A DNA stretch of 64,000 nt from an uncultured Thiohalocapsa sp. (lineage in GTDB: Bacteria; Pseudomonadota; Gammaproteobacteria; Chromatiales; Chromatiaceae), in assembly GCF_913063425.1 (NCBI RefSeq), contig NZ_CAJXYK010000009.1, positions 62,001-126,000 of the forward strand, read 5' to 3'. Below, one piece after another: positions 1-64,000 of this stretch. The notes below the pieces were generated by a model that saw only the letters and a program-made list of their open reading frames with translations, was not told where the DNA came from and did no database searches. Position 1 is the stretch's first letter; each line of letters starts with the position of its first letter. The position numbers were made by a program, and so were the translations under genes.

Positions 1-534
1 CAGCCCGCCTGCGGGCGCTGCCCCTTGGCGGCGCACTGCATCGCCCTGCACCGCGGTGCCCAGCGGGACTTCCCGGCGCCGAAGCCCAGGCGCCGGAACC
101 CGGTCCGCCGCACCCAGCTCCTGCTGGCGATGGCGCCGGACGGGCGCCTGCTGCTGGAGCGCCGCCCGCCCGCCGGCGTCTGGGGTGGGCTCTGGGTGCC
201 GCCGGCGCTGGCGGCGCTGGACCGCCCCCTGCCCGAGGCTGCCGCGGACTGGTGCCGCGAGCGCCTGGGGGCCGACCTCGCGCGGCTTGAAATGCTGCCC
301 CCGCGCAGGCATTCCTTCACGCACTTTCACCTGGACATCGACGCGGCACTGCTGCACCTGTCGGCGACCCCGGTGCGGCTCGGGGATGAGCCGACCGCGG
401 CCTGGGTGGACCCGGGCGAGCCCGGCGACCTCGGGCTGCCGGCCCCCATCGCCCGGCTCCTCGCCGATGCCTGTCGACAGCTGCAGCGCCGCGGTGCCGA
501 CGACCTATCCCACGACAACGGAGAACCCCAATGA
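1..534 (+). CDS. mutY: A/G-specific adenine glycosylase MutY, C-terminal part
   Basis: The frame is already open at the window edge and ends at a TGA overlapping the next start (ATGA). MutY removes adenine mispaired with 8-oxoguanine. The first visible residues hold three of the four cysteines of the [4Fe-4S] loop (C-x2-C-x5-C, visible residues 4, 7 and 13); the catalytic helix-hairpin-helix core lies upstream of the window. From about visible residue 36 follows the Nudix-like 8-oxoG recognition domain, with [16 protein letters not shown] and the [10 protein letters not shown] strand typical of MutY. 177 residues are visible. The yggX gene directly behind it is the usual gammaproteobacterial partner. 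Confidence 0.95.
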
Positions 535-809
535 CGCGAATGGTCAACTGCGTGAAGCTCGGCCACGAGGCCGAAGGACTGGCGCGCCAGCCCTACCCCG
601 GCGAGATCGGCAAGCGCGTGTTCGAGCATGTCTCAAAGCAGGCCTGGGGCGACTGGCTCAAGCACCAGACCATGCTCATCAACGAAAACCGCCTGAGCCC
701 CATGGACCCAAAGGCGCGCAAGTTCCTGGAAGAGCAGATGGAGAAGTACTTCTTCGGCGAGGGCGCCGTGATGCCCGAAGGCTACGTGCCGCCGAAGGAG
801 TCGTCCTAG
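531..809 (+). CDS. yggX: Probable Fe(2+)-trafficking protein YggX
   Basis: A 92-residue protein of the YggX family, small cytoplasmic proteins linked to iron handling and protection of Fe-S clusters against oxidants. The family pattern is visible throughout: the N-terminal [13 protein letters not shown] with its single conserved cysteine (residue 7), the [15 protein letters not shown] segment, the [11 protein letters not shown] helix and the [18 protein letters not shown]-terminal helix. The ATG overlaps the mutY stop codon (ATGA), so translation is probably coupled; a second ATG three codons on is the only alternative start. Length and gene order both match the family. Confidence 0.96.
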
Positions 810-858
810 CCGGGCTGCACCCGGCCGGAAGGCATAGACGTCGCCGCCGGGTGGGGCC

Positions 859-1362
859 TCAGCGCCCCTCGGCGGCGGCACCGTCCGTGCGCTGGCCGCG
901 CAGGCTCTCGATGATCAGCAGCACGACGCCGACGGAGATGGCGCTGTCGGCGACATTGAACGACGGCCAGGGGTTGAACAGGGCCAGCGGAATAAAGGGC
1001 AGATAGACCTGGATGAAGTCCACCACGTGCCCGAGCAGCATGCGGTCGATGAGGTTGCCGACGGCGCCGCCGATGATGAGCGCGAGCCCCGCCGCAAGCC
1101 AGCCCTCGCCGGGCCTGAGCCGCAGCAGCCACAGCACCAGCACCAGTGTCACTGCGAGCGCGAAGGCCGCAAACAGCCAGCGCTGCCAGCCGCCGGCGTC
1201 CGAGAGCAGGCTGAAGGCGGCGCCGGTGTTGAACATGAGCGTCAGGTTCAGATGCGGCAGCAGCTCGATGACCTGATAGGGCTGCAGCGTTGCCAGCACC
1301 AGCCATTTGCTGGCCTGGTCCAGGACCAGCACGACGACGGAAAGCCAGAGCCACTGCTTCAC
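859..1362 (-). CDS. lspA: Lipoprotein signal peptidase (signal peptidase II)
   Basis: LspA is the inner-membrane aspartyl protease that removes the signal peptide of diacylglyceryl-modified prolipoproteins. The 167-residue product has four predicted membrane segments (about residues 5-22, 62-80, 88-105 and 128-150). The two catalytic aspartates lie in the conserved boxes GNLIDR (around residue 108) and FNVADS (around residue 137), and the N-terminal DQASKWLV motif is present. The common ileS partner is not adjacent here; the gene stands alone behind a repeat-rich gap. A lipoprotein substrate gene with a lipobox lies 1.3 kb away at 2623-2910. Confidence 0.96.
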   Translation of the reverse strand: MKQWLWLSVVVLVLDQASKWLVLATLQPYQVIELLPHLNLTLMFNTGAAFSLLSDAGGWQRWLFAAFALAVTLVLVLWLLRLRPGEGWLAAGLALIIGGAVGNLIDRMLLGHVVDFIQVYLPFIPLALFNPWPSFNVADSAISVGVVLLIIESLRGQRTDGAAAEGR

Positions 1363-1424
1363 GGGGATGGTTCGGGGTCAGGCGTGGACATGGGCCGCGC
1401 ATTGTGGCGGCGTGTGATCGGTTT

Positions 1425-1493
1425 GGCCAGTGGTCTGGGCCAGTGGTCTGGGCCAGTGGTCTGAACCAGTGGTCTGGAACCAGTGGCTTGGGC
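1425..1493. repeat. Tandem 13-bp repeat, about five copies
   Basis: Three exact head-to-tail copies of GGCCAGTGGTCTG start at 1425, 1438 and 1451, followed by two decayed copies (AACCAGTGGTCTGG and AACCAGTGGCTTGG). There are no unique spacers, so it is not a CRISPR array. It sits in the gap between the CbiX-like gene and lspA, in the leader of lspA if the two are not co-transcribed. Confidence 0.9.
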
Positions 1494-1530
1494 CGGGCTC
1501 TGGCACACACCTGCGGGAGCCGCGAGGCCG

Positions 1531-1566
1531 CACCTGGGTGTGCCGACCTCAGTCGGCACCTGGGTG
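1531..1566. repeat. REP-like hairpin flanked by 10-bp direct repeats
   Basis: GTGCCGAC (1540-1547) and GTCGGCAC (1552-1559) form a perfect 8-bp stem with a CTCA loop. The direct repeat CACCTGGGTG occurs at 1531-1540 and again at 1557-1566, so the hairpin sits exactly between two copies. There is no U-tract, but the position just after the stop of the CbiX-like gene fits either an attenuating hairpin or a REP-type dispersed palindrome. Confidence 0.7.
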
Positions 1567-1575
1567 AGCCGCACT

Positions 1576-2442
1576 TCAGTCCGCCGGCAGCTCCATCGGT
1601 TGGCGGGTGCCGAGCCCCGCCGCACGAGCGGCGAGCACATCCACAAAGCGCGGATGCTCGCCCATGAGTCCGCTGATCCGCACGCTGAGCCCCGGGTGCG
1701 CGGCCTCGGCCGCGGCGACGATCTCCGCGATGTCGCCGTCGGCCCCGGCGTGCCGCCCCGGGGAAATGAACTGCATCGCCAGCACCACATGCCGGGGTTG
1801 CTGCCCCGTCGCGGACGCGCCGATGTCCGCCAGCGCCTCCGCCAGCAGGCGGCCGTTGAAGGCGTATTCGGCGCCTTCGCGGCGCTCCATCACGGCCTCG
1901 CCCACCCGCAGGTCGGCGCCCGCGCCGTTGCTCAGCTCCGCCGCCAGACCTTCGGCCAGCCAGTGGCGCACGGCCGTCACCGCCGGCAGCGGCGAGCCGT
2001 GGTCCACCAGCAGCACATCTGTGGCCGCCGCGCCGAGCCCGTCCCGTGCCGAGCGGACGTTGTCGGCGAGGATCTGCACCAGCAGCGGCTCGCCCGCCGG
2101 CAGCGGGCACAGAGGGTCGGCCACACGGACCTCGATGGGCCCATGCTCCGCCGCGACACGGCCGGCGACCTCCGGCACGAAGGCGCTGATGGCACGGCTC
2201 GGCCCGAAGAACAGCGGCACGATGCCGAAGCTGCGCTCGCCGGCGGCCGCCTGCTCGCGCAGAAAGGGCTCCAGCGTCTGCGCCGGCACGCCGTCCAGCT
2301 GCTCGGGCGGAATGCGCGACGAGTGCTGGGCGGAGACGGGCTGGATGTCGCTGCCCAGGCGCTCGCCCAGGTGGCGCGCAAGGCGGCGGAGGTTCAGGGT
2401 GGCGGCGGCGCGGCGGGAGCCGTTGTCGAGCAGGAGGAGCAT
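1576..2442 (-). CDS. CbiX/sirohydrochlorin chelatase-family protein
   Basis: A 288-residue, two-lobed protein of the CbiX/class II chelatase family, which inserts Co2+ or Fe2+ into tetrapyrroles such as sirohydrochlorin. Each half begins with a hydrophobic strand followed by a GS motif: LLLLDNGSR at residue 2 and LLVDHGSPLP at residue 144. In the first lobe the expected metal-binding His is Asn (N7), while the second keeps H148. VPLFFGPSRA (about 75-84) matches the second strand of the family. The start at 2442 is chosen because LLLLDNGS is the family N-terminus; the frame runs further upstream without similarity. No other cobalamin or siroheme gene is adjacent, so the substrate is open. Confidence 0.75.
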   Translation of the reverse strand: MLLLLDNGSRRAAATLNLRRLARHLGERLGSDIQPVSAQHSSRIPPEQLDGVPAQTLEPFLREQAAAGERSFGIVPLFFGPSRAISAFVPEVAGRVAAEHGPIEVRVADPLCPLPAGEPLLVQILADNVRSARDGLGAAATDVLLVDHGSPLPAVTAVRHWLAEGLAAELSNGAGADLRVGEAVMERREGAEYAFNGRLLAEALADIGASATGQQPRHVVLAMQFISPGRHAGADGDIAEIVAAAEAAHPGLSVRISGLMGEHPRFVDVLAARAAGLGTRQPMELPAD

Positions 2443-2622
2443 CGTGAACTGCACAGGAAGCTTAGGCGATGCCCGTGTTATGGAGGCGGCGGCCGGATCT
2501 TGCCAGCAGGGGCGCACACTCAGATGGCGTCGGCGCGTTGCCCCCGTCGCCCCGATTGCATCGCGGCGCTGCCCGAGACGCGACGCCGCAGCGTCGCGAC
2601 CTGCCGCCACGCCGGGCGCCCA

Positions 2623-2910
2623 TCACTCCCCGCCGCGGGCCGCCTTTACCTTCTCCGCCTCGCTCAGCACCTCGATGATCTCCAACTCGGTCACGGTGCC
2701 GTCGGCCCGGGCCTGCTCGGCGAGGGGTCTGACCTCCGGAAAGCGCTCCACCACCGCGTCCAGCTTCTCCAGCTGGTCGGGGGTCGCCGGCAGGTCCAGG
2801 GGCTCGCCGGCCTGGCCTTCGGTTGCATCGGTGGACTGGTCGCCGCATCCCGGCAGCAGGAGCGCGGCCAGGAGCAGGGGTGCAGCGGCAAAGCGGGATG
2901 GCATGTGCAT
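2623..2910 (-). CDS. Small predicted outer-membrane or periplasmic lipoprotein
   Basis: 95 residues, not recognised as a named family. It has a typical lipoprotein signal peptide with lipobox LLPGC, making Cys22 the lipidated residue; Gly-Asp follow, and an Asp at +2 or nearby can favour inner-membrane retention. The mature part is acidic and largely helical (LEKLDAVVERFPEVRPLAEQ, then TELEIIEVLSEAEKVK). A GGAGGA Shine-Dalgarno lies 7 nt before the ATG at 2910, which supports this start over the second Met two codons on. It points the same way as the CbiX-like gene and may be co-transcribed with it. Function unknown. Confidence 0.75.
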   Translation of the reverse strand: MHMPSRFAAAPLLLAALLLPGCGDQSTDATEGQAGEPLDLPATPDQLEKLDAVVERFPEVRPLAEQARADGTVTELEIIEVLSEAEKVKAARGGE

Positions 2911-3138
2911 GAACGGGTCCTCCGGCCGGCTCCGGCGCAGTGGTGAGTGGAGGGTGACTATACGCCCGGTGGTGCTGGCTCCGGCAGTACGTCACCGCTC
3001 TGTGCAGCCCCTCGCCTTGACCATGCTTCGCTGGCAGCGGTCCAGCGCACCGACTTCAGCGCACGGGCTGGTGGCCCTCCGCGGCAGGATTTGGGGCATT
3101 GGTCTGCGTACGGGTGCGCACAGCCCGGGTCGCGTGTG

Positions 3139-4365
3139 TCAGGGGCATGCGGTGGTGCTGAAGTGTCCTTCCGGCTGCTCGAACAGGGTCGTGCGGCTGT
3201 AGGGCCAGCCGAGATGCTCGTCTGATCCGTTCGCACAGATGAGCCAGAAGCTGCAGAGGTGCGCGCGTCCGGCGGTCCAGTGGCTGTAGTTCGTGCCGGC
3301 ATGGACCCGGCAGAACGGCGGCGCCGCCGGCGATTCCGGGGCGGCCGCGAGCCGCGCGACCATCGCCGCCACGGCCGCCATCTGCGGCCCGGCGCGGGTG
3401 TGGTAGGCGGCATCGCCGTAGCCCCACCAATCCCAGCAGCTGTTCGGATTGCCCGGACCCGCCACCGACTGGGGGTAGAGGACGACGATGCGGTTGGCGT
3501 CGGCCCAGGGGTTGTATCCGGCGCGCCTGTAGAACTGATCGCCGATGTCTGCGGTGGATTGCTTGCAGCCGTGGAAGGCGATATGGAGCCGGCACGCCGC
3601 GCCAGGCTGCTCGCAGGCGGCCGGGATATAGACATAGCCCGTGTCGCCCATGCTGTGCCGGCGCGGTTGCGAGATGAACGCGCTTTGATCGAACCCCAGG
3701 AAGCGGCCACTCAGGTCGGCCGACGGTGGCCGGAGCTCGCCGTAGATCGCCTGGAGGATGGCGCCGGCCTGGTCGTAGTCGCAGTCGTTGATGAACGGGG
3801 CGTCCGTCGCAGCGCAGGCGAGGCCATGGTCGGTGGTAATGAAGGCGTGCCCGGCGCCGATGTCGTCGATGTAGGCGATGTGCTCCGCCGTGAGCCCCGC
3901 CGCCCGATAGAAATCCGCCGTCTCCGCGACAACGGCGGGCTCGACCACGGGGTCCCGGCGACCCGCGAAGATGTAGACCCTGTCATCCGCCAGATTGGCA
4001 GTGGCGTCGATGAGTCCCTGATCTGCCAGGCGCTGCGCCTCGCGAAAGAGGGCGGCGCCGTCGGGGCGTCCCAGCGCGGTGTCCATACAGCGCTTGAGCG
4101 CATAGCTGACCAGTCCCTGCGCGCAGTAGTACGGGCCGCCCGCGACGACGCCGGCGCCCATGACATCGTCGGAGAACGCGACATGGAACTGCACCGCCAT
4201 GTAGGCGCCGGAGGACACGCCGGAGACCGAGATCCCGGACGGATCGACGGCCAGCATCGGTAAGCTTCCCGGGTCGGCAATGGCGGTCGGGGCGTGCAGG
4301 GGGAGCGTGCAAATGGCCGCCAGGAGCAGCGTTTCGAACCGGGCGCTCAAGCGTTGGAAAGGCAT
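3139..4365 (-). CDS. Extracellular PHB depolymerase-like esterase
   Basis: A 408-residue secreted alpha/beta hydrolase resembling extracellular poly(3-hydroxybutyrate) depolymerases, which cut the polyester to soluble oligomers. A signal peptide spans about residues 1-30 (ends PTAIA). The lipase box GVSSG at 49-53 places the nucleophile at Ser51, within VSVSGVSSGAYMAVQFHV. A GAGHAF segment may supply the histidine, and HIAFHGCKQS resembles the oxyanion-hole strand. Ten or more cysteines suggest disulfides, as expected outside the cytoplasm. The ATG at 4365 has a GGAG 10 nt upstream and begins the signal peptide; an in-frame start 11 codons earlier lacks one. No polymer-binding domain is obvious. 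Confidence 0.85.
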   Translation of the reverse strand: MPFQRLSARFETLLLAAICTLPLHAPTAIADPGSLPMLAVDPSGISVSGVSSGAYMAVQFHVAFSDDVMGAGVVAGGPYYCAQGLVSYALKRCMDTALGRPDGAALFREAQRLADQGLIDATANLADDRVYIFAGRRDPVVEPAVVAETADFYRAAGLTAEHIAYIDDIGAGHAFITTDHGLACAATDAPFINDCDYDQAGAILQAIYGELRPPSADLSGRFLGFDQSAFISQPRRHSMGDTGYVYIPAACEQPGAACRLHIAFHGCKQSTADIGDQFYRRAGYNPWADANRIVVLYPQSVAGPGNPNSCWDWWGYGDAAYHTRAGPQMAAVAAMVARLAAAPESPAAPPFCRVHAGTNYSHWTAGRAHLCSFWLICANGSDEHLGWPYSRTTLFEQPEGHFSTTACP

Positions 4366-4431
4366 CGCTTCACATCTCCGTGATCCGGTTCCTGCCACGC
4401 GGCACTCCCCGTTGCCGATTGAAGCCTGCCT

Positions 4432-5853
4432 TCAGGCCGGCGGCAAGCCCTTGCCCGGGTTCAGGATGCCGTTGGGGTCGAACTGGCGCTTAATGGCGCG
4501 CATCAGCTGCATGGCCACCGGGTCCAGCTCGCGGTCCACGAAGTCGCGCTTCTCCAGGCCCACGCCGTGCTCGCCGGAGAGGGTGCCGCCCAATTCCACC
4601 ACCAGGTCGAACACGGCGCTCAAGGCAACGCCGGCGCGGGCCATTTCGTCGGGGTCGTCCGGGTTCACCAGCAGGTTCACATGGATGTTGCCGTTGCCGG
4701 CGTGGCCGAAGTTGACGATGGTGATGGCGTGCTCGCGCGAGAGGTGCTCCAGGCCGTCGATGAAGGTGGCAATGCGGCCCACGGGCACCACCACATCCTC
4801 GTTGATCTTCTTCGGCGCCACATGGCGCAGCGCCGGCGACAGGGCCTTACGGGTGCGCCAGAGGGCGGCGATCTCGTCCTTGTCGGCGGCGACGGCGAGC
4901 TCGATGAGGCCGTCGTTGCGGGCGGCGGCGCCCACGTCCCCGGCGGCGGCGTCCACGCAGTCGGCGGGGCCGTCCACCTCGATCATCAGGAGCGCACCGG
5001 TGCCGTCCGGGACGCCCAGGTCCGAGAAGCGGCGCACCATGTCGATGGCAGCGGCGTCCATGAACTCCAGCGCACAGGGGGTGATGGGCTGGGCCATGAT
5101 GGCGGCCACCGCAGCGGCGGCGCTGTGGATGTCGCGGTAGGTGGCGCGCAGGGTGCGCTTGGCCTCCGGCAGCGGGGTCAGCTTGAGCGTCGCCTGGGTC
5201 ACCAGGGCAAGCGTACCCTCGGAGCCGATGATGAGCCGGGTCAGGTCGTAGCCCACCACGCCCTTGGTGGTCATCACACCGGTGCGAAGCCGCTCGCCGG
5301 CGCCGGTGACGGCGCTGAGCCCGAGGGTGTTCTCCCGCGGCGTACCATACTTGACGGCCTTGGGGCCGGCGGCGTTGTAGGCGAGGTTGCCGCCGATGGT
5401 GCAGACGGCGGCGCTGGTGGGGTCCGGCGGCCAGAAGAAGCCGTGCTCCGCCGCCGCGCGCTGGAGGTCATCGTTCACCACCCCGGGCTCCACCACGGCC
5501 AGGCGGTTGGCCGGGTCGATGGCGAGGATGCGGTTCATGCGCTCGAAGGACAGCACCACGCCGCCCGGCTCCGGCACCGTGGCGCCGGTGGTGCCGGTGC
5601 CGAGCCCGCGGGCGGTGAGGGGCAGCCGGTGCTCGTTGCAGATGCGCACCACGGCGACCACCTGCTCGGCGCTGGTGACGAAGGCGACTGCCATGGGCAG
5701 ACACTGCCGGCGGCTGTTGTCGTAGCCGTAGGGCCAGCAGTCGGCGGGGTCGGTGAGCAGGGCGTCGGCGCCGACGGCCTGCGCCAGCGCGCGGCGCGCG
5801 GCGTCAGGCAGTGTCGGCGGCGGCGTTGGGACGTTGGGGGTCGATGTACTCAA
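4432..5853 (-). CDS. FAD-binding oxidase, GlcD / D-2-hydroxyacid dehydrogenase type
   Basis: A 473-residue flavoprotein of the VAO/PCMH family, oxidising a D-2-hydroxyacid such as glycolate or D-lactate. The FAD-binding domain covers about residues 50-230, with RGLGTGTTGATVPEPGG and PTSAAVCTIGGNLAYNAAGP. The C-terminal cap holds VNFGHAGNGNIHVN and the closing GGTLSGEHGVGLEKRDF, both diagnostic of GlcD/Dld proteins. No glcE or glcF partner is adjacent, so it probably acts alone with a quinone or cytochrome acceptor. The annotated ATG lies 50 bp inside the end of dolP; no later start near the family N-terminus was found. The exact substrate cannot be read from the sequence. Confidence 0.9.
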   Translation of the reverse strand: MSTSTPNVPTPPPTLPDAARRALAQAVGADALLTDPADCWPYGYDNSRRQCLPMAVAFVTSAEQVVAVVRICNEHRLPLTARGLGTGTTGATVPEPGGVVLSFERMNRILAIDPANRLAVVEPGVVNDDLQRAAAEHGFFWPPDPTSAAVCTIGGNLAYNAAGPKAVKYGTPRENTLGLSAVTGAGERLRTGVMTTKGVVGYDLTRLIIGSEGTLALVTQATLKLTPLPEAKRTLRATYRDIHSAAAAVAAIMAQPITPCALEFMDAAAIDMVRRFSDLGVPDGTGALLMIEVDGPADCVDAAAGDVGAAARNDGLIELAVAADKDEIAALWRTRKALSPALRHVAPKKINEDVVVPVGRIATFIDGLEHLSREHAITIVNFGHAGNGNIHVNLLVNPDDPDEMARAGVALSAVFDLVVELGGTLSGEHGVGLEKRDFVDRELDPVAMQLMRAIKRQFDPNGILNPGKGLPPA

Positions 5854-6463
5854 AGATCTTTACCACGCGCTGCACGCCCGGGATGCGGCGCACCTTCTCG
5901 GCGGTGGCGTCGGCCTCCTCCGGCGTCACCAGCCCCATGAGGTAGACGACGCCGTTCTCGGTGACCACCTTGACCCGCAGGGCGTCGAAGCCGGGGAGCT
6001 TGATGGATTGGATGGCCAGCTTGGCGCGGGAGGTCAGCATGGCGTCTTTGCCCATCTGGCCGACGCCGATCATGGGGCCGACCTCGGCCTCGTTGTAGAC
6101 CTGCTTCACCTTCGGCAGTTGCGCCACCAACCGTGCGTAGCGGTCGGCGATCTGCGCCGTTTCCGCCTGGCCGGTGATGAGCACGGTGTGGTTGTAGCTG
6201 GTGGCCTTGAGCTGGCTGCGCTCGCTGATGTCCGGGTTCTTGAAATAGGCGTCGCGGGCCTGGAGCTCGATGACCTCGTCGTCGATGACGACCCCGGCAC
6301 TGCGCCGGTCGTAGACCACCGCGGCGCTGTAAGTGGCGCCTGCGACCACCATGGGGCCGCAGCCGGAGAGCGCCGTGGCGGTGAGGGCTGGGGCGAGCAC
6401 TGCCATGAGCCCGGCGAGGGCCGAGGCCGTTGCAGAACTGTGGGGTCTTGGTACTCCATGCAT
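5804..6463 (-). CDS. dolP: BON-domain outer-membrane lipoprotein, DolP/YraP family
   Basis: 219 residues, with a lipoprotein signal ending in ALSGC (Cys35). Two BON domains follow at about 61-130 and 140-207; the second has the family pattern RVKVVTENGVVYLMGLVTPEEAD. DolP helps maintain outer-membrane integrity and supports BamA. The start at 6463 is well supported by AAGGAG 7 nt upstream; an in-frame ATG 15 codons earlier has no ribosome site. yraN lies immediately upstream on the same strand with 11 bp between them, and rsmI is divergent, reproducing the rsmI-yraN-dolP neighbourhood known in gammaproteobacteria but without lpoA and diaA. Confidence 0.92.
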   Translation of the reverse strand: MHGVPRPHSSATASALAGLMAVLAPALTATALSGCGPMVVAGATYSAAVVYDRRSAGVVIDDEVIELQARDAYFKNPDISERSQLKATSYNHTVLITGQAETAQIADRYARLVAQLPKVKQVYNEAEVGPMIGVGQMGKDAMLTSRAKLAIQSIKLPGFDALRVKVVTENGVVYLMGLVTPEEADATAEKVRRIPGVQRVVKIFEYIDPQRPNAAADTA

Positions 6464-6474
6464 ACCTGGACTCC

Positions 6475-6840
6475 TTAAGGGGCTCCGTCGAAGGCGTGTC
6501 GAATCCACTGCACCCGGTCATCGGCGCCGATGGCGACGACATCGAAGCGGCAGGGGAGATCGGTGGGATGACGGCTCAGATAATACCCCGCCGCGGCCAC
6601 CAGCCGCCGCTGCTTGCGCCGGTCGACGCTGGCGGCGGCGCCGCCGTAGCCCGTGCCGGCGCGGTAGCGCACTTCAACGAACACCAGGGTGCCGCCGTCG
6701 CGCATCACGAGGTCCACCTCGCCCTGGCGGCAGGCGACGTTGGCGGCGACGAGCTTCAGCCCCTGCGCCTCCAGGTGCCGGCGGGCGCGGGCCTCCTGCC
6801 TGGTGCCGGTGGCGCGCCTGTCAGCGCCGCGGCCGAACAT
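6475..6840 (-). CDS. yraN: UPF0102 protein YraN (endonuclease-fold)
   Basis: A 121-residue member of the YraN/UPF0102 family, with a restriction-endonuclease-like fold of unproven function. The family signature is clear: ARRHLEAQGLKLVAANV, then the active-site-like CRQGEVDLVMRDGGTLVFVEVRYR (D, E-x-V and R/K positions kept) and VDRRKQRRLVAAAGYYL. The start is uncertain: the Met at 6840 gives the usual family length, and in-frame Mets at 6879 and 6924 would add a poorly conserved extension; none has a good ribosome site. dolP follows after 11 bp. Confidence 0.9.
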   Translation of the reverse strand: MFGRGADRRATGTRQEARARRHLEAQGLKLVAANVACRQGEVDLVMRDGGTLVFVEVRYRAGTGYGGAAASVDRRKQRRLVAAAGYYLSRHPTDLPCRFDVVAIGADDRVQWIRHAFDGAP

Positions 6841-7080
6841 CGGGGTGCCGGCGGGAGTGGGGCATAGCGCCGCAGACATGGACGGCGGCCGTCGGCTTGC
6901 CCTCGTCCGTGGCGGTAAGCACACTGGCCATGTCGGCGGCGCTGAGCCGGCGGTGCAACGCCGCCCGGAGCGCGCAGGCGCGCCGGTGGGGCGGGGTGGG
7001 TGATGCGGGCGGCAGTGCGCGGATCATCCGGGCCATGACCGTCTCCTTGGGGCGGGCGGACGACGCGGCGAGGGGCTCAG

Positions 7081-7926
7081 GTGAGCGGACAGACGGGCAT
7101 ACTATACGTGGTGGCGACACCCATCGGCAATTTGGGCGATATGAGCCCGCGGGCCTGTCAGATCCTGACCGAGGTGGACCTGATCGCCTGCGAGGACACC
7201 CGCCACAGTCGCCCGCTGCTGCAGCATTTCGGCATCGCGACGCCCGTCACCGCCTACCACGAGCACAATGAATCCGTGCAGTCGCCGAAGCTGCTCGACC
7301 GGCTCGCCGCCGGTGCCTCCATCGCGCTGATCAGCGACGCCGGGACGCCGCTGGTGAGCGACCCTGGCTATGTCCTGGTGCGGGATGCCCGCGCCGCGGC
7401 CATTCGCGTGGTGCCGGTGCCCGGGCCGAGCGCGCCCATCTGCGCCTTGTCGGCCGCCGGCCTGCCGAGCGATCGGTTTCTGTTCCTCGGTTTCCCGCCG
7501 CGGGGCGAGGCAGCGCGACGGGCCTGGATCGAGGCCAATGCCCGGGAGCCCGGCACCCTCATCCTGTTCGAGGCGGGGCGCCGCGCCGCGGCGACCCTCG
7601 CGTCCCTGGCCGCCGTGCTGGGGCCCAGGCCGGCGGTGCTGGCGCGCGAGCTCACCAAGCGCTTCGAGACCCTGCTGGACGCGCCGCTGCCGGCCCTTGC
7701 GGAGCAGGTGGCGGCCGACCCCGAGCAGCAGTTGGGCGAGGTTGTGATCCTGGTGGCCGGCGCCGGCGACATGCCGCAGGACGCCGACGCCGCCGAGCAG
7801 CAGCGCGTGCTGGACATTCTTGCCGCCGAGCTGCCCCTGAAGCAGGCGGTGGCGCTGACCGCGCGCATCACCGGCGGCAACCGCAACGCGCTCTACCGCC
7901 GGGCGCTGGCCGCACAGAAGTCCTGA
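7081..7926 (+). CDS. rsmI: 16S rRNA (cytidine1402-2'-O)-methyltransferase RsmI
   Basis: A 281-residue tetrapyrrole-methylase-fold enzyme that 2'-O-methylates C1402 in the ribosomal P site using S-adenosylmethionine. The N-terminus [16 protein letters not shown], the [14 protein letters not shown] block, [18 protein letters not shown] and [20 protein letters not shown] are RsmI signatures. The C-terminal helical part ([19 protein letters not shown]) is complete. The start is a GTG at 7081 preceded by GAGGGG. It is divergent from yraN and dolP. rnpB follows 36 bp downstream, an arrangement also seen in other gammaproteobacteria. Confidence 0.96.
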
Positions 7927-7951
7927 AGCCGCCGGGGCGCGCCCAATGGCG

Positions 7952-7957
7952 TAAAAT
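7952..7957 (+). promoter_or_regulatory. Candidate -10 box of rnpB
   Basis: TAAAAT ends five bases before the first paired nucleotide of the RNase P RNA, the right place for a -10 element. No convincing -35 box was found at 16-18 bp spacing, so the call rests on position and on A+T content in an otherwise GC-rich gap. Confidence 0.45.
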
Positions 7958-7961
7958 CAAG

Positions 7962-8373
7962 GCGGGAGTCGGCCAGGCAGTCGCGCTCCCGCGTTCGGCT
8001 CAGCCGGGCGTGGGAGGGAGGAAAGTCCGGGCTCCACAGGGCAGGGTGCCAGGTAACGCCTGGGGGGCGCGAGCCCACGGAAAGTGCCACAGAAAACAGA
8101 CCGCCTAACCCGCCGCGGGACATGTGCCCGGGGCGGGCGGTAAGGGTGAAAAGGTGTGGTAAGAGCGCACCGCGCCGGTGGCAACACGCGGCGGCACGGT
8201 AAACCCCACCCGGAGCAAGACCAAATAGGGGGGCACGCGGCCCGGTGTCACAACCGGTGCCGCAGCCTGCGGCCCGCAGGCGCTCCCGGGTAGGTCGCAA
8301 GAGGCGTGCGGCGACGCACGCCCCAGATGAATGACTGTCCACGACAGAACCCGGCTTATCGGCCGGCTCCCGC
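7962..8373 (+). ncRNA. rnpB: RNase P RNA, bacterial type A
   Basis: The catalytic RNA that cleaves tRNA 5' leaders. Universal segments are in order: GAGGAAAGTCCGGGCTCC and CAGGGTGCCAGGTAACGCC near 8018-8063, the ACAGAAA/ACCGCC segment near 8090-8105, GGTAAGGGTGAAAAGGTG near 8140, GAGCAAGACCAAATAG near 8213-8228, and GATGAATGACTGTCC followed by ACAGAACCCGGCTTATCGG near 8325-8362. The 5' end GCGGGAGTCGGCC pairs with the 3' end GGCCGGCTCCCGC, fixing both ends to within a few bases. A T-rich tract (CTTTTATT) directly after the closing helix probably ends transcription. RNase P protein is not encoded here. Confidence 0.97.
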
Positions 8374-8864
8374 TTTTATTCCTCCGGCGCGTTTGTGGGT
8401 CGCTGTCGCCCGCCGCTGGGGGCGCGACAGGCGGCCAAGGCCGCGGCGGGCGGTGGGCGGATCGGCGCCACCGCGGCGCCTTGCGCTGACCGCAGCGGGT
8501 CTGGATCAGGCCGAGCACGCCCGCAGTGGCGATGCCAGTCCGGACCACGGCCCAGACCGCCCTCCTGCCGGGCCTGAGACTGCAGGTGATGCCACCGTAA
8601 CCGGTGGATTCACCCCAGAATGCCCGCTTCTACCGCCCGTCAGATGCTCTGCGGGTGGTCCTCGCCCGCTCTCCCCACTTCTCCCCCCAACGCCACCGTC
8701 CACCCCACCCGCATTGCCGGTGGATGGCGCCCAGCAAGCTGTGGCTGAGCATTAAGTTAAGGTGGTATGTGACTGATAAACCGATGTATTGTTGCAGTCA
8801 GTATCAGCTTTAGCTTATTTGTTTAAGTTTTTGACGCAGCAACGAAAAAGGCGCTCCCAAGCAC
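8374..8864. other. Gene-free region between rnpB and the dcw promoter
   Basis: About 490 bp with no convincing protein gene; the short open frames here look like chance. Near 8586-8613 a hairpin forms (GTGA..CCACCG, loop TAAC, CGGTGG..TCAC). At 8672-8686 lies an exact reverse-complement copy of the 15-bp core of the MraZ operator at 8905-8919. From about 8740 to 8850 the sequence becomes markedly A+T-rich for this genome, as expected for an UP-element-like promoter-proximal region. Confidence 0.6.
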
Positions 8865-8893
8865 TTGACCCTCCGTGGGGCCTCTCCTAAACT
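8865..8893 (+). promoter_or_regulatory. Sigma70-type promoter of the dcw operon (Pmra)
   Basis: TTGACC (8865-8870) and TAAACT (8888-8893) are separated by 17 bp, close to consensus. The predicted start of transcription near 8900 falls just before the MraZ boxes, and the region upstream is A+T-rich. mraZ begins about 70 bp downstream. This would be the main promoter for the whole division and cell wall cluster. Confidence 0.75.
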
Positions 8894-8903
8894 GCCGCCC
8901 ATG

Positions 8904-8938
8904 TGGGGAGAAGTGGGGAAATCTGGGGCAGCGTAGGG
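8904..8938 (+). promoter_or_regulatory. MraZ operator: TGGGG boxes at 10-bp pitch
   Basis: TGGGG occurs at 8904, 8914 and 8924 and a degenerate TAGGG at 8934, each exactly 10 bp apart. MraZ is known to bind arrays of TGGGN pentamers separated by 5 bp upstream of its own gene. The array lies just downstream of the predicted transcription start, where bound MraZ would repress the operon. Confidence 0.85.
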
Positions 8939-8969
8939 TGTCGGTGCACAACCGCCGCGGTCGAGGGCC

Positions 8970-9425
8970 ATGAAGTTCTACGGGACATTCTTTCTGACCC
9001 TCGACGCCAAGGGGCGCATCGCCATACCGGCCACTGAGCGCGCCAAGTTGGAGGAGCTGTGCTGCTCGCGCGTTGTCGTCACCGCAGACCTGGGCGACAG
9101 CCTGCTGGTGTACCCGGAGCCCTATTTCGACGAGCTGGCAGAGCGGCTGAACCAGCTGCCCAGCCTCAAGCCCACCACGGAGGCCCTGCAGCGCACGCTC
9201 CTCGGCTACGCGAGCCACGCCAAGCTCGATGCCCAGGGGCGGGTGCTGCTGACGCCGGCGCAACGGGCGCTGGCGGGGCTGGAGAAGGAGGCGGTGCTCA
9301 TTGGGGTGGGCAATCGCTACCAGCTTTGGCGCAAGGACGCCTGGGCGGAGCAGCAGAAGCGCGACCGCGAGCTGGCCGCGGCGGCCCTGGCGCAGGAGCC
9401 CGAGCTTTCGGACTTCCGTCTCTGA
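8970..9425 (+). CDS. mraZ: Transcriptional regulator MraZ
   Basis: A 151-residue DNA-binding protein with two swapped-hairpin AbrB-like domains; MraZ forms rings and represses the dcw operon from TGGGN boxes. Both copies of the DxxxR signature are present: TLDAKGRIAIPATER (about residues 11-25) and KLDAQGRVLLTPAQR (about 83-97). It is the first gene of the cluster, 30 bp behind an array of four candidate MraZ boxes, so autoregulation is very likely. The length is normal for the family. rsmH follows after about 105 bp, a wider gap than between most genes of the cluster. Confidence 0.97.
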   Translation: MKFYGTFFLTLDAKGRIAIPATERAKLEELCCSRVVVTADLGDSLLVYPEPYFDELAERLNQLPSLKPTTEALQRTLLGYASHAKLDAQGRVLLTPAQRALAGLEKEAVLIGVGNRYQLWRKDAWAEQQKRDRELAAAALAQEPELSDFRL

Positions 9426-9530
9426 CGCTGCCGACCCACGCCGGCGCTGGATCGGCGCCGGCACAAAGAGACATGGGCTGTGGCCTGCGGGGGCAGGCGG
9501 CAGCCGCAAACACTAGATCACAACAACCGC

Positions 9531-10463
9531 ATGGACCCGCGAGAGCACATTCCGGTCCTGTTGGGGGAAAGCATGCAGGCCTTGGGGGTAAGAGCAGACG
9601 GCGTCTATGTGGACGCCACCTTCGGTCGCGGCGGCCATGCGCGTGCCATCCTTGGGCGCCTGGGCGCCGGCGGCCGTCTGCTCGCCGTGGATCGTGATCC
9701 GGATGCGGTGGCCGCCGGTGCGGCGCTCGCGGCTGCCGACCCGCGCCTGACGCTGCGTCGCGCCCGCTTCGGCGAGCTGCCCGCGCTGGTGCAGCAGGCC
9801 GGGCTCGCGGGGCGGGTAAACGGGCTGCTGGCGGACCTGGGCGTGTCGTCGCCGCAGCTGGACAGTCCGGCGCGGGGCTTCTCCTTCAGTGCCGATGGCC
9901 CGCTCGACATGCGTATGGACCCGGACGTCGGCGTGAGCGCCGCGGACTGGCTCGCCGACGCCGCGGAGCGCGACATCGCCCGGGTGCTCAAGGTGTACGG
10001 CGAGGAGCGCTTCGCCAAGCGCATCGCCCGCGCCATCTGCACCGCCCGTGAGCAGGAGCCGCTCACCACCACCCGTCAGCTCGCGGCCCTGTGCGAGCGC
10101 GCGGTGCCCACCCGGGAGCCCGGCAAGCACCCCGCCACGCGCACTTTTCAGGCGCTGCGTATCCAGGTGAACGCGGAGCTGGAGGAGCTCAAGGCCCTGC
10201 TCGCCGGCGCCTGCGACCTGCTTGCCGCCGGCGGCCGGCTGGTGGTGATCAGCTTCCATTCGCTGGAAGACCGCATCGTCAAGCGCTTCATTCGGGACGA
10301 GTCGCGCGGGGCTGCCCTGCCCAAGGGTCTGCCCGTCACCGATGACCAGGTGCCGCGGCGCCTGAAGCCCATCGACGGCGCCGTACGCGCCGCCGAGGGC
10401 GAGGTCCGCGCCAACCCCAGGGCCCGCAGCGCCGTGCTGCGCGCGGCGGAGCGGCTGGCATGA
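9531..10463 (+). CDS. rsmH: 16S rRNA (cytosine1402-N4)-methyltransferase RsmH (MraW)
   Basis: 310 residues. RsmH N4-methylates C1402, the same nucleotide that RsmI, encoded 2 kb upstream, 2'-O-methylates. The start MDPREHIPVLLGE and DATFGRGGHARAIL (SAM-binding loop) are family hallmarks, followed by LADLGVSSPQLDSPARGFSF, DMRMD, and near the C-terminus VISFHSLEDRIVKRF. The in-frame codons upstream of 9531 (from 9480) show no similarity and were excluded. The gene ends 4 bp inside the start of ftsL (ATGA), showing tight coupling within the cluster. Confidence 0.97.
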   Translation: MDPREHIPVLLGESMQALGVRADGVYVDATFGRGGHARAILGRLGAGGRLLAVDRDPDAVAAGAALAAADPRLTLRRARFGELPALVQQAGLAGRVNGLLADLGVSSPQLDSPARGFSFSADGPLDMRMDPDVGVSAADWLADAAERDIARVLKVYGEERFAKRIARAICTAREQEPLTTTRQLAALCERAVPTREPGKHPATRTFQALRIQVNAELEELKALLAGACDLLAAGGRLVVISFHSLEDRIVKRFIRDESRGAALPKGLPVTDDQVPRRLKPIDGAVRAAEGEVRANPRARSAVLRAAERLA

Positions 10464-10783
10464 GCGCACGGCACGAGGGCGGCACCGACCAGGCCGCACT
10501 GGTGGTGGCACTGCTGCTCGGCGCCGCCGTGCTCGCGTCCGGCGTCGCCGTGATCAACGTCAAATACCTCACTCGCGAGGAGTTCGGCACCTTGCAGCAG
10601 GTGCGCGCGCAACGCGATGCGCTGGACGTGGAGTGGGGCCGCTTGCAGATTCAGGAGGCCGCACTGACGACCCACACCCGCATCGAGGACAACGCCCGCA
10701 CCCAGCTCGACATGATCATGCCCGCGGGTGGCGAGGTGCGGGTGGTGGAAGTGGCCGCCCCGGAGGACGACGATGCGCTTTGA
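10460..10783 (+). CDS. ftsL: Cell division protein FtsL
   Basis: A 107-residue bitopic membrane protein: a short cytoplasmic N-terminus, one membrane segment (about residues 13-34, VVALLLGAAVLASGVAVINV), then a periplasmic coiled coil with heptad-like hydrophobics through EEFGTLQQVRAQRDALDVEWGRLQ. FtsL forms the FtsQLB complex that activates FtsWI. Sequence conservation is low in this family, so the call rests on topology, length and position between rsmH and ftsI. It overlaps rsmH by 4 bp and ftsI by 11 bp. Confidence 0.92.
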   Translation: MSARHEGGTDQAALVVALLLGAAVLASGVAVINVKYLTREEFGTLQQVRAQRDALDVEWGRLQIQEAALTTHTRIEDNARTQLDMIMPAGGEVRVVEVAAPEDDDAL

Positions 10784-12563
10784 GCCCAACCGCACCCGCG
10801 AGCGCATGAAGGCGCGCCTGCGTCGGGCCGAGCTCGCACGGCGCCGCCCGCCGAACTTCACTGCGCGCCGCGCGGTGCTGGGCCTGATGCTGACGGCCGC
10901 CTGCCTGTCCGTGGTGGGGGCCGCCTTCCACCGGCAGGTGCTGGAGCACGAGTTCCTGCGCGACGAGGGCGAAAAGCGCTTCCTGCGCGAGCGCGAGATC
11001 GCCGCCCGCCGCGGCATGGTCACGGACCGCAACGGCGAGCCGCTGGCCATCAGCACCTCCATGTCCACCATCTGGGCGGACCCGCAGCTGCTCGCCGGGC
11101 GCCGCGAGGCCCTGCCGGCGCTGGCCGCCGCGCTCGAGCTGCCCCCGGCGGACCTCGGTGCACGGCTCGATGCCTATGTCGAGCAGGGGCGCCGCTTCAT
11201 GTACCTGCGCCGGCGCGTGGAGCCCAACAGCGCGGACGCCGTGCGCCAGGTCACCGACGGCTATCGCCTCGCCGGTGTCGGCACCGACACCGAGTATCGC
11301 CGCTTCTACCCGGGCGGCGAGATGTTCGGCCAGGTGGTGGGCTTCACCAACGTGGACGACGTGGGCCAGGAGGGCGTCGAGCTGGTGTTCGAGGACCGCC
11401 TGCGTGCGGACCCGGGCCGGCGTCGCGTCATCCAGGACGGGCGCGGTCGCGTCGTGGAAGAGGTCGAGCAGATCAAGCCGCCCGCCCATGGCGAGGACGT
11501 GACCCTGAGTCTGGATCGGCGCCTGCAGTTCCTCGCCTACCGTGAGCTCAAGCGCGCCGTCGCCGAGCACCGCGCCAAGTCCGGCACCGCCGTGCTGCTG
11601 GACGTCACCACGGGCGAGGTCCTGGCGATGGTGAATCAGCCGGCGTTCAATCCCAATGCCGCGCGCAGCGAGCCCGTGGAGCATCGCCGCAACCGCGCGC
11701 TGACGGATGTCTTCGAGCCTGGCTCCACCATGAAGCCCCTGGTGGTGGCCACCGCGCTGGAGGCCGGGATCATCAATGCCCGCACCCCCGTCAACACCGC
11801 GCCGGGGGTGCTCCAGGTGGGCCGCAACCGGGTCCGGGACATCCGCAACTATGGCCTGCTGAACACCACCAGCGTCATCACCAAATCGAGCAACGTGGGC
11901 GTCGTGAAGATCGCGCACAGCATGGACCGCGCCGTGCTGTGGCAGAGCTACGGGCGGCTCGGCTTCGGTCGCATCACCGGCGTCGAGTTCCCCGGCGAGC
12001 GCACCGGCTTCCTGCCGCATTACGAGGGCTGGTCGCGCTTCGAGCACGCCACGCTTGCCTTCGGCTACGGGCTCAATGTCACCTCCCTGCAGCTGGCCCA
12101 GGCCTATGCCGTCATCGCCAACGACGGCGTGCGCCTGCCCGTCTCCCTGCAGCGCCGGGATGCCCTGCCGGCCGGCGAGCGCGTGTTCTCCGCCGACACG
12201 GCGCGTGCCGTGCGCGCCATGATGGAGACCGTGGTTTCCGACAAGGGCACGGCGCGTCGGGCCAAGATTCCGGGCTACCGGGTCGGCGGCAAGACGGGCA
12301 CCGCAAAGAAGGCCACGGGACGCGGCTATGCCGAGGGCAAGTACCAATCCGTGTTCGCCGGCATGGCGCCCATCTCGCAGCCGCGCTTCGTGATGGTGGT
12401 GATGGTGGACGAGCCGCGGGGCGAGTCCTATTACGGCGGCATCGTTGCTGCGCCCACGTTCGCCAAGGTCATGCAGGCGGCACTGCGCCTGTATAACGTG
12501 GCCCCGGACGACCCGCAGGCCGAGCTGCTGCTCGCGGGCCTGAAGCGGGAGGCAAAGCGATGA
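10773..12563 (+). CDS. ftsI: Peptidoglycan transpeptidase FtsI (PBP3)
   Basis: The 596-residue septal class B penicillin-binding protein that cross-links peptidoglycan with FtsW. A membrane anchor lies at about residues 33-55. The three active-site motifs are intact: SxxK in EPGSTMKPL, SxN in KSSNVGV, and KTG in GGKTGTAKKA. The N-terminal pedestal carries the usual RRGMVTDRNGEPLAIS block. The start at 10773 has GGAGGA 7 nt upstream and lies inside the end of ftsL; the frame is open further upstream only by overlap with ftsL. It ends in an ATGA overlap with murE. Confidence 0.97.
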   Translation: MRFEPNRTRERMKARLRRAELARRRPPNFTARRAVLGLMLTAACLSVVGAAFHRQVLEHEFLRDEGEKRFLREREIAARRGMVTDRNGEPLAISTSMSTIWADPQLLAGRREALPALAAALELPPADLGARLDAYVEQGRRFMYLRRRVEPNSADAVRQVTDGYRLAGVGTDTEYRRFYPGGEMFGQVVGFTNVDDVGQEGVELVFEDRLRADPGRRRVIQDGRGRVVEEVEQIKPPAHGEDVTLSLDRRLQFLAYRELKRAVAEHRAKSGTAVLLDVTTGEVLAMVNQPAFNPNAARSEPVEHRRNRALTDVFEPGSTMKPLVVATALEAGIINARTPVNTAPGVLQVGRNRVRDIRNYGLLNTTSVITKSSNVGVVKIAHSMDRAVLWQSYGRLGFGRITGVEFPGERTGFLPHYEGWSRFEHATLAFGYGLNVTSLQLAQAYAVIANDGVRLPVSLQRRDALPAGERVFSADTARAVRAMMETVVSDKGTARRAKIPGYRVGGKTGTAKKATGRGYAEGKYQSVFAGMAPISQPRFVMVVMVDEPRGESYYGGIVAAPTFAKVMQAALRLYNVAPDDPQAELLLAGLKREAKR

Positions 12564-14137
12564 GCATGGCCGGCCCTGTGACGCGCCCCGCGGGCGTCAC
12601 CAATTGGCCGCTGGCAGAGCTGCTGGCGGGCTTCGCGGTGCTGCCCTTCGAGTCCGGGCCGAGGGTGACGGAGCTGGCGCTCGACAGTCGGCGGGTCATG
12701 CCCGGCTGCCTGTTCCTGGCCTGCCGCGGGCGCGGCACCCACGGCCTCGCGCATGCGGAGGAGGCCGCCGAGCGCGGCTGTGTTGCCATCGCCGCGGAGC
12801 CGGACGCGGACTGGGGCGAGGCGGAGCTGGGGCGCCTCGCCGTGGAACTGTCGCTGCCGGTGATCCCGGTACCGAACCTCGGAAAGCGCGCCGCAGACAT
12901 TGCGGCGCGTTTCTTTGGGCACCCTGCAAAGGGGCTGGAAGTCTTCGGTGTCACCGGCACCAGCGGCAAGACCTGTGTGACCCACTACCTTGCCGGGGCG
13001 CTCGCCGCGGCAGTGCCCCAACCGGCCCTGCGCTGCGCTGTCATCGGCTCCCTGGGGCATGGCTTTCCGCACGATGGACTGGCAGCCGGCGATGACCTCA
13101 GCACGCCGGATCCGGTGTCCTTGCAACGTCAACTGGCGACGCTGCGAGCGCAGGGCGCCGAAGCCGTGGCGCTGGAGGCCTCGTCTCACGCCCTGGATCA
13201 ACGGCGCATCGGTGCTGTTTGGCTCAGCCACGCGGTGTTCACCAACCTGAGCCGCGACCACCTGGACTACCACGGCGACATGGCGAGCTACGCCGCTGCC
13301 ATGCGCCGCCTGTTCCGCACGCCGGTGCTGCGCTGGGCGGTGCTGAACGCCGACGACCCCGCCAGCGCCGGCATGGCCGCCGCGCTGGAGCCGGGCGTCA
13401 GCGTGGCCCGGTATGGCCAGGGCGCGACGCCGCCGGATTCGGACTCGGACCTCTGGATCTGGGCGCCGGTCGTGACGCCCGTTGCGGACGGCCTGCAGGT
13501 GCAGGTGCAGACCTCCATCGGCGCCGGCAGCTTCACCGCACCCGTCATCGGCCGCTCCCAGGTGGCGAATCTGCTGGCGGTGCTCGCCGTGCTGCTGAGC
13601 CGGGGCGAGGCGCTGCCGACGGCGCTGGCCCGGCTCGGCACGCTCCGGAGCCTGCCCGGGCGCATGGAGCGTTTCGGTGGGGGTGGACGCCCGCTGGTGG
13701 TGGTGGACAACGCCCACGCGCCGGCGGCCCTGGAGCAGGCGCTGACGGAGCTGCGCAGACACTGCCGGGGCCGGCTGCTGCTGGTGTTCGGCTGTGGCGG
13801 CGGTCGGGACGCCGGCAAGCGCCCGGCCATGGGTGCGGTTGCCGAGCGACTGGCGGACGTCGTCATCGTCACCGAGGACAACCCGCGCTTCGAAGACGCC
13901 GAGCGCATCAATGCGCAGATCCTCGCCGGCATGGCGCGTCCGCAGGCCGCCATCGTCGAGCATCAGCGCGCGCTCGCCATCCGCGCCGCGCTGGCCCGCG
14001 CCGGCCGCGATGATGCCGTGCTGGTGGCGGGCAAGGGCAGTGAGACCGTCCAGGACATGGGCGAGCTCAAGGTGCAGTTCAGCGACCGCGCGCAGGTGGT
14101 GCAGGCGCTCGGCGAATGGGAGGGGCGACGCTCATGA
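12560..14137 (+). CDS. murE: MurE-family UDP-MurNAc-tripeptide ligase, motif-poor
   Basis: 525 residues with the full three-domain Mur ligase layout; MurE adds the third stem-peptide residue. VFTNLSRDHLDYHGD (227-240), LPGRMERF (365-372) and the meso-diaminopimelate motif DNPR (440-443) are conserved. Several positions near invariant in the family differ: the ATP loop reads GTSGKTC (133-139) instead of GTNGKTT, the carbamylated lysine after HGDM-x5 is Met248, DYAH is DNAH (383-386), and GKGHE is GKGSE (491-495). Alignment to E. coli MurE through these blocks needs no gaps, so the differences look real. Catalytic competence is doubtful; position between ftsI and the murF remnant is classical. 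It overlaps both neighbours by 4 bp. Confidence 0.85.
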   Translation: MSMAGPVTRPAGVTNWPLAELLAGFAVLPFESGPRVTELALDSRRVMPGCLFLACRGRGTHGLAHAEEAAERGCVAIAAEPDADWGEAELGRLAVELSLPVIPVPNLGKRAADIAARFFGHPAKGLEVFGVTGTSGKTCVTHYLAGALAAAVPQPALRCAVIGSLGHGFPHDGLAAGDDLSTPDPVSLQRQLATLRAQGAEAVALEASSHALDQRRIGAVWLSHAVFTNLSRDHLDYHGDMASYAAAMRRLFRTPVLRWAVLNADDPASAGMAAALEPGVSVARYGQGATPPDSDSDLWIWAPVVTPVADGLQVQVQTSIGAGSFTAPVIGRSQVANLLAVLAVLLSRGEALPTALARLGTLRSLPGRMERFGGGGRPLVVVDNAHAPAALEQALTELRRHCRGRLLLVFGCGGGRDAGKRPAMGAVAERLADVVIVTEDNPRFEDAERINAQILAGMARPQAAIVEHQRALAIRAALARAGRDDAVLVAGKGSETVQDMGELKVQFSDRAQVVQALGEWEGRRS

Positions 14138-14466
14138 GCGCTTGGCTGCCGCGGTTGCACGGTGCGATGGGCAGGTTTCTCGGGGGGAGGCTGTCGGCGG
14201 CCGGCGCGGGTCCTGCCGCATCGGTTGCCGACCGCCGTGGCGACGGTCGTGGCCGGCGGTTCGCGGTGCGTCGGGGGGAGCGCTGTGACGGCCACGGCCC
14301 GATTGCCAGGGAAGACAGCAGGGGCGGGTGGCGTGGCTCCAGGCGCGAGCGGCGTCTGCGCCGGACATCGCGTCCAGGCCATTCCGCCATCCGCCGGGCG
14401 GCTGGCCGGGCTCAGGCCACCCTCAGCCCTCAGCCCTCAGCCCTCCCCCAAAGGAGTGCCGGCTGA
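14134..14466 (+). pseudogene. murF: Decayed, truncated murF (UDP-MurNAc-tripeptide-D-Ala-D-Ala ligase)
   Basis: The slot normally holding a murF of about 450 codons contains an open frame of 110 codons. It starts in an ATGA overlap with murE and stops in a TGATG overlap with mraY, as an intact murF would. Its first 65 residues align without gaps to the N-terminal domain of E. coli MurF: FLGGRL to LNGEL, SVADRR to VTTDTR, and [14 protein letters not shown] to CLFVALKGERFDAH. Key residues have decayed and after about residue 65 similarity ends. The ATP-binding and C-terminal domains are absent. The last 40 codons hold the CCCTCAGC repeat. It reads as an internal deletion plus decay; an assembly error is the main alternative. 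Confidence 0.75.
14420..14444 (+). repeat. CCCTCAG heptamer repeat at the murF scar
   Basis: Three and a half head-to-tail copies of CCCTCAG lie at the 3' end of the murF remnant, 7 bp before the mraY ribosome site. A 25-bp copy with two mismatches lies at 18278-18302 in the 5' end of murG. No other copy was noticed in the window. Confidence 0.7.
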
Positions 14467-15548
14467 TGCTGCTCTGGCTCACCGACTGGCTCGGCCAGCT
14501 CGACAGCGGCTTCTACGTGTTCCGCTATCTGACGCTTCGGACCATCCTCGGCGTGCTGACGGCGCTCGGCATCTCGCTGCTGGTGGGGCGCCCGCTGATC
14601 CGTTGGCTCAGCAGCTACAAGGTCGGTCAGGTGGTGCGCAACGACGGTCCCGAGAGCCACTTCTCGAAGGCCGGCACCCCCACCATGGGCGGTACCCTGA
14701 TGCTGGTGGCCATCGGCGTCAGCACCCTGCTGTGGGCAGACCTGACCAACCGCTTTGTCTGGGTGGTGCTCCTCACCACCCTCGGCTTCGGTGCCATCGG
14801 CTTCGTGGACGATTACCGCAAGCTGGTGCTGAAGGACCCCAAGGGACTGCCCGGACGCTGGAAGTACTTCTGGCAGACGGTGGTGGGGCTGTCGGCGGCC
14901 GGCTATCTGTTCTTCAGCGCCACGACGCCGGGCGAGACGGCGCTGCTGGTGCCCTATCTCAAGGATGTCAGCATCCAGCTCGGGCCGCTGTTCATCCTGT
15001 TCGCCTATTTCGTCATCGTCGGCGCCAGCAATGCCGTGAATCTCACCGACGGGCTGGACGGCCTCGCCGTGGTCCCCACGGCCATGGTGGCCGGTGGTCT
15101 GGGCATCATGGTCTATGCCGCCGGCCACACGGAGATCGCCGACTACCTGCGCATCCCCTATGTGCCGGATGTGGGCGAGGTGGTGGTGATCTGCGGCGCC
15201 ATCGCCGGCGCCGGCCTGGGCTTTCTCTGGTTCAACACCTATCCGGCCCAGGTCTTCATGGGCGATGTCGGCGCGCTGGCGCTGGGCGCGGCCCTCGGTG
15301 CCATCGCGGTGGTCGCCAAGCAGGAGCTGGTGCTCTTCATCATGGGCGGGATCTTCGTGCTGGAGACCGTCTCGGTGATGCTGCAGGTGCTCTCCTACAA
15401 GCTCACCGGCAAGCGCCTCTTCCGCATGGCGCCGCTGCACCACCACTACGAGCTGAAGGGCTGGCCGGAGCCGCGCGTCATCGTGCGCTTCTGGATCGTC
15501 ACCGTCGTGCTCGTGCTGATCGGCCTCGCGAGCCTGAAGATCCGATGA
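14466..15548 (+). CDS. mraY: Phospho-N-acetylmuramoyl-pentapeptide transferase
   Basis: A 360-residue integral membrane enzyme with about ten membrane segments, transferring phospho-MurNAc-pentapeptide to undecaprenyl phosphate to make lipid I. Catalytic motifs are intact: [10 protein letters not shown] (the DD pair), [32 protein letters not shown] and the [14 protein letters not shown] histidine loop. AAGGAG lies 9 nt before the ATG at 14466, fixing the start; the frame is open upstream only across the murF remnant. Its substrate needs MurF activity, which this cluster no longer encodes intact. It ends in an ATGA overlap with murD. Confidence 0.97.
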
Positions 15549-16933
15549 GCGTACCGGCACCGACCATCCCTGACCTGTCCCCCGCGGCACTCGCCGGCGT
15601 CAAGGCGCTGGTGGTGGGCCTGGGTCCCACGGGGCTCTCCTGCGCGCGCTTCCTGCACGGCCACGGCGCCACCGTCGCCGTCACCGACAGCCGCGATGCA
15701 CCGCCGGCGCTGGCAACCCTGCGCGAGGCGCTGCCGGACGTGGCGGTGATGCTCGGTGGCTTCGATGACGCCGCCTTCGCCGCGGCCGATGTGATCATCG
15801 TCGGGCCGGGCCTGCCGCTCAGCACGCCCGCCGTGGCCCGGGCGCAGGCCGCGGGCACACCGGTGCTGGGGGACGTGGAGCTCTTCGCCCAGGCGGTGCG
15901 GGCACCCGTCGTCGGCATCACCGGCACCAACGGCAAGAGCACCGTCACCACGCTGCTCGGGCAGATGGCCCTGGCGGCCGGCAAGCGCGCGGCCATCGGC
16001 GGCAACCTCGGCGAGCCGGTGCTGAACCTGCTGGCGGACGAGGTCGAGCTGTACGTGATCGAGCTCTCCAGCTTCCAACTGGAGACCACGCATTCACTGC
16101 CGCTGGTGGCGGCCACCGTGCTCAACCTGTCTGCGGATCACATGGACCGCTATGCGGACATGGCCGCCTATGCGGCCGCGAAGCAGCGCATCTTCGCCCA
16201 CGCCGCGAGCGCCGTGGTGAACCGCGACGACGAGGCCTCGGTGCGGCTCGCCGCCGGCATCGCCGAGCAGGCCGGCTTCACGCTGGGGGCGCCGAGCCGC
16301 CCGGACGACTGGGGGCTGTGCGTGCACCGCGGCGCCGAGTGGATCTGCCGCGGCGACGAGTCCGTGCTGCCGGTGGACGATCTCGTGCTGCCGGGTCGGC
16401 ACAACCTGGCCAATGCGCTGGCCGCACTGGCCCTCGGCGAGCGCTGCGGCCTGGACCGCGAGCCGATGTGCGACGTGCTGCGCCGCTTCCGGGGCCTGAG
16501 CCACCGCAGTGAGCTGGTGGCGGACCACAACGACATCCGCTGGATCAACGACTCCAAAGGCACCAACCCCGGCGCCACCGTGGCCGCCCTGGATGGGCTG
16601 GTGCCGGACCCGAAGCGCCGCAAGGCCGTGCTCATCCTCGGCGGCGACTGCAAGGACGCGGACTTCTCGCCGCTGCCCGCCGCCGTCCGCCGCGCCGCGC
16701 GGGCGGTGGTGCTCATGGGCCGCGACGCCGATGACCTGGCCGCTGTGCTCGCCGACACCGTGCCGCTGCATCGGGCCGCGGACATGGACAATGCGGTGCG
16801 GCAGGCCGCCGTGCTGGCGGCACCCGGCGACTGCGTGCTGCTGTCGCCGGCCTGCGCCAGCTTCGACATGTTCGACGACTACCGCCACCGCGGGCGCGCC
16901 TTCGCCGAGGCGGTGGCGAGGTGGGTGCCATGA
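15545..16933 (+). CDS. murD: UDP-N-acetylmuramoyl-L-alanine-D-glutamate ligase
   Basis: A 462-residue cytoplasmic Mur ligase adding D-glutamate to UDP-MurNAc-L-Ala. The N-terminal UMA-binding Rossmann domain begins [17 protein letters not shown]. The ATP loop is [16 protein letters not shown]; the carbamylated lysine is kept in [17 protein letters not shown], in contrast to the murE two genes upstream. [13 protein letters not shown] and the closing [19 protein letters not shown] are diagnostic. It overlaps mraY and ftsW by 4 bp each. Confidence 0.97.
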
Positions 16934-18219
16934 ATCATGCGCTGACGGCCGAAGCCGCCGCGGGCCAGGTCGGGGGCCTGCGCCGCCGGCGCCGACACGA
17001 GCGGCGGACGCCGATGCTGGACGGCGGGCTGCTGGTGGCGGTGCTGTTCCTGCTCGGGCTCGGCTTCGTCATGGTGGCCTCGGCCTCCATGCCCATGGCG
17101 GACCGCAACTACGATGATCCCTTCTTCTTCGTGCTGCGCCATGGGGTGGCACTGGCGCTGGCGCTCACCTGCGGCGCTCTCTGCTTTGCGGTGCCGCTCA
17201 AGGTCTGGGAGCAGGCGGGGCCGGTGCTGATGCTGCTCGGCATCGGGCTCCTGCTGGTGCTGCTGGTGCCGGGGGTCGGCCGCACCGTGAACGGCGCCAC
17301 GCGCTGGATTCCGCTCGGGCTCATCAATCTTCAGCCCTCGGAGCTCATCAAGTTCACGGCCGTGATCTACCTCAGCGGCTACCTGGTGCGCCGGGAGCTT
17401 GAGGTCCGCATCAGCCTGATGGGCTTCCTGCGTCCCATGCTGCTGGTGGGGGCCGCCGGCGCCCTGATCATGCTGCAGCCGGACTTCGGCACCACGGCGG
17501 TGATCCTGGCCACCAGCATGGGGCTCTTGTTCCTGGGCGGGGTCAGCGTGCTGAGCTTCGTGCTGTTGGGGCTGCTGCTGGCCGCCGGGCTCGCGGTGCT
17601 GATCGTCATCGAGCCCTACCGGCTTCAGCGGGTGACGTCTTTCGTCAATCCGTTCGACGATCCTTTCGACACCGGCTACCAGCTGAGCCAGGCGCTCATC
17701 GCCTTCGGCCGCGGCGAATGGCTGGGGGTCGGGCTCGGCAACGGCATCCAGAAGCAGTTCTACCTGCCGGAGGCGCACACGGATTTCCTGCTCGCCGTGG
17801 TGGGGGAGGAGTTTGGCCTGCTGGGGGTGCTGGTGGTGGTGGCCCTGTTCGCCGTCATTACCTGGCGCGCCTTCGCCATCGGCGCCCGTGCCTGGCAACG
17901 CGGGGACCTGTTCGGCTGCTACGCCGCGCACGGCTTTGGGCTCCTGATCGGACTCCAGGCCTTCATCAATGTCGGCGTCAACACGGGGCTCCTGCCCACC
18001 AAGGGCCTGCCCCTGCCCTTCATGAGCTACGGCAGCAATGCGCTCATGGTTGCGCTGATGGCCGTGGGCGTCGTGCTGCGCATCGACTTCGAGCTGCGCC
18101 GGAAGACCGTCGAGTCCATCCCAGAGGGCGGCCTGCACCGCGAGCGCCCGGCGCCGCCCGCGCAGCCACCGCGGGAACGGCAGAAGCGTGAACGGGGGGC
18201 GACATGGCGACGTGGATGA
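16930..18219 (+). CDS. ftsW: Septal peptidoglycan polymerase FtsW
   Basis: 429 residues of the SEDS family, about ten membrane segments, polymerising lipid II at the septum with FtsI. SEDS signatures are present: GRTVNGATRWIPLG, INLQPSELIKF, LQPDFGTTAVI, DTGYQLSQALIAFGRGEW and LPFMSYGSNAL. Charged cytoplasmic tails sit at both ends (RRRRRHERR near residue 25 and an Arg-rich C-terminus). The start at 16930 is an ATGA overlap with murD; an in-frame start 3 codons earlier is less likely. The 3' end overlaps the 5' end of murG by 16 bp. Confidence 0.96.
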   Translation: MNHALTAEAAAGQVGGLRRRRRHERRTPMLDGGLLVAVLFLLGLGFVMVASASMPMADRNYDDPFFFVLRHGVALALALTCGALCFAVPLKVWEQAGPVLMLLGIGLLLVLLVPGVGRTVNGATRWIPLGLINLQPSELIKFTAVIYLSGYLVRRELEVRISLMGFLRPMLLVGAAGALIMLQPDFGTTAVILATSMGLLFLGGVSVLSFVLLGLLLAAGLAVLIVIEPYRLQRVTSFVNPFDDPFDTGYQLSQALIAFGRGEWLGVGLGNGIQKQFYLPEAHTDFLLAVVGEEFGLLGVLVVVALFAVITWRAFAIGARAWQRGDLFGCYAAHGFGLLIGLQAFINVGVNTGLLPTKGLPLPFMSYGSNALMVALMAVGVVLRIDFELRRKTVESIPEGGLHRERPAPPAQPPRERQKRERGATWRRG

Positions 18220-19388
18220 CACAGCGCCCGGCCGCGCCGGGCGCCGGGCTGGGCGCCGAGCGCGCGCAACGCGCCGGCCCTCAGCCCTCGGCACTCAGCC
18301 CTGCCGTCGCCGTCATGGCCGGCGGCACCGGCGGTCACGTGTTTCCGGCGCTGGCGGTGGCGGAGGTGCTGCGCGCCCGCGGTGCCGAGGTGTTCTGGAT
18401 CGGCACCCGCGCCGGCCTGGAGGCGCGGCTGGTGCCGGCGCACGGGTTCGCGATGGAGTACGTCGGCATCCAGGGCGTGCGCGGCAAGGGCCTCAAGGCG
18501 CTGCTCACGGCGCCCTTCAAGCTCGCGGCGGCCGTGCGCGAGGCCGCCGGTATCCTCAAGCGCCGCGGCGCGCAGACGGTGCTCGGCATGGGCGGCTTCG
18601 TGGCCGGGCCCGGCGGGCTCGCCGCCAAGCTCCAGGGCCGGGCGCTGGTGATCCAAGAGCAGAACAGCGTGCCCGGAATGACCAACCTGTGGCTTTCGCG
18701 CGTGGCGGACCGGGTGTTCGAGGCCTTCCCCGGCAGCTTCCCGGGGGCCCGGCGCGCCATCGACAGCGGCAACCCGGTGCGTGCGGACATCGCCGCGCTG
18801 CCGCCGCCGGCGGCGCGCCTCGTCGGCCGCAGCGGCCCGCCGCGGCTGCTGGTGGTGGGCGGGTCCCTGGGTGCCAAGGCCCTGAACGAGACGGTGCCGG
18901 CGGCACTCGCGCTGCTGGCGCCGGACGCCCGCCCCCTGGTGCGTCATCAAGCCGGCGAGAAGACGCTGGACATCGCCCGCACCGCCTACGCGGCCGCCGG
19001 CGTGGAGGCCGAGGTCACCCCCTTCATCGACGACATGGCGGCGGCCTATGCCTGGGCGGACCTGCTGGTGTGCCGCGCCGGGGCGCTGACCGTGGCGGAG
19101 GTTGCCGCCGCGGGCGTACCGGCGATTTTCATCCCCTTCCCCTATGCGGTGGACGATCACCAGGTGGGCAACGCCCGCTGGCTCAGCGACGCCGGCGCAG
19201 CGCGGCTCGTTATTCAGCGCGACCTGACGCCGGAGCTGCTGGCCGGGCACCTGCGCGAGCTGCTGGCAGACGCCGACAAGCGCCTCGCCATGGCCGAGGC
19301 CGGCCGCGCCAAGGCCAGAATCGACGCCGCCGAGCGTATTGCGGATGCCTGCCTGGAGCTGGCTGAACGGACGGAGGCACGCGCATGA
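18204..19388 (+). CDS. murG: Lipid II synthase MurG (GlcNAc transferase)
   Basis: 394 residues; MurG transfers GlcNAc to lipid I on the cytoplasmic face of the membrane. [17 protein letters not shown] (G loop 1), [30 protein letters not shown] and the UDP-GlcNAc site [21 protein letters not shown] are all intact. The protein carries about 35 extra residues before the family start, including PQPSALSPA encoded by the 25-bp repeat at 18278-18302. The start ATG at 18204 follows GGGGGGCG and overlaps ftsW. No internal ATG lies close enough to the conserved start to replace it, although V35 or M38 would give a family-like N-terminus. Confidence 0.96.
18278..18302 (+). repeat. CCCTCAGC repeat copy inside the murG 5' end
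   Basis: A 25-bp segment matching 14420-14444 at 23 of 25 positions. It is translated in frame as PQPSALSPA within the N-terminal extension of MurG. Confidence 0.7.
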
Positions 19389-20821
19389 GCCCACACCGTA
19401 CGCACAGCGCCAGCTGCATGGGCCGCATCCGGCGGCTGCACTTCGTCGGTGTCGGCGGTGCCGGCATGAGCGGCATCGCCGAGCTCATGGCCAATCTGGG
19501 CTACGCGGTGCAGGGCTCCGACCGGCGCGAGGGCGCGGTGACGGACCGCCTGCGCGGGCTCGGGGTGGAGGTCTTCATCGGCCACGACGCGGCGCATGTG
19601 GCCGACGTGGATGCCGTGGTGGTGTCCACCGCCATCGACCCCGCCAACCCGGAGGTCATGGCCGCCCGCGAGGCGCGCATCCCGGTGGTGCGCCGGGCCG
19701 AGATGCTCGCCGAGCTCATGCGCTTCCACTACGGCGTGGCCGTGGCCGGCACCCACGGCAAGACCACAACCACGAGCCTGATTGCGAGTGTGCTCGCGGA
19801 GGGGGGTCTGGACCCGACCTTCGTCATCGGCGGGCTGCTGAACAGCGCCGGTGCCAACGCGCGGCTCGGCAGCAGCAAGTACCTGGTGGCCGAGGCGGAC
19901 GAGAGCGACGCGTCCTTCCTGTTCCTGCAGCCCATGCTGGCGGTGGTCACCAACATCGACGCCGACCACATGCACACCTACGGCGGCGACTTCAATCGGC
20001 TGCGCAACACCTTCGTCGAGTTCGTGCACCACCTGCCGTTCTACGGCCTGGCCGTGCTCTGCATCGACGACGACGAGGTGGCCTCCCTGGTGCCGCTCAT
20101 GGCCCGACCCGTCATGACCTACGGCACCCGGGCCGACGCCGACGTGCGCGCCGACAACGTCCGCCAGCAGGGCACGCGCATGCTCTTCGATGCCCACCTG
20201 CCGGACGGCGTGGTGCTGCCGGTGGAGCTGAACCTGCCCGGGCGCCACAACATGCTGAACGCGCTCGCCGCCATCGCCGTGGGCCTGGAGCTCGGCGTGG
20301 ACGCGGACGCCATCCACCGCGCGCTGGCCGCGTTCCAGGGGGTGGGCCGGCGCTTCGTCGTCAGTCACTGCGGTATCCACGGCGGCCGCGACGTCACCCT
20401 CATCGACGATTACGGCCATCATCCGACGGAGCTTGCCGCCACCATGGCCGCCGCCCGCGGCAGCTGGCCGAAGCGGCGTCTGGTGCTGGTGTTCCAGCCG
20501 CATCGCTACACCCGCACCCAGGAGCAGTTCGACGACTTCGTGCACGTGCTCTCGGAGCCTGATCGGCTGGTGCTGTGCGAAGTCTACGCCGCCGGCGAGC
20601 AGCCCATTGCGGGTGCCGACGGCCGCAGCCTGGCCCGGGCCATCCGCGCCCGCGGCCGGGTGGACCCGCTGTTTGCGCAGGACCTGGACGAGGTGGTGGA
20701 GCTGCTGGACGCCACGCTTGCCGACGGCGACGTGGTGCTGGTCTCGGGTGCCGGGGACATCGGCGGGCTCGCGGCGCGCCTGCCCAAGCTGCTGCTGGCG
20801 GAGGACGAGGATGCGGACTGA
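19385..20821 (+). CDS. murC: UDP-N-acetylmuramate-L-alanine ligase
   Basis: A 478-residue Mur ligase adding the first stem amino acid, L-alanine. [18 protein letters not shown] is the MurC start motif; the ATP loop [13 protein letters not shown] has the His typical of Mur[45 protein letters not shown] and [14 protein letters not shown] follow in order. It overlaps murG by 4 bp. Downstream, 165 bp of non-coding sequence separate it from murB, an unusually loose junction for this cluster; a 32-codon frame there shows no similarity. Confidence 0.97.
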
Positions 20822-20986
20822 ATGCCTGCCCGCCGCCAAGACCCTGCTGCGCAGCCGTCAGCTCGGCTGTCTCAGCCTGCGCCTCGGCTGCGGGGAGCCG
20901 CTGCATGGGCAGCTCCATGACCCGGCCGGGCACCGCCCGCCGCCGTCGGCGCTCGCCGCATCGCCGCGCCGGGAGGGGTCGCGCAC

Positions 20987-23627
<2,641 letters not shown>

Positions 23628-23631
23628 CCGC

Positions 23632-24849
23632 ATGGCCAGACGTAGTGAGAAGAACCTCCTGGTTGGGCTCGACATCGGCACCTCGAAGGTGGCCGCGCTG
23701 GTGGGCGAGCTGAAGGCCGACGACACCATCGAGATCATCGGTATCGGCACCCATCCCTCCCATGGCCTGAAGAAAGGCGTGGTGGTGGACATCGAATCCA
23801 CCGTGCAGTCCATCCAGCGCGCCGTCGAAGAGGCGGAGCTGATGGCCGGCTGCGAGATCCACTCGGTGCATGCCGGCATCGCCGGTAGCCATGTGCGCAG
23901 CCTGAACAGCCACGGCATCACCGCCATCAAGGACCACGAGGTGGTGCAGGCGGACGTGGACCGGGTCATCGACGCGGCCCGCGCTGTGGCCATCCCGGCG
24001 GATCAGAAGATCCTGCACATCCTGCCCCAGGAATTCATCATCGACGACCAGGAGGGCATCCGCGAGCCCATCGGCATGTCCGGTGTGCGCCTGGAGGCCC
24101 GGGTGCACATGGTGACGGGCGCGGTCAGCGCGGCGCAGAACATCGTCAAGTGCATCCGCCGCTGCGGGCTGGAAGTGGACGACCTCGTCCTGGGTCAGCT
24201 CAGCTCCAGCTACGCCGTGCTCGGTGAGGACGAGAAGGAGCTCGGCGTCTGTCTCGTGGACATGGGCGGCGGCACCACGGACCTCGCGGTGTTCACCGAC
24301 GGCGCCATTCGCCACACCGCCTGCATCCCCATCGCAGGGGACCAGGTCACCAACGACATCGCAGTGGCCCTGCGCACACCCACCCAGCACGCCGAGGACA
24401 TCAAGGTGCGCCACGGCTGCGCCCTGTCCTCCCGCGGCGTCAGCGAGGACATCGAGGTGCCGAGCATCGGCGAGCGCCCGGCCCGCCAGCTCTCCCGCCA
24501 GACCCTGGCCGAGGTGGTGGAGCCCCGCTACGAGGAGCTCCTGAACCTGCTTCAGGGGGAGCTGCGCCGCAGCGGCTTCGAAGACCTGGTGGCCGGCGGC
24601 GTCGTGCTCACCGGCGGCGCCGCGAAGATGGACGGGCTCATGGAGCTGGCCGAGGACGTCTTCCACATGCCAGTGCGTTTGGGCGTGCCCCAGTACGTCA
24701 CGGGCCTTGAGGACACCATCGCCGACGCGGTCTATGCCACCGGCGTCGGACTGCTCATCTACGCCCAGCAGCACCGCTTCGCCGCGGGCTCCGAGTACGC
24801 GGAGTCGGCGGGGTTCTGGGGGCGGCTGCGGCGTTGGTTTGGAGGTTGA
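23632..24849 (+). CDS. ftsA: Cell division protein FtsA
   Basis: 405 residues, actin-like ATPase tethering FtsZ to the membrane. Phosphate 1 motif [16 protein letters not shown], the 1C domain (about residues 80-165), phosphate 2 [13 protein letters not shown] and the adenosine motif [15 protein letters not shown] are in order. The C-terminal amphipathic membrane helix is [11 protein letters not shown]. The ATG at 23632 follows a GGAG-containing leader (ACGGAGCTGACCGC). A 236-bp gap without genes precedes ftsZ, room for an ftsZ-proximal promoter, though no consensus promoter was found there. Confidence 0.97.
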
Positions 24850-25085
24850 GGCGGCATCGAGAACCGCCGCCGGTCAGGACCCGCCCAGCGCGGGACCGGC
24901 CGGCATCGAAAAAGGGGGAACAGCACAAGTGCGGGGTCTCCTGCCCCGCCGGCCGCAGGATGGCAAAGCGTACCCCGTGCGGCGGCCCCGCGCGGAGGCG
25001 ACAGGAGTCGGGCGTACCCACCCCGCGGCCCGAGGGGACGGTTAGTCAGGCAGGCAACAGTAAGCGATACGAGAGGCAACGCATC

Positions 25086-26243
25086 ATGTTCGAGCTCATG
25101 GATACCCAGACCCAGACCGCAGTCATCAAGGTCATCGGCGTCGGCGGCGGCGGCGGCAATGCGGTCAACCACATGGCCGCGGCCAACATCGAGGGCGTGG
25201 ATTTCATCTGCGCCAACACCGACGCCCAGGCGCTGGAGAACGCCAACGTCAAGACCATCCTTCAGCTCGGCGCCGGCATCACCAAGGGCCTGGGCGCCGG
25301 TGCCGACCCGGACATCGGCCGCAAGGCCGCGGAAGAGGATCGCGACCGCATCAAGGACGCCCTGGAGGGCGCCGACATGGTCTTCATCACCGCCGGCATG
25401 GGCGGTGGAACGGGTACCGGCGCGGCGCCCGTGGTGGCCGAGGTGGCTCGGGAGCTCGGCATCCTGACCGTCGCGGTGGTCACCAAGCCCTTCCCGTTCG
25501 AGGGCGGCAAGCGCGGCAAGACGGCCAACACCGGCATCGAGGAGCTGGGCAAGCATGTCGACTCCCTCATCACCATCCCCAACGAGAAGCTCCTGCAGGT
25601 GCTCGGCAAGGAGATGACCCTGCTCAGCGCCTTCAGCGCCGCCAACGACGTGCTGCTGAACGCCACCCAGGGCATCGCTGAGCTCATCACCCGCCCGGGG
25701 CTCATCAACGTCGACTTCGCCGATGTCAAGACCGTCATGTCCGAGATGGGCGTGTCCATGATGGGCACGGGCGCCGCCAGCGGCGAGAACCGCGCCCGCG
25801 AGGCCGCCGAGGCCGCCATCAACAGTCCCTTGCTGGAGGACATCGACCTGGCCGGTGCCCGCGGCATCCTGGTGAACATCACCGCCGGCCTGAGCCTGTC
25901 CATCGGCGAGTTCGACGAGGTGGGCAACACGGTGCGCGACTTCGCCGACGACGAAGCCACGGTGGTGGTGGGAACGGTCATCGACCCTGAGCTGGAGGAC
26001 GAGCTGCGGGTGACCGTGGTGGCCACGGGTCTCGGTGGCCGCCATGCGGGTGTGTCGGCGGACGAGCCGAAGATGCGCCTGGTGAACAGCCGCGACAGCG
26101 ACGGCATGACGCCGGACTACCGTGACATGGACCAGCCGGCGTACATCCGCAACAAGCGGGTGGCGGCCGGCGGCGGTGGCGATCAGGGCTCCGACCTGGA
26201 CTACCTGGACATCCCGGCCTTCCTGCGCCGGCAGGCGGATTGA
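25086..26243 (+). CDS. ftsZ: Cell division GTPase FtsZ
   Basis: A 385-residue tubulin homologue forming the Z ring. [17 protein letters not shown] opens the GTPase domain; the signature loop is [20 protein letters not shown]; the synergy-loop region [15 protein letters not shown] is complete. The conserved C-terminal peptide [15 protein letters not shown], which binds FtsA and ZipA, is intact after a short linker. GAGAGG lies 9 nt before the ATG at 25086; upstream in-frame codons are not FtsZ-like. It is the last gene of the cluster; a strong hairpin follows 9 bp after the stop. Confidence 0.98.
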
Positions 26244-26251
26244 GGGGGCTT

Positions 26252-26280
26252 GCGGGGTGACGGCGCCGCCGTCGCCCCGT
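26252..26280 (+). terminator. Hairpin after ftsZ, candidate terminator or attenuator
   Basis: CGGGGTGACGGC pairs with GCCGTCGCCCCG (12 bp with one G-U pair, 3-nt loop) just after the ftsZ stop. No U-tract follows, so termination may be partial or factor-dependent. Confidence 0.55.
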
Positions 26281-26341
26281 CAGACAGACTGATCTAGGAC
26301 AATCCCTAGCCCAATAAACCCAAAATAAACAAACAGTTTCC

Positions 26342-26370
26342 TTGATGTCGCATTTGGTGCTTGATAATAA
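26342..26370 (+). promoter_or_regulatory. Candidate promoter of lpxC
   Basis: TTGATG (26342-26347) and TAATAA (26365-26370) at 17-bp spacing, within an A+T-rich island (26310-26370) in the 314-bp ftsZ-lpxC gap. The leader to the GTG start of lpxC is about 180 nt. The rest of the gap holds no gene; a GATAAT at 26363 is an alternative -10. Confidence 0.5.
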
Positions 26371-26557
26371 TCCGGGAAAACCCTAACCTATGCATCAAGC
26401 ATGGGTGCTGCGGCGCTGACCTTCGGCCCTGACGTTTAGCCCTGGTCTGCGAAGGCGCCGCTGCCCTAGAACAAAGCACCACCCGGATGTTCTCCGGGCG
26501 GCTCCACCTGGACGGCCCCGCGCGGGACCTGGGGCCAAGCGGCAAGGGGGAACGACA

Positions 26558-27469
26558 GTGATCCGTCAACGCACGTTGAAGAACGTGATCCGCGCCACCG
26601 GCGTCGGATTGCACACCGGCACCAAGGTGTATCTCACCCTGCGGCCGGCAGCGCCTGACACGGGCATCGTGTTTCGGCGGGTCGATCTGGACCCACCCGT
26701 CGATATTACCGCATGTCCGGCGCGGGTGGGTGACACCCGTCTCTCCACCACGCTTGAGGCCGACGGCGCCCGGGTGTCCACCGTCGAGCACCTGCTGTCC
26801 GCCTTCGCGGGGCTGGGCATCGACAACGCCTATGTGGACGTGAGCGCACCCGAAGTGCCCATCATGGACGGCAGCGCCGGTCCCTTCGTGTTTCTGCTGC
26901 AATCGGCCGGTATCGAAGAGCAGAACCGTCCCAAACGGTTCATCCGCATCAAGCGGCCGGTGACCGTGGAAGACGGCGACAAATATGCCCGCTTCGAGCC
27001 CTACAACGGCTTCCGTGTCGGCTTTTCCATCGATTTCGAGCATCCGGCGTTCACCTCCCGCGCCCAGTCCGCGGTGGTGGATTTCTCCAGCACCTCCTTC
27101 GTCAAAGAGGTGAGCCGGGCGCGGACCTTCGGCTTCCTGCGCGACATCGAGGCTCTGCGGGAGCAGAACCTGGCCCTCGGCGGCAGCCTCGACAACGCCG
27201 TGGTGGTGGACGACTACCGCGTGCTCAACGACGACGGTCTGCGCTACGAGGACGAGTTCGTCAAGCACAAAATCCTCGACGCCATCGGCGATCTCTATCT
27301 GTTGGGCCGTCCGCTCATCGGCGCGTTCATCGGCCACAAGTCCGGGCATGCGCTGAACAACCGGCTGCTGCGCGCCCTGCTCGCCGAGCAGGACGCCTGG
27401 GACGAGGTCACGTTCGAGGATCCGGCGCAGGTGCCCATCCGCTTCGGCCAGCCGGCCCTCGCGGGCTGA
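26558..27469 (+). CDS. lpxC: UDP-3-O-acyl-N-acetylglucosamine deacetylase
   Basis: A 303-residue Zn2+ amidase for the committed step of lipid A synthesis. The N-terminus [20 protein letters not shown], the Zn ligand in [10 protein letters not shown] (His), the [14 protein letters not shown] motif (His and Asp ligands) and the active-site HKSGHALNN are all present. The start is a GTG with AAGGGGG upstream. The position directly after the dcw cluster is classical for gammaproteobacteria. The protein shows that the cell makes LPS. Confidence 0.97.
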
Positions 27470-27488
27470 CCGGCCGGGTGGGGGCGAC

Positions 27489-27971
27489 TCAGGCGCCGCG
27501 GCGCAGGGTTGCAGCGAGTCGATGCAGGCTCCCGGCGAGGGGCGTATCGCCGAGGGCCGCCGCGGTCTGCTCCAGGCTGCGTGCGGCGGCATCGTCGGCC
27601 CCGCTGCGGGGCGGGGCGGTCCGGACCGCCGGCGCATGCCCGGACATGGGCGCCGCGGGCTGCGCGCGGACCCGACACTCCGACACCGCCTCGCCCTGCC
27701 CGGCGAGGGCAGACAGGAACTGAGGCGAGAGAAACCTCAGTCGATCCACCCAAGCGGGGGAATCGCAGATCAGCGTCAGCCGCCCATCGTCGAGGGTGGC
27801 CTGCGTGCAGTGTCCGGCGACGGATGTCGGCAGCAGGGCGCGCACCCGGGCGAGCAGCGCCTCGCGGCGCTCGAGCTCCAGAAGCAATGCCGAGACGGCA
27901 TCGCTGCCGTGCAGGAAACGACGAATGTGCCGTGCTCGGGGGGGCTTCGCGGGGGCTTGCGGAGGTGACAT
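27489..27971 (-). CDS. dciA: DciA-family (DUF721) helicase-loading protein
   Basis: A 160-residue DUF721 protein; DciA loads the replicative helicase DnaB in bacteria without DnaC. The N-terminal half has the DUF721 core: ALLARVRALLPTSVAGHCTQ, TLDDGRLTLICDSPAWVDRLRFLSPQFL. The C-terminal 60 residues are Ala/Pro-rich and probably flexible. Its location between lpxC and secA, facing lpxC, is the standard site of this gene in gammaproteobacteria. It is convergent with lpxC, with 19 bp between stops. Confidence 0.88.
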   Translation of the reverse strand: MSPPQAPAKPPRARHIRRFLHGSDAVSALLLELERREALLARVRALLPTSVAGHCTQATLDDGRLTLICDSPAWVDRLRFLSPQFLSALAGQGEAVSECRVRAQPAAPMSGHAPAVRTAPPRSGADDAAARSLEQTAAALGDTPLAGSLHRLAATLRRGA

Positions 27972-28090
27972 GGAGCGCTTCCTCGCACGCAGGCGCCGGA
28001 CGGCACCGAAAGACTGAGCCTTGGGGGGCGGGAGAGGCCGCGACGGCCTGACCCGCGCACGAACAATCTACACGAAGAGCGTGACAGCAG

Positions 28091-28999
28091 ATGCAATACC
28101 CAACGATTCATGGCCGGGTGGGGGCCGCCGGCCGCACCTCGGTGCACCTATTGGTGATCATGTCCACAGCCCTCGCGGCCGGGGGCGTCGGCTTCTGGCT
28201 CGGTAAATACCGCATCACCGACACGGACCTCGCCGCCGTCGAGCGCACCGCGCCTGCCCCTGTTGTCGCCGACACCGCGGAGCGTGCCGCCGCAGACATC
28301 GATGCCGTCGCCGCCCGCGTCGGCGTCCTGCAGGCGGAGATCATGCGCATCAACGCGCTGGGCCAGCGCCTGGTGGAGATGGCCGGCCTCGACGACGAGG
28401 AGTTCGACTTCGCCAACCCGGCGCCCGCCGGCGGCCCCGATGATGCCGTGCTGCGCCGCAGCAGCGTGGACGACGTGGCCCAGGACCTGGCCAAGGTGCT
28501 CTCCGAGCTGGACGACCGCAAGCGCAAGCTCGGATTGCTGGAGACCCTCATCATGGAGCGGGATCTCAAGCGCCACACCAGCCCCGAGGGCTGGCCGCTG
28601 CGGGTCGGCGGCGTGGTCACGTCCAAGTTCGGTTACCGCCGCCATCCCATCACGGGTCGTCGCAGTATGCACAAGGGCATCGATATCGCTGCCAAGCACG
28701 GCACCGATATCGTTGCCATGGCCGACGGCATCGTCATTTTCTCCGGCTGGAAGGGCGGCTACGGCAAGATCGTCGAGGTGCGTCACGCCAATGGGCTCGA
28801 GACCCGCTACGCCCACAACAGCGCCAACCTCGTGAGCGAGGGCGACATGGTGCGCAAGGGGCAGGTCATTGCCAAGCTCGGCTCCACCGGTCGCTCCACG
28901 GGCCCGCACATCCACTTCGAGGTGCGGCGCAACGGCGAGGCGGTCAACCCGATGCAGTATCTGGATCTGAGCAAGAAATCCCGCGTCGCACGGCTCTGA
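28091..28999 (+). CDS. M23-family (LytM-type) peptidoglycan metallopeptidase
   Basis: A 302-residue envelope protein: a membrane anchor at about residues 18-38 (VHLLVIMSTALAAGGVGFWLG), a periplasmic coiled-coil stretch (about 60-165), then an M23 domain. Zn2+ ligands are visible: H-x3-D in HKGIDIAAKHGTD and HxH in GPHIHFEVR, with GYRRHPITGRRSMHKG leading in, so it should be active rather than an EnvC/NlpD-type activator with lost ligands. Members next to secA are common in gammaproteobacteria. Divergent from dciA, with 119 bp between starts. Probable role: cleaving peptide cross-links during growth. Confidence 0.9.
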   Translation: MQYPTIHGRVGAAGRTSVHLLVIMSTALAAGGVGFWLGKYRITDTDLAAVERTAPAPVVADTAERAAADIDAVAARVGVLQAEIMRINALGQRLVEMAGLDDEEFDFANPAPAGGPDDAVLRRSSVDDVAQDLAKVLSELDDRKRKLGLLETLIMERDLKRHTSPEGWPLRVGGVVTSKFGYRRHPITGRRSMHKGIDIAAKHGTDIVAMADGIVIFSGWKGGYGKIVEVRHANGLETRYAHNSANLVSEGDMVRKGQVIAKLGSTGRSTGPHIHFEVRRNGEAVNPMQYLDLSKKSRVARL

Positions 29000-29220
29000 T
29001 CGTCGGCCCAAACGCTGGCTTCAGCGCTGACCCCAGAGCGAATCCCGGCGCGGGCCGGTTCCGACAGGACCCGCCGCGCCCGGCGTAACGCCGCCCCGCC
29101 CTACCCGGCGGGTGCGGCGTTGTTGCTTCTCCGTAACCTGTTGCCGGCAGCGCCGGGTGGCACCTTCCGGTATCCTGTAGAGATTTCTTCACGCCGCTGA
29201 GGTCCCGTCGCGGGCAAGTC

Positions 29221-32085
<2,865 letters not shown>

Positions 32086-32090
32086 CGCAG

Positions 32091-33284
32091 GTGGCGCCGC
32101 TGCGCATTGCCGGGGTGCGGCTCGCCGCGGGCGCCGCCGGCATCCGCTACCAGGGGCGTGACGACCTGGTTCTGTTGGCGCTGCCGGCGGGCGCGCAGAC
32201 CGCGGCGGTCTTCACCACCAATGCCTTCTGCGCGGCGCCGGTGCAGATCGCGCGCCGGCACCTGGCGCAGACGGCGCCGCGCTGGCTGCTGATCAACGCC
32301 GGCAACGCCAACGCGGGCACCGGGGACCGCGGTCTCGCCGACGCCGAGATGTCCTGCACGGCGCTGGCGGCCGCCGGCGACTGTGCACCGGAGCAGGTGC
32401 TGCCCTTCTCCACCGGCGTCATCGGCGAATACCTGCCCGTGGAGCGTATCGCAGCCGCCCTGCCGCAGCTGGTCACGAGCCTGCGCGAGGACGGCTGGGA
32501 GGCCGCCGCCCGCGCCATCATGACCACCGACACCCGGCCCAAGACCGCCAGCGCGCGCTGCGACCTGGGCGGGCGCGAGGCGACGGTGGTCGGTATGGCC
32601 AAGGGTGCCGGCATGATCCGCCCGGACATGGCCACCATGCTCGCCTTCCTGGCGACGGACGCAGCGGTGCCGCGTGACCTGCTGGCGTCAATTCTGCGCG
32701 ACGCGGTGGCCGACACCTTCAACGCCATCAGCATCGATGGTGATACCTCCACCAACGATGCCTGCGTGCTCTGCGCCGCCGGCACCCTGCCCGGTGCGCC
32801 GGTGGCGAAGGGCTCCCCCGCTGCGGCCGCCCTGGGCGCGGCGGTGCACGCCGTCTGCGACACGCTGGCGACAGACATCGTCAGCGACGGCGAGGGGGCC
32901 AGCAAGCTCGTCAGCATCGAGATCACGGAGGCGCAAAGCGCCACCGAGGCCCGTGCCGTCGCCGACACCATCGCCCATTCACCGCTGGTGAAGACGGCGC
33001 TCTTCGCTGCAGACCCCAACTGGGGCCGCATCCTGGCCGCCGTCGGCCGCGCCGGTGTGCCCGGGCTCGACATCGAGCGCGTGCGCATTTGGCTCGACGA
33101 CTGCCTCATCGTCAGCGGCGGCGGTCGCGACCCGGCCTACACCGAATCCGCGGGGCGGGCCGTCATGGCCCGGGATGCCTTCCGCATCGGTGTCGCCCTC
33201 GGACGCGGGCGGGACTGCGCACGGGTGCTCACCTGCGATTTGAGCTACGACTATGTCCGGATCAACGCCGAGTACCGGACCTGA
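32091..33284 (+). CDS. argJ: Bifunctional ornithine acetyltransferase/N-acetylglutamate synthase
   Basis: 397 residues from the chosen start. ArgJ recycles the acetyl group in arginine synthesis by transferring it from N-acetylornithine to glutamate. The precursor self-cleaves before Thr of the MATML motif, visible in GMIRPDMATMLAFLATDA. NAGNANAGTG, FSTGVIGEYLP and STNDACVLCAAG are family blocks, and the C-terminus ends in DLSYDYVRINAEYRT. The GTG at 32091, 5 bp after the secA stop, gives a normal N-terminus (APLRIAGVRLAAGAAGIRY); an in-frame GTG at 32064 inside secA is the alternative. It overlaps the next gene by 32 bp. Confidence 0.95.
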   Translation: MAPLRIAGVRLAAGAAGIRYQGRDDLVLLALPAGAQTAAVFTTNAFCAAPVQIARRHLAQTAPRWLLINAGNANAGTGDRGLADAEMSCTALAAAGDCAPEQVLPFSTGVIGEYLPVERIAAALPQLVTSLREDGWEAAARAIMTTDTRPKTASARCDLGGREATVVGMAKGAGMIRPDMATMLAFLATDAAVPRDLLASILRDAVADTFNAISIDGDTSTNDACVLCAAGTLPGAPVAKGSPAAAALGAAVHAVCDTLATDIVSDGEGASKLVSIEITEAQSATEARAVADTIAHSPLVKTALFAADPNWGRILAAVGRAGVPGLDIERVRIWLDDCLIVSGGGRDPAYTESAGRAVMARDAFRIGVALGRGRDCARVLTCDLSYDYVRINAEYRT

Positions 33285-34245
33285 GGGTGCCGCCAAGCCG
33301 CAGCAGCGTCTCATTCACGTCGCCGCGGGCGCCTTGTTGGACGACCGGGGCCGGGTGCTGGTGGCGCAGCGCCCCGCGGGCGTGCACCAGGGCGGGCTCT
33401 GGGAGTTCCCCGGCGGCAAGCTGGAGCCCGGTGAGCCCGCGCACAGGGCCCTGGCGCGGGAGCTGCGCGAGGAGCTCGGCATCGAGGTGCGTGCGGCGCG
33501 CCCGCTGATCCGCGTCCACCACGACTATGGCGACCGCCATGTGCTGCTGGAGGTGTTCCTGGTGACCGCATTCACCGGCACGCCTCAGGGTCTTGAGGGC
33601 CAGCCGCTCGACTGGGTGGCGCCGCAGGCCATGGACGCAGCCCGCTTTCCAGCCGCCGACAAGCCCATCATCGATGCCCTGCGGCTGCCGGCGCGGTACC
33701 TGATCACCGGCGCCGACCCGCAGGACCCTGACCAGTTTCTGCGCAGGCTCCGGGACTCGCTGCGCGCCGGCATCGGGCTGGTGCAGCTGCGCGCCCACGG
33801 CCTCGATGACACCGCCTACGCCAGGCTCGCTCGTGCCGCGCTGCCGCTGTGTCGCGCGGCGGGTGCGGGCCTGGTGCTGAACCGCGATCCGACCGCCGGC
33901 GCCGGCATCGCCGCGGATGGCCTGCACCTGCGCGCGGCGACGCTGTGGCAGCTTACCGCCCGGCCGGCGGGGGTGGGCTTGGTGGGTGCCTCCTGCCATG
34001 ACGCCGCGGACCTCCGGCGAGCTGCCGAGCTTGGCCTCGACTATGCCCTCCTGGGGCCGGTGCTCCCCACCGCGACCCATCCCGGCGCCCAGACCCTCGG
34101 TTGGTCCGGTTTCGCCGCGCTCGCCGATCCCGCCCGGGTGCCCGTGTATGCGTTGGGTGGCCTCGGCGAGGCCCACCTGACCCTGAGCTTTGCGCATGGC
34201 GCCCAGGGCGTCGCCGCCATCTCCGGCTTCTGGCGCGGGTCCTGA
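33253..34245 (+). CDS. Nudix hydrolase fused to a ThiE-like domain
   Basis: 330 residues in two parts. Residues 20-145 are a MutT-type Nudix hydrolase with an intact box, GGKLEPGEPAHRALAREL then REELGI, expected to hydrolyse 8-oxo-dGTP. Residues 150-330 resemble thiamine phosphate synthase, but catalytic positions differ: VQLRxK is VQLRAH and the TKPG loop is THPG, so synthase activity is unlikely. This mutT-thiE-like fusion is known in gammaproteobacteria next to argJ or secA. The ATG at 33253 lies within argJ. A GC-rich hairpin follows about 30 bp after the stop. Confidence 0.92.
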   Translation: MSGSTPSTGPEGAAKPQQRLIHVAAGALLDDRGRVLVAQRPAGVHQGGLWEFPGGKLEPGEPAHRALARELREELGIEVRAARPLIRVHHDYGDRHVLLEVFLVTAFTGTPQGLEGQPLDWVAPQAMDAARFPAADKPIIDALRLPARYLITGADPQDPDQFLRRLRDSLRAGIGLVQLRAHGLDDTAYARLARAALPLCRAAGAGLVLNRDPTAGAGIAADGLHLRAATLWQLTARPAGVGLVGASCHDAADLRRAAELGLDYALLGPVLPTATHPGAQTLGWSGFAALADPARVPVYALGGLGEAHLTLSFAHGAQGVAAISGFWRGS

Positions 34246-34569
34246 GGGCGCAGGGACAGCGTCATCGGTCAGCGTTGCTGCCGCGGGCAGCACCAACCTC
34301 CTGCGCGTCCAGACCAGCCGGCGACCGCCACCCTGTCTTTTGGCCTGCTTGCCGCCCGGAGCGCCGCTCGCGCAATCCATGTCCACGGCGGTGGGGCGAA
34401 TCGGAGCAGGCCGACATGAAGTGGACGCGAAACAGACGCGGTTTCGTCATGGCGAGGTCAATGCATTGTCACGATGCGTTGCCTTCATCTGATCTTCATA
34501 CACTGTCAACGGCGTCGCAACAATTGCAGGTCACCATACAGCGAATGACCACAGGCGGTTGTATTTGCT
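34246..34569. other. Gene-free region upstream of the PlcP-like gene
   Basis: 324 bp without a convincing gene. At 34276-34292 TGCTGCC, loop GCG, GGCAGCA form a 7-bp hairpin, possibly the end of the argJ transcript. From about 34460 the sequence is relatively A+T-rich and holds several TGTCA/TTCAT-type repeats, annotated separately as a candidate PHO box. Confidence 0.6.
34482..34499 (+). promoter_or_regulatory. Candidate PHO box upstream of plcP
   Basis: CCTTCAT and TCTTCAT are separated by 4 bp, an 11-bp pitch like the CTGTCAT-N4-CTGTCAT PhoB site (5 of 7 and 4 of 7 matches). TTGTCAC at 34466 and CTGTCAA at 34503 flank it. It lies 70 bp before a gene whose relatives are induced by phosphate starvation. 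Confidence 0.4.
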
Positions 34570-35415
34570 ATGCGTGCAGCATTCAGCTCCGGCAAGGTGG
34601 AGCGTCTCCATCCCCTCAAATACCGCAGCATCTGGATCTCGGACATTCACCTCGGCTTCCGCGGCTGCCAGGCGGACTTCCTGCTGGATTTTCTTCAGGC
34701 GACCGAATGCCGGCAGCTCTACCTGGTGGGCGACATCATCGATGTCTGGGCGATGAAGAACGGCATCCACTGGCCGCAATCGCACAACAACGTGGTGCGC
34801 GCCATTCTGGACAAGGCACGCAGCGGCACCGAAGTGGTGTATGTGCCCGGTAACCATGACGAGGTGCTGCGTCCGCACATCGGCAGCGACTTCGGCAACG
34901 TGGCGGTGCGCGACGAGATCGTGCATACCACCGTGGACGGGCGCCGCTTTCTGATCCTGCACGGGGACAAGTTCGATCACGTGGTCCAGCACGAGCGCTG
35001 GCTCGCCGTGCTCGGCTCGCGGCTCTATGATCTGCTGCTGGCCGTGAATCACCGCCTGAATTGGGTGCGCAAGCGGCTCGGCATGGGCTATTGGTCGCTG
35101 GCGGCCTATCTCAAGCACCGGGTCAAGAATGCCGTCAACTACATCGGCGATTTCGAGCAGGCGGTGGCCGACGAGGCCAAGGCGCGCGACGTGGACGGCA
35201 TGATCTGCGGGCATATCCATCATGCCGAGATCCGCGACATCGACGGCGTCACCTACTGCAATTGCGGTGACTGGGTGGAGAGCTGCACCGCGCTGGTGGA
35301 GCACCACGACGGCAGCATGGAGCTGCTGCGCTGGACCGAGGAGCAGAAAGTGCTCACCACCGAATGGCCCCTGTCCACCACCACACCGGCCGCAGCCATG
35401 GCCAAGGCCGGCTGA
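34570..35415 (+). CDS. PlcP-like metallophosphoesterase (phospholipid-degrading; LpxH-like fold)
   Basis: A 281-residue calcineurin-like phosphoesterase. Metal ligands: SDIHLG (about 25-30), GDIIDVW, PGNHDE and the closing GHIHHAEIRD. The RGCQADFLLDFL, KNAVNYIGDFEQAVADEA and GDWVESCTALVEHHDG blocks match the PlcP group, the phospholipase C of Sinorhizobium and marine bacteria that strips head groups from phospholipids during phosphate starvation; databases often label it UDP-2,3-diacylglucosamine pyrophosphatase, which remains an alternative. No ribosome site is evident before the ATG. Lipid genes at 41.5-45.2 kb and the upstream PHO-like repeat support the PlcP reading. It is convergent with ampD. 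Confidence 0.8.
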   Translation: MRAAFSSGKVERLHPLKYRSIWISDIHLGFRGCQADFLLDFLQATECRQLYLVGDIIDVWAMKNGIHWPQSHNNVVRAILDKARSGTEVVYVPGNHDEVLRPHIGSDFGNVAVRDEIVHTTVDGRRFLILHGDKFDHVVQHERWLAVLGSRLYDLLLAVNHRLNWVRKRLGMGYWSLAAYLKHRVKNAVNYIGDFEQAVADEAKARDVDGMICGHIHHAEIRDIDGVTYCNCGDWVESCTALVEHHDGSMELLRWTEEQKVLTTEWPLSTTTPAAAMAKAG

Positions 35416-35500
35416 GCCAACCGGTCGGCCAGCCACGCGCTCAGCGCCGCCCGGGCGTTGTGCGCCACCGCGCTGCCCAACCCGGCTGATCGCTGCCGGC

Positions 35501-36079
35501 TCAAGCGTCGGAGGGCGCCTGGGCCGCGAGCAGGCAGCGATAGCGCTTCCAATCGAACGCGGGCCCCGGGTCCGTCTTGCGCCCGGGCGCCACATCGCTG
35601 TGCCCGACGATGCGCTCGGCGGTGATGGCGGGAAAGCGCCGCATGATCTCTCGGGTCACCAGGGCGAGCCGCGTGTACTGCGCATCGCTGAAGGGCGTGT
35701 GGTCCGTGCCCTCAAGCTCGATGCCGATGCTGTAGTCGTTGCATTCCGGCTGGCCCTGCCAGCTGGAGCGGCCGGCATGCCAGGCGCGCTGCCACAGATC
35801 GACGAACTGGATGGTCTCACCGTCACGGCGGATGAAGAGGTGCGCCGACACCGGGTTGTGGGCGATGGTCGCGAAATAGGGGTGTGCGGCCGGGTCCAGC
35901 TGTCCGCAAAAGAGCTGCTCCACCCAGGGGCCGCCGAGCTCCCCGGGCGGCAACGAGATGTTGTGGATCACCAGCAGGTCGATGCAGACCCCGGGCGGGC
36001 GCGCACCGCAGTGGGGAGAGGGCAGCGGGCGGACACCATCGAGCCAGCCGCTGTGCGCTTGGTCGGGCTGTTGCACCAT
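35501..36079 (-). CDS. ampD: 1,6-anhydro-N-acetylmuramyl-L-alanine amidase AmpD
   Basis: A 192-residue cytoplasmic Zn2+ amidase of peptidoglycan recycling, cutting the stem peptide from anhydro-MurNAc. VIHNISLPPGELGG carries the first His ligand, the Cys-Gly-Gln-Leu-Asp segment and AHPYF follow, GIELEGTDHTPF holds the catalytic Glu, and VGHSDVAPGRKTDPGPAFDW supplies the second His, Lys and Asp ligand. All expected residues are present. It starts 8 bp after the stop of a decayed CBS-domain frame on the same strand, so it probably was part of that transcript. Confidence 0.95.
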   Translation of the reverse strand: MVQQPDQAHSGWLDGVRPLPSPHCGARPPGVCIDLLVIHNISLPPGELGGPWVEQLFCGQLDPAAHPYFATIAHNPVSAHLFIRRDGETIQFVDLWQRAWHAGRSSWQGQPECNDYSIGIELEGTDHTPFSDAQYTRLALVTREIMRRFPAITAERIVGHSDVAPGRKTDPGPAFDWKRYRCLLAAQAPSDA

Positions 36080-36086
36080 GCCTGCC

Positions 36087-36230
36087 TCAGCGGTGTTGCG
36101 CCGCCATGCCTTTGATGACGAGATCCGTGAGGCTCACGATGCCCACCACTTCAGCGTCCGCCACCACCGGCGCCCGTGACAGGTTGAAGCGCGCAAACAG
36201 GCGTGCGCAGTAGCGGATGTCCATGTCCGC
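36087..36230 (-). pseudogene. CBS-domain gene remnant (3' end only)
   Basis: Reading the minus strand back from a TGA at 36087-36089 gives a C-terminal CBS motif: DMDIRYCARLFARF, NLSRAPVVADAEVVGIVS, LTDLVIKGM. No start codon or first CBS motif precedes it. At its upstream end the frame runs directly, one base out of phase, into the P-II remnant, near 36226-36233. CBS pairs bind adenine nucleotides and sense energy state; this one cannot be made as a complete protein. Confidence 0.75.
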
Positions 36231-36430
36231 AGCCGGTGCGCTCCTCGAAGTGCCCCACCTCCGCGATGGTCTCCAGAATACTGCGTGCCAGGTGCTCTTC
36301 CACCAGCAGGAGCACCACGTCGCGCTGCGTCTCCAGCGTCAGGCCAAAGAACGTCTTCTGCTGCTCGGCCCCCTCGCCGCGGGGTCGTGCAGAGGGGCGC
36401 GATGGCGTCGAGGGCGCAGGGCGTGCTCAC
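36226..36430 (-). pseudogene. P-II-family regulator remnant, truncated at both ends
   Basis: Minus-strand frame from about 36381 to 36226 reads RGEGAEQQKTFFGLTLETQ, RDVVLLLVEEHLARSILET, IAEVGHFEERTGCG, a recognisable GlnB/P-II core of the type found with DUF1538 membrane proteins (T-loop region and the VEEHLAxxILExI helix). The frame has no start: a TGA lies upstream, and the only GTG (36430) is in another phase (MSTPCALDAIAPL). The C-terminal GTGIAF-type strand is missing and the CBS remnant is joined out of frame. At least two indels are required. Confidence 0.72.
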
Positions 36431-36445
36431 GGGGTTGGCAGCGGC

Positions 36446-37192
36446 TCAGACCAGCATGCCGTAGCCCATGACGAAGATCATGGGTGTCAGGGACGCGAAG
36501 GCGATGAGGCCGAAGCCGTCCACCAGTGGATTACGGCCCTCGATGCTGGTGGCGATGCCGACCCCGAGCGCCGTCACCAGCGGTACGGTGATGGTGGAGG
36601 TGGTGACGCCGCCGGAATCATAGGCAATGCCGACGATCTCCGCGGGCGCGATCATGGTCATCAGCACCACACCCGCATAGCCGCCGATGATGAGCGTCTG
36701 GATGGGCCAGCCGCGCAGGATGCGCACCACGCCCAGCACCAGCGCGAAGCCGACGGCGACGGCCACCGTGATGCGAAGGCCATATGCATAGTCTGCCCGG
36801 GCAGCCATGTCGGCCGCGATGACGCCGTCGGCGGCGGCCACCGCGGCGGCCTCGGCGGCGACGGCGATGAGCGCCGGCTCCGCCACCGTGGTGCCGAAAC
36901 CGAGGCCGAAGGCGAACGCCAGGAGCCAGAACAGGCTGCCCCTGCGCGCAAGGCCCAGAGCCATGCCCTCGCCGGGGGGAAACAGTCCGAGCTTCAGCCC
37001 CTGTACGAACAAGGTGAAACCGAGCACCACCAGGACCACGCCCATTGCGATCTGGCCCAAATTCGCCAACGGCTCGCGCAGCAGCAGCGGTTGGAACACC
37101 GCAATGACGGTGACGATGGGCGCCAGGTCCCGCAGGCTGCCGGCCCGGGCGCCGGCAGCTTGGGCGACGATGGTACGCGCGGATTGGGACAT
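36446..37192 (-). CDS. DUF1538 family integral membrane protein
   Basis: A 248-residue hydrophobic protein with about seven predicted membrane segments, of the DUF1538 family, whose function is unknown but which has been proposed as a transporter. GLGFGTTVAEPALIAVAAEA and YDSGGVTTSTITVPLVTALG are family blocks. The start at 37192 (MSQSARTIV) is the best Met; an in-frame TTG at 37255 lacks similarity. Directly downstream lie remnants of a P-II regulator and a CBS domain gene, so the regulators that seem to have accompanied it are gone. Divergent from the DUF1631 gene. Confidence 0.85.
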   Translation of the reverse strand: MSQSARTIVAQAAGARAGSLRDLAPIVTVIAVFQPLLLREPLANLGQIAMGVVLVVLGFTLFVQGLKLGLFPPGEGMALGLARRGSLFWLLAFAFGLGFGTTVAEPALIAVAAEAAAVAAADGVIAADMAARADYAYGLRITVAVAVGFALVLGVVRILRGWPIQTLIIGGYAGVVLMTMIAPAEIVGIAYDSGGVTTSTITVPLVTALGVGIATSIEGRNPLVDGFGLIAFASLTPMIFVMGYGMLV

Positions 37193-37359
37193 GCAAAGGG
37201 GGGGCGGTGTACGGCTGCGGGTTGCGGTGGTGGGCAGAGACCCCAAGACCTGCAAAAACCAGGGTCTCAGGCTGCGCCTTCGCGGACAAATGGTACTAAA
37301 CTAGGGACCAATAATGAGAACGCGCGTGCGGCGCCTGCGCCCACCGCCGTGATGGTCCC

Positions 37360-39690
37360 ATGGAGCCTGATCGACCCGCTCTAACCGACGCACGCCGTGG
37401 CGGCACCCGCAGCCTGGCCCTGCAGCGTATGCTGGGCCAATGCACCGAGCTGCTGCAACGGGAGCTGCCGCCGCTGATGGACGCCGCGCTGCAACGCGTG
37501 GACGACGCGCTGTACGATCTCGCGGACAAGGCCGAGAGCGATCGCAGCTACGCCAGCTACTTCGAAGCACAGCGGTGTCTGCGCCACCAGCGCGGCAACC
37601 TCAAGCGGCGCTTCCTGCGTAATCTGACAGATACAGTGACGCTGTTCCAGGACGCGGCGCAGAGCCTCGATCTGGCCGTGGACCACAGCTTCGATTCCGA
37701 CGAGCTCCAGATCCTGGGCGAGCGGGACCTCGAAGAGTCCCTGGTCCTCACCAACATGATCTCCAAAGCAGATACCCGCTACCTGCGCCCGCTGCGGGAT
37801 CTGACGCGCCACTTCGCGCAGCTCCTGGGCCGGCCGGCGCTGCGTCAGCGGGATGTGCCGGTGAGTCCCACGGCCATCGCCAACGCCTTCGCCGCCGCGG
37901 TCCGCTCCCTGGAGGACCTGGACGTCTCCACGGTGCTGGTGGTGCACAAGATCTTTGATCAGCAGGTGATGGACCGCTTGGAAGGCTTCTACTCGGGGTG
38001 TGTCGACTTCGCGCGTGCCCAGGGGTTGTCGCCGCCGGCGCGCAAGCACGAGATCGTCAAGAACGAAGACGGAGACACGCCGGCGGCCGGCGGGGCTCAG
38101 TCCAGCCCCAGTGCGGGCCGCGGCCCGGCGTCGCCACCGGCGCCGGCGATGCCGTTCGACCCCGTCCCCGCCTCGGCGTCAGACCTGCGCCCGCCGGCGA
38201 GCGGCTATGCCGGCGCCGCCGCCCAGTCCGTGGACGGCGCCGGTCAGCATGCCGCGGAGGGTGCGGCAGCACAGCCGGCGGTCGGCGCCGGAGCTGGGGG
38301 TGACCGGCCACCGGCGTGTGCTGAGCAGCCGGGCGCTGCGAGCATGTTCGAGGCCCTGCGGCAGATGCTCGCCGGCGCCCGGCAGCCGAGTGCTGCGGAG
38401 GAGTCGCTCGCGACGCTCGCCACGCAGGAGCTCCTCGCCGTGCTGTCGCGGGTGCAGCCGGAGGCGACCCAGCAGGCCGCCGATAGGGCGCTCGCACCGA
38501 GCACCCTGAGGCACGCCGTCGGCAATCGGCTGCGGGCGAGCATGGACCCTTCAGCGCCGCGTCGTCTGGCGCCGAGCGATGAAGACACCATGGATCTGGT
38601 GTTCCTGCTCTTCGAGCAGTTGCTGGCCGGTGCGGACATGCCGGATGCCATCAAGGTGCTTGTGAGCCGGCTGCAGATCCCCTACGTCAAGGTCGCGCTG
38701 GTGGACCGCCGCTTCTTCGATGATCCGGAGCATCCGGCCCGCCGGCTTCTGAACCGCATCGCCGAGGCGAGCATCGGCTGGAACGACGGCGACCGCGACC
38801 AGGGCGACGGTCTCTATGCGCGCATCGACCAGCTCGTGCAGCGGGTGGTCACGGCCCCCCGCAGCGAGCCACAGCTGTTCGAGACGCTGGATCGGGAGCT
38901 CGCCGACTACCTTGCAGGCCAGCGCGTGCGGGTGGCGAGCGCGGAGGAACGGGTGGTGCGCCAGGCGGTCGCCCGCAGCAGCCGGCAGAATGCCCGGCGC
39001 CAGGCATTGGCGTGCATCGCCGCCCGCGTACCGGCCCCGGAGCGGCTGCCGCCGGTGGTGCGTACCGTCCTCGACGACGGCTGGGTCGAGGCCATGGTCC
39101 AGGCCTACGCCGACGGCGGCGAGCAGGGTCGGGCGTGGCGCAGCGGTGAGCGGGTGCTGGATGATCTCCTGTGGAGTGTGGAGCCCAAGCGTGATGCGGC
39201 CGAACGCCGTGAGCTGCTGCGACGTATCCCAGAACTGCTGCGTGACCTGCGTGCCTGCCTCGGCACTGTCATCGCGGATCAGCAACTGCTGGCGCGGTGG
39301 CTGAAGGAGCTCCAGACCGTTCATATCGCCGCCCTCAGAGGTCAGCCGGACGGCGGTCTCGCCGCCGGCGCACAGCGGCCGCCCCGGCTCGGTGTCGGTG
39401 AAGACACCGCTACCGTGCCGACCGGCGATGCGGACGCGCTGCCCATCGGATGCTGGCTCGGCGTTGCCCGCGACGATGGCAGTATCCAGCGCTTCAAGCT
39501 CGCCTGGCGGGGCGAGGCGGGCGATCCGGTGCTGTTCGTGGACCGCCTGGGTCGAAAGGGCTTCGAGCTGCCGAAGCCGGAGCTGGAGGCCCTGCTGGCG
39601 CAGGACCTCGCCACCGTCATCGGCACCGGCGACCCGCCGCTGGTGGACCGCGCCATGGAAGCGATCCGCCAGTCGCTCAGTGTGCACTGA
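37360..39690 (+). CDS. DUF1631 domain-containing protein
   Basis: 776 residues, a gammaproteobacterial family of unknown function. Conserved blocks: LQRMLGQCTELLQRELPP, the FLRNLTDTVTLF and EESLVLTNMISKAD helices in the first 200 residues, and EDTMDLVFLLFEQLLAGADMP, LQIPYVKVALVDRRFFDD, HPARRLLNRIAEASIGWN in the second half. A low-complexity Ala/Pro/Gly linker at about 245-330 joins them. The C-terminal 100 residues (GCWLGVARDDGSIQRFKLAW, then VDRLGRKGFEL) look like a PilZ-type beta-barrel, as seen in this family, which might bind cyclic di-GMP; the usual RxxxR site is not evident. No ribosome site was seen. nadC follows after 71 bp. Confidence 0.88.
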   Translation: MEPDRPALTDARRGGTRSLALQRMLGQCTELLQRELPPLMDAALQRVDDALYDLADKAESDRSYASYFEAQRCLRHQRGNLKRRFLRNLTDTVTLFQDAAQSLDLAVDHSFDSDELQILGERDLEESLVLTNMISKADTRYLRPLRDLTRHFAQLLGRPALRQRDVPVSPTAIANAFAAAVRSLEDLDVSTVLVVHKIFDQQVMDRLEGFYSGCVDFARAQGLSPPARKHEIVKNEDGDTPAAGGAQSSPSAGRGPASPPAPAMPFDPVPASASDLRPPASGYAGAAAQSVDGAGQHAAEGAAAQPAVGAGAGGDRPPACAEQPGAASMFEALRQMLAGARQPSAAEESLATLATQELLAVLSRVQPEATQQAADRALAPSTLRHAVGNRLRASMDPSAPRRLAPSDEDTMDLVFLLFEQLLAGADMPDAIKVLVSRLQIPYVKVALVDRRFFDDPEHPARRLLNRIAEASIGWNDGDRDQGDGLYARIDQLVQRVVTAPRSEPQLFETLDRELADYLAGQRVRVASAEERVVRQAVARSSRQNARRQALACIAARVPAPERLPPVVRTVLDDGWVEAMVQAYADGGEQGRAWRSGERVLDDLLWSVEPKRDAAERRELLRRIPELLRDLRACLGTVIADQQLLARWLKELQTVHIAALRGQPDGGLAAGAQRPPRLGVGEDTATVPTGDADALPIGCWLGVARDDGSIQRFKLAWRGEAGDPVLFVDRLGRKGFELPKPELEALLAQDLATVIGTGDPPLVDRAMEAIRQSLSVH

Positions 39691-39761
39691 GCTGTCCCCC
39701 GGCGCGTTGAGCTTACCGCACGCGCGCAGTCAACCCAAAACGCAAGCCAGGTAGGTCTCCC

Positions 39762-40646
39762 ATGTCAGCTGCGTCAGCTTCGCCGGCGCTTGCCGCCTGT
39801 CTGCCCCCCATGGAGCACATTCGCGCCCACGTGCGTCGCGCACTGGACGAGGACGTCGGCAGCGGTGATCTCACGGCAGCCCTGCTGCCGGCGGATCAGC
39901 GTGCCCGGGCCGAGGTGGTGACGCGCGAGTCAGCAGTGCTCTGTGGGCAGGCCTGGCTCGAGCTCGCCTTCACCCTCATCGACGACCGGGTCGCAGTGGA
40001 CTGGCTGGTGGCTGATGGGGAGCGCATCCAGCCGGGCGATTGTCTGTGTCGCATCGAAGGGCCGATGCGCGCCCTGCTCACCGCCGAGCGCACGGCGCTC
40101 AACTACCTGCAGACGCTCTCCGGGACGGCCACCCGCGTGCGGCGCTACGCCGACGCCGTCGCCGGCTTGTCGGTGCGCATCCTGGACACGCGCAAGACCT
40201 TGCCCGGGTTGAGACGCGAGCAGAAGTACGCCGTCTGTTGCGGCGGCTGCCACAACCACCGTATGGGGCTCTACGACGCCGTGCTGATCAAGGAGAACCA
40301 CATCACCGCCGCCGGCTCCATCGGCGCCGCGGTGGCGGCCGCACGGACGCAGGTGCCCGCGGGGGTCCCCGTGGAGATCGAGGTGGAGTCGCTGGCCCAG
40401 CTGGAGGCGGCCTTGGCCGCCGGCGTCGAGCGCGTGCTGCTGGACAACTTCGAGCTCGCCGATCTGCGTCGGGCCGTGGCGCTGAGCCAGGGGCGCGCGC
40501 GCCTCGAGGCCTCCGGCGGCGTGGGTCTGGACCAGTTGCGGGCCATCGCCGAGACCGGCGTCGATGACATCTCCGTGGGAGACCTCACCAAGAGCGTGCG
40601 GGCGGTGGACCTCTCCATGCGTCTGCTCGCCGATAGAGGAAATTAA
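39762..40646 (+). CDS. nadC: Nicotinate-nucleotide pyrophosphorylase (quinolinate PRTase)
   Basis: A 294-residue enzyme converting quinolinate and PRPP to nicotinate mononucleotide in NAD synthesis. [67 protein letters not shown] (quinolinate and PRPP site) and [14 protein letters not shown] are all in place, as is the final [24 protein letters not shown]. The GGTAGGTC leader is a weak ribosome site. The 3' side opens on a strikingly A+T-rich gap carrying the promoter region of the next gene. Confidence 0.96.
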
Positions 40647-40681
40647 TCGAAAGAATCAAGCTAATCAAGAATAAAGATTTT

Positions 40682-40697
40682 GAATTTTAGAAAATTC
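40682..40697. promoter_or_regulatory. Perfect 7-bp inverted repeat in the sgp promoter region
   Basis: GAATTTT-AG-AAAATTC is an exact palindrome with a 2-bp centre, inside an A+T-rich island (about 40640-40705) in a GC-rich genome. It overlaps a possible -35 (TTGAAT, 40680-40685) and precedes TATTAT (40701-40706), though the spacing of 15 bp is short. It looks like a dimeric-regulator operator. Confidence 0.5.
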
Positions 40698-40713
40698 TAA
40701 TATTATCTACCCC

Positions 40714-40735
40714 GCTGACGCGCAAAACGCGCAGC
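40714..40735 (+). promoter_or_regulatory. 5'-leader hairpin of the sgp transcript
   Basis: GCTG-A-CGCG pairs with CGCG-CAGC around a CAAAA loop (8 bp with one bulged A). It would lie within the first bases of the predicted transcript, 33 nt before the start codon, where a stem-loop can shield an abundant mRNA from RppH/RNase E decay. Confidence 0.45.
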
Positions 40736-40767
40736 GCTTGCTAACCCAGAATCTTCGGAGAATACAG

Positions 40768-41148
40768 ATGAAAAAGCTTGCTACCGCCGCCGCCGTCGCC
40801 GCTCTGCTCGGTGTTTCCGCTTCCGCCAGCGCCTGGTGGGGCCCGGGCTGGGGTGGTCCCGGCTATGGCTCCGGTTGGGGCGACGGCGTCGGCGACATGC
40901 TCGGCGACATGTTCGGTGACGGCTACGGCGACTTCAACATGAGCATGTCCGGCGGCGGTCGTGGCTGGGGTCGTGGTCGCGGCTACGGCTATGGTCGCGG
41001 CTACGGGTACGGTTACGGCAATCCGTACTACGGCGGCTACGGCTATCCGTACGGCGGCTACCCGGGCTACGCTCCCTACGCAGCGCCCTACGGCATGCCG
41101 GCGGCCCCCGCGGCTCCGGCCCAGCCGGCGCAGCCTGAAGCCAAGTAA
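40768..41148 (+). CDS. Sulfur globule protein-like Gly/Tyr-rich secreted protein
   Basis: 126 residues. A Sec signal peptide ([22 protein letters not shown]) is followed by [18 protein letters not shown], a [18 protein letters not shown] segment, then a run of GYGYGRGYG-type repeats and a Pro/Ala tail. This composition and order match the sulfur globule envelope proteins of purple sulfur bacteria (Sgp), which coat periplasmic sulfur stored during sulfide or thiosulfate oxidation. GGAG lies 7 nt before the ATG at 40768; the in-frame start ten codons earlier would spoil the signal peptide. Its own A+T-rich promoter region and leader hairpin suggest strong, regulated expression. No sulfur-oxidation enzyme is in the window. 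Confidence 0.82.
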
Positions 41149-41507
41149 GGTCGCTGCAATGACCGCCCGCGCACCGGTCCTGCCCGCGGGCAGGCCGGTG
41201 GCGGTGCAGGAGCTCACGCGCCGCACGGATGCGCACCTTCCCCCCGTTCCGCTCACCGTCGGTTTTCATGGGCTGCCCTGCCGCAGTCTGACCGATGCCC
41301 CGCGTCCGTGCCGCTTTGGCCGTTATCCGTGTGCGACCGATGCAGGGTTGCCCGAGCGATGCCGTCCTGCACACGCGCCGTCTGGCGTGCCGTAAAAACC
41401 CCAGCTCAAAGACAGTTACATGAACAGCATCGGCGGATCACCGCCGAGGCTCTGCAATGCTTGCATGGCTTGGGCCCGTGCACCGAGCCGCGATGGCCCT
41501 CGCACCA
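41149..41507. other. Gene-free region between the sgp-like gene and the glycosyltransferase
   Basis: 359 bp between convergent genes, no convincing coding frame. At 41173-41199 ACCGG-T-CCTGCCCG pairs with CGGGCAGG-CCGGT, a strong hairpin 25 bp after the sgp stop, a likely transcript end without a U-tract. At 41431-41446 CGGCGG, ATCA, CCGCCG form a second hairpin that could serve the minus-strand glycosyltransferase transcript. Confidence 0.6.
41173..41199 (+). terminator. Hairpin after the sulfur globule-like gene
   Basis: 13 base pairs with one bulged T and essentially no loop beyond the palindrome CCTGCCCGCGGGCAGG. It lies 25 bp beyond the stop codon. The lack of a T-run leaves open whether it terminates or only protects the 3' end. 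Confidence 0.5.
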
Positions 41508-42695
41508 TCAGAGCCCGTTCCCAGAGGGTGTCGGCCTCGCCTGCTCCACCGCGGCTCGCCCGGCACGCTGATGCTGTCGGATCACGTCCATGAGCCGGTC
41601 TTCGACGCCGGCGATCACCTGTGGCCAGCTCAAGGACTCCGCGGTTCGCCGCGCGGCGGTGCCGATGGTACGCAGTCGGTCGGGCGCTGCGGCGGCAGCC
41701 ACTGCTTCGTTGATGAAGGCCGGGCGGTCTCCGCAAGGTGCGAGCAGGCCGTTGCTGCCGTGGCGGATGTGCTCGTGGGCGGCGGCATAGTCGAAGGCGC
41801 TCACGGCGAGACCGCTCGCCATCGCCTCGGTGACCACGTTGCCGAAGGTCTCGGTGAGGCTCGGGAACAGGAACAGATCGCCGCTGGCATAGTGCGTGGC
41901 CAAGGCTTCCCCCACGCGGGCGCCGACGAAACGGCAGCCGGGGTGTGAGCGTGCCAGGCGCGCGCGCTCCGGTCCGTCTCCCACCAGCACACACTGGACA
42001 TGGCCGATCCGCGCCGTGAGCGCTTCCATGGTGGCGAGCGCCAGGTCGATGTTCTTCTCCGCGGCAATACGACCGACGTAGAGGGCGACGATGTCGTCCG
42101 GCCCACAGCCCCATTCCCGCCGCAGGGCGTCGCTGCGGCGCGTGGGTGTGAAGAGATCGGTGTCAACGCCGCGGCTGAACAGCTGCACGTTGCGGAAGCC
42201 GACCTCGCTTAGCTGGCTGCGGAGCGCCGCCGTGGGTACCAGAGTCGCATCCGAGCGATTGTGAAAATTCTTCAGCGTGTTGACGATGGGCCGGGTCAGC
42301 AGGCCCAGGCCGTAATGCCGGCTGTACTGGTGGAACTGGGTGTGAAAGCCGGTGATCACCGGGATGGACGCCCGCACCGCTGCGTTCAGCGCCGCATGCC
42401 CGAGGGGGCCCTGGGTGGCGACGTAGAGCACGTCCGGTCGCAGGCGCAGCCAGAGATGGCGCAGGCGCCAGTACACCGGCAGCCCGAAGCGCAGGCCGCG
42501 ATAGCCCGGGATGGGCAGACCCGGCACCAGGAAGTGCCCGCGCGGTGTGCCTCCGCGGCGGTCCGCCGCCTGGCGCGGGCGCACCAGCAGCACCTGGTGG
42601 CCCCGACGCGACAGACCGTCCACCAGCTGGCGCATGGTGTTGGCGACGCCGTTGATCTCCGGCGGGTAGGTTTCGGTGACGACGGCGATGCGCAT
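41508..42695 (-). CDS. GT4-family glycosyltransferase, Agt/lipid-type candidate
   Basis: 395 residues of glycosyltransferase family 4, GT-B fold. MRIAVVTETYPPEINGVANT is the N-terminal acceptor-side loop, GFHTQFHQYSRHYG the following block, FSRGVDTDLFTP the hinge, LYVGRIAAEKNIDLAL the donor domain start, and FPSLTETFGNVVTEAMASG the E-x7-E catalytic motif. The group includes diacylglycerol glycosyltransferases such as Agt, which works with PlcP to replace phospholipids by glycolipids. Location behind olsB-olsA on the same strand (72-bp gap) favours a lipid acceptor, but LPS or exopolysaccharide synthesis cannot be excluded. Confidence 0.88.
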   Translation of the reverse strand: MRIAVVTETYPPEINGVANTMRQLVDGLSRRGHQVLLVRPRQAADRRGGTPRGHFLVPGLPIPGYRGLRFGLPVYWRLRHLWLRLRPDVLYVATQGPLGHAALNAAVRASIPVITGFHTQFHQYSRHYGLGLLTRPIVNTLKNFHNRSDATLVPTAALRSQLSEVGFRNVQLFSRGVDTDLFTPTRRSDALRREWGCGPDDIVALYVGRIAAEKNIDLALATMEALTARIGHVQCVLVGDGPERARLARSHPGCRFVGARVGEALATHYASGDLFLFPSLTETFGNVVTEAMASGLAVSAFDYAAAHEHIRHGSNGLLAPCGDRPAFINEAVAAAAAPDRLRTIGTAARRTAESLSWPQVIAGVEDRLMDVIRQHQRAGRAAVEQARPTPSGNGL

Positions 42696-42767
42696 TGCTG
42701 GTTACCGGGGTCTCAGCCTCGTGTCGTCCGCAGCCGGCTCAGGCCGACACTCATCCCCTCGCCGGCT

Positions 42768-43580
42768 TCAGGCGGCTGCGCCATCGGCGGCGCTCATGTG
42801 AGCCGCATCTGCCGGTACAGCCGCGCTCACGTCCGCGAGGCGGCACAGCTCGGCCGCGACCGCAGCGCGCGCGGTCTCCGCCAGCTCGCGGCGGGAGGCT
42901 GCCTGCGCCGCCACCGGTGGCAGGAAGGTCAGTGTGACCGTCAGACCCGGGTGGCGCAGCACGCGCCCGAGGTGGGCGAGCAGCGTGTCCTCGCCGACGA
43001 AGGGCGCGATGTGGTCCGGCATATGGCCGTTACCGTAGCGGATCGCCACGGGCTGCACCGGCACTGTGCCGTCCTCCGCCGCGGAAAACAGCCTTGCGTG
43101 GAAGCGCAGCAGCCCGCGGCCGTCGCTGGTGGTGCCCTCCGGGAAGATCGCGACGCGGGCGCCGGAACGCAAGCGGCGCGCGATCTCCTGCGCCACCCGC
43201 GGGGCTTCGTGGGCGCCGCGGCGCATGAACACCGTGCCGGCGAGCTCTGCGAGCCAGCCCACCAACGGCCATTGGCGCACCTCCGCCTTGGACAGGAAGT
43301 GCACGGGTGTGGCGCCGCCGAGCACGGGGATGTCCAGCCAGGAGACGTGGTTCACCGCCAACAGCGCACCAGGCGCCGCGCCGCCGCGACAGACCACCCG
43401 AACGCCCAGAGCGCGGGCCAGGCGGCGGTGCCACCAAGCCACCAGCGCGGGCAGCCAGGGACGCGGCGTGCCCAAATGCCCGAGCAGCGCGACGCCGCCG
43501 CCGAGCAGCGCACCCGTGCAGAGATGCTCGCCCAGACGCAGTGCCCGCCAGGCGGGAATCAGCAATCGCCGTGTGCTCAA
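42768..43580 (-). CDS. olsA: 1-acyl-sn-glycerol-3-phosphate acyltransferase family, OlsA-like
   Basis: 270 residues of the PlsC/LPLAT family. The catalytic H-x4-D is in NHVSWLDIP (about 77-85), the glycerol-side FMRRG and FPEGTTSDG motifs follow in standard spacing, and a hydrophobic segment lies near the N-terminus (GALLGGGVALLGHLG). It overlaps the OlsB-like gene by 4 bp, the pairing that in ornithine-lipid producers makes lyso-ornithine lipid (OlsB) and then acylates it (OlsA). The symbol rests on that pairing; on sequence alone a lysophosphatidate acyltransferase is equally possible. Confidence 0.85.
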   Translation of the reverse strand: MSTRRLLIPAWRALRLGEHLCTGALLGGGVALLGHLGTPRPWLPALVAWWHRRLARALGVRVVCRGGAAPGALLAVNHVSWLDIPVLGGATPVHFLSKAEVRQWPLVGWLAELAGTVFMRRGAHEAPRVAQEIARRLRSGARVAIFPEGTTSDGRGLLRFHARLFSAAEDGTVPVQPVAIRYGNGHMPDHIAPFVGEDTLLAHLGRVLRHPGLTVTLTFLPPVAAQAASRRELAETARAAVAAELCRLADVSAAVPADAAHMSAADGAAA

Positions 43581-44344
43581 TGCTCGCCGACACGCTCCAG
43601 AAAGTGGCGGGCGTAGGTCGGATTCAGATCCGCAAGGTCCAGCAGCATCAACACATCGCCCACCGCGAAGTCAGGGTCCCGGCAGGCCTCGCCGCAGGCG
43701 CGCGCGCCGAGGCGCACATAGGCCTTGAGCAGGGCCGGCAGGGGTGCATCCAGGACCTCGGCGGGGACGTCGGTGCGCAGCAGCGGCGCCTTGGGCGTCA
43801 CCCGCAGGGCCGCCGGCGCCATGGCCTGTCGGCGCAGGCGGTTCATGATGGCCGCCGCCTGCACGTCGCCCTCGCCGAGGGGGACCGACGCGCAGCCGAA
43901 CAGATAGTCGATCCCGTGCAGCTGAATATAGCCTGCAATGCCCGACCAGAGCACCGCGATGGCGGCGCCCTGGCGACAATCCGGCGAGATACAGGTGCGC
44001 CCGACTTCCAGAAGCCTGCCCGGCAGGTCCGCAATGGCGCCCAGGTGGAACTCGTTTTCCGAGTAGAAGCCGCCGATGCGCCGGGCGACGTCCCCGTGCA
44101 GCAGCCGCGTGCAGCCCACGACGGCGTCGGACTTGGTCTCGCGCACCAGCAAATGATGGCAGTACGCGTCGAAGGCGTCGATATCGAGCCCCGCGTGGCC
44201 GTGCTTCAGGCGCGCGCCGAGCTCTTCGCCGAAGACCCGATAGCGCAGCGCCTGGGCCTGGCGAATGGCCTCTGGACCAGCCGCCAGCTCCACGTAGAGC
44301 CGCTCCCCCCGACGCACCGGAAGCGCAGATGCATTGACCCCCAT
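43577..44344 (-). CDS. olsB: L-ornithine N(alpha)-acyltransferase OlsB-like (GNAT fold)
   Basis: A 255-residue acyl-ACP-dependent N-acyltransferase of the OlsB family, first step of ornithine lipid synthesis. Diagnostic blocks: AQALRYRVFGEELGARL, FDAYCHHLLVRE, VVGCTRLLHGDVA, RLLEVGRTCISPDCRQGA and YLFGCASVPLGEGDVQ. The ATG at 44344 has GAGG 8 nt upstream; the frame is open further upstream across the neighbouring HAD gene in another phase, which was excluded. A three-copy PHO-box-like array lies 71 bp upstream. It overlaps olsA by 4 bp. Ornithine lipids replace phospholipids when phosphate is short. Confidence 0.9.
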   Translation of the reverse strand: MGVNASALPVRRGERLYVELAAGPEAIRQAQALRYRVFGEELGARLKHGHAGLDIDAFDAYCHHLLVRETKSDAVVGCTRLLHGDVARRIGGFYSENEFHLGAIADLPGRLLEVGRTCISPDCRQGAAIAVLWSGIAGYIQLHGIDYLFGCASVPLGEGDVQAAAIMNRLRRQAMAPAALRVTPKAPLLRTDVPAEVLDAPLPALLKAYVRLGARACGEACRDPDFAVGDVLMLLDLADLNPTYARHFLERVGEH

Positions 44345-44414
44345 CGAGCTCACCTCGGCGAAACACTGAACCACCGGCCAATGGCCCAGCGTAGCCGAAC
44401 AGGGTTGCAGGCTG

Positions 44415-44443
44415 ATGAGGGAATGGTGACGGACAGATGACCG
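44415..44443 (-). promoter_or_regulatory. Candidate PHO box, three repeats, upstream of olsB
   Basis: On the minus strand CGGTCAT, CCGTCAC and CCCTCAT follow one another with 4-bp spacers (CTGT, CATT), an exact 11-bp pitch. Against the PhoB half-site CTGTCAT they match at 6, 5 and 5 of 7 positions. It is 71-99 bp before the olsB start codon. Confidence 0.55.
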
Positions 44444-44502
44444 CGGCCCGGTCCGCGTGGCTGCCGGCCATCCAGCGGCCATCGTGCGCCGCCGCGGCCT
44501 GT

Positions 44503-45168
44503 TCAGTGGGCATCGCCATGCAGCGAAATCACGGGCCACCGGCGCTTGCGCGCCACCTCTGCCAGCAGCGGGTCCGGGTCCACGGCGACGGGGTTGTCCA
44601 CCCGTTCCAGCAGCGGCAGGTCGTTGATGGAATCGCTGTAGAAATGGCTGTCCGTGAGGCACTCGTTCTGGTCGGCGAGCCAGGCCATGAGCCGGGTGAC
44701 CTTGCCCTCGCGGAAGGCGGGTACGCCGGCCACACGGCCGGTGTAGCCGCTGCCGTCGTGCTCGGGCTCGGTGGCGATGAGGTGGGGAATGCCGAAGCGC
44801 GCCACGATGGGCGCGGTAACGAAGGCATTGGTGGCCGTGATCACCAGCAGGGTGTCGCCGGCGCGGCGGTGCTGCTCCACCAGGTCCAGCGCCGGCTGCC
44901 GGATCAGCGGGGCGATGTGCTGGTCCAGGAATGCCTGCCGCCAGGCGAGCAGCGCCGGCTCCGGATGGTCGCGCAGCGGACGCAGCGCGAAGGCGAGGAA
45001 GGCGTCGATGTCGAGCCGGCCGGCCTTGTAGTCGGCATAGAAACGGGCGTTCGCCGCGGCATATTCCGCGCCGTCCACGACACCCTGCGCCACCAGGTGC
45101 TGGCCCCAGAGGTAGTCCGAGTCGCCGGCGAGCAGCGTGTTGTCCAGATCGAAGATGGCGAGCGGCAT
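44503..45168 (-). CDS. HAD-IB family phosphatase (SerB/CicA-like)
   Basis: A 221-residue haloacid dehalogenase-type phosphatase of subfamily IB. Motif I is FDLDNTLL at the very N-terminus (nucleophile D7, acid D9), motif II the Thr in [10 protein letters not shown], and motifs III/IV are the Lys in FREGKVT and [12 protein letters not shown]. An insertion cap lies at about 20-80. Members occur beside or fused to PlsC-type acyltransferases, hinting at lipid phosphate substrates; phosphoserine is another option. It is the first gene of the minus-strand group running through olsB and olsA, separated from olsB by 158 bp holding the PHO-like array. Confidence 0.88.
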
Positions 45169-45275
45169 GGCAGCGGTGTCTGACCGGGCTGACTTCCAAA
45201 GCTAACGGAATATCGACGCATCAGCAAAGACTGAAATGCTTGTGGATTTGCCCGCTTGCGTGGGGATGTGGAAAA

Positions 45276-45947
45276 ATGCAGGTGAGCTCAACGAGGTACG
45301 CCACCTTGATCGACCCGGACGGTTTTCGCCCCAACGTCGGCATCATTCTGAGCAACGAGCAGCGCCGACTCTTCTGGGGCCGGCGTGTCGGCCAGAACGC
45401 GTGGCAGTTTCCGCAGGGCGGCATCAAGTCCGACGAGACCCCGCTGGAGGCCATGTACCGGGAGCTGGAAGAGGAGGTGGGCCTCAACCCCGGGCAGGTC
45501 ACCGTGCTCGGCTGCACCCAGGGCTGGCTGCGCTACCGGCTCCCGCGCCGGTTCATCCGCCGTCGTTGCGGACCCACCTGCATCGGCCAGAAGCAGGTCT
45601 GGTTCATGCTCCGGGTGGACTGCGGCGAGAGTGCCTTCTGCCTGGACCGCTCCGCCAAGCCGGAATTCGATGCCTGGCGCTGGGTGCGCTACTGGCACCC
45701 GCTGCGGGAAGTGGTCTACTTCAAGCGGCACGTCTACGCCCAGGCGCTGGAAGAGCTGGCGCCGCTGCTCTATCCCGAGGGTACGCCACGCCCGGACCTG
45801 CCGCCGGTCGGGACTGCCGTCGGCGAGGCCGAGGGGCCCTCTTCCGCCCAGCCTTCCGCCCAGCGCGTCGCGCCCGCCCGGCACGGCGCGCGGGAACAGG
45901 CTGCCGCTGTCCGCGCTGCCGGGCATCTGCGCCCGCGTCGTCGCTGA
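45276..45947 (+). CDS. rppH: RNA pyrophosphohydrolase RppH
   Basis: 223 residues from the chosen ATG. RppH removes pyrophosphate from triphosphorylated mRNA 5' ends and so starts RNase E decay. [20 protein letters not shown] is the family start, [18 protein letters not shown] then [10 protein letters not shown] the Nudix box, and [19 protein letters not shown] the C-terminal block. The last 60 residues are a low-complexity tail. The ATG at 45276 adds ten residues to the family start; a TTG at 45306 with GAGG upstream would give exactly the usual N-terminus. ptsP follows after 51 bp, the conserved rppH-ptsP pair. Confidence 0.95.
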
Positions 45948-45998
45948 CCGGCGCTCGCGCAACAGCGCCACGGGCGCCGGCCGCGCAGTTCTTCGGCC

Positions 45999-48263
45999 AT
46001 GCTGGCGACATTAAGACGCATCATCGACGCCGTTGACCGTGCGCCCGCGCTGGATGCAGCGCTGGCCGTGGTGGTGCGTGACGTGAAGCAGGCCATCGGC
46101 GCCGATGTCTGCTCCGTCTACCTCACCGACACCGCCCGCCGCGAGCATGTGCTGATGGCCACCGACGGTTTGCCGCCGGCGTCCGTCGGCCGGATACGCA
46201 TCCCCCTGCATCGGGGGCTCATCGGCCGTGCCGCCGAGCGCGCCGACATCGTCAATCTGGACGATGCCCACACGCACGCCTGCTATCTCGCCATCACCGA
46301 CAGCGGCGAGGAGCCCTTCCACGGCTTCCTCGGCGTGCCCATCATCCAACACCGCCGGGTGCTCGGGGTGCTGGTGCTGCGGCGGCGGGCGGCGCAACGC
46401 TTCGCCGACGACGAGGTGACCTTCGTCATGACCCTGGCGATGCAGCTCGCCGCCGCCATCGCGCTCGCGCGCGGCAGCGGCGAGCTGATGCGTCTCCAGC
46501 AGCCGGGGCTGCCGAATCACTTTCTGGAGGGCATTGCGGCGGCGCCCGGCGTGGGCATCGGCACGGCCTACGTGGTCTACGCCCCGGCGGACCTGGATGC
46601 GGTGCCGGACAAGCCTGCGTCGGACCCGGATGCGGAGATCAAGCGCTTCCGCGCCGCGGTGGCCGGCGTCGCCGCGGACATCGGCCGGCTCGCCGAGCGC
46701 ATGGGGGGCACGTTGCGCGACGAGGACCAGGCGTTGTTCGATGCCTGGCGGCTGATGCTGGAGAGCGAGAGCCTCGTCGCCGACACCATCGCGCGCATCC
46801 GCGCCGGCAATTGGGCGCAGGGCGCGCTGCGGGCCACTGTCGCGGAGCTGCTGGCGGAGTTCGACCGCGTGGACGATCCCTATCTGCGCGAGCGCGGCTC
46901 AGACGTGCGCGACCTCGGCCGCCAGGTGTTGGTGCGCCTCCAGCACGGTGCCACGCAGCAGGCGGCGAGCTATCCATCGCAGACGCTGCTGGTGGGGGAC
47001 GAGATCAGCGCCATGCAGATCGCCGCGGTGCCGCGGGAGTCCCTCGCCGGCATCATCAGCCGGCGCGGCTCGGCGTCGTCGCATCTGGCGATCCTGGCCC
47101 GGGGCATGGGGGTGCCGGCGGCGGTGGGCGTGCTGGAGCTGCCGGTGAGCCGGCTCGAGGGGCGCGCCATGATCGTCGATGGCTACCGCGGGCGGGTGTA
47201 CGTGGAGCCGTCCGCCACGGTGGCCGCCGAGTATCGGCGGCTCGCCGTGGAGGAGCGCGCCTTCTCCGCCGAGCTGGAAGCCCTGCGCGGGCAGCCCTCA
47301 GAAACCACGGACGGCTTCGCGCTGCCGCTGTATCTGAACACCGGCCTGGTGCTGGAGCAGCGGCCGCTGGGCATCGACGAGTCCGCCGGCGTCGGGCTCT
47401 ACCGCACCGAGCTGCCCTTCATGGTGCGCGACCGCTTTCCGGGCGAGGAGGCGCAGCAGCGGCACTATCGCCAGGTGCTCACGACCTTCGCGCCGCGGCC
47501 GGTGACCATCCGCACCCTGGACGTCGGGGGCGACAAGCCGCTGCCCTACTTCCCGGTGCACGAGTCCAATCCCTTTCTCGGCTGGCGCGGCATCCGCATC
47601 ACCCGCGACCACCCGGAGATCTTCATGACCCAGGTGCGGGCCATGCTGCGCGCGGCGGTGGGGCTCGACAACCTGCAGCTGCTGCTGCCGATGATCACCA
47701 CTGTGGACGAGCTGGACGACGCCCTGGCGCTCATCCAGCGCGCCTGCGACGAGCTTCAGGAAGAGGGCCACGCGGTGCGGCTGCCACCGGTGGGGGTGAT
47801 GATCGAGGTGCCGGCGGCCGTGTACCAGGCGGATGTGCTGGCGCGGCGGGTGTCCTTCCTGTCGGTGGGGACCAACGACCTGACGCAGTATCTGCTGGCC
47901 GTGGACCGCAACAACGCCCGGGTTGCGGCCCTCTATGACGAATTCCATCCCGCGGTGCTCCGGGCCCTGATGCAGGTGGCGGAGGCCGCACGCGGCCATG
48001 GCCGGGAGGTCACTGTCTGCGGCGAGCTTGCCGGCGATCCGCGCGCCACGCCGCTGTTGCTCGGGCTCGGTGTCCACAGCCTCAGCATGGGGGCCGGCAG
48101 CCTGTTGCGCGTCAAGGGCGTGGTGCGCAGCATCAGCCGGACCCGGGCGCGGGAGCTCCTGGCCCGCGCCCTGCTCTGTGAGCGCGGGGCCTGCGTGCGG
48201 GCCCTGCTGATGGACGCGCTGGAGGAGATCGGCCTCGGCGGGCTGGTGCGCCCCGGGCGCTGA
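45999..48263 (+). CDS. ptsP: Phosphoenolpyruvate-protein phosphotransferase PtsP (EI-Ntr)
   Basis: 754 residues, first enzyme of the nitrogen phosphotransferase system. An N-terminal GAF domain (about 15-165) senses small molecules such as glutamine; the EI domains follow. The phosphorylated His is in RRGSASSHLAILARGMG, and the PEP-binding barrel has VGLYRTELPFM, RTLDVGGDKPLPYF, PVGVMIEVPAAVY, SVGTNDLTQYLLAVDR and VTVCGELAGDP. All catalytic residues are present. The downstream phosphocarriers NPr and EIIA-Ntr are not in this window. Pairing with rppH is conserved in gammaproteobacteria. Confidence 0.96.
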   Translation: MLATLRRIIDAVDRAPALDAALAVVVRDVKQAIGADVCSVYLTDTARREHVLMATDGLPPASVGRIRIPLHRGLIGRAAERADIVNLDDAHTHACYLAITDSGEEPFHGFLGVPIIQHRRVLGVLVLRRRAAQRFADDEVTFVMTLAMQLAAAIALARGSGELMRLQQPGLPNHFLEGIAAAPGVGIGTAYVVYAPADLDAVPDKPASDPDAEIKRFRAAVAGVAADIGRLAERMGGTLRDEDQALFDAWRLMLESESLVADTIARIRAGNWAQGALRATVAELLAEFDRVDDPYLRERGSDVRDLGRQVLVRLQHGATQQAASYPSQTLLVGDEISAMQIAAVPRESLAGIISRRGSASSHLAILARGMGVPAAVGVLELPVSRLEGRAMIVDGYRGRVYVEPSATVAAEYRRLAVEERAFSAELEALRGQPSETTDGFALPLYLNTGLVLEQRPLGIDESAGVGLYRTELPFMVRDRFPGEEAQQRHYRQVLTTFAPRPVTIRTLDVGGDKPLPYFPVHESNPFLGWRGIRITRDHPEIFMTQVRAMLRAAVGLDNLQLLLPMITTVDELDDALALIQRACDELQEEGHAVRLPPVGVMIEVPAAVYQADVLARRVSFLSVGTNDLTQYLLAVDRNNARVAALYDEFHPAVLRALMQVAEAARGHGREVTVCGELAGDPRATPLLLGLGVHSLSMGAGSLLRVKGVVRSISRTRARELLARALLCERGACVRALLMDALEEIGLGGLVRPGR

Positions 48264-48313
48264 GCCCGGCGTCGTCGCTCCGCCGCAGCCGGGGCACGCG
48301 GCGGCCGGCATGC

Positions 48314-50344
48314 TCAGGCCAGCACGGGGTAGGCGAGGTCGAGCTGCGCCAGCGGCCGCGCGGCGCCGGCGGGCGAGAGCGGCGCATAGCGCTGGACCGC
48401 CGCGGCGTCCATGCGGCCCGCGATGCGGTGCAGCTCCGTCAGGCGCGCACCCTGGCGCACCAGGTAGGCGAGGTAGGTGTGCCGCAGCACTTCGGGAGTC
48501 ACCTCCGCTGCGTGTGCCAGGCCCGCATCCAGCGCCAGCAGCGGAATGCGTCGCGCCAGCTCTTCTGCTTCCTCCGGGCGCTGCCAGGCGGGCAGAGGGT
48601 CAGCGTCCGCGAACAGATCCGCCAGCGCCGCCGGCAACGCGATGCGCCGGCCGTCGCCGGGTGCGGTGACCTCGCGACTGTCGAGCGCGAAGTCCGCAGG
48701 CGTCATGGCCGCGATGTCCGTCAGGTCCAGGCCGCACAACAACAGGCCCATGAGCTGGCGCTCGCCGTCGTCGGCGAGCTCCCACAGGGCCTCCACCTCG
48801 CCGCCCATGAGCTGCCGCGGTGCGGCATCCGGCAGGGCCGGCTGTGGCTCGCGGGCCTGGGGCGCATGGCCGAGCTCCGCGCCGGGCGCGGCGCGCGGCA
48901 GCTGCCGGCCCTGGGGTTGCTCGGCCCCCCCCGGTCCCCAGATGCGCACCCCGGTCATGGGCGTCCGCCGGCGCGGGCGGCGCGCCGCATCCACCAGGGC
49001 GAGCCCGAAGAGCGTCAGCAGGCCGGCGCCGCCGGCGAGCGCCGTGGTGACGCCGAGGTCGCGCAGATAGTCCGGGCGCACCGGGTCACGCGGCGGGTGC
49101 GCGGGCTCGATGATCTCAATCTGCGGATAGTCGTCGATGGCGCGGGTCTCCACGGCCACGCGCTCGCGCTCCTTCTGCCGCTGCAGCTCGTCCAGCGCCG
49201 CGAGGTCCGTTTCCAGATCCTGGTAGGTCTCGAAGTCGGCGCTGAAGCCTGAGGCGACGCGTTTCTGCTCGGCGAGCTCGCGCTGCAGCCGGAACAGCCG
49301 GTCCGTGGCCGTTTCCACCTCCCGCTGCGCCGCCGTGAGCGCCGCCTCGGCACCCTGGCGCCTGACGGTGTCCATGCGCGCCCGCAGGCGCTGCAGGGCT
49401 TCCGGCAGGGCACGCTTGTCCGGGTCGTTCTGGATGAACATCTCCGTGTAGCGCTTTTGCAGCTGATTCACCTTGACGACGAGCTCGGACTCCTGCTCCT
49501 CAAGCCGCGCCAGCGTCGCCGCCTGCTCCTTGGCCAGCACCGGCTCGCCGCGGGCGGCGGCGGCCTCGATGGCGGCGAGCTTCGCCCTGGCCTTGATCTG
49601 GGCGTCCTCGGCATCGGCCAGGGTGTCCTGGAGGCTGTTCAGGCGCTTCAGCGCGCGATTGCTGTCGCGCTCCAGCGTGACGATGTCGTGCTGCTCGCGA
49701 AAGCGTCTCAGTGCCGCGCGCTTGGCGGCGATCTTGGCTTCCAGGGAGTCGCCCTGATCGGCGAGCTGGGTCAGCTGGGCGCCGACCCGAGCCTGTATCT
49801 CACGCTGGCGCAGCTCCTCGTAGGCGTCCAGCCAGGCATTGACGATGTCGGCGAGGAGCAGGGGCGCGCCGCCCTCCGCGCTCAGCTCCACCAGGTTGGT
49901 GCCGGGCACGGCGTCCACGGTGAGCAGGGGGCGCAGGTCGTCCGGTGTCGGCGGCGGCGTGGCGCCCGCTGCTTCCACCTGGGCGATGGTGTCGGTGAGC
50001 AGCTGGCGGCCCAGCAGCAGCTGTCGCTGGATGGCGACGTGCTGCAGGTCGGCCTCGCTGCGCCCGGCGCCGTTGCGCTCGGCCGGCACCGTGGTGAGCA
50101 CGGTGGCGGTGGCCCGATACACCGGCGGGCGGCTGAAATTCCACAGCGTCAGGGGCGCCGCCACCACCGCGAAGACGGCGAGGAACCAGAGGAGCATCGA
50201 CAGCGCGCTGCGGCCCGGCGACACGGTGGTCTCCTCCGGCGCATCCGCTCCGGTGACCACCTCGATGTGCGGCCCGCCGCCGCCCGACATACCGGGCAGG
50301 GCTGTGTGCGGCTCCGGGCTGCGCAGCTGTTGTGCTTGACTCAC
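48314..50344 (-). CDS. Wzz/GumC-like chain-length protein fused to a tyrosine-recombinase-like domain
   Basis: 676 residues. Residues 45-455 are a polysaccharide co-polymerase: membrane segment 49-68, VYRATATVLTTVP strand, DLRPLLTVDAVPGTNLVEL (136-154), long coiled coils 180-300 and 315-400, IEIIEPAHPPRDPVRP and a second membrane segment 430-450. After a Pro-rich linker, residues 512-676 look like a tyrosine recombinase catalytic fold: LLLCGLDLTDIAAMTPADF where GLR-x-SEL is usual, then TPEVLRHTYLAYLVRQGARL, IAGRM and QRYAPLS. Arg621 and Tyr653 are kept, but Arg I is Asp540, the HxLR His is Glu618 and the LGH His is Arg644, so recombination is unlikely. It is monocistronic, with no polysaccharide cluster nearby. 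Confidence 0.8.
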   Translation of the reverse strand: MSQAQQLRSPEPHTALPGMSGGGGPHIEVVTGADAPEETTVSPGRSALSMLLWFLAVFAVVAAPLTLWNFSRPPVYRATATVLTTVPAERNGAGRSEADLQHVAIQRQLLLGRQLLTDTIAQVEAAGATPPPTPDDLRPLLTVDAVPGTNLVELSAEGGAPLLLADIVNAWLDAYEELRQREIQARVGAQLTQLADQGDSLEAKIAAKRAALRRFREQHDIVTLERDSNRALKRLNSLQDTLADAEDAQIKARAKLAAIEAAAARGEPVLAKEQAATLARLEEQESELVVKVNQLQKRYTEMFIQNDPDKRALPEALQRLRARMDTVRRQGAEAALTAAQREVETATDRLFRLQRELAEQKRVASGFSADFETYQDLETDLAALDELQRQKERERVAVETRAIDDYPQIEIIEPAHPPRDPVRPDYLRDLGVTTALAGGAGLLTLFGLALVDAARRPRRRTPMTGVRIWGPGGAEQPQGRQLPRAAPGAELGHAPQAREPQPALPDAAPRQLMGGEVEALWELADDGERQLMGLLLCGLDLTDIAAMTPADFALDSREVTAPGDGRRIALPAALADLFADADPLPAWQRPEEAEELARRIPLLALDAGLAHAAEVTPEVLRHTYLAYLVRQGARLTELHRIAGRMDAAAVQRYAPLSPAGAARPLAQLDLAYPVLA

Positions 50345-50511
50345 GAGGGGCTCACGAGGGGCTTACCATGGGATCACCAGCGGCTTATCGCATCAGTGCG
50401 GTTGCCGCCCGGCCATGCCGCGACGGGCCGGAACGGGCCGGGCCTGCGTCTCCCGGCCCGGTCTCCCCCGGCTCTCGGCCCCCCCGGACCGGACTGCGCT
50501 GCGGGGTCCCC

Positions 50512-51582
50512 TCAGGCCGCGGCGTGATAGGGACGGCTCAGCTCGTGTACCGCTTCCACCATGGCCGCAGCATGCTCCGGATTGGTGTCCGGATGAATGC
50601 CGTGGCCCAGATTGAAGACATGACCGTTGCCGGCGCCGTAGCTTGCCAGCACCCGGCCCACCTCGCGCCGGATGCGCTCCGGCGAAGCATACAGCGTGCA
50701 GGGGTCCAGGTTGCCCTGCAAGGCGACCTTATCCTGCACCAGGCGGCGTGCGTCGGAAAGATCGGTGGTCCAGTCCACGCCCAGGGCCTCGCAGCCGGTC
50801 TCCGCCATGCGGTCGAGCCACTGCCCGGCGCCTTTGGAGAAGAGCACCACGGGCACGCGGCGGCCGTCGGCCTCGCGGGTCAGGCCCTCCACGATGCGCT
50901 CCATGTACCGCAGGGAGAACTCGCGGAAGTCGCCGGGTGTCAGCACGCCGCCCCAGGTATCGAACACCATGGCCACTTGAGCGCCGGCGGCGACCTGGGC
51001 GTTGAGATACTGCGTCACGGCTTCCGCCACCTTGGCGAGCAGCGCGTGCATGAGGTCCGGGCGGTCGAACATCATGGCCTTGCTCTGCGCGAAGTGCTTG
51101 GTGGTGCCGCCTTCGATCATGTAGGTGGCCAGCGTCCAGGGGCTGCCCGAGAAGCCGATGAGCGGGACCCGGCCGGCGAGCTCGCGGCGGATGGTGCGCA
51201 CGGCGGCCATGACGTAGCCCAGGTCGTCTTCCGGGTCCGGCACGCGGATGCGCTCCACGTCCGCCGCCGAGCGCACCGGGTGCTCGAAGTGCGGGCCTTC
51301 GCCTTCAGCGAAATAGAGTCCGAGCCCCATGGCGTCGGGCACCGTCAGGATGTCCGAGAACAGGATGGCCGCGTCCAGCGGGAAGCGCTCCAGCGGCTGG
51401 ATGGTCACTTCGCAGGCGAGCTCGGGGTTGCGGCACAGATCCATGAAGCTGCCGGCGCGGGCGCGGGTGTCACGGTACTCGGGCAGATAGCGTCCGGCCT
51501 GGCGCATCATCCAGACGGGTGTGTAGGCGACGGGTTCGCGCAGCAGGGCGCGCAGCAGGGTGTCGTTGGCGAGCTCAGTCAC
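50512..51582 (-). CDS. hemE: Uroporphyrinogen decarboxylase
   Basis: A 356-residue enzyme that decarboxylates uroporphyrinogen III to coproporphyrinogen III in heme and, where present, bacteriochlorophyll synthesis. [16 protein letters not shown] (substrate arginines), [47 protein letters not shown] and [16 protein letters not shown] are signatures. The start is a GTG at 51582 ([16 protein letters not shown]), chosen by family length; upstream in-frame codons are not conserved. hemW, another heme-pathway gene, lies 4.4 kb away on the other strand. Confidence 0.96.
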
Positions 51583-51854
51583 GGGCGGGTGTTTCCGGCG
51601 GCTTCGGTGGTCAGGGAGGCGCTCGGCGAGCGCCGATGGACTGTCGTTGTCGTGCGGACCAGCGTGCGGTCCAGTCGAACGCGTCGGTGGCAGCGGCGGC
51701 GCCGAGCAGGTGTCGATGTCGGCGGAGACTGCCCTCTCGTCGGCTGCGCCGGCGATGCTGCGCAGCATACTACAGGGCACCTTGCCGCGAGCAATGGGCG
51801 CACGGCGTGCGGCCTGCGTCAATGCATCGTGGCTGCGTGCCGGCGCGCTGCCGG

Positions 51855-51860
51855 TACAAT
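51855..51860 (+). promoter_or_regulatory. Candidate -10 box placing uvrD transcription at its ATG
   Basis: TACAAT ends 6 bp before the uvrD ATG, so transcription would start at or within a base or two of the A of the start codon. There is no Shine-Dalgarno between them. The matching -35 (CTGCGT, 51833-51838, 16-bp spacing) is weak. Confidence 0.4.
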
Positions 51861-51866
51861 GCGCCC

Positions 51867-54032
51867 ATGGATGATGTCTCCGCGATTCTCGATACCCTGA
51901 ACGAGGCCCAGCGTACCGCCGTTGCCGCGGGCGTGGGCAACCGCCTGGTGCTCGCCGGGGCCGGCTCCGGCAAGACCCGGGTGCTGGTGCACCGCATCGC
52001 CTGGCTGATCCAGGTGGAGCAGGTGCCGCCCTGGTCGCTGCTGGCGGTGACCTTCACCAACAAGGCCGCCCGCGAGATGAAGCAGCGCATCGAGCAGATG
52101 CTGGGCGCGCCCGTGGGCGGCATGTGGGTGGGCACCTTCCACGGTCTGGCGCATCGCTTTCTGCGCGCGCACTGGCAGGACGCCGGGCTGCCGCAGCAAT
52201 TCCAGATCCTGGACGCCGACGATCAATACCGTCTGGTGCGGCGCCTCCTGAAGGAGATGGAGCTGGACGAGGCCCGCTGGCCGCCGCGGCAGGTGCAGGG
52301 CTTCATCAATCGCCACAAGGACGAAGGCCGTCGCGCGCAGCATGTGGACGGTGGTGGCGACTTCTACCAGCACCAGATGATCGACATCTACAAGCGCTAC
52401 CAGGACGCCTGCGCGGGCGCCGGCACGGTGGATTTCGCCGAGCTGCTGCTGCGCGCGCACGAGGTGCTGCGGGAGCGCCCGGAAATTCTGCACCACTACC
52501 GCGAGCGCTTCCGCCACATCCTGGTGGACGAGTTCCAGGACACCAACGCCATCCAGTATGCCTGGCTGCGGCTCCTCGCCGGGGATCGGGACAACCTGTT
52601 TCTGGTGGGTGACGACGACCAGTCCATCTATGGCTGGCGCGGCGCGAAAGTCGAGCACATCCAGCGCTTCAAGGCTGACTATCCGAACACCGAGGTCGTG
52701 CGCCTGGAGCAGAACTACCGCTCCACCGGCAACATCCTGGGCGCCGCCAACGCGCTCATCGCCAACAACCCGACCCGCCTCGGCAAGAACCTCTGGACGG
52801 AGGACGGCGCGGGGGAGCCCATCCGCCGCTATGCCGCCTTCAACGAGGTGGACGAGGCGCGCTTCGTGGTCGAGCGCATCCGCAGGTACTGCGTGGACGA
52901 GGGCATGGCGCGCTCGGAATGCGCCATCCTCTACCGCACCACGGCCCAGTCCCGGCTGTTCGAAGAGGCCCTGCTCCAGGCCGGTCTTCCCTACCGCGTC
53001 TACGGCGGCCAGCGCTTCTTCGAGCGGGCCGAGATCAAGGACGCGCTGGCCTACCTCAGGCTGCTGGTGAACATCCAGGACGACGCTGCCTTCGAGCGGG
53101 TGGTGAACCTGCCGCCGCGCGGCATCGGGCCGCGCACCCTGGACCTGCTGCGCGAGCAGGCGCGCGCCCAGGGCGGCTCGCTGTGGGCGGCGGCGCAGGA
53201 GGTGGTGCGGGCCAATGCGCTGCCGCCGCGGGCCCTGGGCGCCGTCCGCCGCTTCCTGGACCTGATGGAGGGCCTGCGTGCCCGCGCCGACGCCGACCGG
53301 GCGCCGGCGGACTTGCCGACCCTCATCCAGGAGACGGTGGAGGCGGCGGGGCTGCCCGAGCACTACAAGAAGGAGCGCGACGGCCGCGGTGTGGACCGCA
53401 TCGAGAACCTGGAGCAGCTGGCCGAGGCCACGCGGCGATTCGCCGCCGAGGCGGCGGATGACGAAGGGGATCTGCTCGGCAGCTTCCTCGCGCACGCGGC
53501 ACTGGAGGCGGGCGATGCCCAGGCCGACGACGTGCAGGACGCGGTGCAGCTCATGACCCTGCACAGTGCCAAGGGGCTCGAGTTTCCGGTGGTCTTCGTC
53601 ACCGGCGTCGAAGAGGGCCTGTTCCCGCATGCCATGTCCGCGGATGACCCCGCGCGGCTCGAAGAAGAGCGCCGACTCTGCTACGTCGGCATGACCCGCG
53701 CCATGCAGCGGCTGTACCTGACCCACGCCGAGAGCCGGCGGCTGCACGGCCGCGAGGAATACCCCATGCCCTCGCGCTTTCTGCGCGAGGTGCCGGTGGA
53801 GCTGCTGGAGGAGGTCCGCGGCGGCGGCGTCGCCCAGCCCGCGGCGCCGGCGGCCGGGTCCGCCGCCGGCGGCTTCCGGCTCGGCCAGCAGGTGGTGCAC
53901 CCCAAGTTCGGCACCGGCGTGGTGCTGAGTACCGAGGGTACGGGCAACCAGGCCCGCATCCAGGTCAACTTCGAATCCGTCGGCGCCAAATGGCTGGTGC
54001 TGGCCTATGCGCGGCTCGATGCTGCCGGCTGA
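51867..54032 (+). CDS. uvrD: DNA helicase II (UvrD)
   Basis: A 721-residue superfamily 1A 3'-5' helicase for nucleotide excision and mismatch repair. Motif I is [12 protein letters not shown], Ia [84 protein letters not shown]. The C-terminal Tudor-like segment that binds RNA polymerase is present ([19 protein letters not shown]). The start follows a TACAAT box with no ribosome site, so the mRNA may be leaderless. No LexA box was found upstream. Confidence 0.97.
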
Positions 54033-54082
54033 TGCGCCCATGCCCGGCGACGGCGGACCGTGCGGACCCGGCCGCGTGAGCC

Positions 54083-54436
54083 ATGTCCGCGCTGCGCATT
54101 TTCCAGATCACGCTGTTGCTGGTGCTCTGGTACTTTCTGGCCGGGCTGGTGTTCTCGCGCTGGCTCGGCGTTTGGCCGCAGGCCTACGAGCAGGAGGGGT
54201 TTTTCCTGATCGCCGCCGCCATGCCCTGGGCGCTGCTGGCGCTGGACTTCCATGCGCCGACCACCTCCGCGGTGGGCGCCGCCGTGCGCGACAGCCTGTT
54301 CCTGCTGCTGCTCGGCCTCGGCATCGCCGTCAACGCCGCCATCCTGAATGCGCTGCTGGCGGGCGCCGCCCGGCGCATCGCGGTCGAGCACGCGCTGCGG
54401 CGCAACGTCGCCGCGGCCTGGCGCCGGCGGGGCTGA
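54083..54436 (+). CDS. Small integral membrane protein, three predicted segments
   Basis: 117 residues, not recognised. Predicted membrane segments at about 5-26 (FQITLLLVLWYFLAGLVF), 42-57 (FLIAAAMPWALLALDF) and 70-95 (LFLLLLGLGIAVNAAILNAL), with a basic C-terminus (RRNVAAAWRRRG). Pattern and length resemble the next gene, especially the third segment with VNAAILNALLAGAARRI against LNAVLLTAGVRWIMRRW, so the two look like tandem paralogues. It starts 50 bp after uvrD and may be in its transcript. Function unknown. Confidence 0.7.
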   Translation: MSALRIFQITLLLVLWYFLAGLVFSRWLGVWPQAYEQEGFFLIAAAMPWALLALDFHAPTTSAVGAAVRDSLFLLLLGLGIAVNAAILNALLAGAARRIAVEHALRRNVAAAWRRRG

Positions 54437-54482
54437 CAGCCGCCGCGACCGCGACAAACGACCTCGCCGGGTCCAGCCTGCC

Positions 54483-54794
54483 ATGACCGGCTATCTGCGG
54501 CTGTTCCTGCTGCTGCTGGCGCTGCTGCTCGGCTACACCTTGCTGGAGCGCGAGCTGCGGGCGGCGCTGGACGCGGCACCGGCCGTGCTCGACTTCGCCG
54601 GCATCACCCTGACGCTCACCTCGCTGCCCTGGTCGCTCGCGGCGCTTGGCTTCTTTCGTGCCGCCGGGTCGCCGCTCGCGCAGGTCCTGCGGGACCTCGG
54701 CTATCTGCTGGTCTTCACCGGCGGCACGGCGCTGAATGCCGTGTTGCTGACGGCGGGCGTCCGATGGATCATGCGTCGCTGGCGCGGCGGTTGA
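54483..54794 (+). CDS. Small integral membrane protein, likely paralogue of its neighbour
   Basis: 103 residues with three predicted membrane segments (about 4-20, 40-58, 72-92) and a basic end, RWIMRRWRGG. The start at 54483 (MTGYLRLFLLLLALLLGYTL) begins the first segment. It lies 46 bp behind the similar 117-residue protein and 78 bp before the TRAP binding protein gene. No family was recognised. The two might form a heteromeric membrane complex, but nothing in the sequence tells a role. Confidence 0.7.
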   Translation: MTGYLRLFLLLLALLLGYTLLERELRAALDAAPAVLDFAGITLTLTSLPWSLAALGFFRAAGSPLAQVLRDLGYLLVFTGGTALNAVLLTAGVRWIMRRWRGG

Positions 54795-54872
54795 GAAAAG
54801 CGCTTACCCGGTCGCGTCCGGCCGCAGCACCGCGCCTGCCTGGCAACGATAAACGACGAGGAGCAAGCAACC

Positions 54873-55952
54873 ATGCAACGCCGCACCTTCATCGCCGGGG
54901 CCGCCGGTGCAACCGCCGCCGGCGCCGCCCTCGGCAGCCGCAGCGCCTGGGCCAAGCCCGAGCACAAGTGGAAGATGGTCACCACCTGGCCCAAGAACTT
55001 CCCGGGCCTCGGCACCGGTGCCAACAACCTGGCCGCCCTCATCGGCGAGATGAGCGGCGGGCGCATCGAGGTGAAAGTCTACGGCGCGGGTGAGCTGGTG
55101 CCGGCGTTCGAGGTGTTCGACGCCGTCTCCCGCGGCACCGCCGAGATGGGCCACGGCTCGGCTTATTACTGGAAGGGCAAGAGCGAGGCGGCGCAGTTCT
55201 TCTCCACCGTGCCCTTCGGGCTGACGGCGCAGGAGATGAACGGCTGGATGTACCACGGCGGCGGCCTGGAGCTGTGGAGCGAGCTGTACGCAGGCTTCGG
55301 CCTGGTGCCGGCGCCGGCCGGCAACACGGGCGTGCAGATGGGCGGTTGGTTCAACAAGGAGATCAACTCCGTCGCCGACCTGGACGGGCTCAAGATGCGC
55401 ATCCCCGGGCTCGGCGGCGAGGTGCTGAAGCGCGCCGGCGGCACGCCCGTGAACCTGCCGGGTGGGGAGCTCTTCACGTCGCTTCAGTCCGGCGCCATCG
55501 ACGCCACCGAGTGGGTGGGGCCCTATAACGACCTCGCCTTCGGCCTCTACAAGGCGGCGAAATACTACTACTACCCCGGCTGGCACGAGCCCGGCACGGT
55601 GCTGGAGGCGATGATCAACAAGGAGGTCTTCGACGCGCTGCCGAAGGATCTGCAATCCATCGTGCTGAACGCCTGCAAGGTGGTGAACCAGGACATGCTC
55701 GCCGAGTACACGGCGCGCAATCCCGCCGCGCTTCAGACCCTGCTCACGGAGCACAAGGTCGACCTGCGCAGGTATCCGGATGACGTCATCGCGAAGCTCC
55801 GCGAGCTGTCCGGCGAGGTGGTGGCGGAGATCGCCGAGCAGGACGCCTTCTCGCAGAAGACCTTCGCGTCCTACCAGAAATTTCTGAAACAGGCGAAGGA
55901 ATGGAGCGCCATCTCGGAGCTGACCTACCTCAAGGCGCGGGATCAGGCCTGA
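54873..55952 (+). CDS. TRAP transporter substrate-binding protein, DctP/TakP type
   Basis: 359 residues. The N-terminus RRTFIAGAAGATAAGAAL with Ala-x-Ala (AWA) cleavage looks like a twin-arginine signal. The mature protein has the TRAP-T pattern: VTTWPKNFPGLGTGANNLA, RIEVKVYGAGELVPAFEVFD, GLKMRIPGLGGEVLKRAGG (the conserved ligand Arg) and SLQSGAIDATEWVGPYND. The TakP-like group binds 2-oxo acids such as pyruvate or 2-oxoglutarate. No DctQ/DctM membrane subunits are in the window, unless the two small proteins upstream take part, which their size makes unlikely. GAGGAG precedes the ATG. Confidence 0.93.
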   Translation: MQRRTFIAGAAGATAAGAALGSRSAWAKPEHKWKMVTTWPKNFPGLGTGANNLAALIGEMSGGRIEVKVYGAGELVPAFEVFDAVSRGTAEMGHGSAYYWKGKSEAAQFFSTVPFGLTAQEMNGWMYHGGGLELWSELYAGFGLVPAPAGNTGVQMGGWFNKEINSVADLDGLKMRIPGLGGEVLKRAGGTPVNLPGGELFTSLQSGAIDATEWVGPYNDLAFGLYKAAKYYYYPGWHEPGTVLEAMINKEVFDALPKDLQSIVLNACKVVNQDMLAEYTARNPAALQTLLTEHKVDLRRYPDDVIAKLRELSGEVVAEIAEQDAFSQKTFASYQKFLKQAKEWSAISELTYLKARDQA

Positions 55953-56011
55953 GCGCCGCCGGCGCGGACGCCGACGCGGGCAGCGCCTCGGCTGCCGCCG
56001 ATCGGGCTGCG

Positions 56012-57178
56012 ATGCAGACGGGGCGGCGGTTTCCGGCCGGCCCGCCGCCGCTTGCCCTCTACGTCCACCTGCCCTGGTGCGTGCGCAAGTGCCCGTACTG
56101 CGACTTCAACTCGCACCGGCTGGGCGATGCGCTGCCGGAGCGGGCTTACGTGGATGCCCTGCTGGCGGACCTCAGTGCCCAGTGCGCGGTAGCGGTGGCG
56201 GCGCGGCCGTTGATCTCGGTCTTCATCGGCGGCGGTACCCCGAGCCTGTTCTCCGGGGGCGCTGTCGCCCGGCTGCTGGACGGCGTGCGCGAGCGCTGCG
56301 TGCTCGCAGCGGATGCGGAAGTCACCCTGGAAGCCAACCCCGGCGCCGTGGACGCGGGCCATTTCCGCGCATACCGGCAGGCGGGGGTCAATCGCCTCTC
56401 CATCGGCGTGCAGTCGCTGTCGGCGCGTCACCTGCGGGCGCTCGGGCGCATCCACGACCCGGCGCAGGCCCGCGCCGCCGTGGATGCCGCGCGGGCCGCG
56501 GGCTTCGGGAACATCAACCTGGACCTGATGTTCGGTTTGCCGGAGCAGACCCTGGCCGAGGCCGCGGCCGACCTGGAGGCGCTGATTGCCCTCGCGCCCG
56601 AGCACATCTCCTACTATCAGCTCACACTGGAGCCGAACACCGCCTTCGCGCATGCCCCGCCGCCGCTGCCGGATCACGACACCCTGGATGCCATGCATGA
56701 AGCCGGCATGGCGCGCCTGGCCGCCGCGGGCTTCGCACGCTACGAGGTCTCGGCTTACGCCCGGGACGGGCAGCATTGCCGGCACAATCTGAACTACTGG
56801 CGCTTCGGCGATTATCTCGGCATCGGCGCCGGCGCCCACGGCAAGCTGACGGATGTGGCGACGGCTCTGGTGGAGCGGCGCAGTGCAAAGCGCTCGCCGA
56901 CGGCGTATCTCGCGGCGCAGCACAAGCTTGCTCATCGCCGGCTGCTGGATGACGCCGACCTGGTGCTGGAGTTCACGCTGAACGCCCTGCGCCTGACAGA
57001 CGGCGTCGAGACGGCCCTGTTCAGCGCCCACACCGGCCTGCCGGCGGCCCGGCTCGCGGCGCCGCGACGGCGGCTCGCGCGCGCCGGGCTGCTCGCGCCC
57101 GCGCCCGAGCGTCTGGCGGCGACGCCGCTCGGGCAGCGTTTCCTGAACGATGTCGTGGCCGGTTTCGCGGCGGATTGA
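56012..57178 (+). CDS. hemW: Heme chaperone HemW (radical SAM)
   Basis: A 388-residue radical SAM protein, formerly called oxygen-independent coproporphyrinogen oxidase-like, thought to bind and transfer heme. The cluster motif C-x3-C-x2-C is [10 protein letters not shown], followed by [38 protein letters not shown] and [11 protein letters not shown]. It lacks the extra N-terminal cysteine of true HemN. The start at 56012 ([22 protein letters not shown]) fits the family; upstream in-frame codons overlap the TRAP gene. rdgB, its usual neighbour, is absent. Confidence 0.95.
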
Positions 57179-57212
57179 CGCCCTGGCCCGACTGCGCTCG
57201 GCTTTGGTGCTG

Positions 57213-57241
57213 TTGCAGGATCGGCATCTGGAGCGTATCCT
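57213..57241 (+). promoter_or_regulatory. Candidate promoter of rpmE
   Basis: TTGCAG (57213-57218) and TATCCT (57236-57241) at 17-bp spacing, about 110 bp before the L31 gene and just after hemW. Leader length of about 100 nt leaves room for autoregulation, but no known L31 leader structure was recognised. Confidence 0.5.
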
Positions 57242-57351
57242 GCCCGGTTTACTACGGGTCCGATGCCATATGTCGCGACCGCCGGTTCCTCCAGTTCCAG
57301 GCCGTGCCGCCCGCCGGGCTGCACGGCAGACAACCTCCAGGGCGTAAGGCC

Positions 57352-57552
57352 ATGAAAGCCGACATCCATCCCAATTACCAGGACATCAAGGTCATCTGCA
57401 GCTGCGGCAACAGCTTCACGACCCGCTCGACACTCGGCCAGGAGCTGCATGTCGAGGTCTGCTCCGCCTGCCACCCGTTCTACACCGGCAAGCAGAAAAT
57501 CCTCGACACCGGCGGTCGTGTGGACAAGTTCCGCCGCCGCTACGGCCGCTGA
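57352..57552 (+). CDS. rpmE: 50S ribosomal protein L31, zinc type
   Basis: 66 residues. [22 protein letters not shown] opens the family; Cys16 and Cys18 with the [10 protein letters not shown] pair (Cys37, Cys40) make the four-cysteine zinc site of the Zn-dependent C+ form. The basic C-terminus [10 protein letters not shown] contacts rRNA. AAGG lies 4 nt before the ATG, rather close. It has its own candidate promoter. A four-copy 16-bp tandem repeat starts 22 bp after the stop. Confidence 0.97.
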
Positions 57553-58086
57553 CGGACCTCTTTCCCGCAGCGCCAGACGCCGTCCAACCCAGACGCCGTC
57601 CAACCCAGACGCCGTCCATCCCAAACGCCGTCCATCCCGGCAGCGCGCGTCCGGCGCTGCCGCCTCCGGCCGCGTGCAATGCGCGGCCGACTTCAAGTAC
57701 TTGTCGCCTCTGTCGACCGCCTCCGCAGGCTGTGAGCGCCGGCGGCCAACCGGCACCTGCCCTGCACCTGTCCCGCTCAGGGGCCGCCTGCTCAGCGCAC
57801 CCGCTTCCAGCGCGCGCCGGCGACCCGCCGGACACCGCCCCCTTGCTGCCGGTCAAGTTATCGGCCCCCGCAATACTTCCAATTGCCTGCATCGCCTTGC
57901 GATCCCGGGGTGATCGGCACATGCTTGACGCTTGCTCGCCTCCGGCCCCGCCGCGCGCGGCCCGCGGCAGCCCGACATTGTCCCGTTGCCTGTCCTGCGC
58001 CCGGCGCGGCCCGGCGCCGCTAAGCCCGGCGCCCCCAACCCCGGCCCCGCAAGCCCCGACTGCTGTGCCCGAATCGAGAGTCCGTC
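57553..58086. other. Gene-free region between rpmE and malic enzyme
   Basis: 534 bp with no supported gene. It begins with a tandem 16-bp repeat (57575-57638). The remainder is Pro/Ala-type GC-rich sequence in every frame without similarity. No promoter at acceptable spacing was found; TTGACG at 57925 has no matching -10. Confidence 0.6.
57575..57638. repeat. Tandem 16-bp repeat, four copies
   Basis: Four contiguous copies of AGACGCCGTCCAACCC or its variant ending CATCCC start at 57575, 57591, 57607 and 57623. The first two are identical; the others differ at one and two positions. There are no spacers. It lies 22 bp after the rpmE stop codon. Confidence 0.9.
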
Positions 58087-59361
<1,275 letters not shown>

Positions 59362-59472
59362 GCGGCGCGGTCCGAGCGCGGGCAGTCATGCAAGGGGGCG
59401 CAGACCCCCGGTCCACCAAAGCCAAGGCCCGGCCCGTATGGGCCGCCGGGCCGTCAAACCGGAGGAGCTCAA

Positions 59473-60420
59473 GTGCAGAAGATCAGTATCGTAGGGGCCG
59501 GGCGTGTCGGCGAGACCACCGCGCAGATCCTCGCCGAAGAGGAGCTGTGCCGCGAGATCGCGCTCTATGACGTGCGGGAGGACGTGCCGGAGGGTGTCGC
59601 CCTGGACATCTTCCAGACCGCGCCCTTCTTCGAATTCGACTGCCGCCTCTGCGGCAGTAACGACCCGGCGGTGATGGCGGGCTCGGACCTGGTGATCGTC
59701 ACCGCGGGCTTCCCGCGCAAGCCCGGCATGTCGCGCTCCGACGTGCTGGCGGCCAACGTCAAGATCATCGACGAGGTGACGGACCACATCGTCGCCCATG
59801 CCCCGCATGCCAAGGTGCTGGTGGTCTCGAACCCGGTGGACACCCTGACCTATCGGGTCGCCCAGCGCACCGGCTGGGCGCGCTCGCGGGTGTTCGGGCA
59901 GGCCGGCGTGCTGGACGCCTCGCGCATGGCGGCGTTCATCGCCGAGGAGACGGGCTTCTCGGCGCTCGACATCACCACCATCGTGCTGGGCGGCCACGGC
60001 GACACCATGGTGCCCGTGCCGCGCTACTGCACCATCAACGGCGTGCCGGTGAGCCACTTCATCGCACCGGATCGGCTGGAGGCCATCATCGAGCGCACCC
60101 GCAAGGGCGGGGCAGAGATCCTGGCCCTGCGCAAGAACTCCAGCGCCTACGATGCGCCGGCTGCGGCAGTGGCGGCCATGGTGGATGCCATGAGCCACAA
60201 CCGGCGGCGGCTGATGCCCTGCGTGGCGCTGCTGGATGGCGAATACGGCGAGCGCGACATCGCCATGGGCGTGCCCTGCGTGCTGGACGAAACCGGCCTG
60301 GCGCAGGTGGTGGAGCTGGATCTGAACGATCAGGAGCAGGAGGATTTCGAGCACTCTGTGGCCGCCGTACGTGCGGACATCCAGCGCCTTGCGGAGCTTG
60401 GCATGGGTGCAGGCGGCTGA
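59473..60420 (+). CDS. mdh: Malate dehydrogenase, LDH-like type
   Basis: 315 residues oxidising malate to oxaloacetate with NAD+. [20 protein letters not shown] is the NAD fold; [17 protein letters not shown] holds the mobile loop with Arg residues selecting malate over lactate (R-x5-R pattern), [14 protein letters not shown] and the catalytic His in [14 protein letters not shown]. It belongs to the LDH-like group 3 MDHs, not the E. coli-type Mdh. The start is a GTG with GGAGGAG 5 nt upstream. gltA is the next gene on the same strand. Confidence 0.95.
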
Positions 60421-60610
60421 CCGGCACGCATCCTGCCCAGCCGGCATCCTTTCTGCATGGGCGGTAACGGCCCACGGGTCGGGCGCCGTCCGCGGCCACC
60501 CCGCGGGCGCGCCACAGGCGCTGGTCCCGGCACGTCTCGGGGCCATTGATGCGGCCTGGCGGCGACAGCGGGTTCGGGCTGCGGCATTCGCGACCCGTCT
60601 CAGCAATTAC

Positions 60611-60629
60611 CTGCACCAAGATGGTGCAG
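60611..60629. promoter_or_regulatory. Perfect 8-bp inverted repeat upstream of gltA
   Basis: CTGCACCA-AGA-TGGTGCAG lies 81 bp before the gltA start in the 289-bp mdh-gltA gap. The short 3-bp centre and position suggest an operator or a leader hairpin; no flanking -35/-10 pair was recognised. Confidence 0.5.
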
Positions 60630-60709
60630 TTCGGTGCGCCCGCGGTGCGGCGGCTGCGAGCTGGCTTGGGCGGCGCACGCATACAACTCCGAAGCCGGGA
60701 GTCATGTCC

Positions 60710-62005
<1,296 letters not shown>

Positions 62006-62098
62006 GCTGGCTGCGGCGGCGGGCGCGGCCGCCCGCCGCCGTTCATCCACCGCCGCTGATGCGGCGGCGGCCCACGGCGCCGGCGATGTGGTGCAGGA

Positions 62099-62815
62099 TC
62101 AGCGCAGCGCCGGCACGGCGTCCGGCGGGTCGCCCGCAGCCAGCAGGACGCTCAGCTCTTCCGCATCGATGCCACGCTCCGGGCGCTCGGACACCGGGTC
62201 CAGCGGCGGCTGCCGCAGCGCCTGCCAGGGCAGCACCTGCAGGTGCACCGGGATGCCGCCCGCCACGAACTCGAACACCGGCGCGTTCTGAACGGTGCCG
62301 CTGGCGTAGCGCTGCGCCGCCTCGCGCTGCCGCCAGGGGATGTGTCGCTCCATCAGTGCCATCAGCACCTCCTCCGGGCTGTCCGCGAAGAGGCGCAGCT
62401 CAATGCCGTGCTCGCGCGTAGCCGTGCCGCGCAGCGCAGGCCCGATGAGCCGTGGGCGGAACTCCGCGAAGGTCCGCATGGCCTCGAGCGCGTGGCGGCG
62501 CAGCGCATCGAGGCCCTCGGCATGCTCGTCGGGGGCGAACAGGCGCTGCTGCTCGATGAGGGCGTCGTTGATCTCGCCGTTGTCCGGCCAGCAGCGCTTG
62601 TCGGTGATACCGAGCCGCGCCGCGGCCTTGCGCCGCGCGCGGTCGAACTCCGTTGGGCCGTGCTCGGCCAGGATGCGGGCGGATTCGTAGGCCAGCCGCC
62701 GGCGCTGATCCAGGCAGCGGTGGCGGCCGCCCGCCGGCTCGGCTGCCGGGCTGCGGCGCTTCGGCCGGCGCGTAGTGGCCGCGGCGGCGGCCTTGGATCC
62801 CGATCGCCTGGGCAT
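62099..62815 (-). CDS. Conserved hypothetical protein, nucleotidyltransferase-like
   Basis: 238 residues, not assigned with confidence. After a basic Ala/Arg-rich N-terminus (1-45) comes a helical part (RRRLAYESARILAEHGPTEF, RARRKAAARLGITDKRCWPD, then EINDALIEQQRLF), and from about 110 a segment with FRPRLIGPALRGTATREHGIELRLFADSPEEVLM, recalling the strand-turn-strand of MNT-type nucleotidyltransferases, where GS and DxD are expected; here G-T-A and no clear acidic pair are seen. The start at 62815 is preceded only by a weak GAGA. Divergent from pilM. Confidence 0.65.
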   Translation of the reverse strand: MPRRSGSKAAAAATTRRPKRRSPAAEPAGGRHRCLDQRRRLAYESARILAEHGPTEFDRARRKAAARLGITDKRCWPDNGEINDALIEQQRLFAPDEHAEGLDALRRHALEAMRTFAEFRPRLIGPALRGTATREHGIELRLFADSPEEVLMALMERHIPWRQREAAQRYASGTVQNAPVFEFVAGGIPVHLQVLPWQALRQPPLDPVSERPERGIDAEELSVLLAAGDPPDAVPALR

Positions 62816-63028
62816 GAGTGTCTCGCTCGCAGTTGCAGCTGGCCCGTCAATGATAACCGCTGTGGCACTGGCTGTCGGGCGTGGGGGTGGTCTGCGCAGA
62901 AGCGCGCCTTGCGTCAACTTCAGGGTAGCCTTCAACGTACAAAACAGGTTTCGTCTGATATAGTTATCGGGAAAAACGCAAGCCTTTTATCAGGTGTCCA
63001 CGGGGCGGTACCGGTCTCCGCAGCAAGC

Positions 63029-64000
63029 ATGTTCGGTTTTGGACGTAAGCAACGCGCGCTCGTCGGCGTGGATATCAGCTCCACGGCGGTGAAGCTCATC
63101 GAGCTGTCGCAGACCGCCGGCACGGCGGCGGAGCTCTATCGCGTGGACGCCTTCACCGTGGAGCCGCTGCCGGTGAACGCGGTGGTCGAGAAGAAGATCT
63201 CCGACGTGGATGCCGTCGGTCAGACCATCCAGCGCGCCGTGGCCAAGTCCGGCACCAAGACCAAGCGCGCCGCCTGTGCGGTGGCCGGCTCGGCGGTGAT
63301 CACCAAGGTCATTTCCATGGCCGCCGCTCTGTCGGACGCAGAAATGGAGACCCAGATCCAACTGGAGGCGGATCAGTACATTCCCTATCCGCTGGAAGAG
63401 GTCAACATCGACTTCGACCTCATCGGGCCGTCGCCGAACAACCCGGACATGGTGGACGTGCTGCTGGCGGCGTCCCGGCGCGAGAACGTCGATGACCGGG
63501 TGGCCGTGCTGGAGGTGGCGGGCCTCACCGCCGAGATCGTCGATGTCGAGGCCTACGCCATGGAGAACGCCTGTGCGCTCCTCCTCGGTCGCTTCGACGA
63601 CGAGCGCCAGGACCAGACCGTCGCCGTGGCCGACGTCGGCGCCACCACCACGACCCTGCACGTGCTGCACGACGGCAAGACGGTCTACACGCGCGAGCAG
63701 AACTTCGGCGGCAACCAGCTGCTTGACGAGGTGGAGCGCCGCTATGGCCTCGCCCGGCCGCAGGCGCTGGAGCGGCTGGAGGAGAACCGCCTCCCCGAGA
63801 ACTTCGCCACCGAGGTGCTGGGCCCCTTCAAAGAGGCGCTGGCGCAGCAGATCGCCCGGGCGCTGCAGTTCTTCTACTCCGCCAGCGCCTTCAACCGCAC
63901 CGACCAGGTCGTGCTCGCCGGCGGCGCCGCCCGCATCGAGAAGCTCGACGAGCTGGTGGAGGAGCGGCTCGGCTTTCCGGTGTCCGTGGCCAACCCCTTC
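63029..64000 (+). CDS. pilM: Type IV pilus assembly protein PilM, 5' part
   Basis: 324 codons are visible before the window ends. PilM is a cytoplasmic actin-like ATPase that binds PilN and starts the PilMNOP alignment complex of type IV pili. FGFGRKQRALVGVDISSTAVKLIEL opens the fold (phosphate 1), EADQYIPYPLEEVNIDFDLIG and VAVADVGATTTTLHVL (phosphate 2), FGGNQLLDEVERRYGL and VVLAGGAARIEKLDEL (adenosine motif) follow. pilNOPQ are expected beyond the window. A TATAGT (62959-62964) 65 bp upstream may be the -10; ponA, the common divergent neighbour, is replaced by the hypothetical gene at 62099. Confidence 0.96.
   Translation, partial: MFGFGRKQRALVGVDISSTAVKLIELSQTAGTAAELYRVDAFTVEPLPVNAVVEKKISDVDAVGQTIQRAVAKSGTKTKRAACAVAGSAVITKVISMAAALSDAEMETQIQLEADQYIPYPLEEVNIDFDLIGPSPNNPDMVDVLLAASRRENVDDRVAVLEVAGLTAEIVDVEAYAMENACALLLGRFDDERQDQTVAVADVGATTTTLHVLHDGKTVYTREQNFGGNQLLDEVERRYGLARPQALERLEENRLPENFATEVLGPFKEALAQQIARALQFFYSASAFNRTDQVVLAGGAARIEKLDELVEERLGFPVSVANPF

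Follow-up and report, generated by a model that had tools for sequence, protein, structure and literature searches.

In this study, we characterized a gene of an uncultured Thiohalocapsa sp. that encodes a polysaccharide co-polymerase-like inner-membrane protein ending in a pseudo-recombinase, i.e. a cytoplasmic domain homologous to tyrosine recombinases in which the catalytic set is lost. The explanation favoured here, to which we give an even chance, is that this domain would act as an oligomerisation or partner-binding module; it relies on sequence comparisons and predicted models, and the function is inferred. The combination of domains seems to be undescribed in the literature searched, which comprised open-licence papers only and does not constitute proof. 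The growth and export of surface polysaccharides are controlled in part at co-polymerases, and the regulation of those without a kinase is largely open, so that a fusion of this kind, conserved and selected among purple-sulfur bacteria and some of their relatives, would provide a natural test case for phosphorylation-free control. It would also show a DNA-recombination fold relocated to the cell envelope, beyond the known DNA-binding repressors.

The gene lies in a window (the whole stretch of DNA analysed) of 64,000 nucleotides. Its open reading frame contains no internal stops and the gene is intact; an ATG at codon 19 is an alternative start. The following parts were distinguished:

48314..50344, minus strand: whole gene, polysaccharide co-polymerase-like protein with a C-terminal pseudo-recombinase domain (676 aa, GTG start)
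50132..50206, minus strand: first membrane helix, residues 47-71 (AlphaFold2 helix; hydropathy >1.6 in 19-residue windows starting at 43-53)
49070..50131, minus strand: periplasmic part, residues 72-425, with an alpha/beta base and long coiled coils, Wzz/Wzc-like (AlphaFold2, Foldseek, TIGR03007)
48980..49069, minus strand: second membrane helix, residues 426-455 (AlphaFold2 helix; hydropathy 1.6-1.75 in windows starting at 430-436)
48833..48979, minus strand: cytoplasmic linker, residues 456-504, disordered and faster-evolving (pLDDT <50 at 456-507; dN/dS 0.33-0.52)
48317..48832, minus strand: pseudo-tyrosine-recombinase domain, residues 505-676 (AlphaFold2, Foldseek/VIA, profile search of PDB sequences, dN/dS)

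The full-length AlphaFold2 model (ten sequences; mean pLDDT 79.6, pTM 0.39) shows a helix at residues 47-71, an alpha/beta base, long coiled coils and a helix at residues 426-455, with low-confidence stretches at 1-43, 87-94 and 456-507. The motif RRPRRR after the second membrane helix agrees with the positive-inside rule. Foldseek searches with this model gave Wzc as the best match (E 5.2e-10), followed by KpsE (6.3e-5), the full-length co-polymerase 6rbg (3.0e-4) and WzzE (5.0e-4), with low whole-model TM-scores (0.19-0.26 over all matches, 0.20-0.26 to Wzc) and large rmsd. The best NCBIfam match of the N-terminal part was the XrtA-system chain-length protein TIGR03007 (E 9e-16, residues 52-469), at 57.2 bits below its cut-off of 278.85, and Pfam Wzz (PF02706) also stayed below its cut-off (E 0.16, 12.7 bits vs 25.5). 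As the curated-family matches are weak or below cut-off and the TM-scores low, the protein is named co-polymerase-like, even if predicted structure, fold matches and hydropathy all show the architecture required of a PCP, a large alpha-helical periplasmic domain flanked by two membrane helices.

The protein resembles PCP-2a proteins (Wzc of E. coli) in that a pair of membrane helices encloses a large alpha-helical periplasmic part and a cytoplasmic domain follows. However, in Wzc this domain is a BY-kinase, and its place is taken here by the pseudo-recombinase; the defining feature of PCP-2a, a fused BY-kinase, is absent and the cytoplasmic domain has a predicted recombinase fold. Among the families that Pfam (E up to 10) and NCBIfam (E up to 1) listed for the window protein, there was no kinase. 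In one relative (L018), kinase-protein models do match, in the periplasmic part only. With the XrtA-system TIGR03007/GumC-like PCPs the protein shares the matching N-terminal part, but it differs from them in its extra domain, its sub-cut-off score and the presence of a nearby exosortase gene in only one carrier.

When modelled alone, residues 498-676 gave a confident AlphaFold prediction (pLDDT 91.9, pTM 0.87), whose nearest PDB folds, among 300 chains compared, were tyrosine recombinases. These included XerA (Foldseek 1.6e-6; Z 15.9, 5.0 Å over 159 residues), P2 integrase (Z 15.3, 2.7 Å over 143 residues) and HP1 integrase (Z 15.1, 2.6 Å over 146 residues), as well as the recombinase-fold repressors SroF (Z 12.4) and MrpR/YopR (Z 10.7-11.2). 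A profile of the 38 relatives, searched against PDB sequences, matched IntI4 (8.2e-15), a XerC-like protein (5.2e-11), XerD (7.2e-11) and XerA (5.1e-9). Single-sequence matches were weak (Pfam PF00589, E 0.0061, C-terminal part; NCBIfam XerA, 2.5e-4), and Pfam Phage_integrase was found in 14 of the 38 sequences scanned singly at E ≤0.1 (best 1.4e-6). Matches in PHROGs were integrases and nameless families, and those in a viral structure library were integrases, tyrosine-recombinase proteins and unnamed entries. At the level of profile similarity and predicted structure, homology of the C-terminal domain to tyrosine recombinases is established. A sequence-only reading of the same DNA had proposed a degenerate recombinase stretch of 165 cytoplasmic residues and named structure prediction as a check: the stretch is real and its predicted structure has the recombinase catalytic fold, while its extent had to be revised to about 220 aa with the linker, of which the domain occupies approximately residues 505-676 (172 aa). 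Recombinases hold DNA with an N-terminal core-binding domain. This domain is absent here, and only the linker with pLDDT <50 (456-507) precedes the recombinase-like domain.

The residues at the active-site places are encoded by the following codons (counts refer to the 38-sequence alignment):

48725..48727, minus strand: D540, Arg-I place (never Arg)
48491..48493, minus strand: E618, place of the HxxR His (never His)
48482..48484, minus strand: R621, Arg-II place (Arg 26/38, Trp 11/38, Gln 1/38)
48413..48415, minus strand: R644, third-site His/Trp place (His 1/38, Trp 0/38)
48386..48388, minus strand: Y653, place of the nucleophile Tyr (Tyr 22/38)

Arg-I and the HxxR His are thus missing from all 38 sequences and the third-site His from 37, while Arg-II is kept in 26 and the nucleophile Tyr in 22. 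The acidic residue three positions after Arg-I is retained throughout (D543 in the window protein; E or D in 38/38). The beta-hairpin Lys appears to be lost as well (D564 in the window protein; Lys in one of 38), at a place where the alignment is gapped. Judged from the aligned residues, none of the 38 sequences is capable of being a normal recombinase, and an active enzyme was rejected as an explanation, the catalytic set being lost across the alignment. The positions assigned earlier to D540, E618, R621, R644 and Y653 were recovered in the alignments and the residue losses support the non-catalytic reading made from them; its list of lost residues (Arg-I, HxxR His, third-site His) holds, but omits the apparent loss of the hairpin Lys. 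Seven columns are invariant in the 38 sequences (G538, Y624, L628, Q631, G632, G643 and P673) and seven more are nearly so. G538, G632 and G643 are Gly in XerD also, Y624 and Q631 correspond to Phe and His, respectively, in XerD, and P673 lies outside the XerD-aligned part.

Loss of active-site residues, together with the absence of the domain from one lineage (see below), could be taken to mean that a recombinase gene was fused by chance and that the domain drifts without function. Such a relic is scarcely credible and is disfavoured here: dN/dS of the domain is 0.13-0.25, about as low as that of the N-terminal part (0.12-0.29; linker 0.33-0.52), and the seven invariant and seven near-invariant columns are likewise not what a relic would retain. 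These ratios were calculated by a simple Nei-Gojobori count in six pairwise comparisons, the six partner sequences being drawn from Thiohalocapsa and a Chromatiaceae MAG, and they are rough since dS of the domain reaches about 1.1. Given dN/dS of 0.13-0.25, the pseudo-recombinase domain is, on this estimate, under purifying selection.

The same layout was found in 37 other aligned sequences. A chance open reading frame was therefore rejected, as was a frameshift joining two genes, which the sequence-only reading had named as a possible refutation; besides the shared fusion, dN/dS is well below 1 in both halves of the protein in the six comparisons. Before the 38-sequence counts were made, several entries were dropped: the window gene itself (L001, L069), three duplicates (L003, L004 and L015, equal to L032, L033 and L039), a copy cut by a contig end (L017), one without the C-terminal domain (L030), a fragment (L031) and an ordinary GumC protein (L002). 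One further sequence (L081) was found later; it has the domain and stands outside the counts.

The survey across genomes that had been suggested together with the first reading revealed a fusion reaching into the domain in 28 of 146 same-family genomes (counted from the match table). Some match was present in 75 of the 146, the other 47 mostly resembling ordinary GumC-type proteins or true integrases, according to the part matched. Profile searches detected full-length fusions in at least 6 of 369 class genomes and at least 3 of 398 phylum genomes; each of these two counts includes the window's own genome, and G466 is in both. All these counts are lower bounds, as up to eight candidates per genome were scored in the same-family search and three in the class and phylum searches. 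Among the named relatives (nine loci) are Thiohalocapsa, a Chromatiaceae, a Methylococcaceae, a Sedimenticola and a Nitrosomonas MAG. The window's genome (G000) is placed in one genus with G081, and the closest relatives are 77-78% identical; the G081 copy and that of Thiohalocapsa halophila DSM 6210 have identical ends (L003 and L032).

Distances between the N-terminal parts and between the C-terminal parts of the 38 sequences are correlated (r 0.59; highest of 2000 permutations 0.21), also in a thinned set of 29 from which nine near relatives had been removed (r 0.51; highest of 2000 permutations 0.28). This is as expected of one old fusion whose parts were inherited together, and the correlation indicates that the domain has travelled with its N-terminal part. 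In G105, a relative of 478 aa (L062) lacks the pseudo-recombinase domain, and the domain is therefore dispensable in that lineage. The same genome contains a second copy of the co-polymerase part (L064, G105:C1:2897000-2916900, at about 5965-6429 and 10243-10839), which is interrupted, probably through an insertion, by about 3.8 kb of other DNA.

The earlier inference for the domain had been a DNA- or partner-binding role. A membrane-tethered DNA-binding module that has kept sequence-specific binding, as in the SPbeta repressor MrpR, would anchor a promoter or the chromosome at the envelope. The repressors MrpR/YopR and SroF are indeed among the fold matches (Z 10.7-12.4) and share with the fusion a degenerate tyrosine recombinase fold; MrpR is reported to have lost recombination and yet to bind DNA. 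Strongly basic linkers occur in L037 and in the Thiohalocapsa sequences, and four of the 38 domains are neutral or basic. However, net charge is negative in the remaining 34 (mean over the set -3.7 per 100 aa), a strongly basic linker is rare elsewhere (L011 has one), and the domain is preceded by a disordered linker alone, without a core-binding domain. MrpR has such a domain and is proposed to grip DNA in a positively charged two-domain groove, whereas the fusion domain is acidic and predicted to be membrane-bound. Recombinase domains of the same genome were positively charged in 9 of 10 cases (Mann-Whitney p 5e-6 vs fusion domains); these controls were the 10 longest of 15 same-genome recombinase matches, five short integrase matches (L092-L096) being omitted. 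A DNA tether is therefore considered unlikely. Because the domain is acidic in 34 of 38 sequences and the core-binding domain is absent, the evidence leans towards the partner half of the earlier inference; DNA binding is not excluded, because four members are neutral or basic.

The immediate neighbours of the gene in the window are:

50512..51822, minus strand: hemE (uroporphyrinogen decarboxylase; Pfam URO-D), upstream neighbour in the same direction
45999..48263, plus strand: ptsP-like PEP-utilising enzyme with a GAF domain, convergent neighbour

The true start of hemE probably lies inside this open reading frame, and 167 bases separate it from the fusion gene. hemE stands beside the fusion in the window, at most Thiohalocapsa loci, at L037 and in three other genomes (L042-L044); the genes of the window and L042 were identified with Pfam, those of L032, L033, L035, L036, L037, L043 and L044 through blast clustering. 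No neighbour conserved at all loci was detected by blast clustering, and a conserved partner gene next door, sought as a candidate, was not found at the loci examined. Neighbours named by Pfam are unlike each other (e.g. hemE, citrate synthase, multihaem cytochromes, queuosine synthesis, ABC transporter genes and ferrochelatase), and a clear polysaccharide gene was recognized among none of 30 neighbour proteins tested with Pfam from 13 loci. At the loci examined, the fusion mostly stands apart from polysaccharide genes, a point against the favoured explanation. Small proteins directly beside the fusion gave no Pfam family at E 0.001 (L040, L050, L056) and no NCBIfam family at E 0.01 (L040, L050, L056, L059). 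Genes at the loci were called with a simple codon-usage script instead of a standard gene finder, and it missed hemE of the window; others may be missed or shifted.

The lack of a conserved adjacent partner gene at these loci speaks against the possibility that the domain is a receptor, i.e. a docking site at which a regulatory protein or peptide binds as a cytoplasmic signal and so switches the co-polymerase, much as in the repressor-antirepressor pair SroF-Sar. That pair is itself a fold match (Z 12.4), although the complex is known to us from its entry title only, and residues which differ from those of the aligned Xer proteins (Y624, Q631) or extend beyond the XerD-aligned part (a C-terminal tail with P673) are present in 38/38 sequences. 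We regard a receptor as a doubtful possibility; it overlaps with the favoured explanation, and sequence data cannot tell the two apart. Recruitment of active recombinases, or interference with them, by co-oligomerisation at the membrane with XerC/XerD or an integrase is very unlikely. XerD of the same genome and an integron-type integrase score clearly with the profile, but such scores are expected from common ancestry, nothing was seen that ties the gene to dif or division, and the sign of the charge has changed. With Xer recombinases and integron integrases the domain shares the catalytic-domain fold and detectable sequence homology; it differs from them in the loss of the catalytic set and of the core-binding domain.

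In the favoured explanation, an oligomerisation or partner-binding module, a flexible linker would tether the degenerate catalytic domain on the cytoplasmic side, where PCP-2a (Wzc) has its tyrosine kinase. In recombinases bound to DNA, the catalytic domains form a ring of mutual contacts. Contacts of this kind between neighbouring subunits may help the co-polymerase to assemble and disassemble; as a second option, the domain may dock a cytoplasmic partner. Either way, chain growth or export would be set without tyrosine phosphorylation. A more specific version, that the pseudo-recombinase replaces the PCP-2a kinase ring and forms, by DNA-free cyclic contacts, a phosphorylation-independent cytoplasmic ring gating chain growth, is put forward only tentatively, well short of an even chance, and no oligomer was modelled. 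If true, this would add a third mode of control over co-polymerase assembly to those by kinases and pseudokinases.

By analogy, there would be a parallel to pseudokinase-based PCP-2 proteins such as EcpK/EpsV. EcpK is described as a non-catalytic cytoplasmic protein needed by a PCP-2, and in both EcpK/EpsV and HfsB/HfsA (a PCP-2 with a stand-alone BY pseudokinase) a non-catalytic cytoplasmic enzyme fold is proposed as a phosphorylation-free guide of the co-polymerase (PMC12004946). In these systems, the partner has a kinase fold and is a separate protein, whereas here the fold is that of a recombinase and is fused.

A link to polysaccharide was examined at the genome level. Exosortase (PF09721) was found in 26 of 28 carriers vs 41 of 80 non-carriers (the first 80 of 118), and at a 150-bit threshold, chosen post hoc, in 24/28 vs 32/80 (Fisher p 2.4e-5). 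Counted by genus, the association is weaker (14/15 vs 31/54, Fisher p 0.013), with some genera in both groups; in either count it is uncorrected for relatedness. Among the 26 exosortase-bearing carriers, the exosortase gene lies near the fusion only in G141 (L039), about 6 kb away. OPX genes occur in 24 of the 28 carriers (no control set). The fusion gene may be accessory, since an ordinary GumC-like gene, adjoining an OPX gene, is present separately in its own genome.

Several further arrangements were observed. In two genomes of one genus (L056 3263-7954, likewise L058), the fusion is on the same strand as an unknown 317-aa gene and ABC transporter genes, which in L056 are NodJ/NodI-like; this is a possible operon. 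A family of 184-188 aa proteins occurs downstream of the fusion in three genomes (L057 12145-12699, L059 10879-11445, L061 10980-11546), with no Pfam match (L057) and no NCBIfam match (L059). In the window, genes for a GT4 glycosyltransferase, an OlsA-like acyltransferase and an OlsB-like ornithine acyltransferase lie at 41508-44350 on the minus strand, with a HAD hydrolase at 44503-45168. Matches to the Ols families of NCBIfam are strong though below cut-off, and the cluster at 41508-44350 is probably an ornithine-lipid or glycolipid locus.
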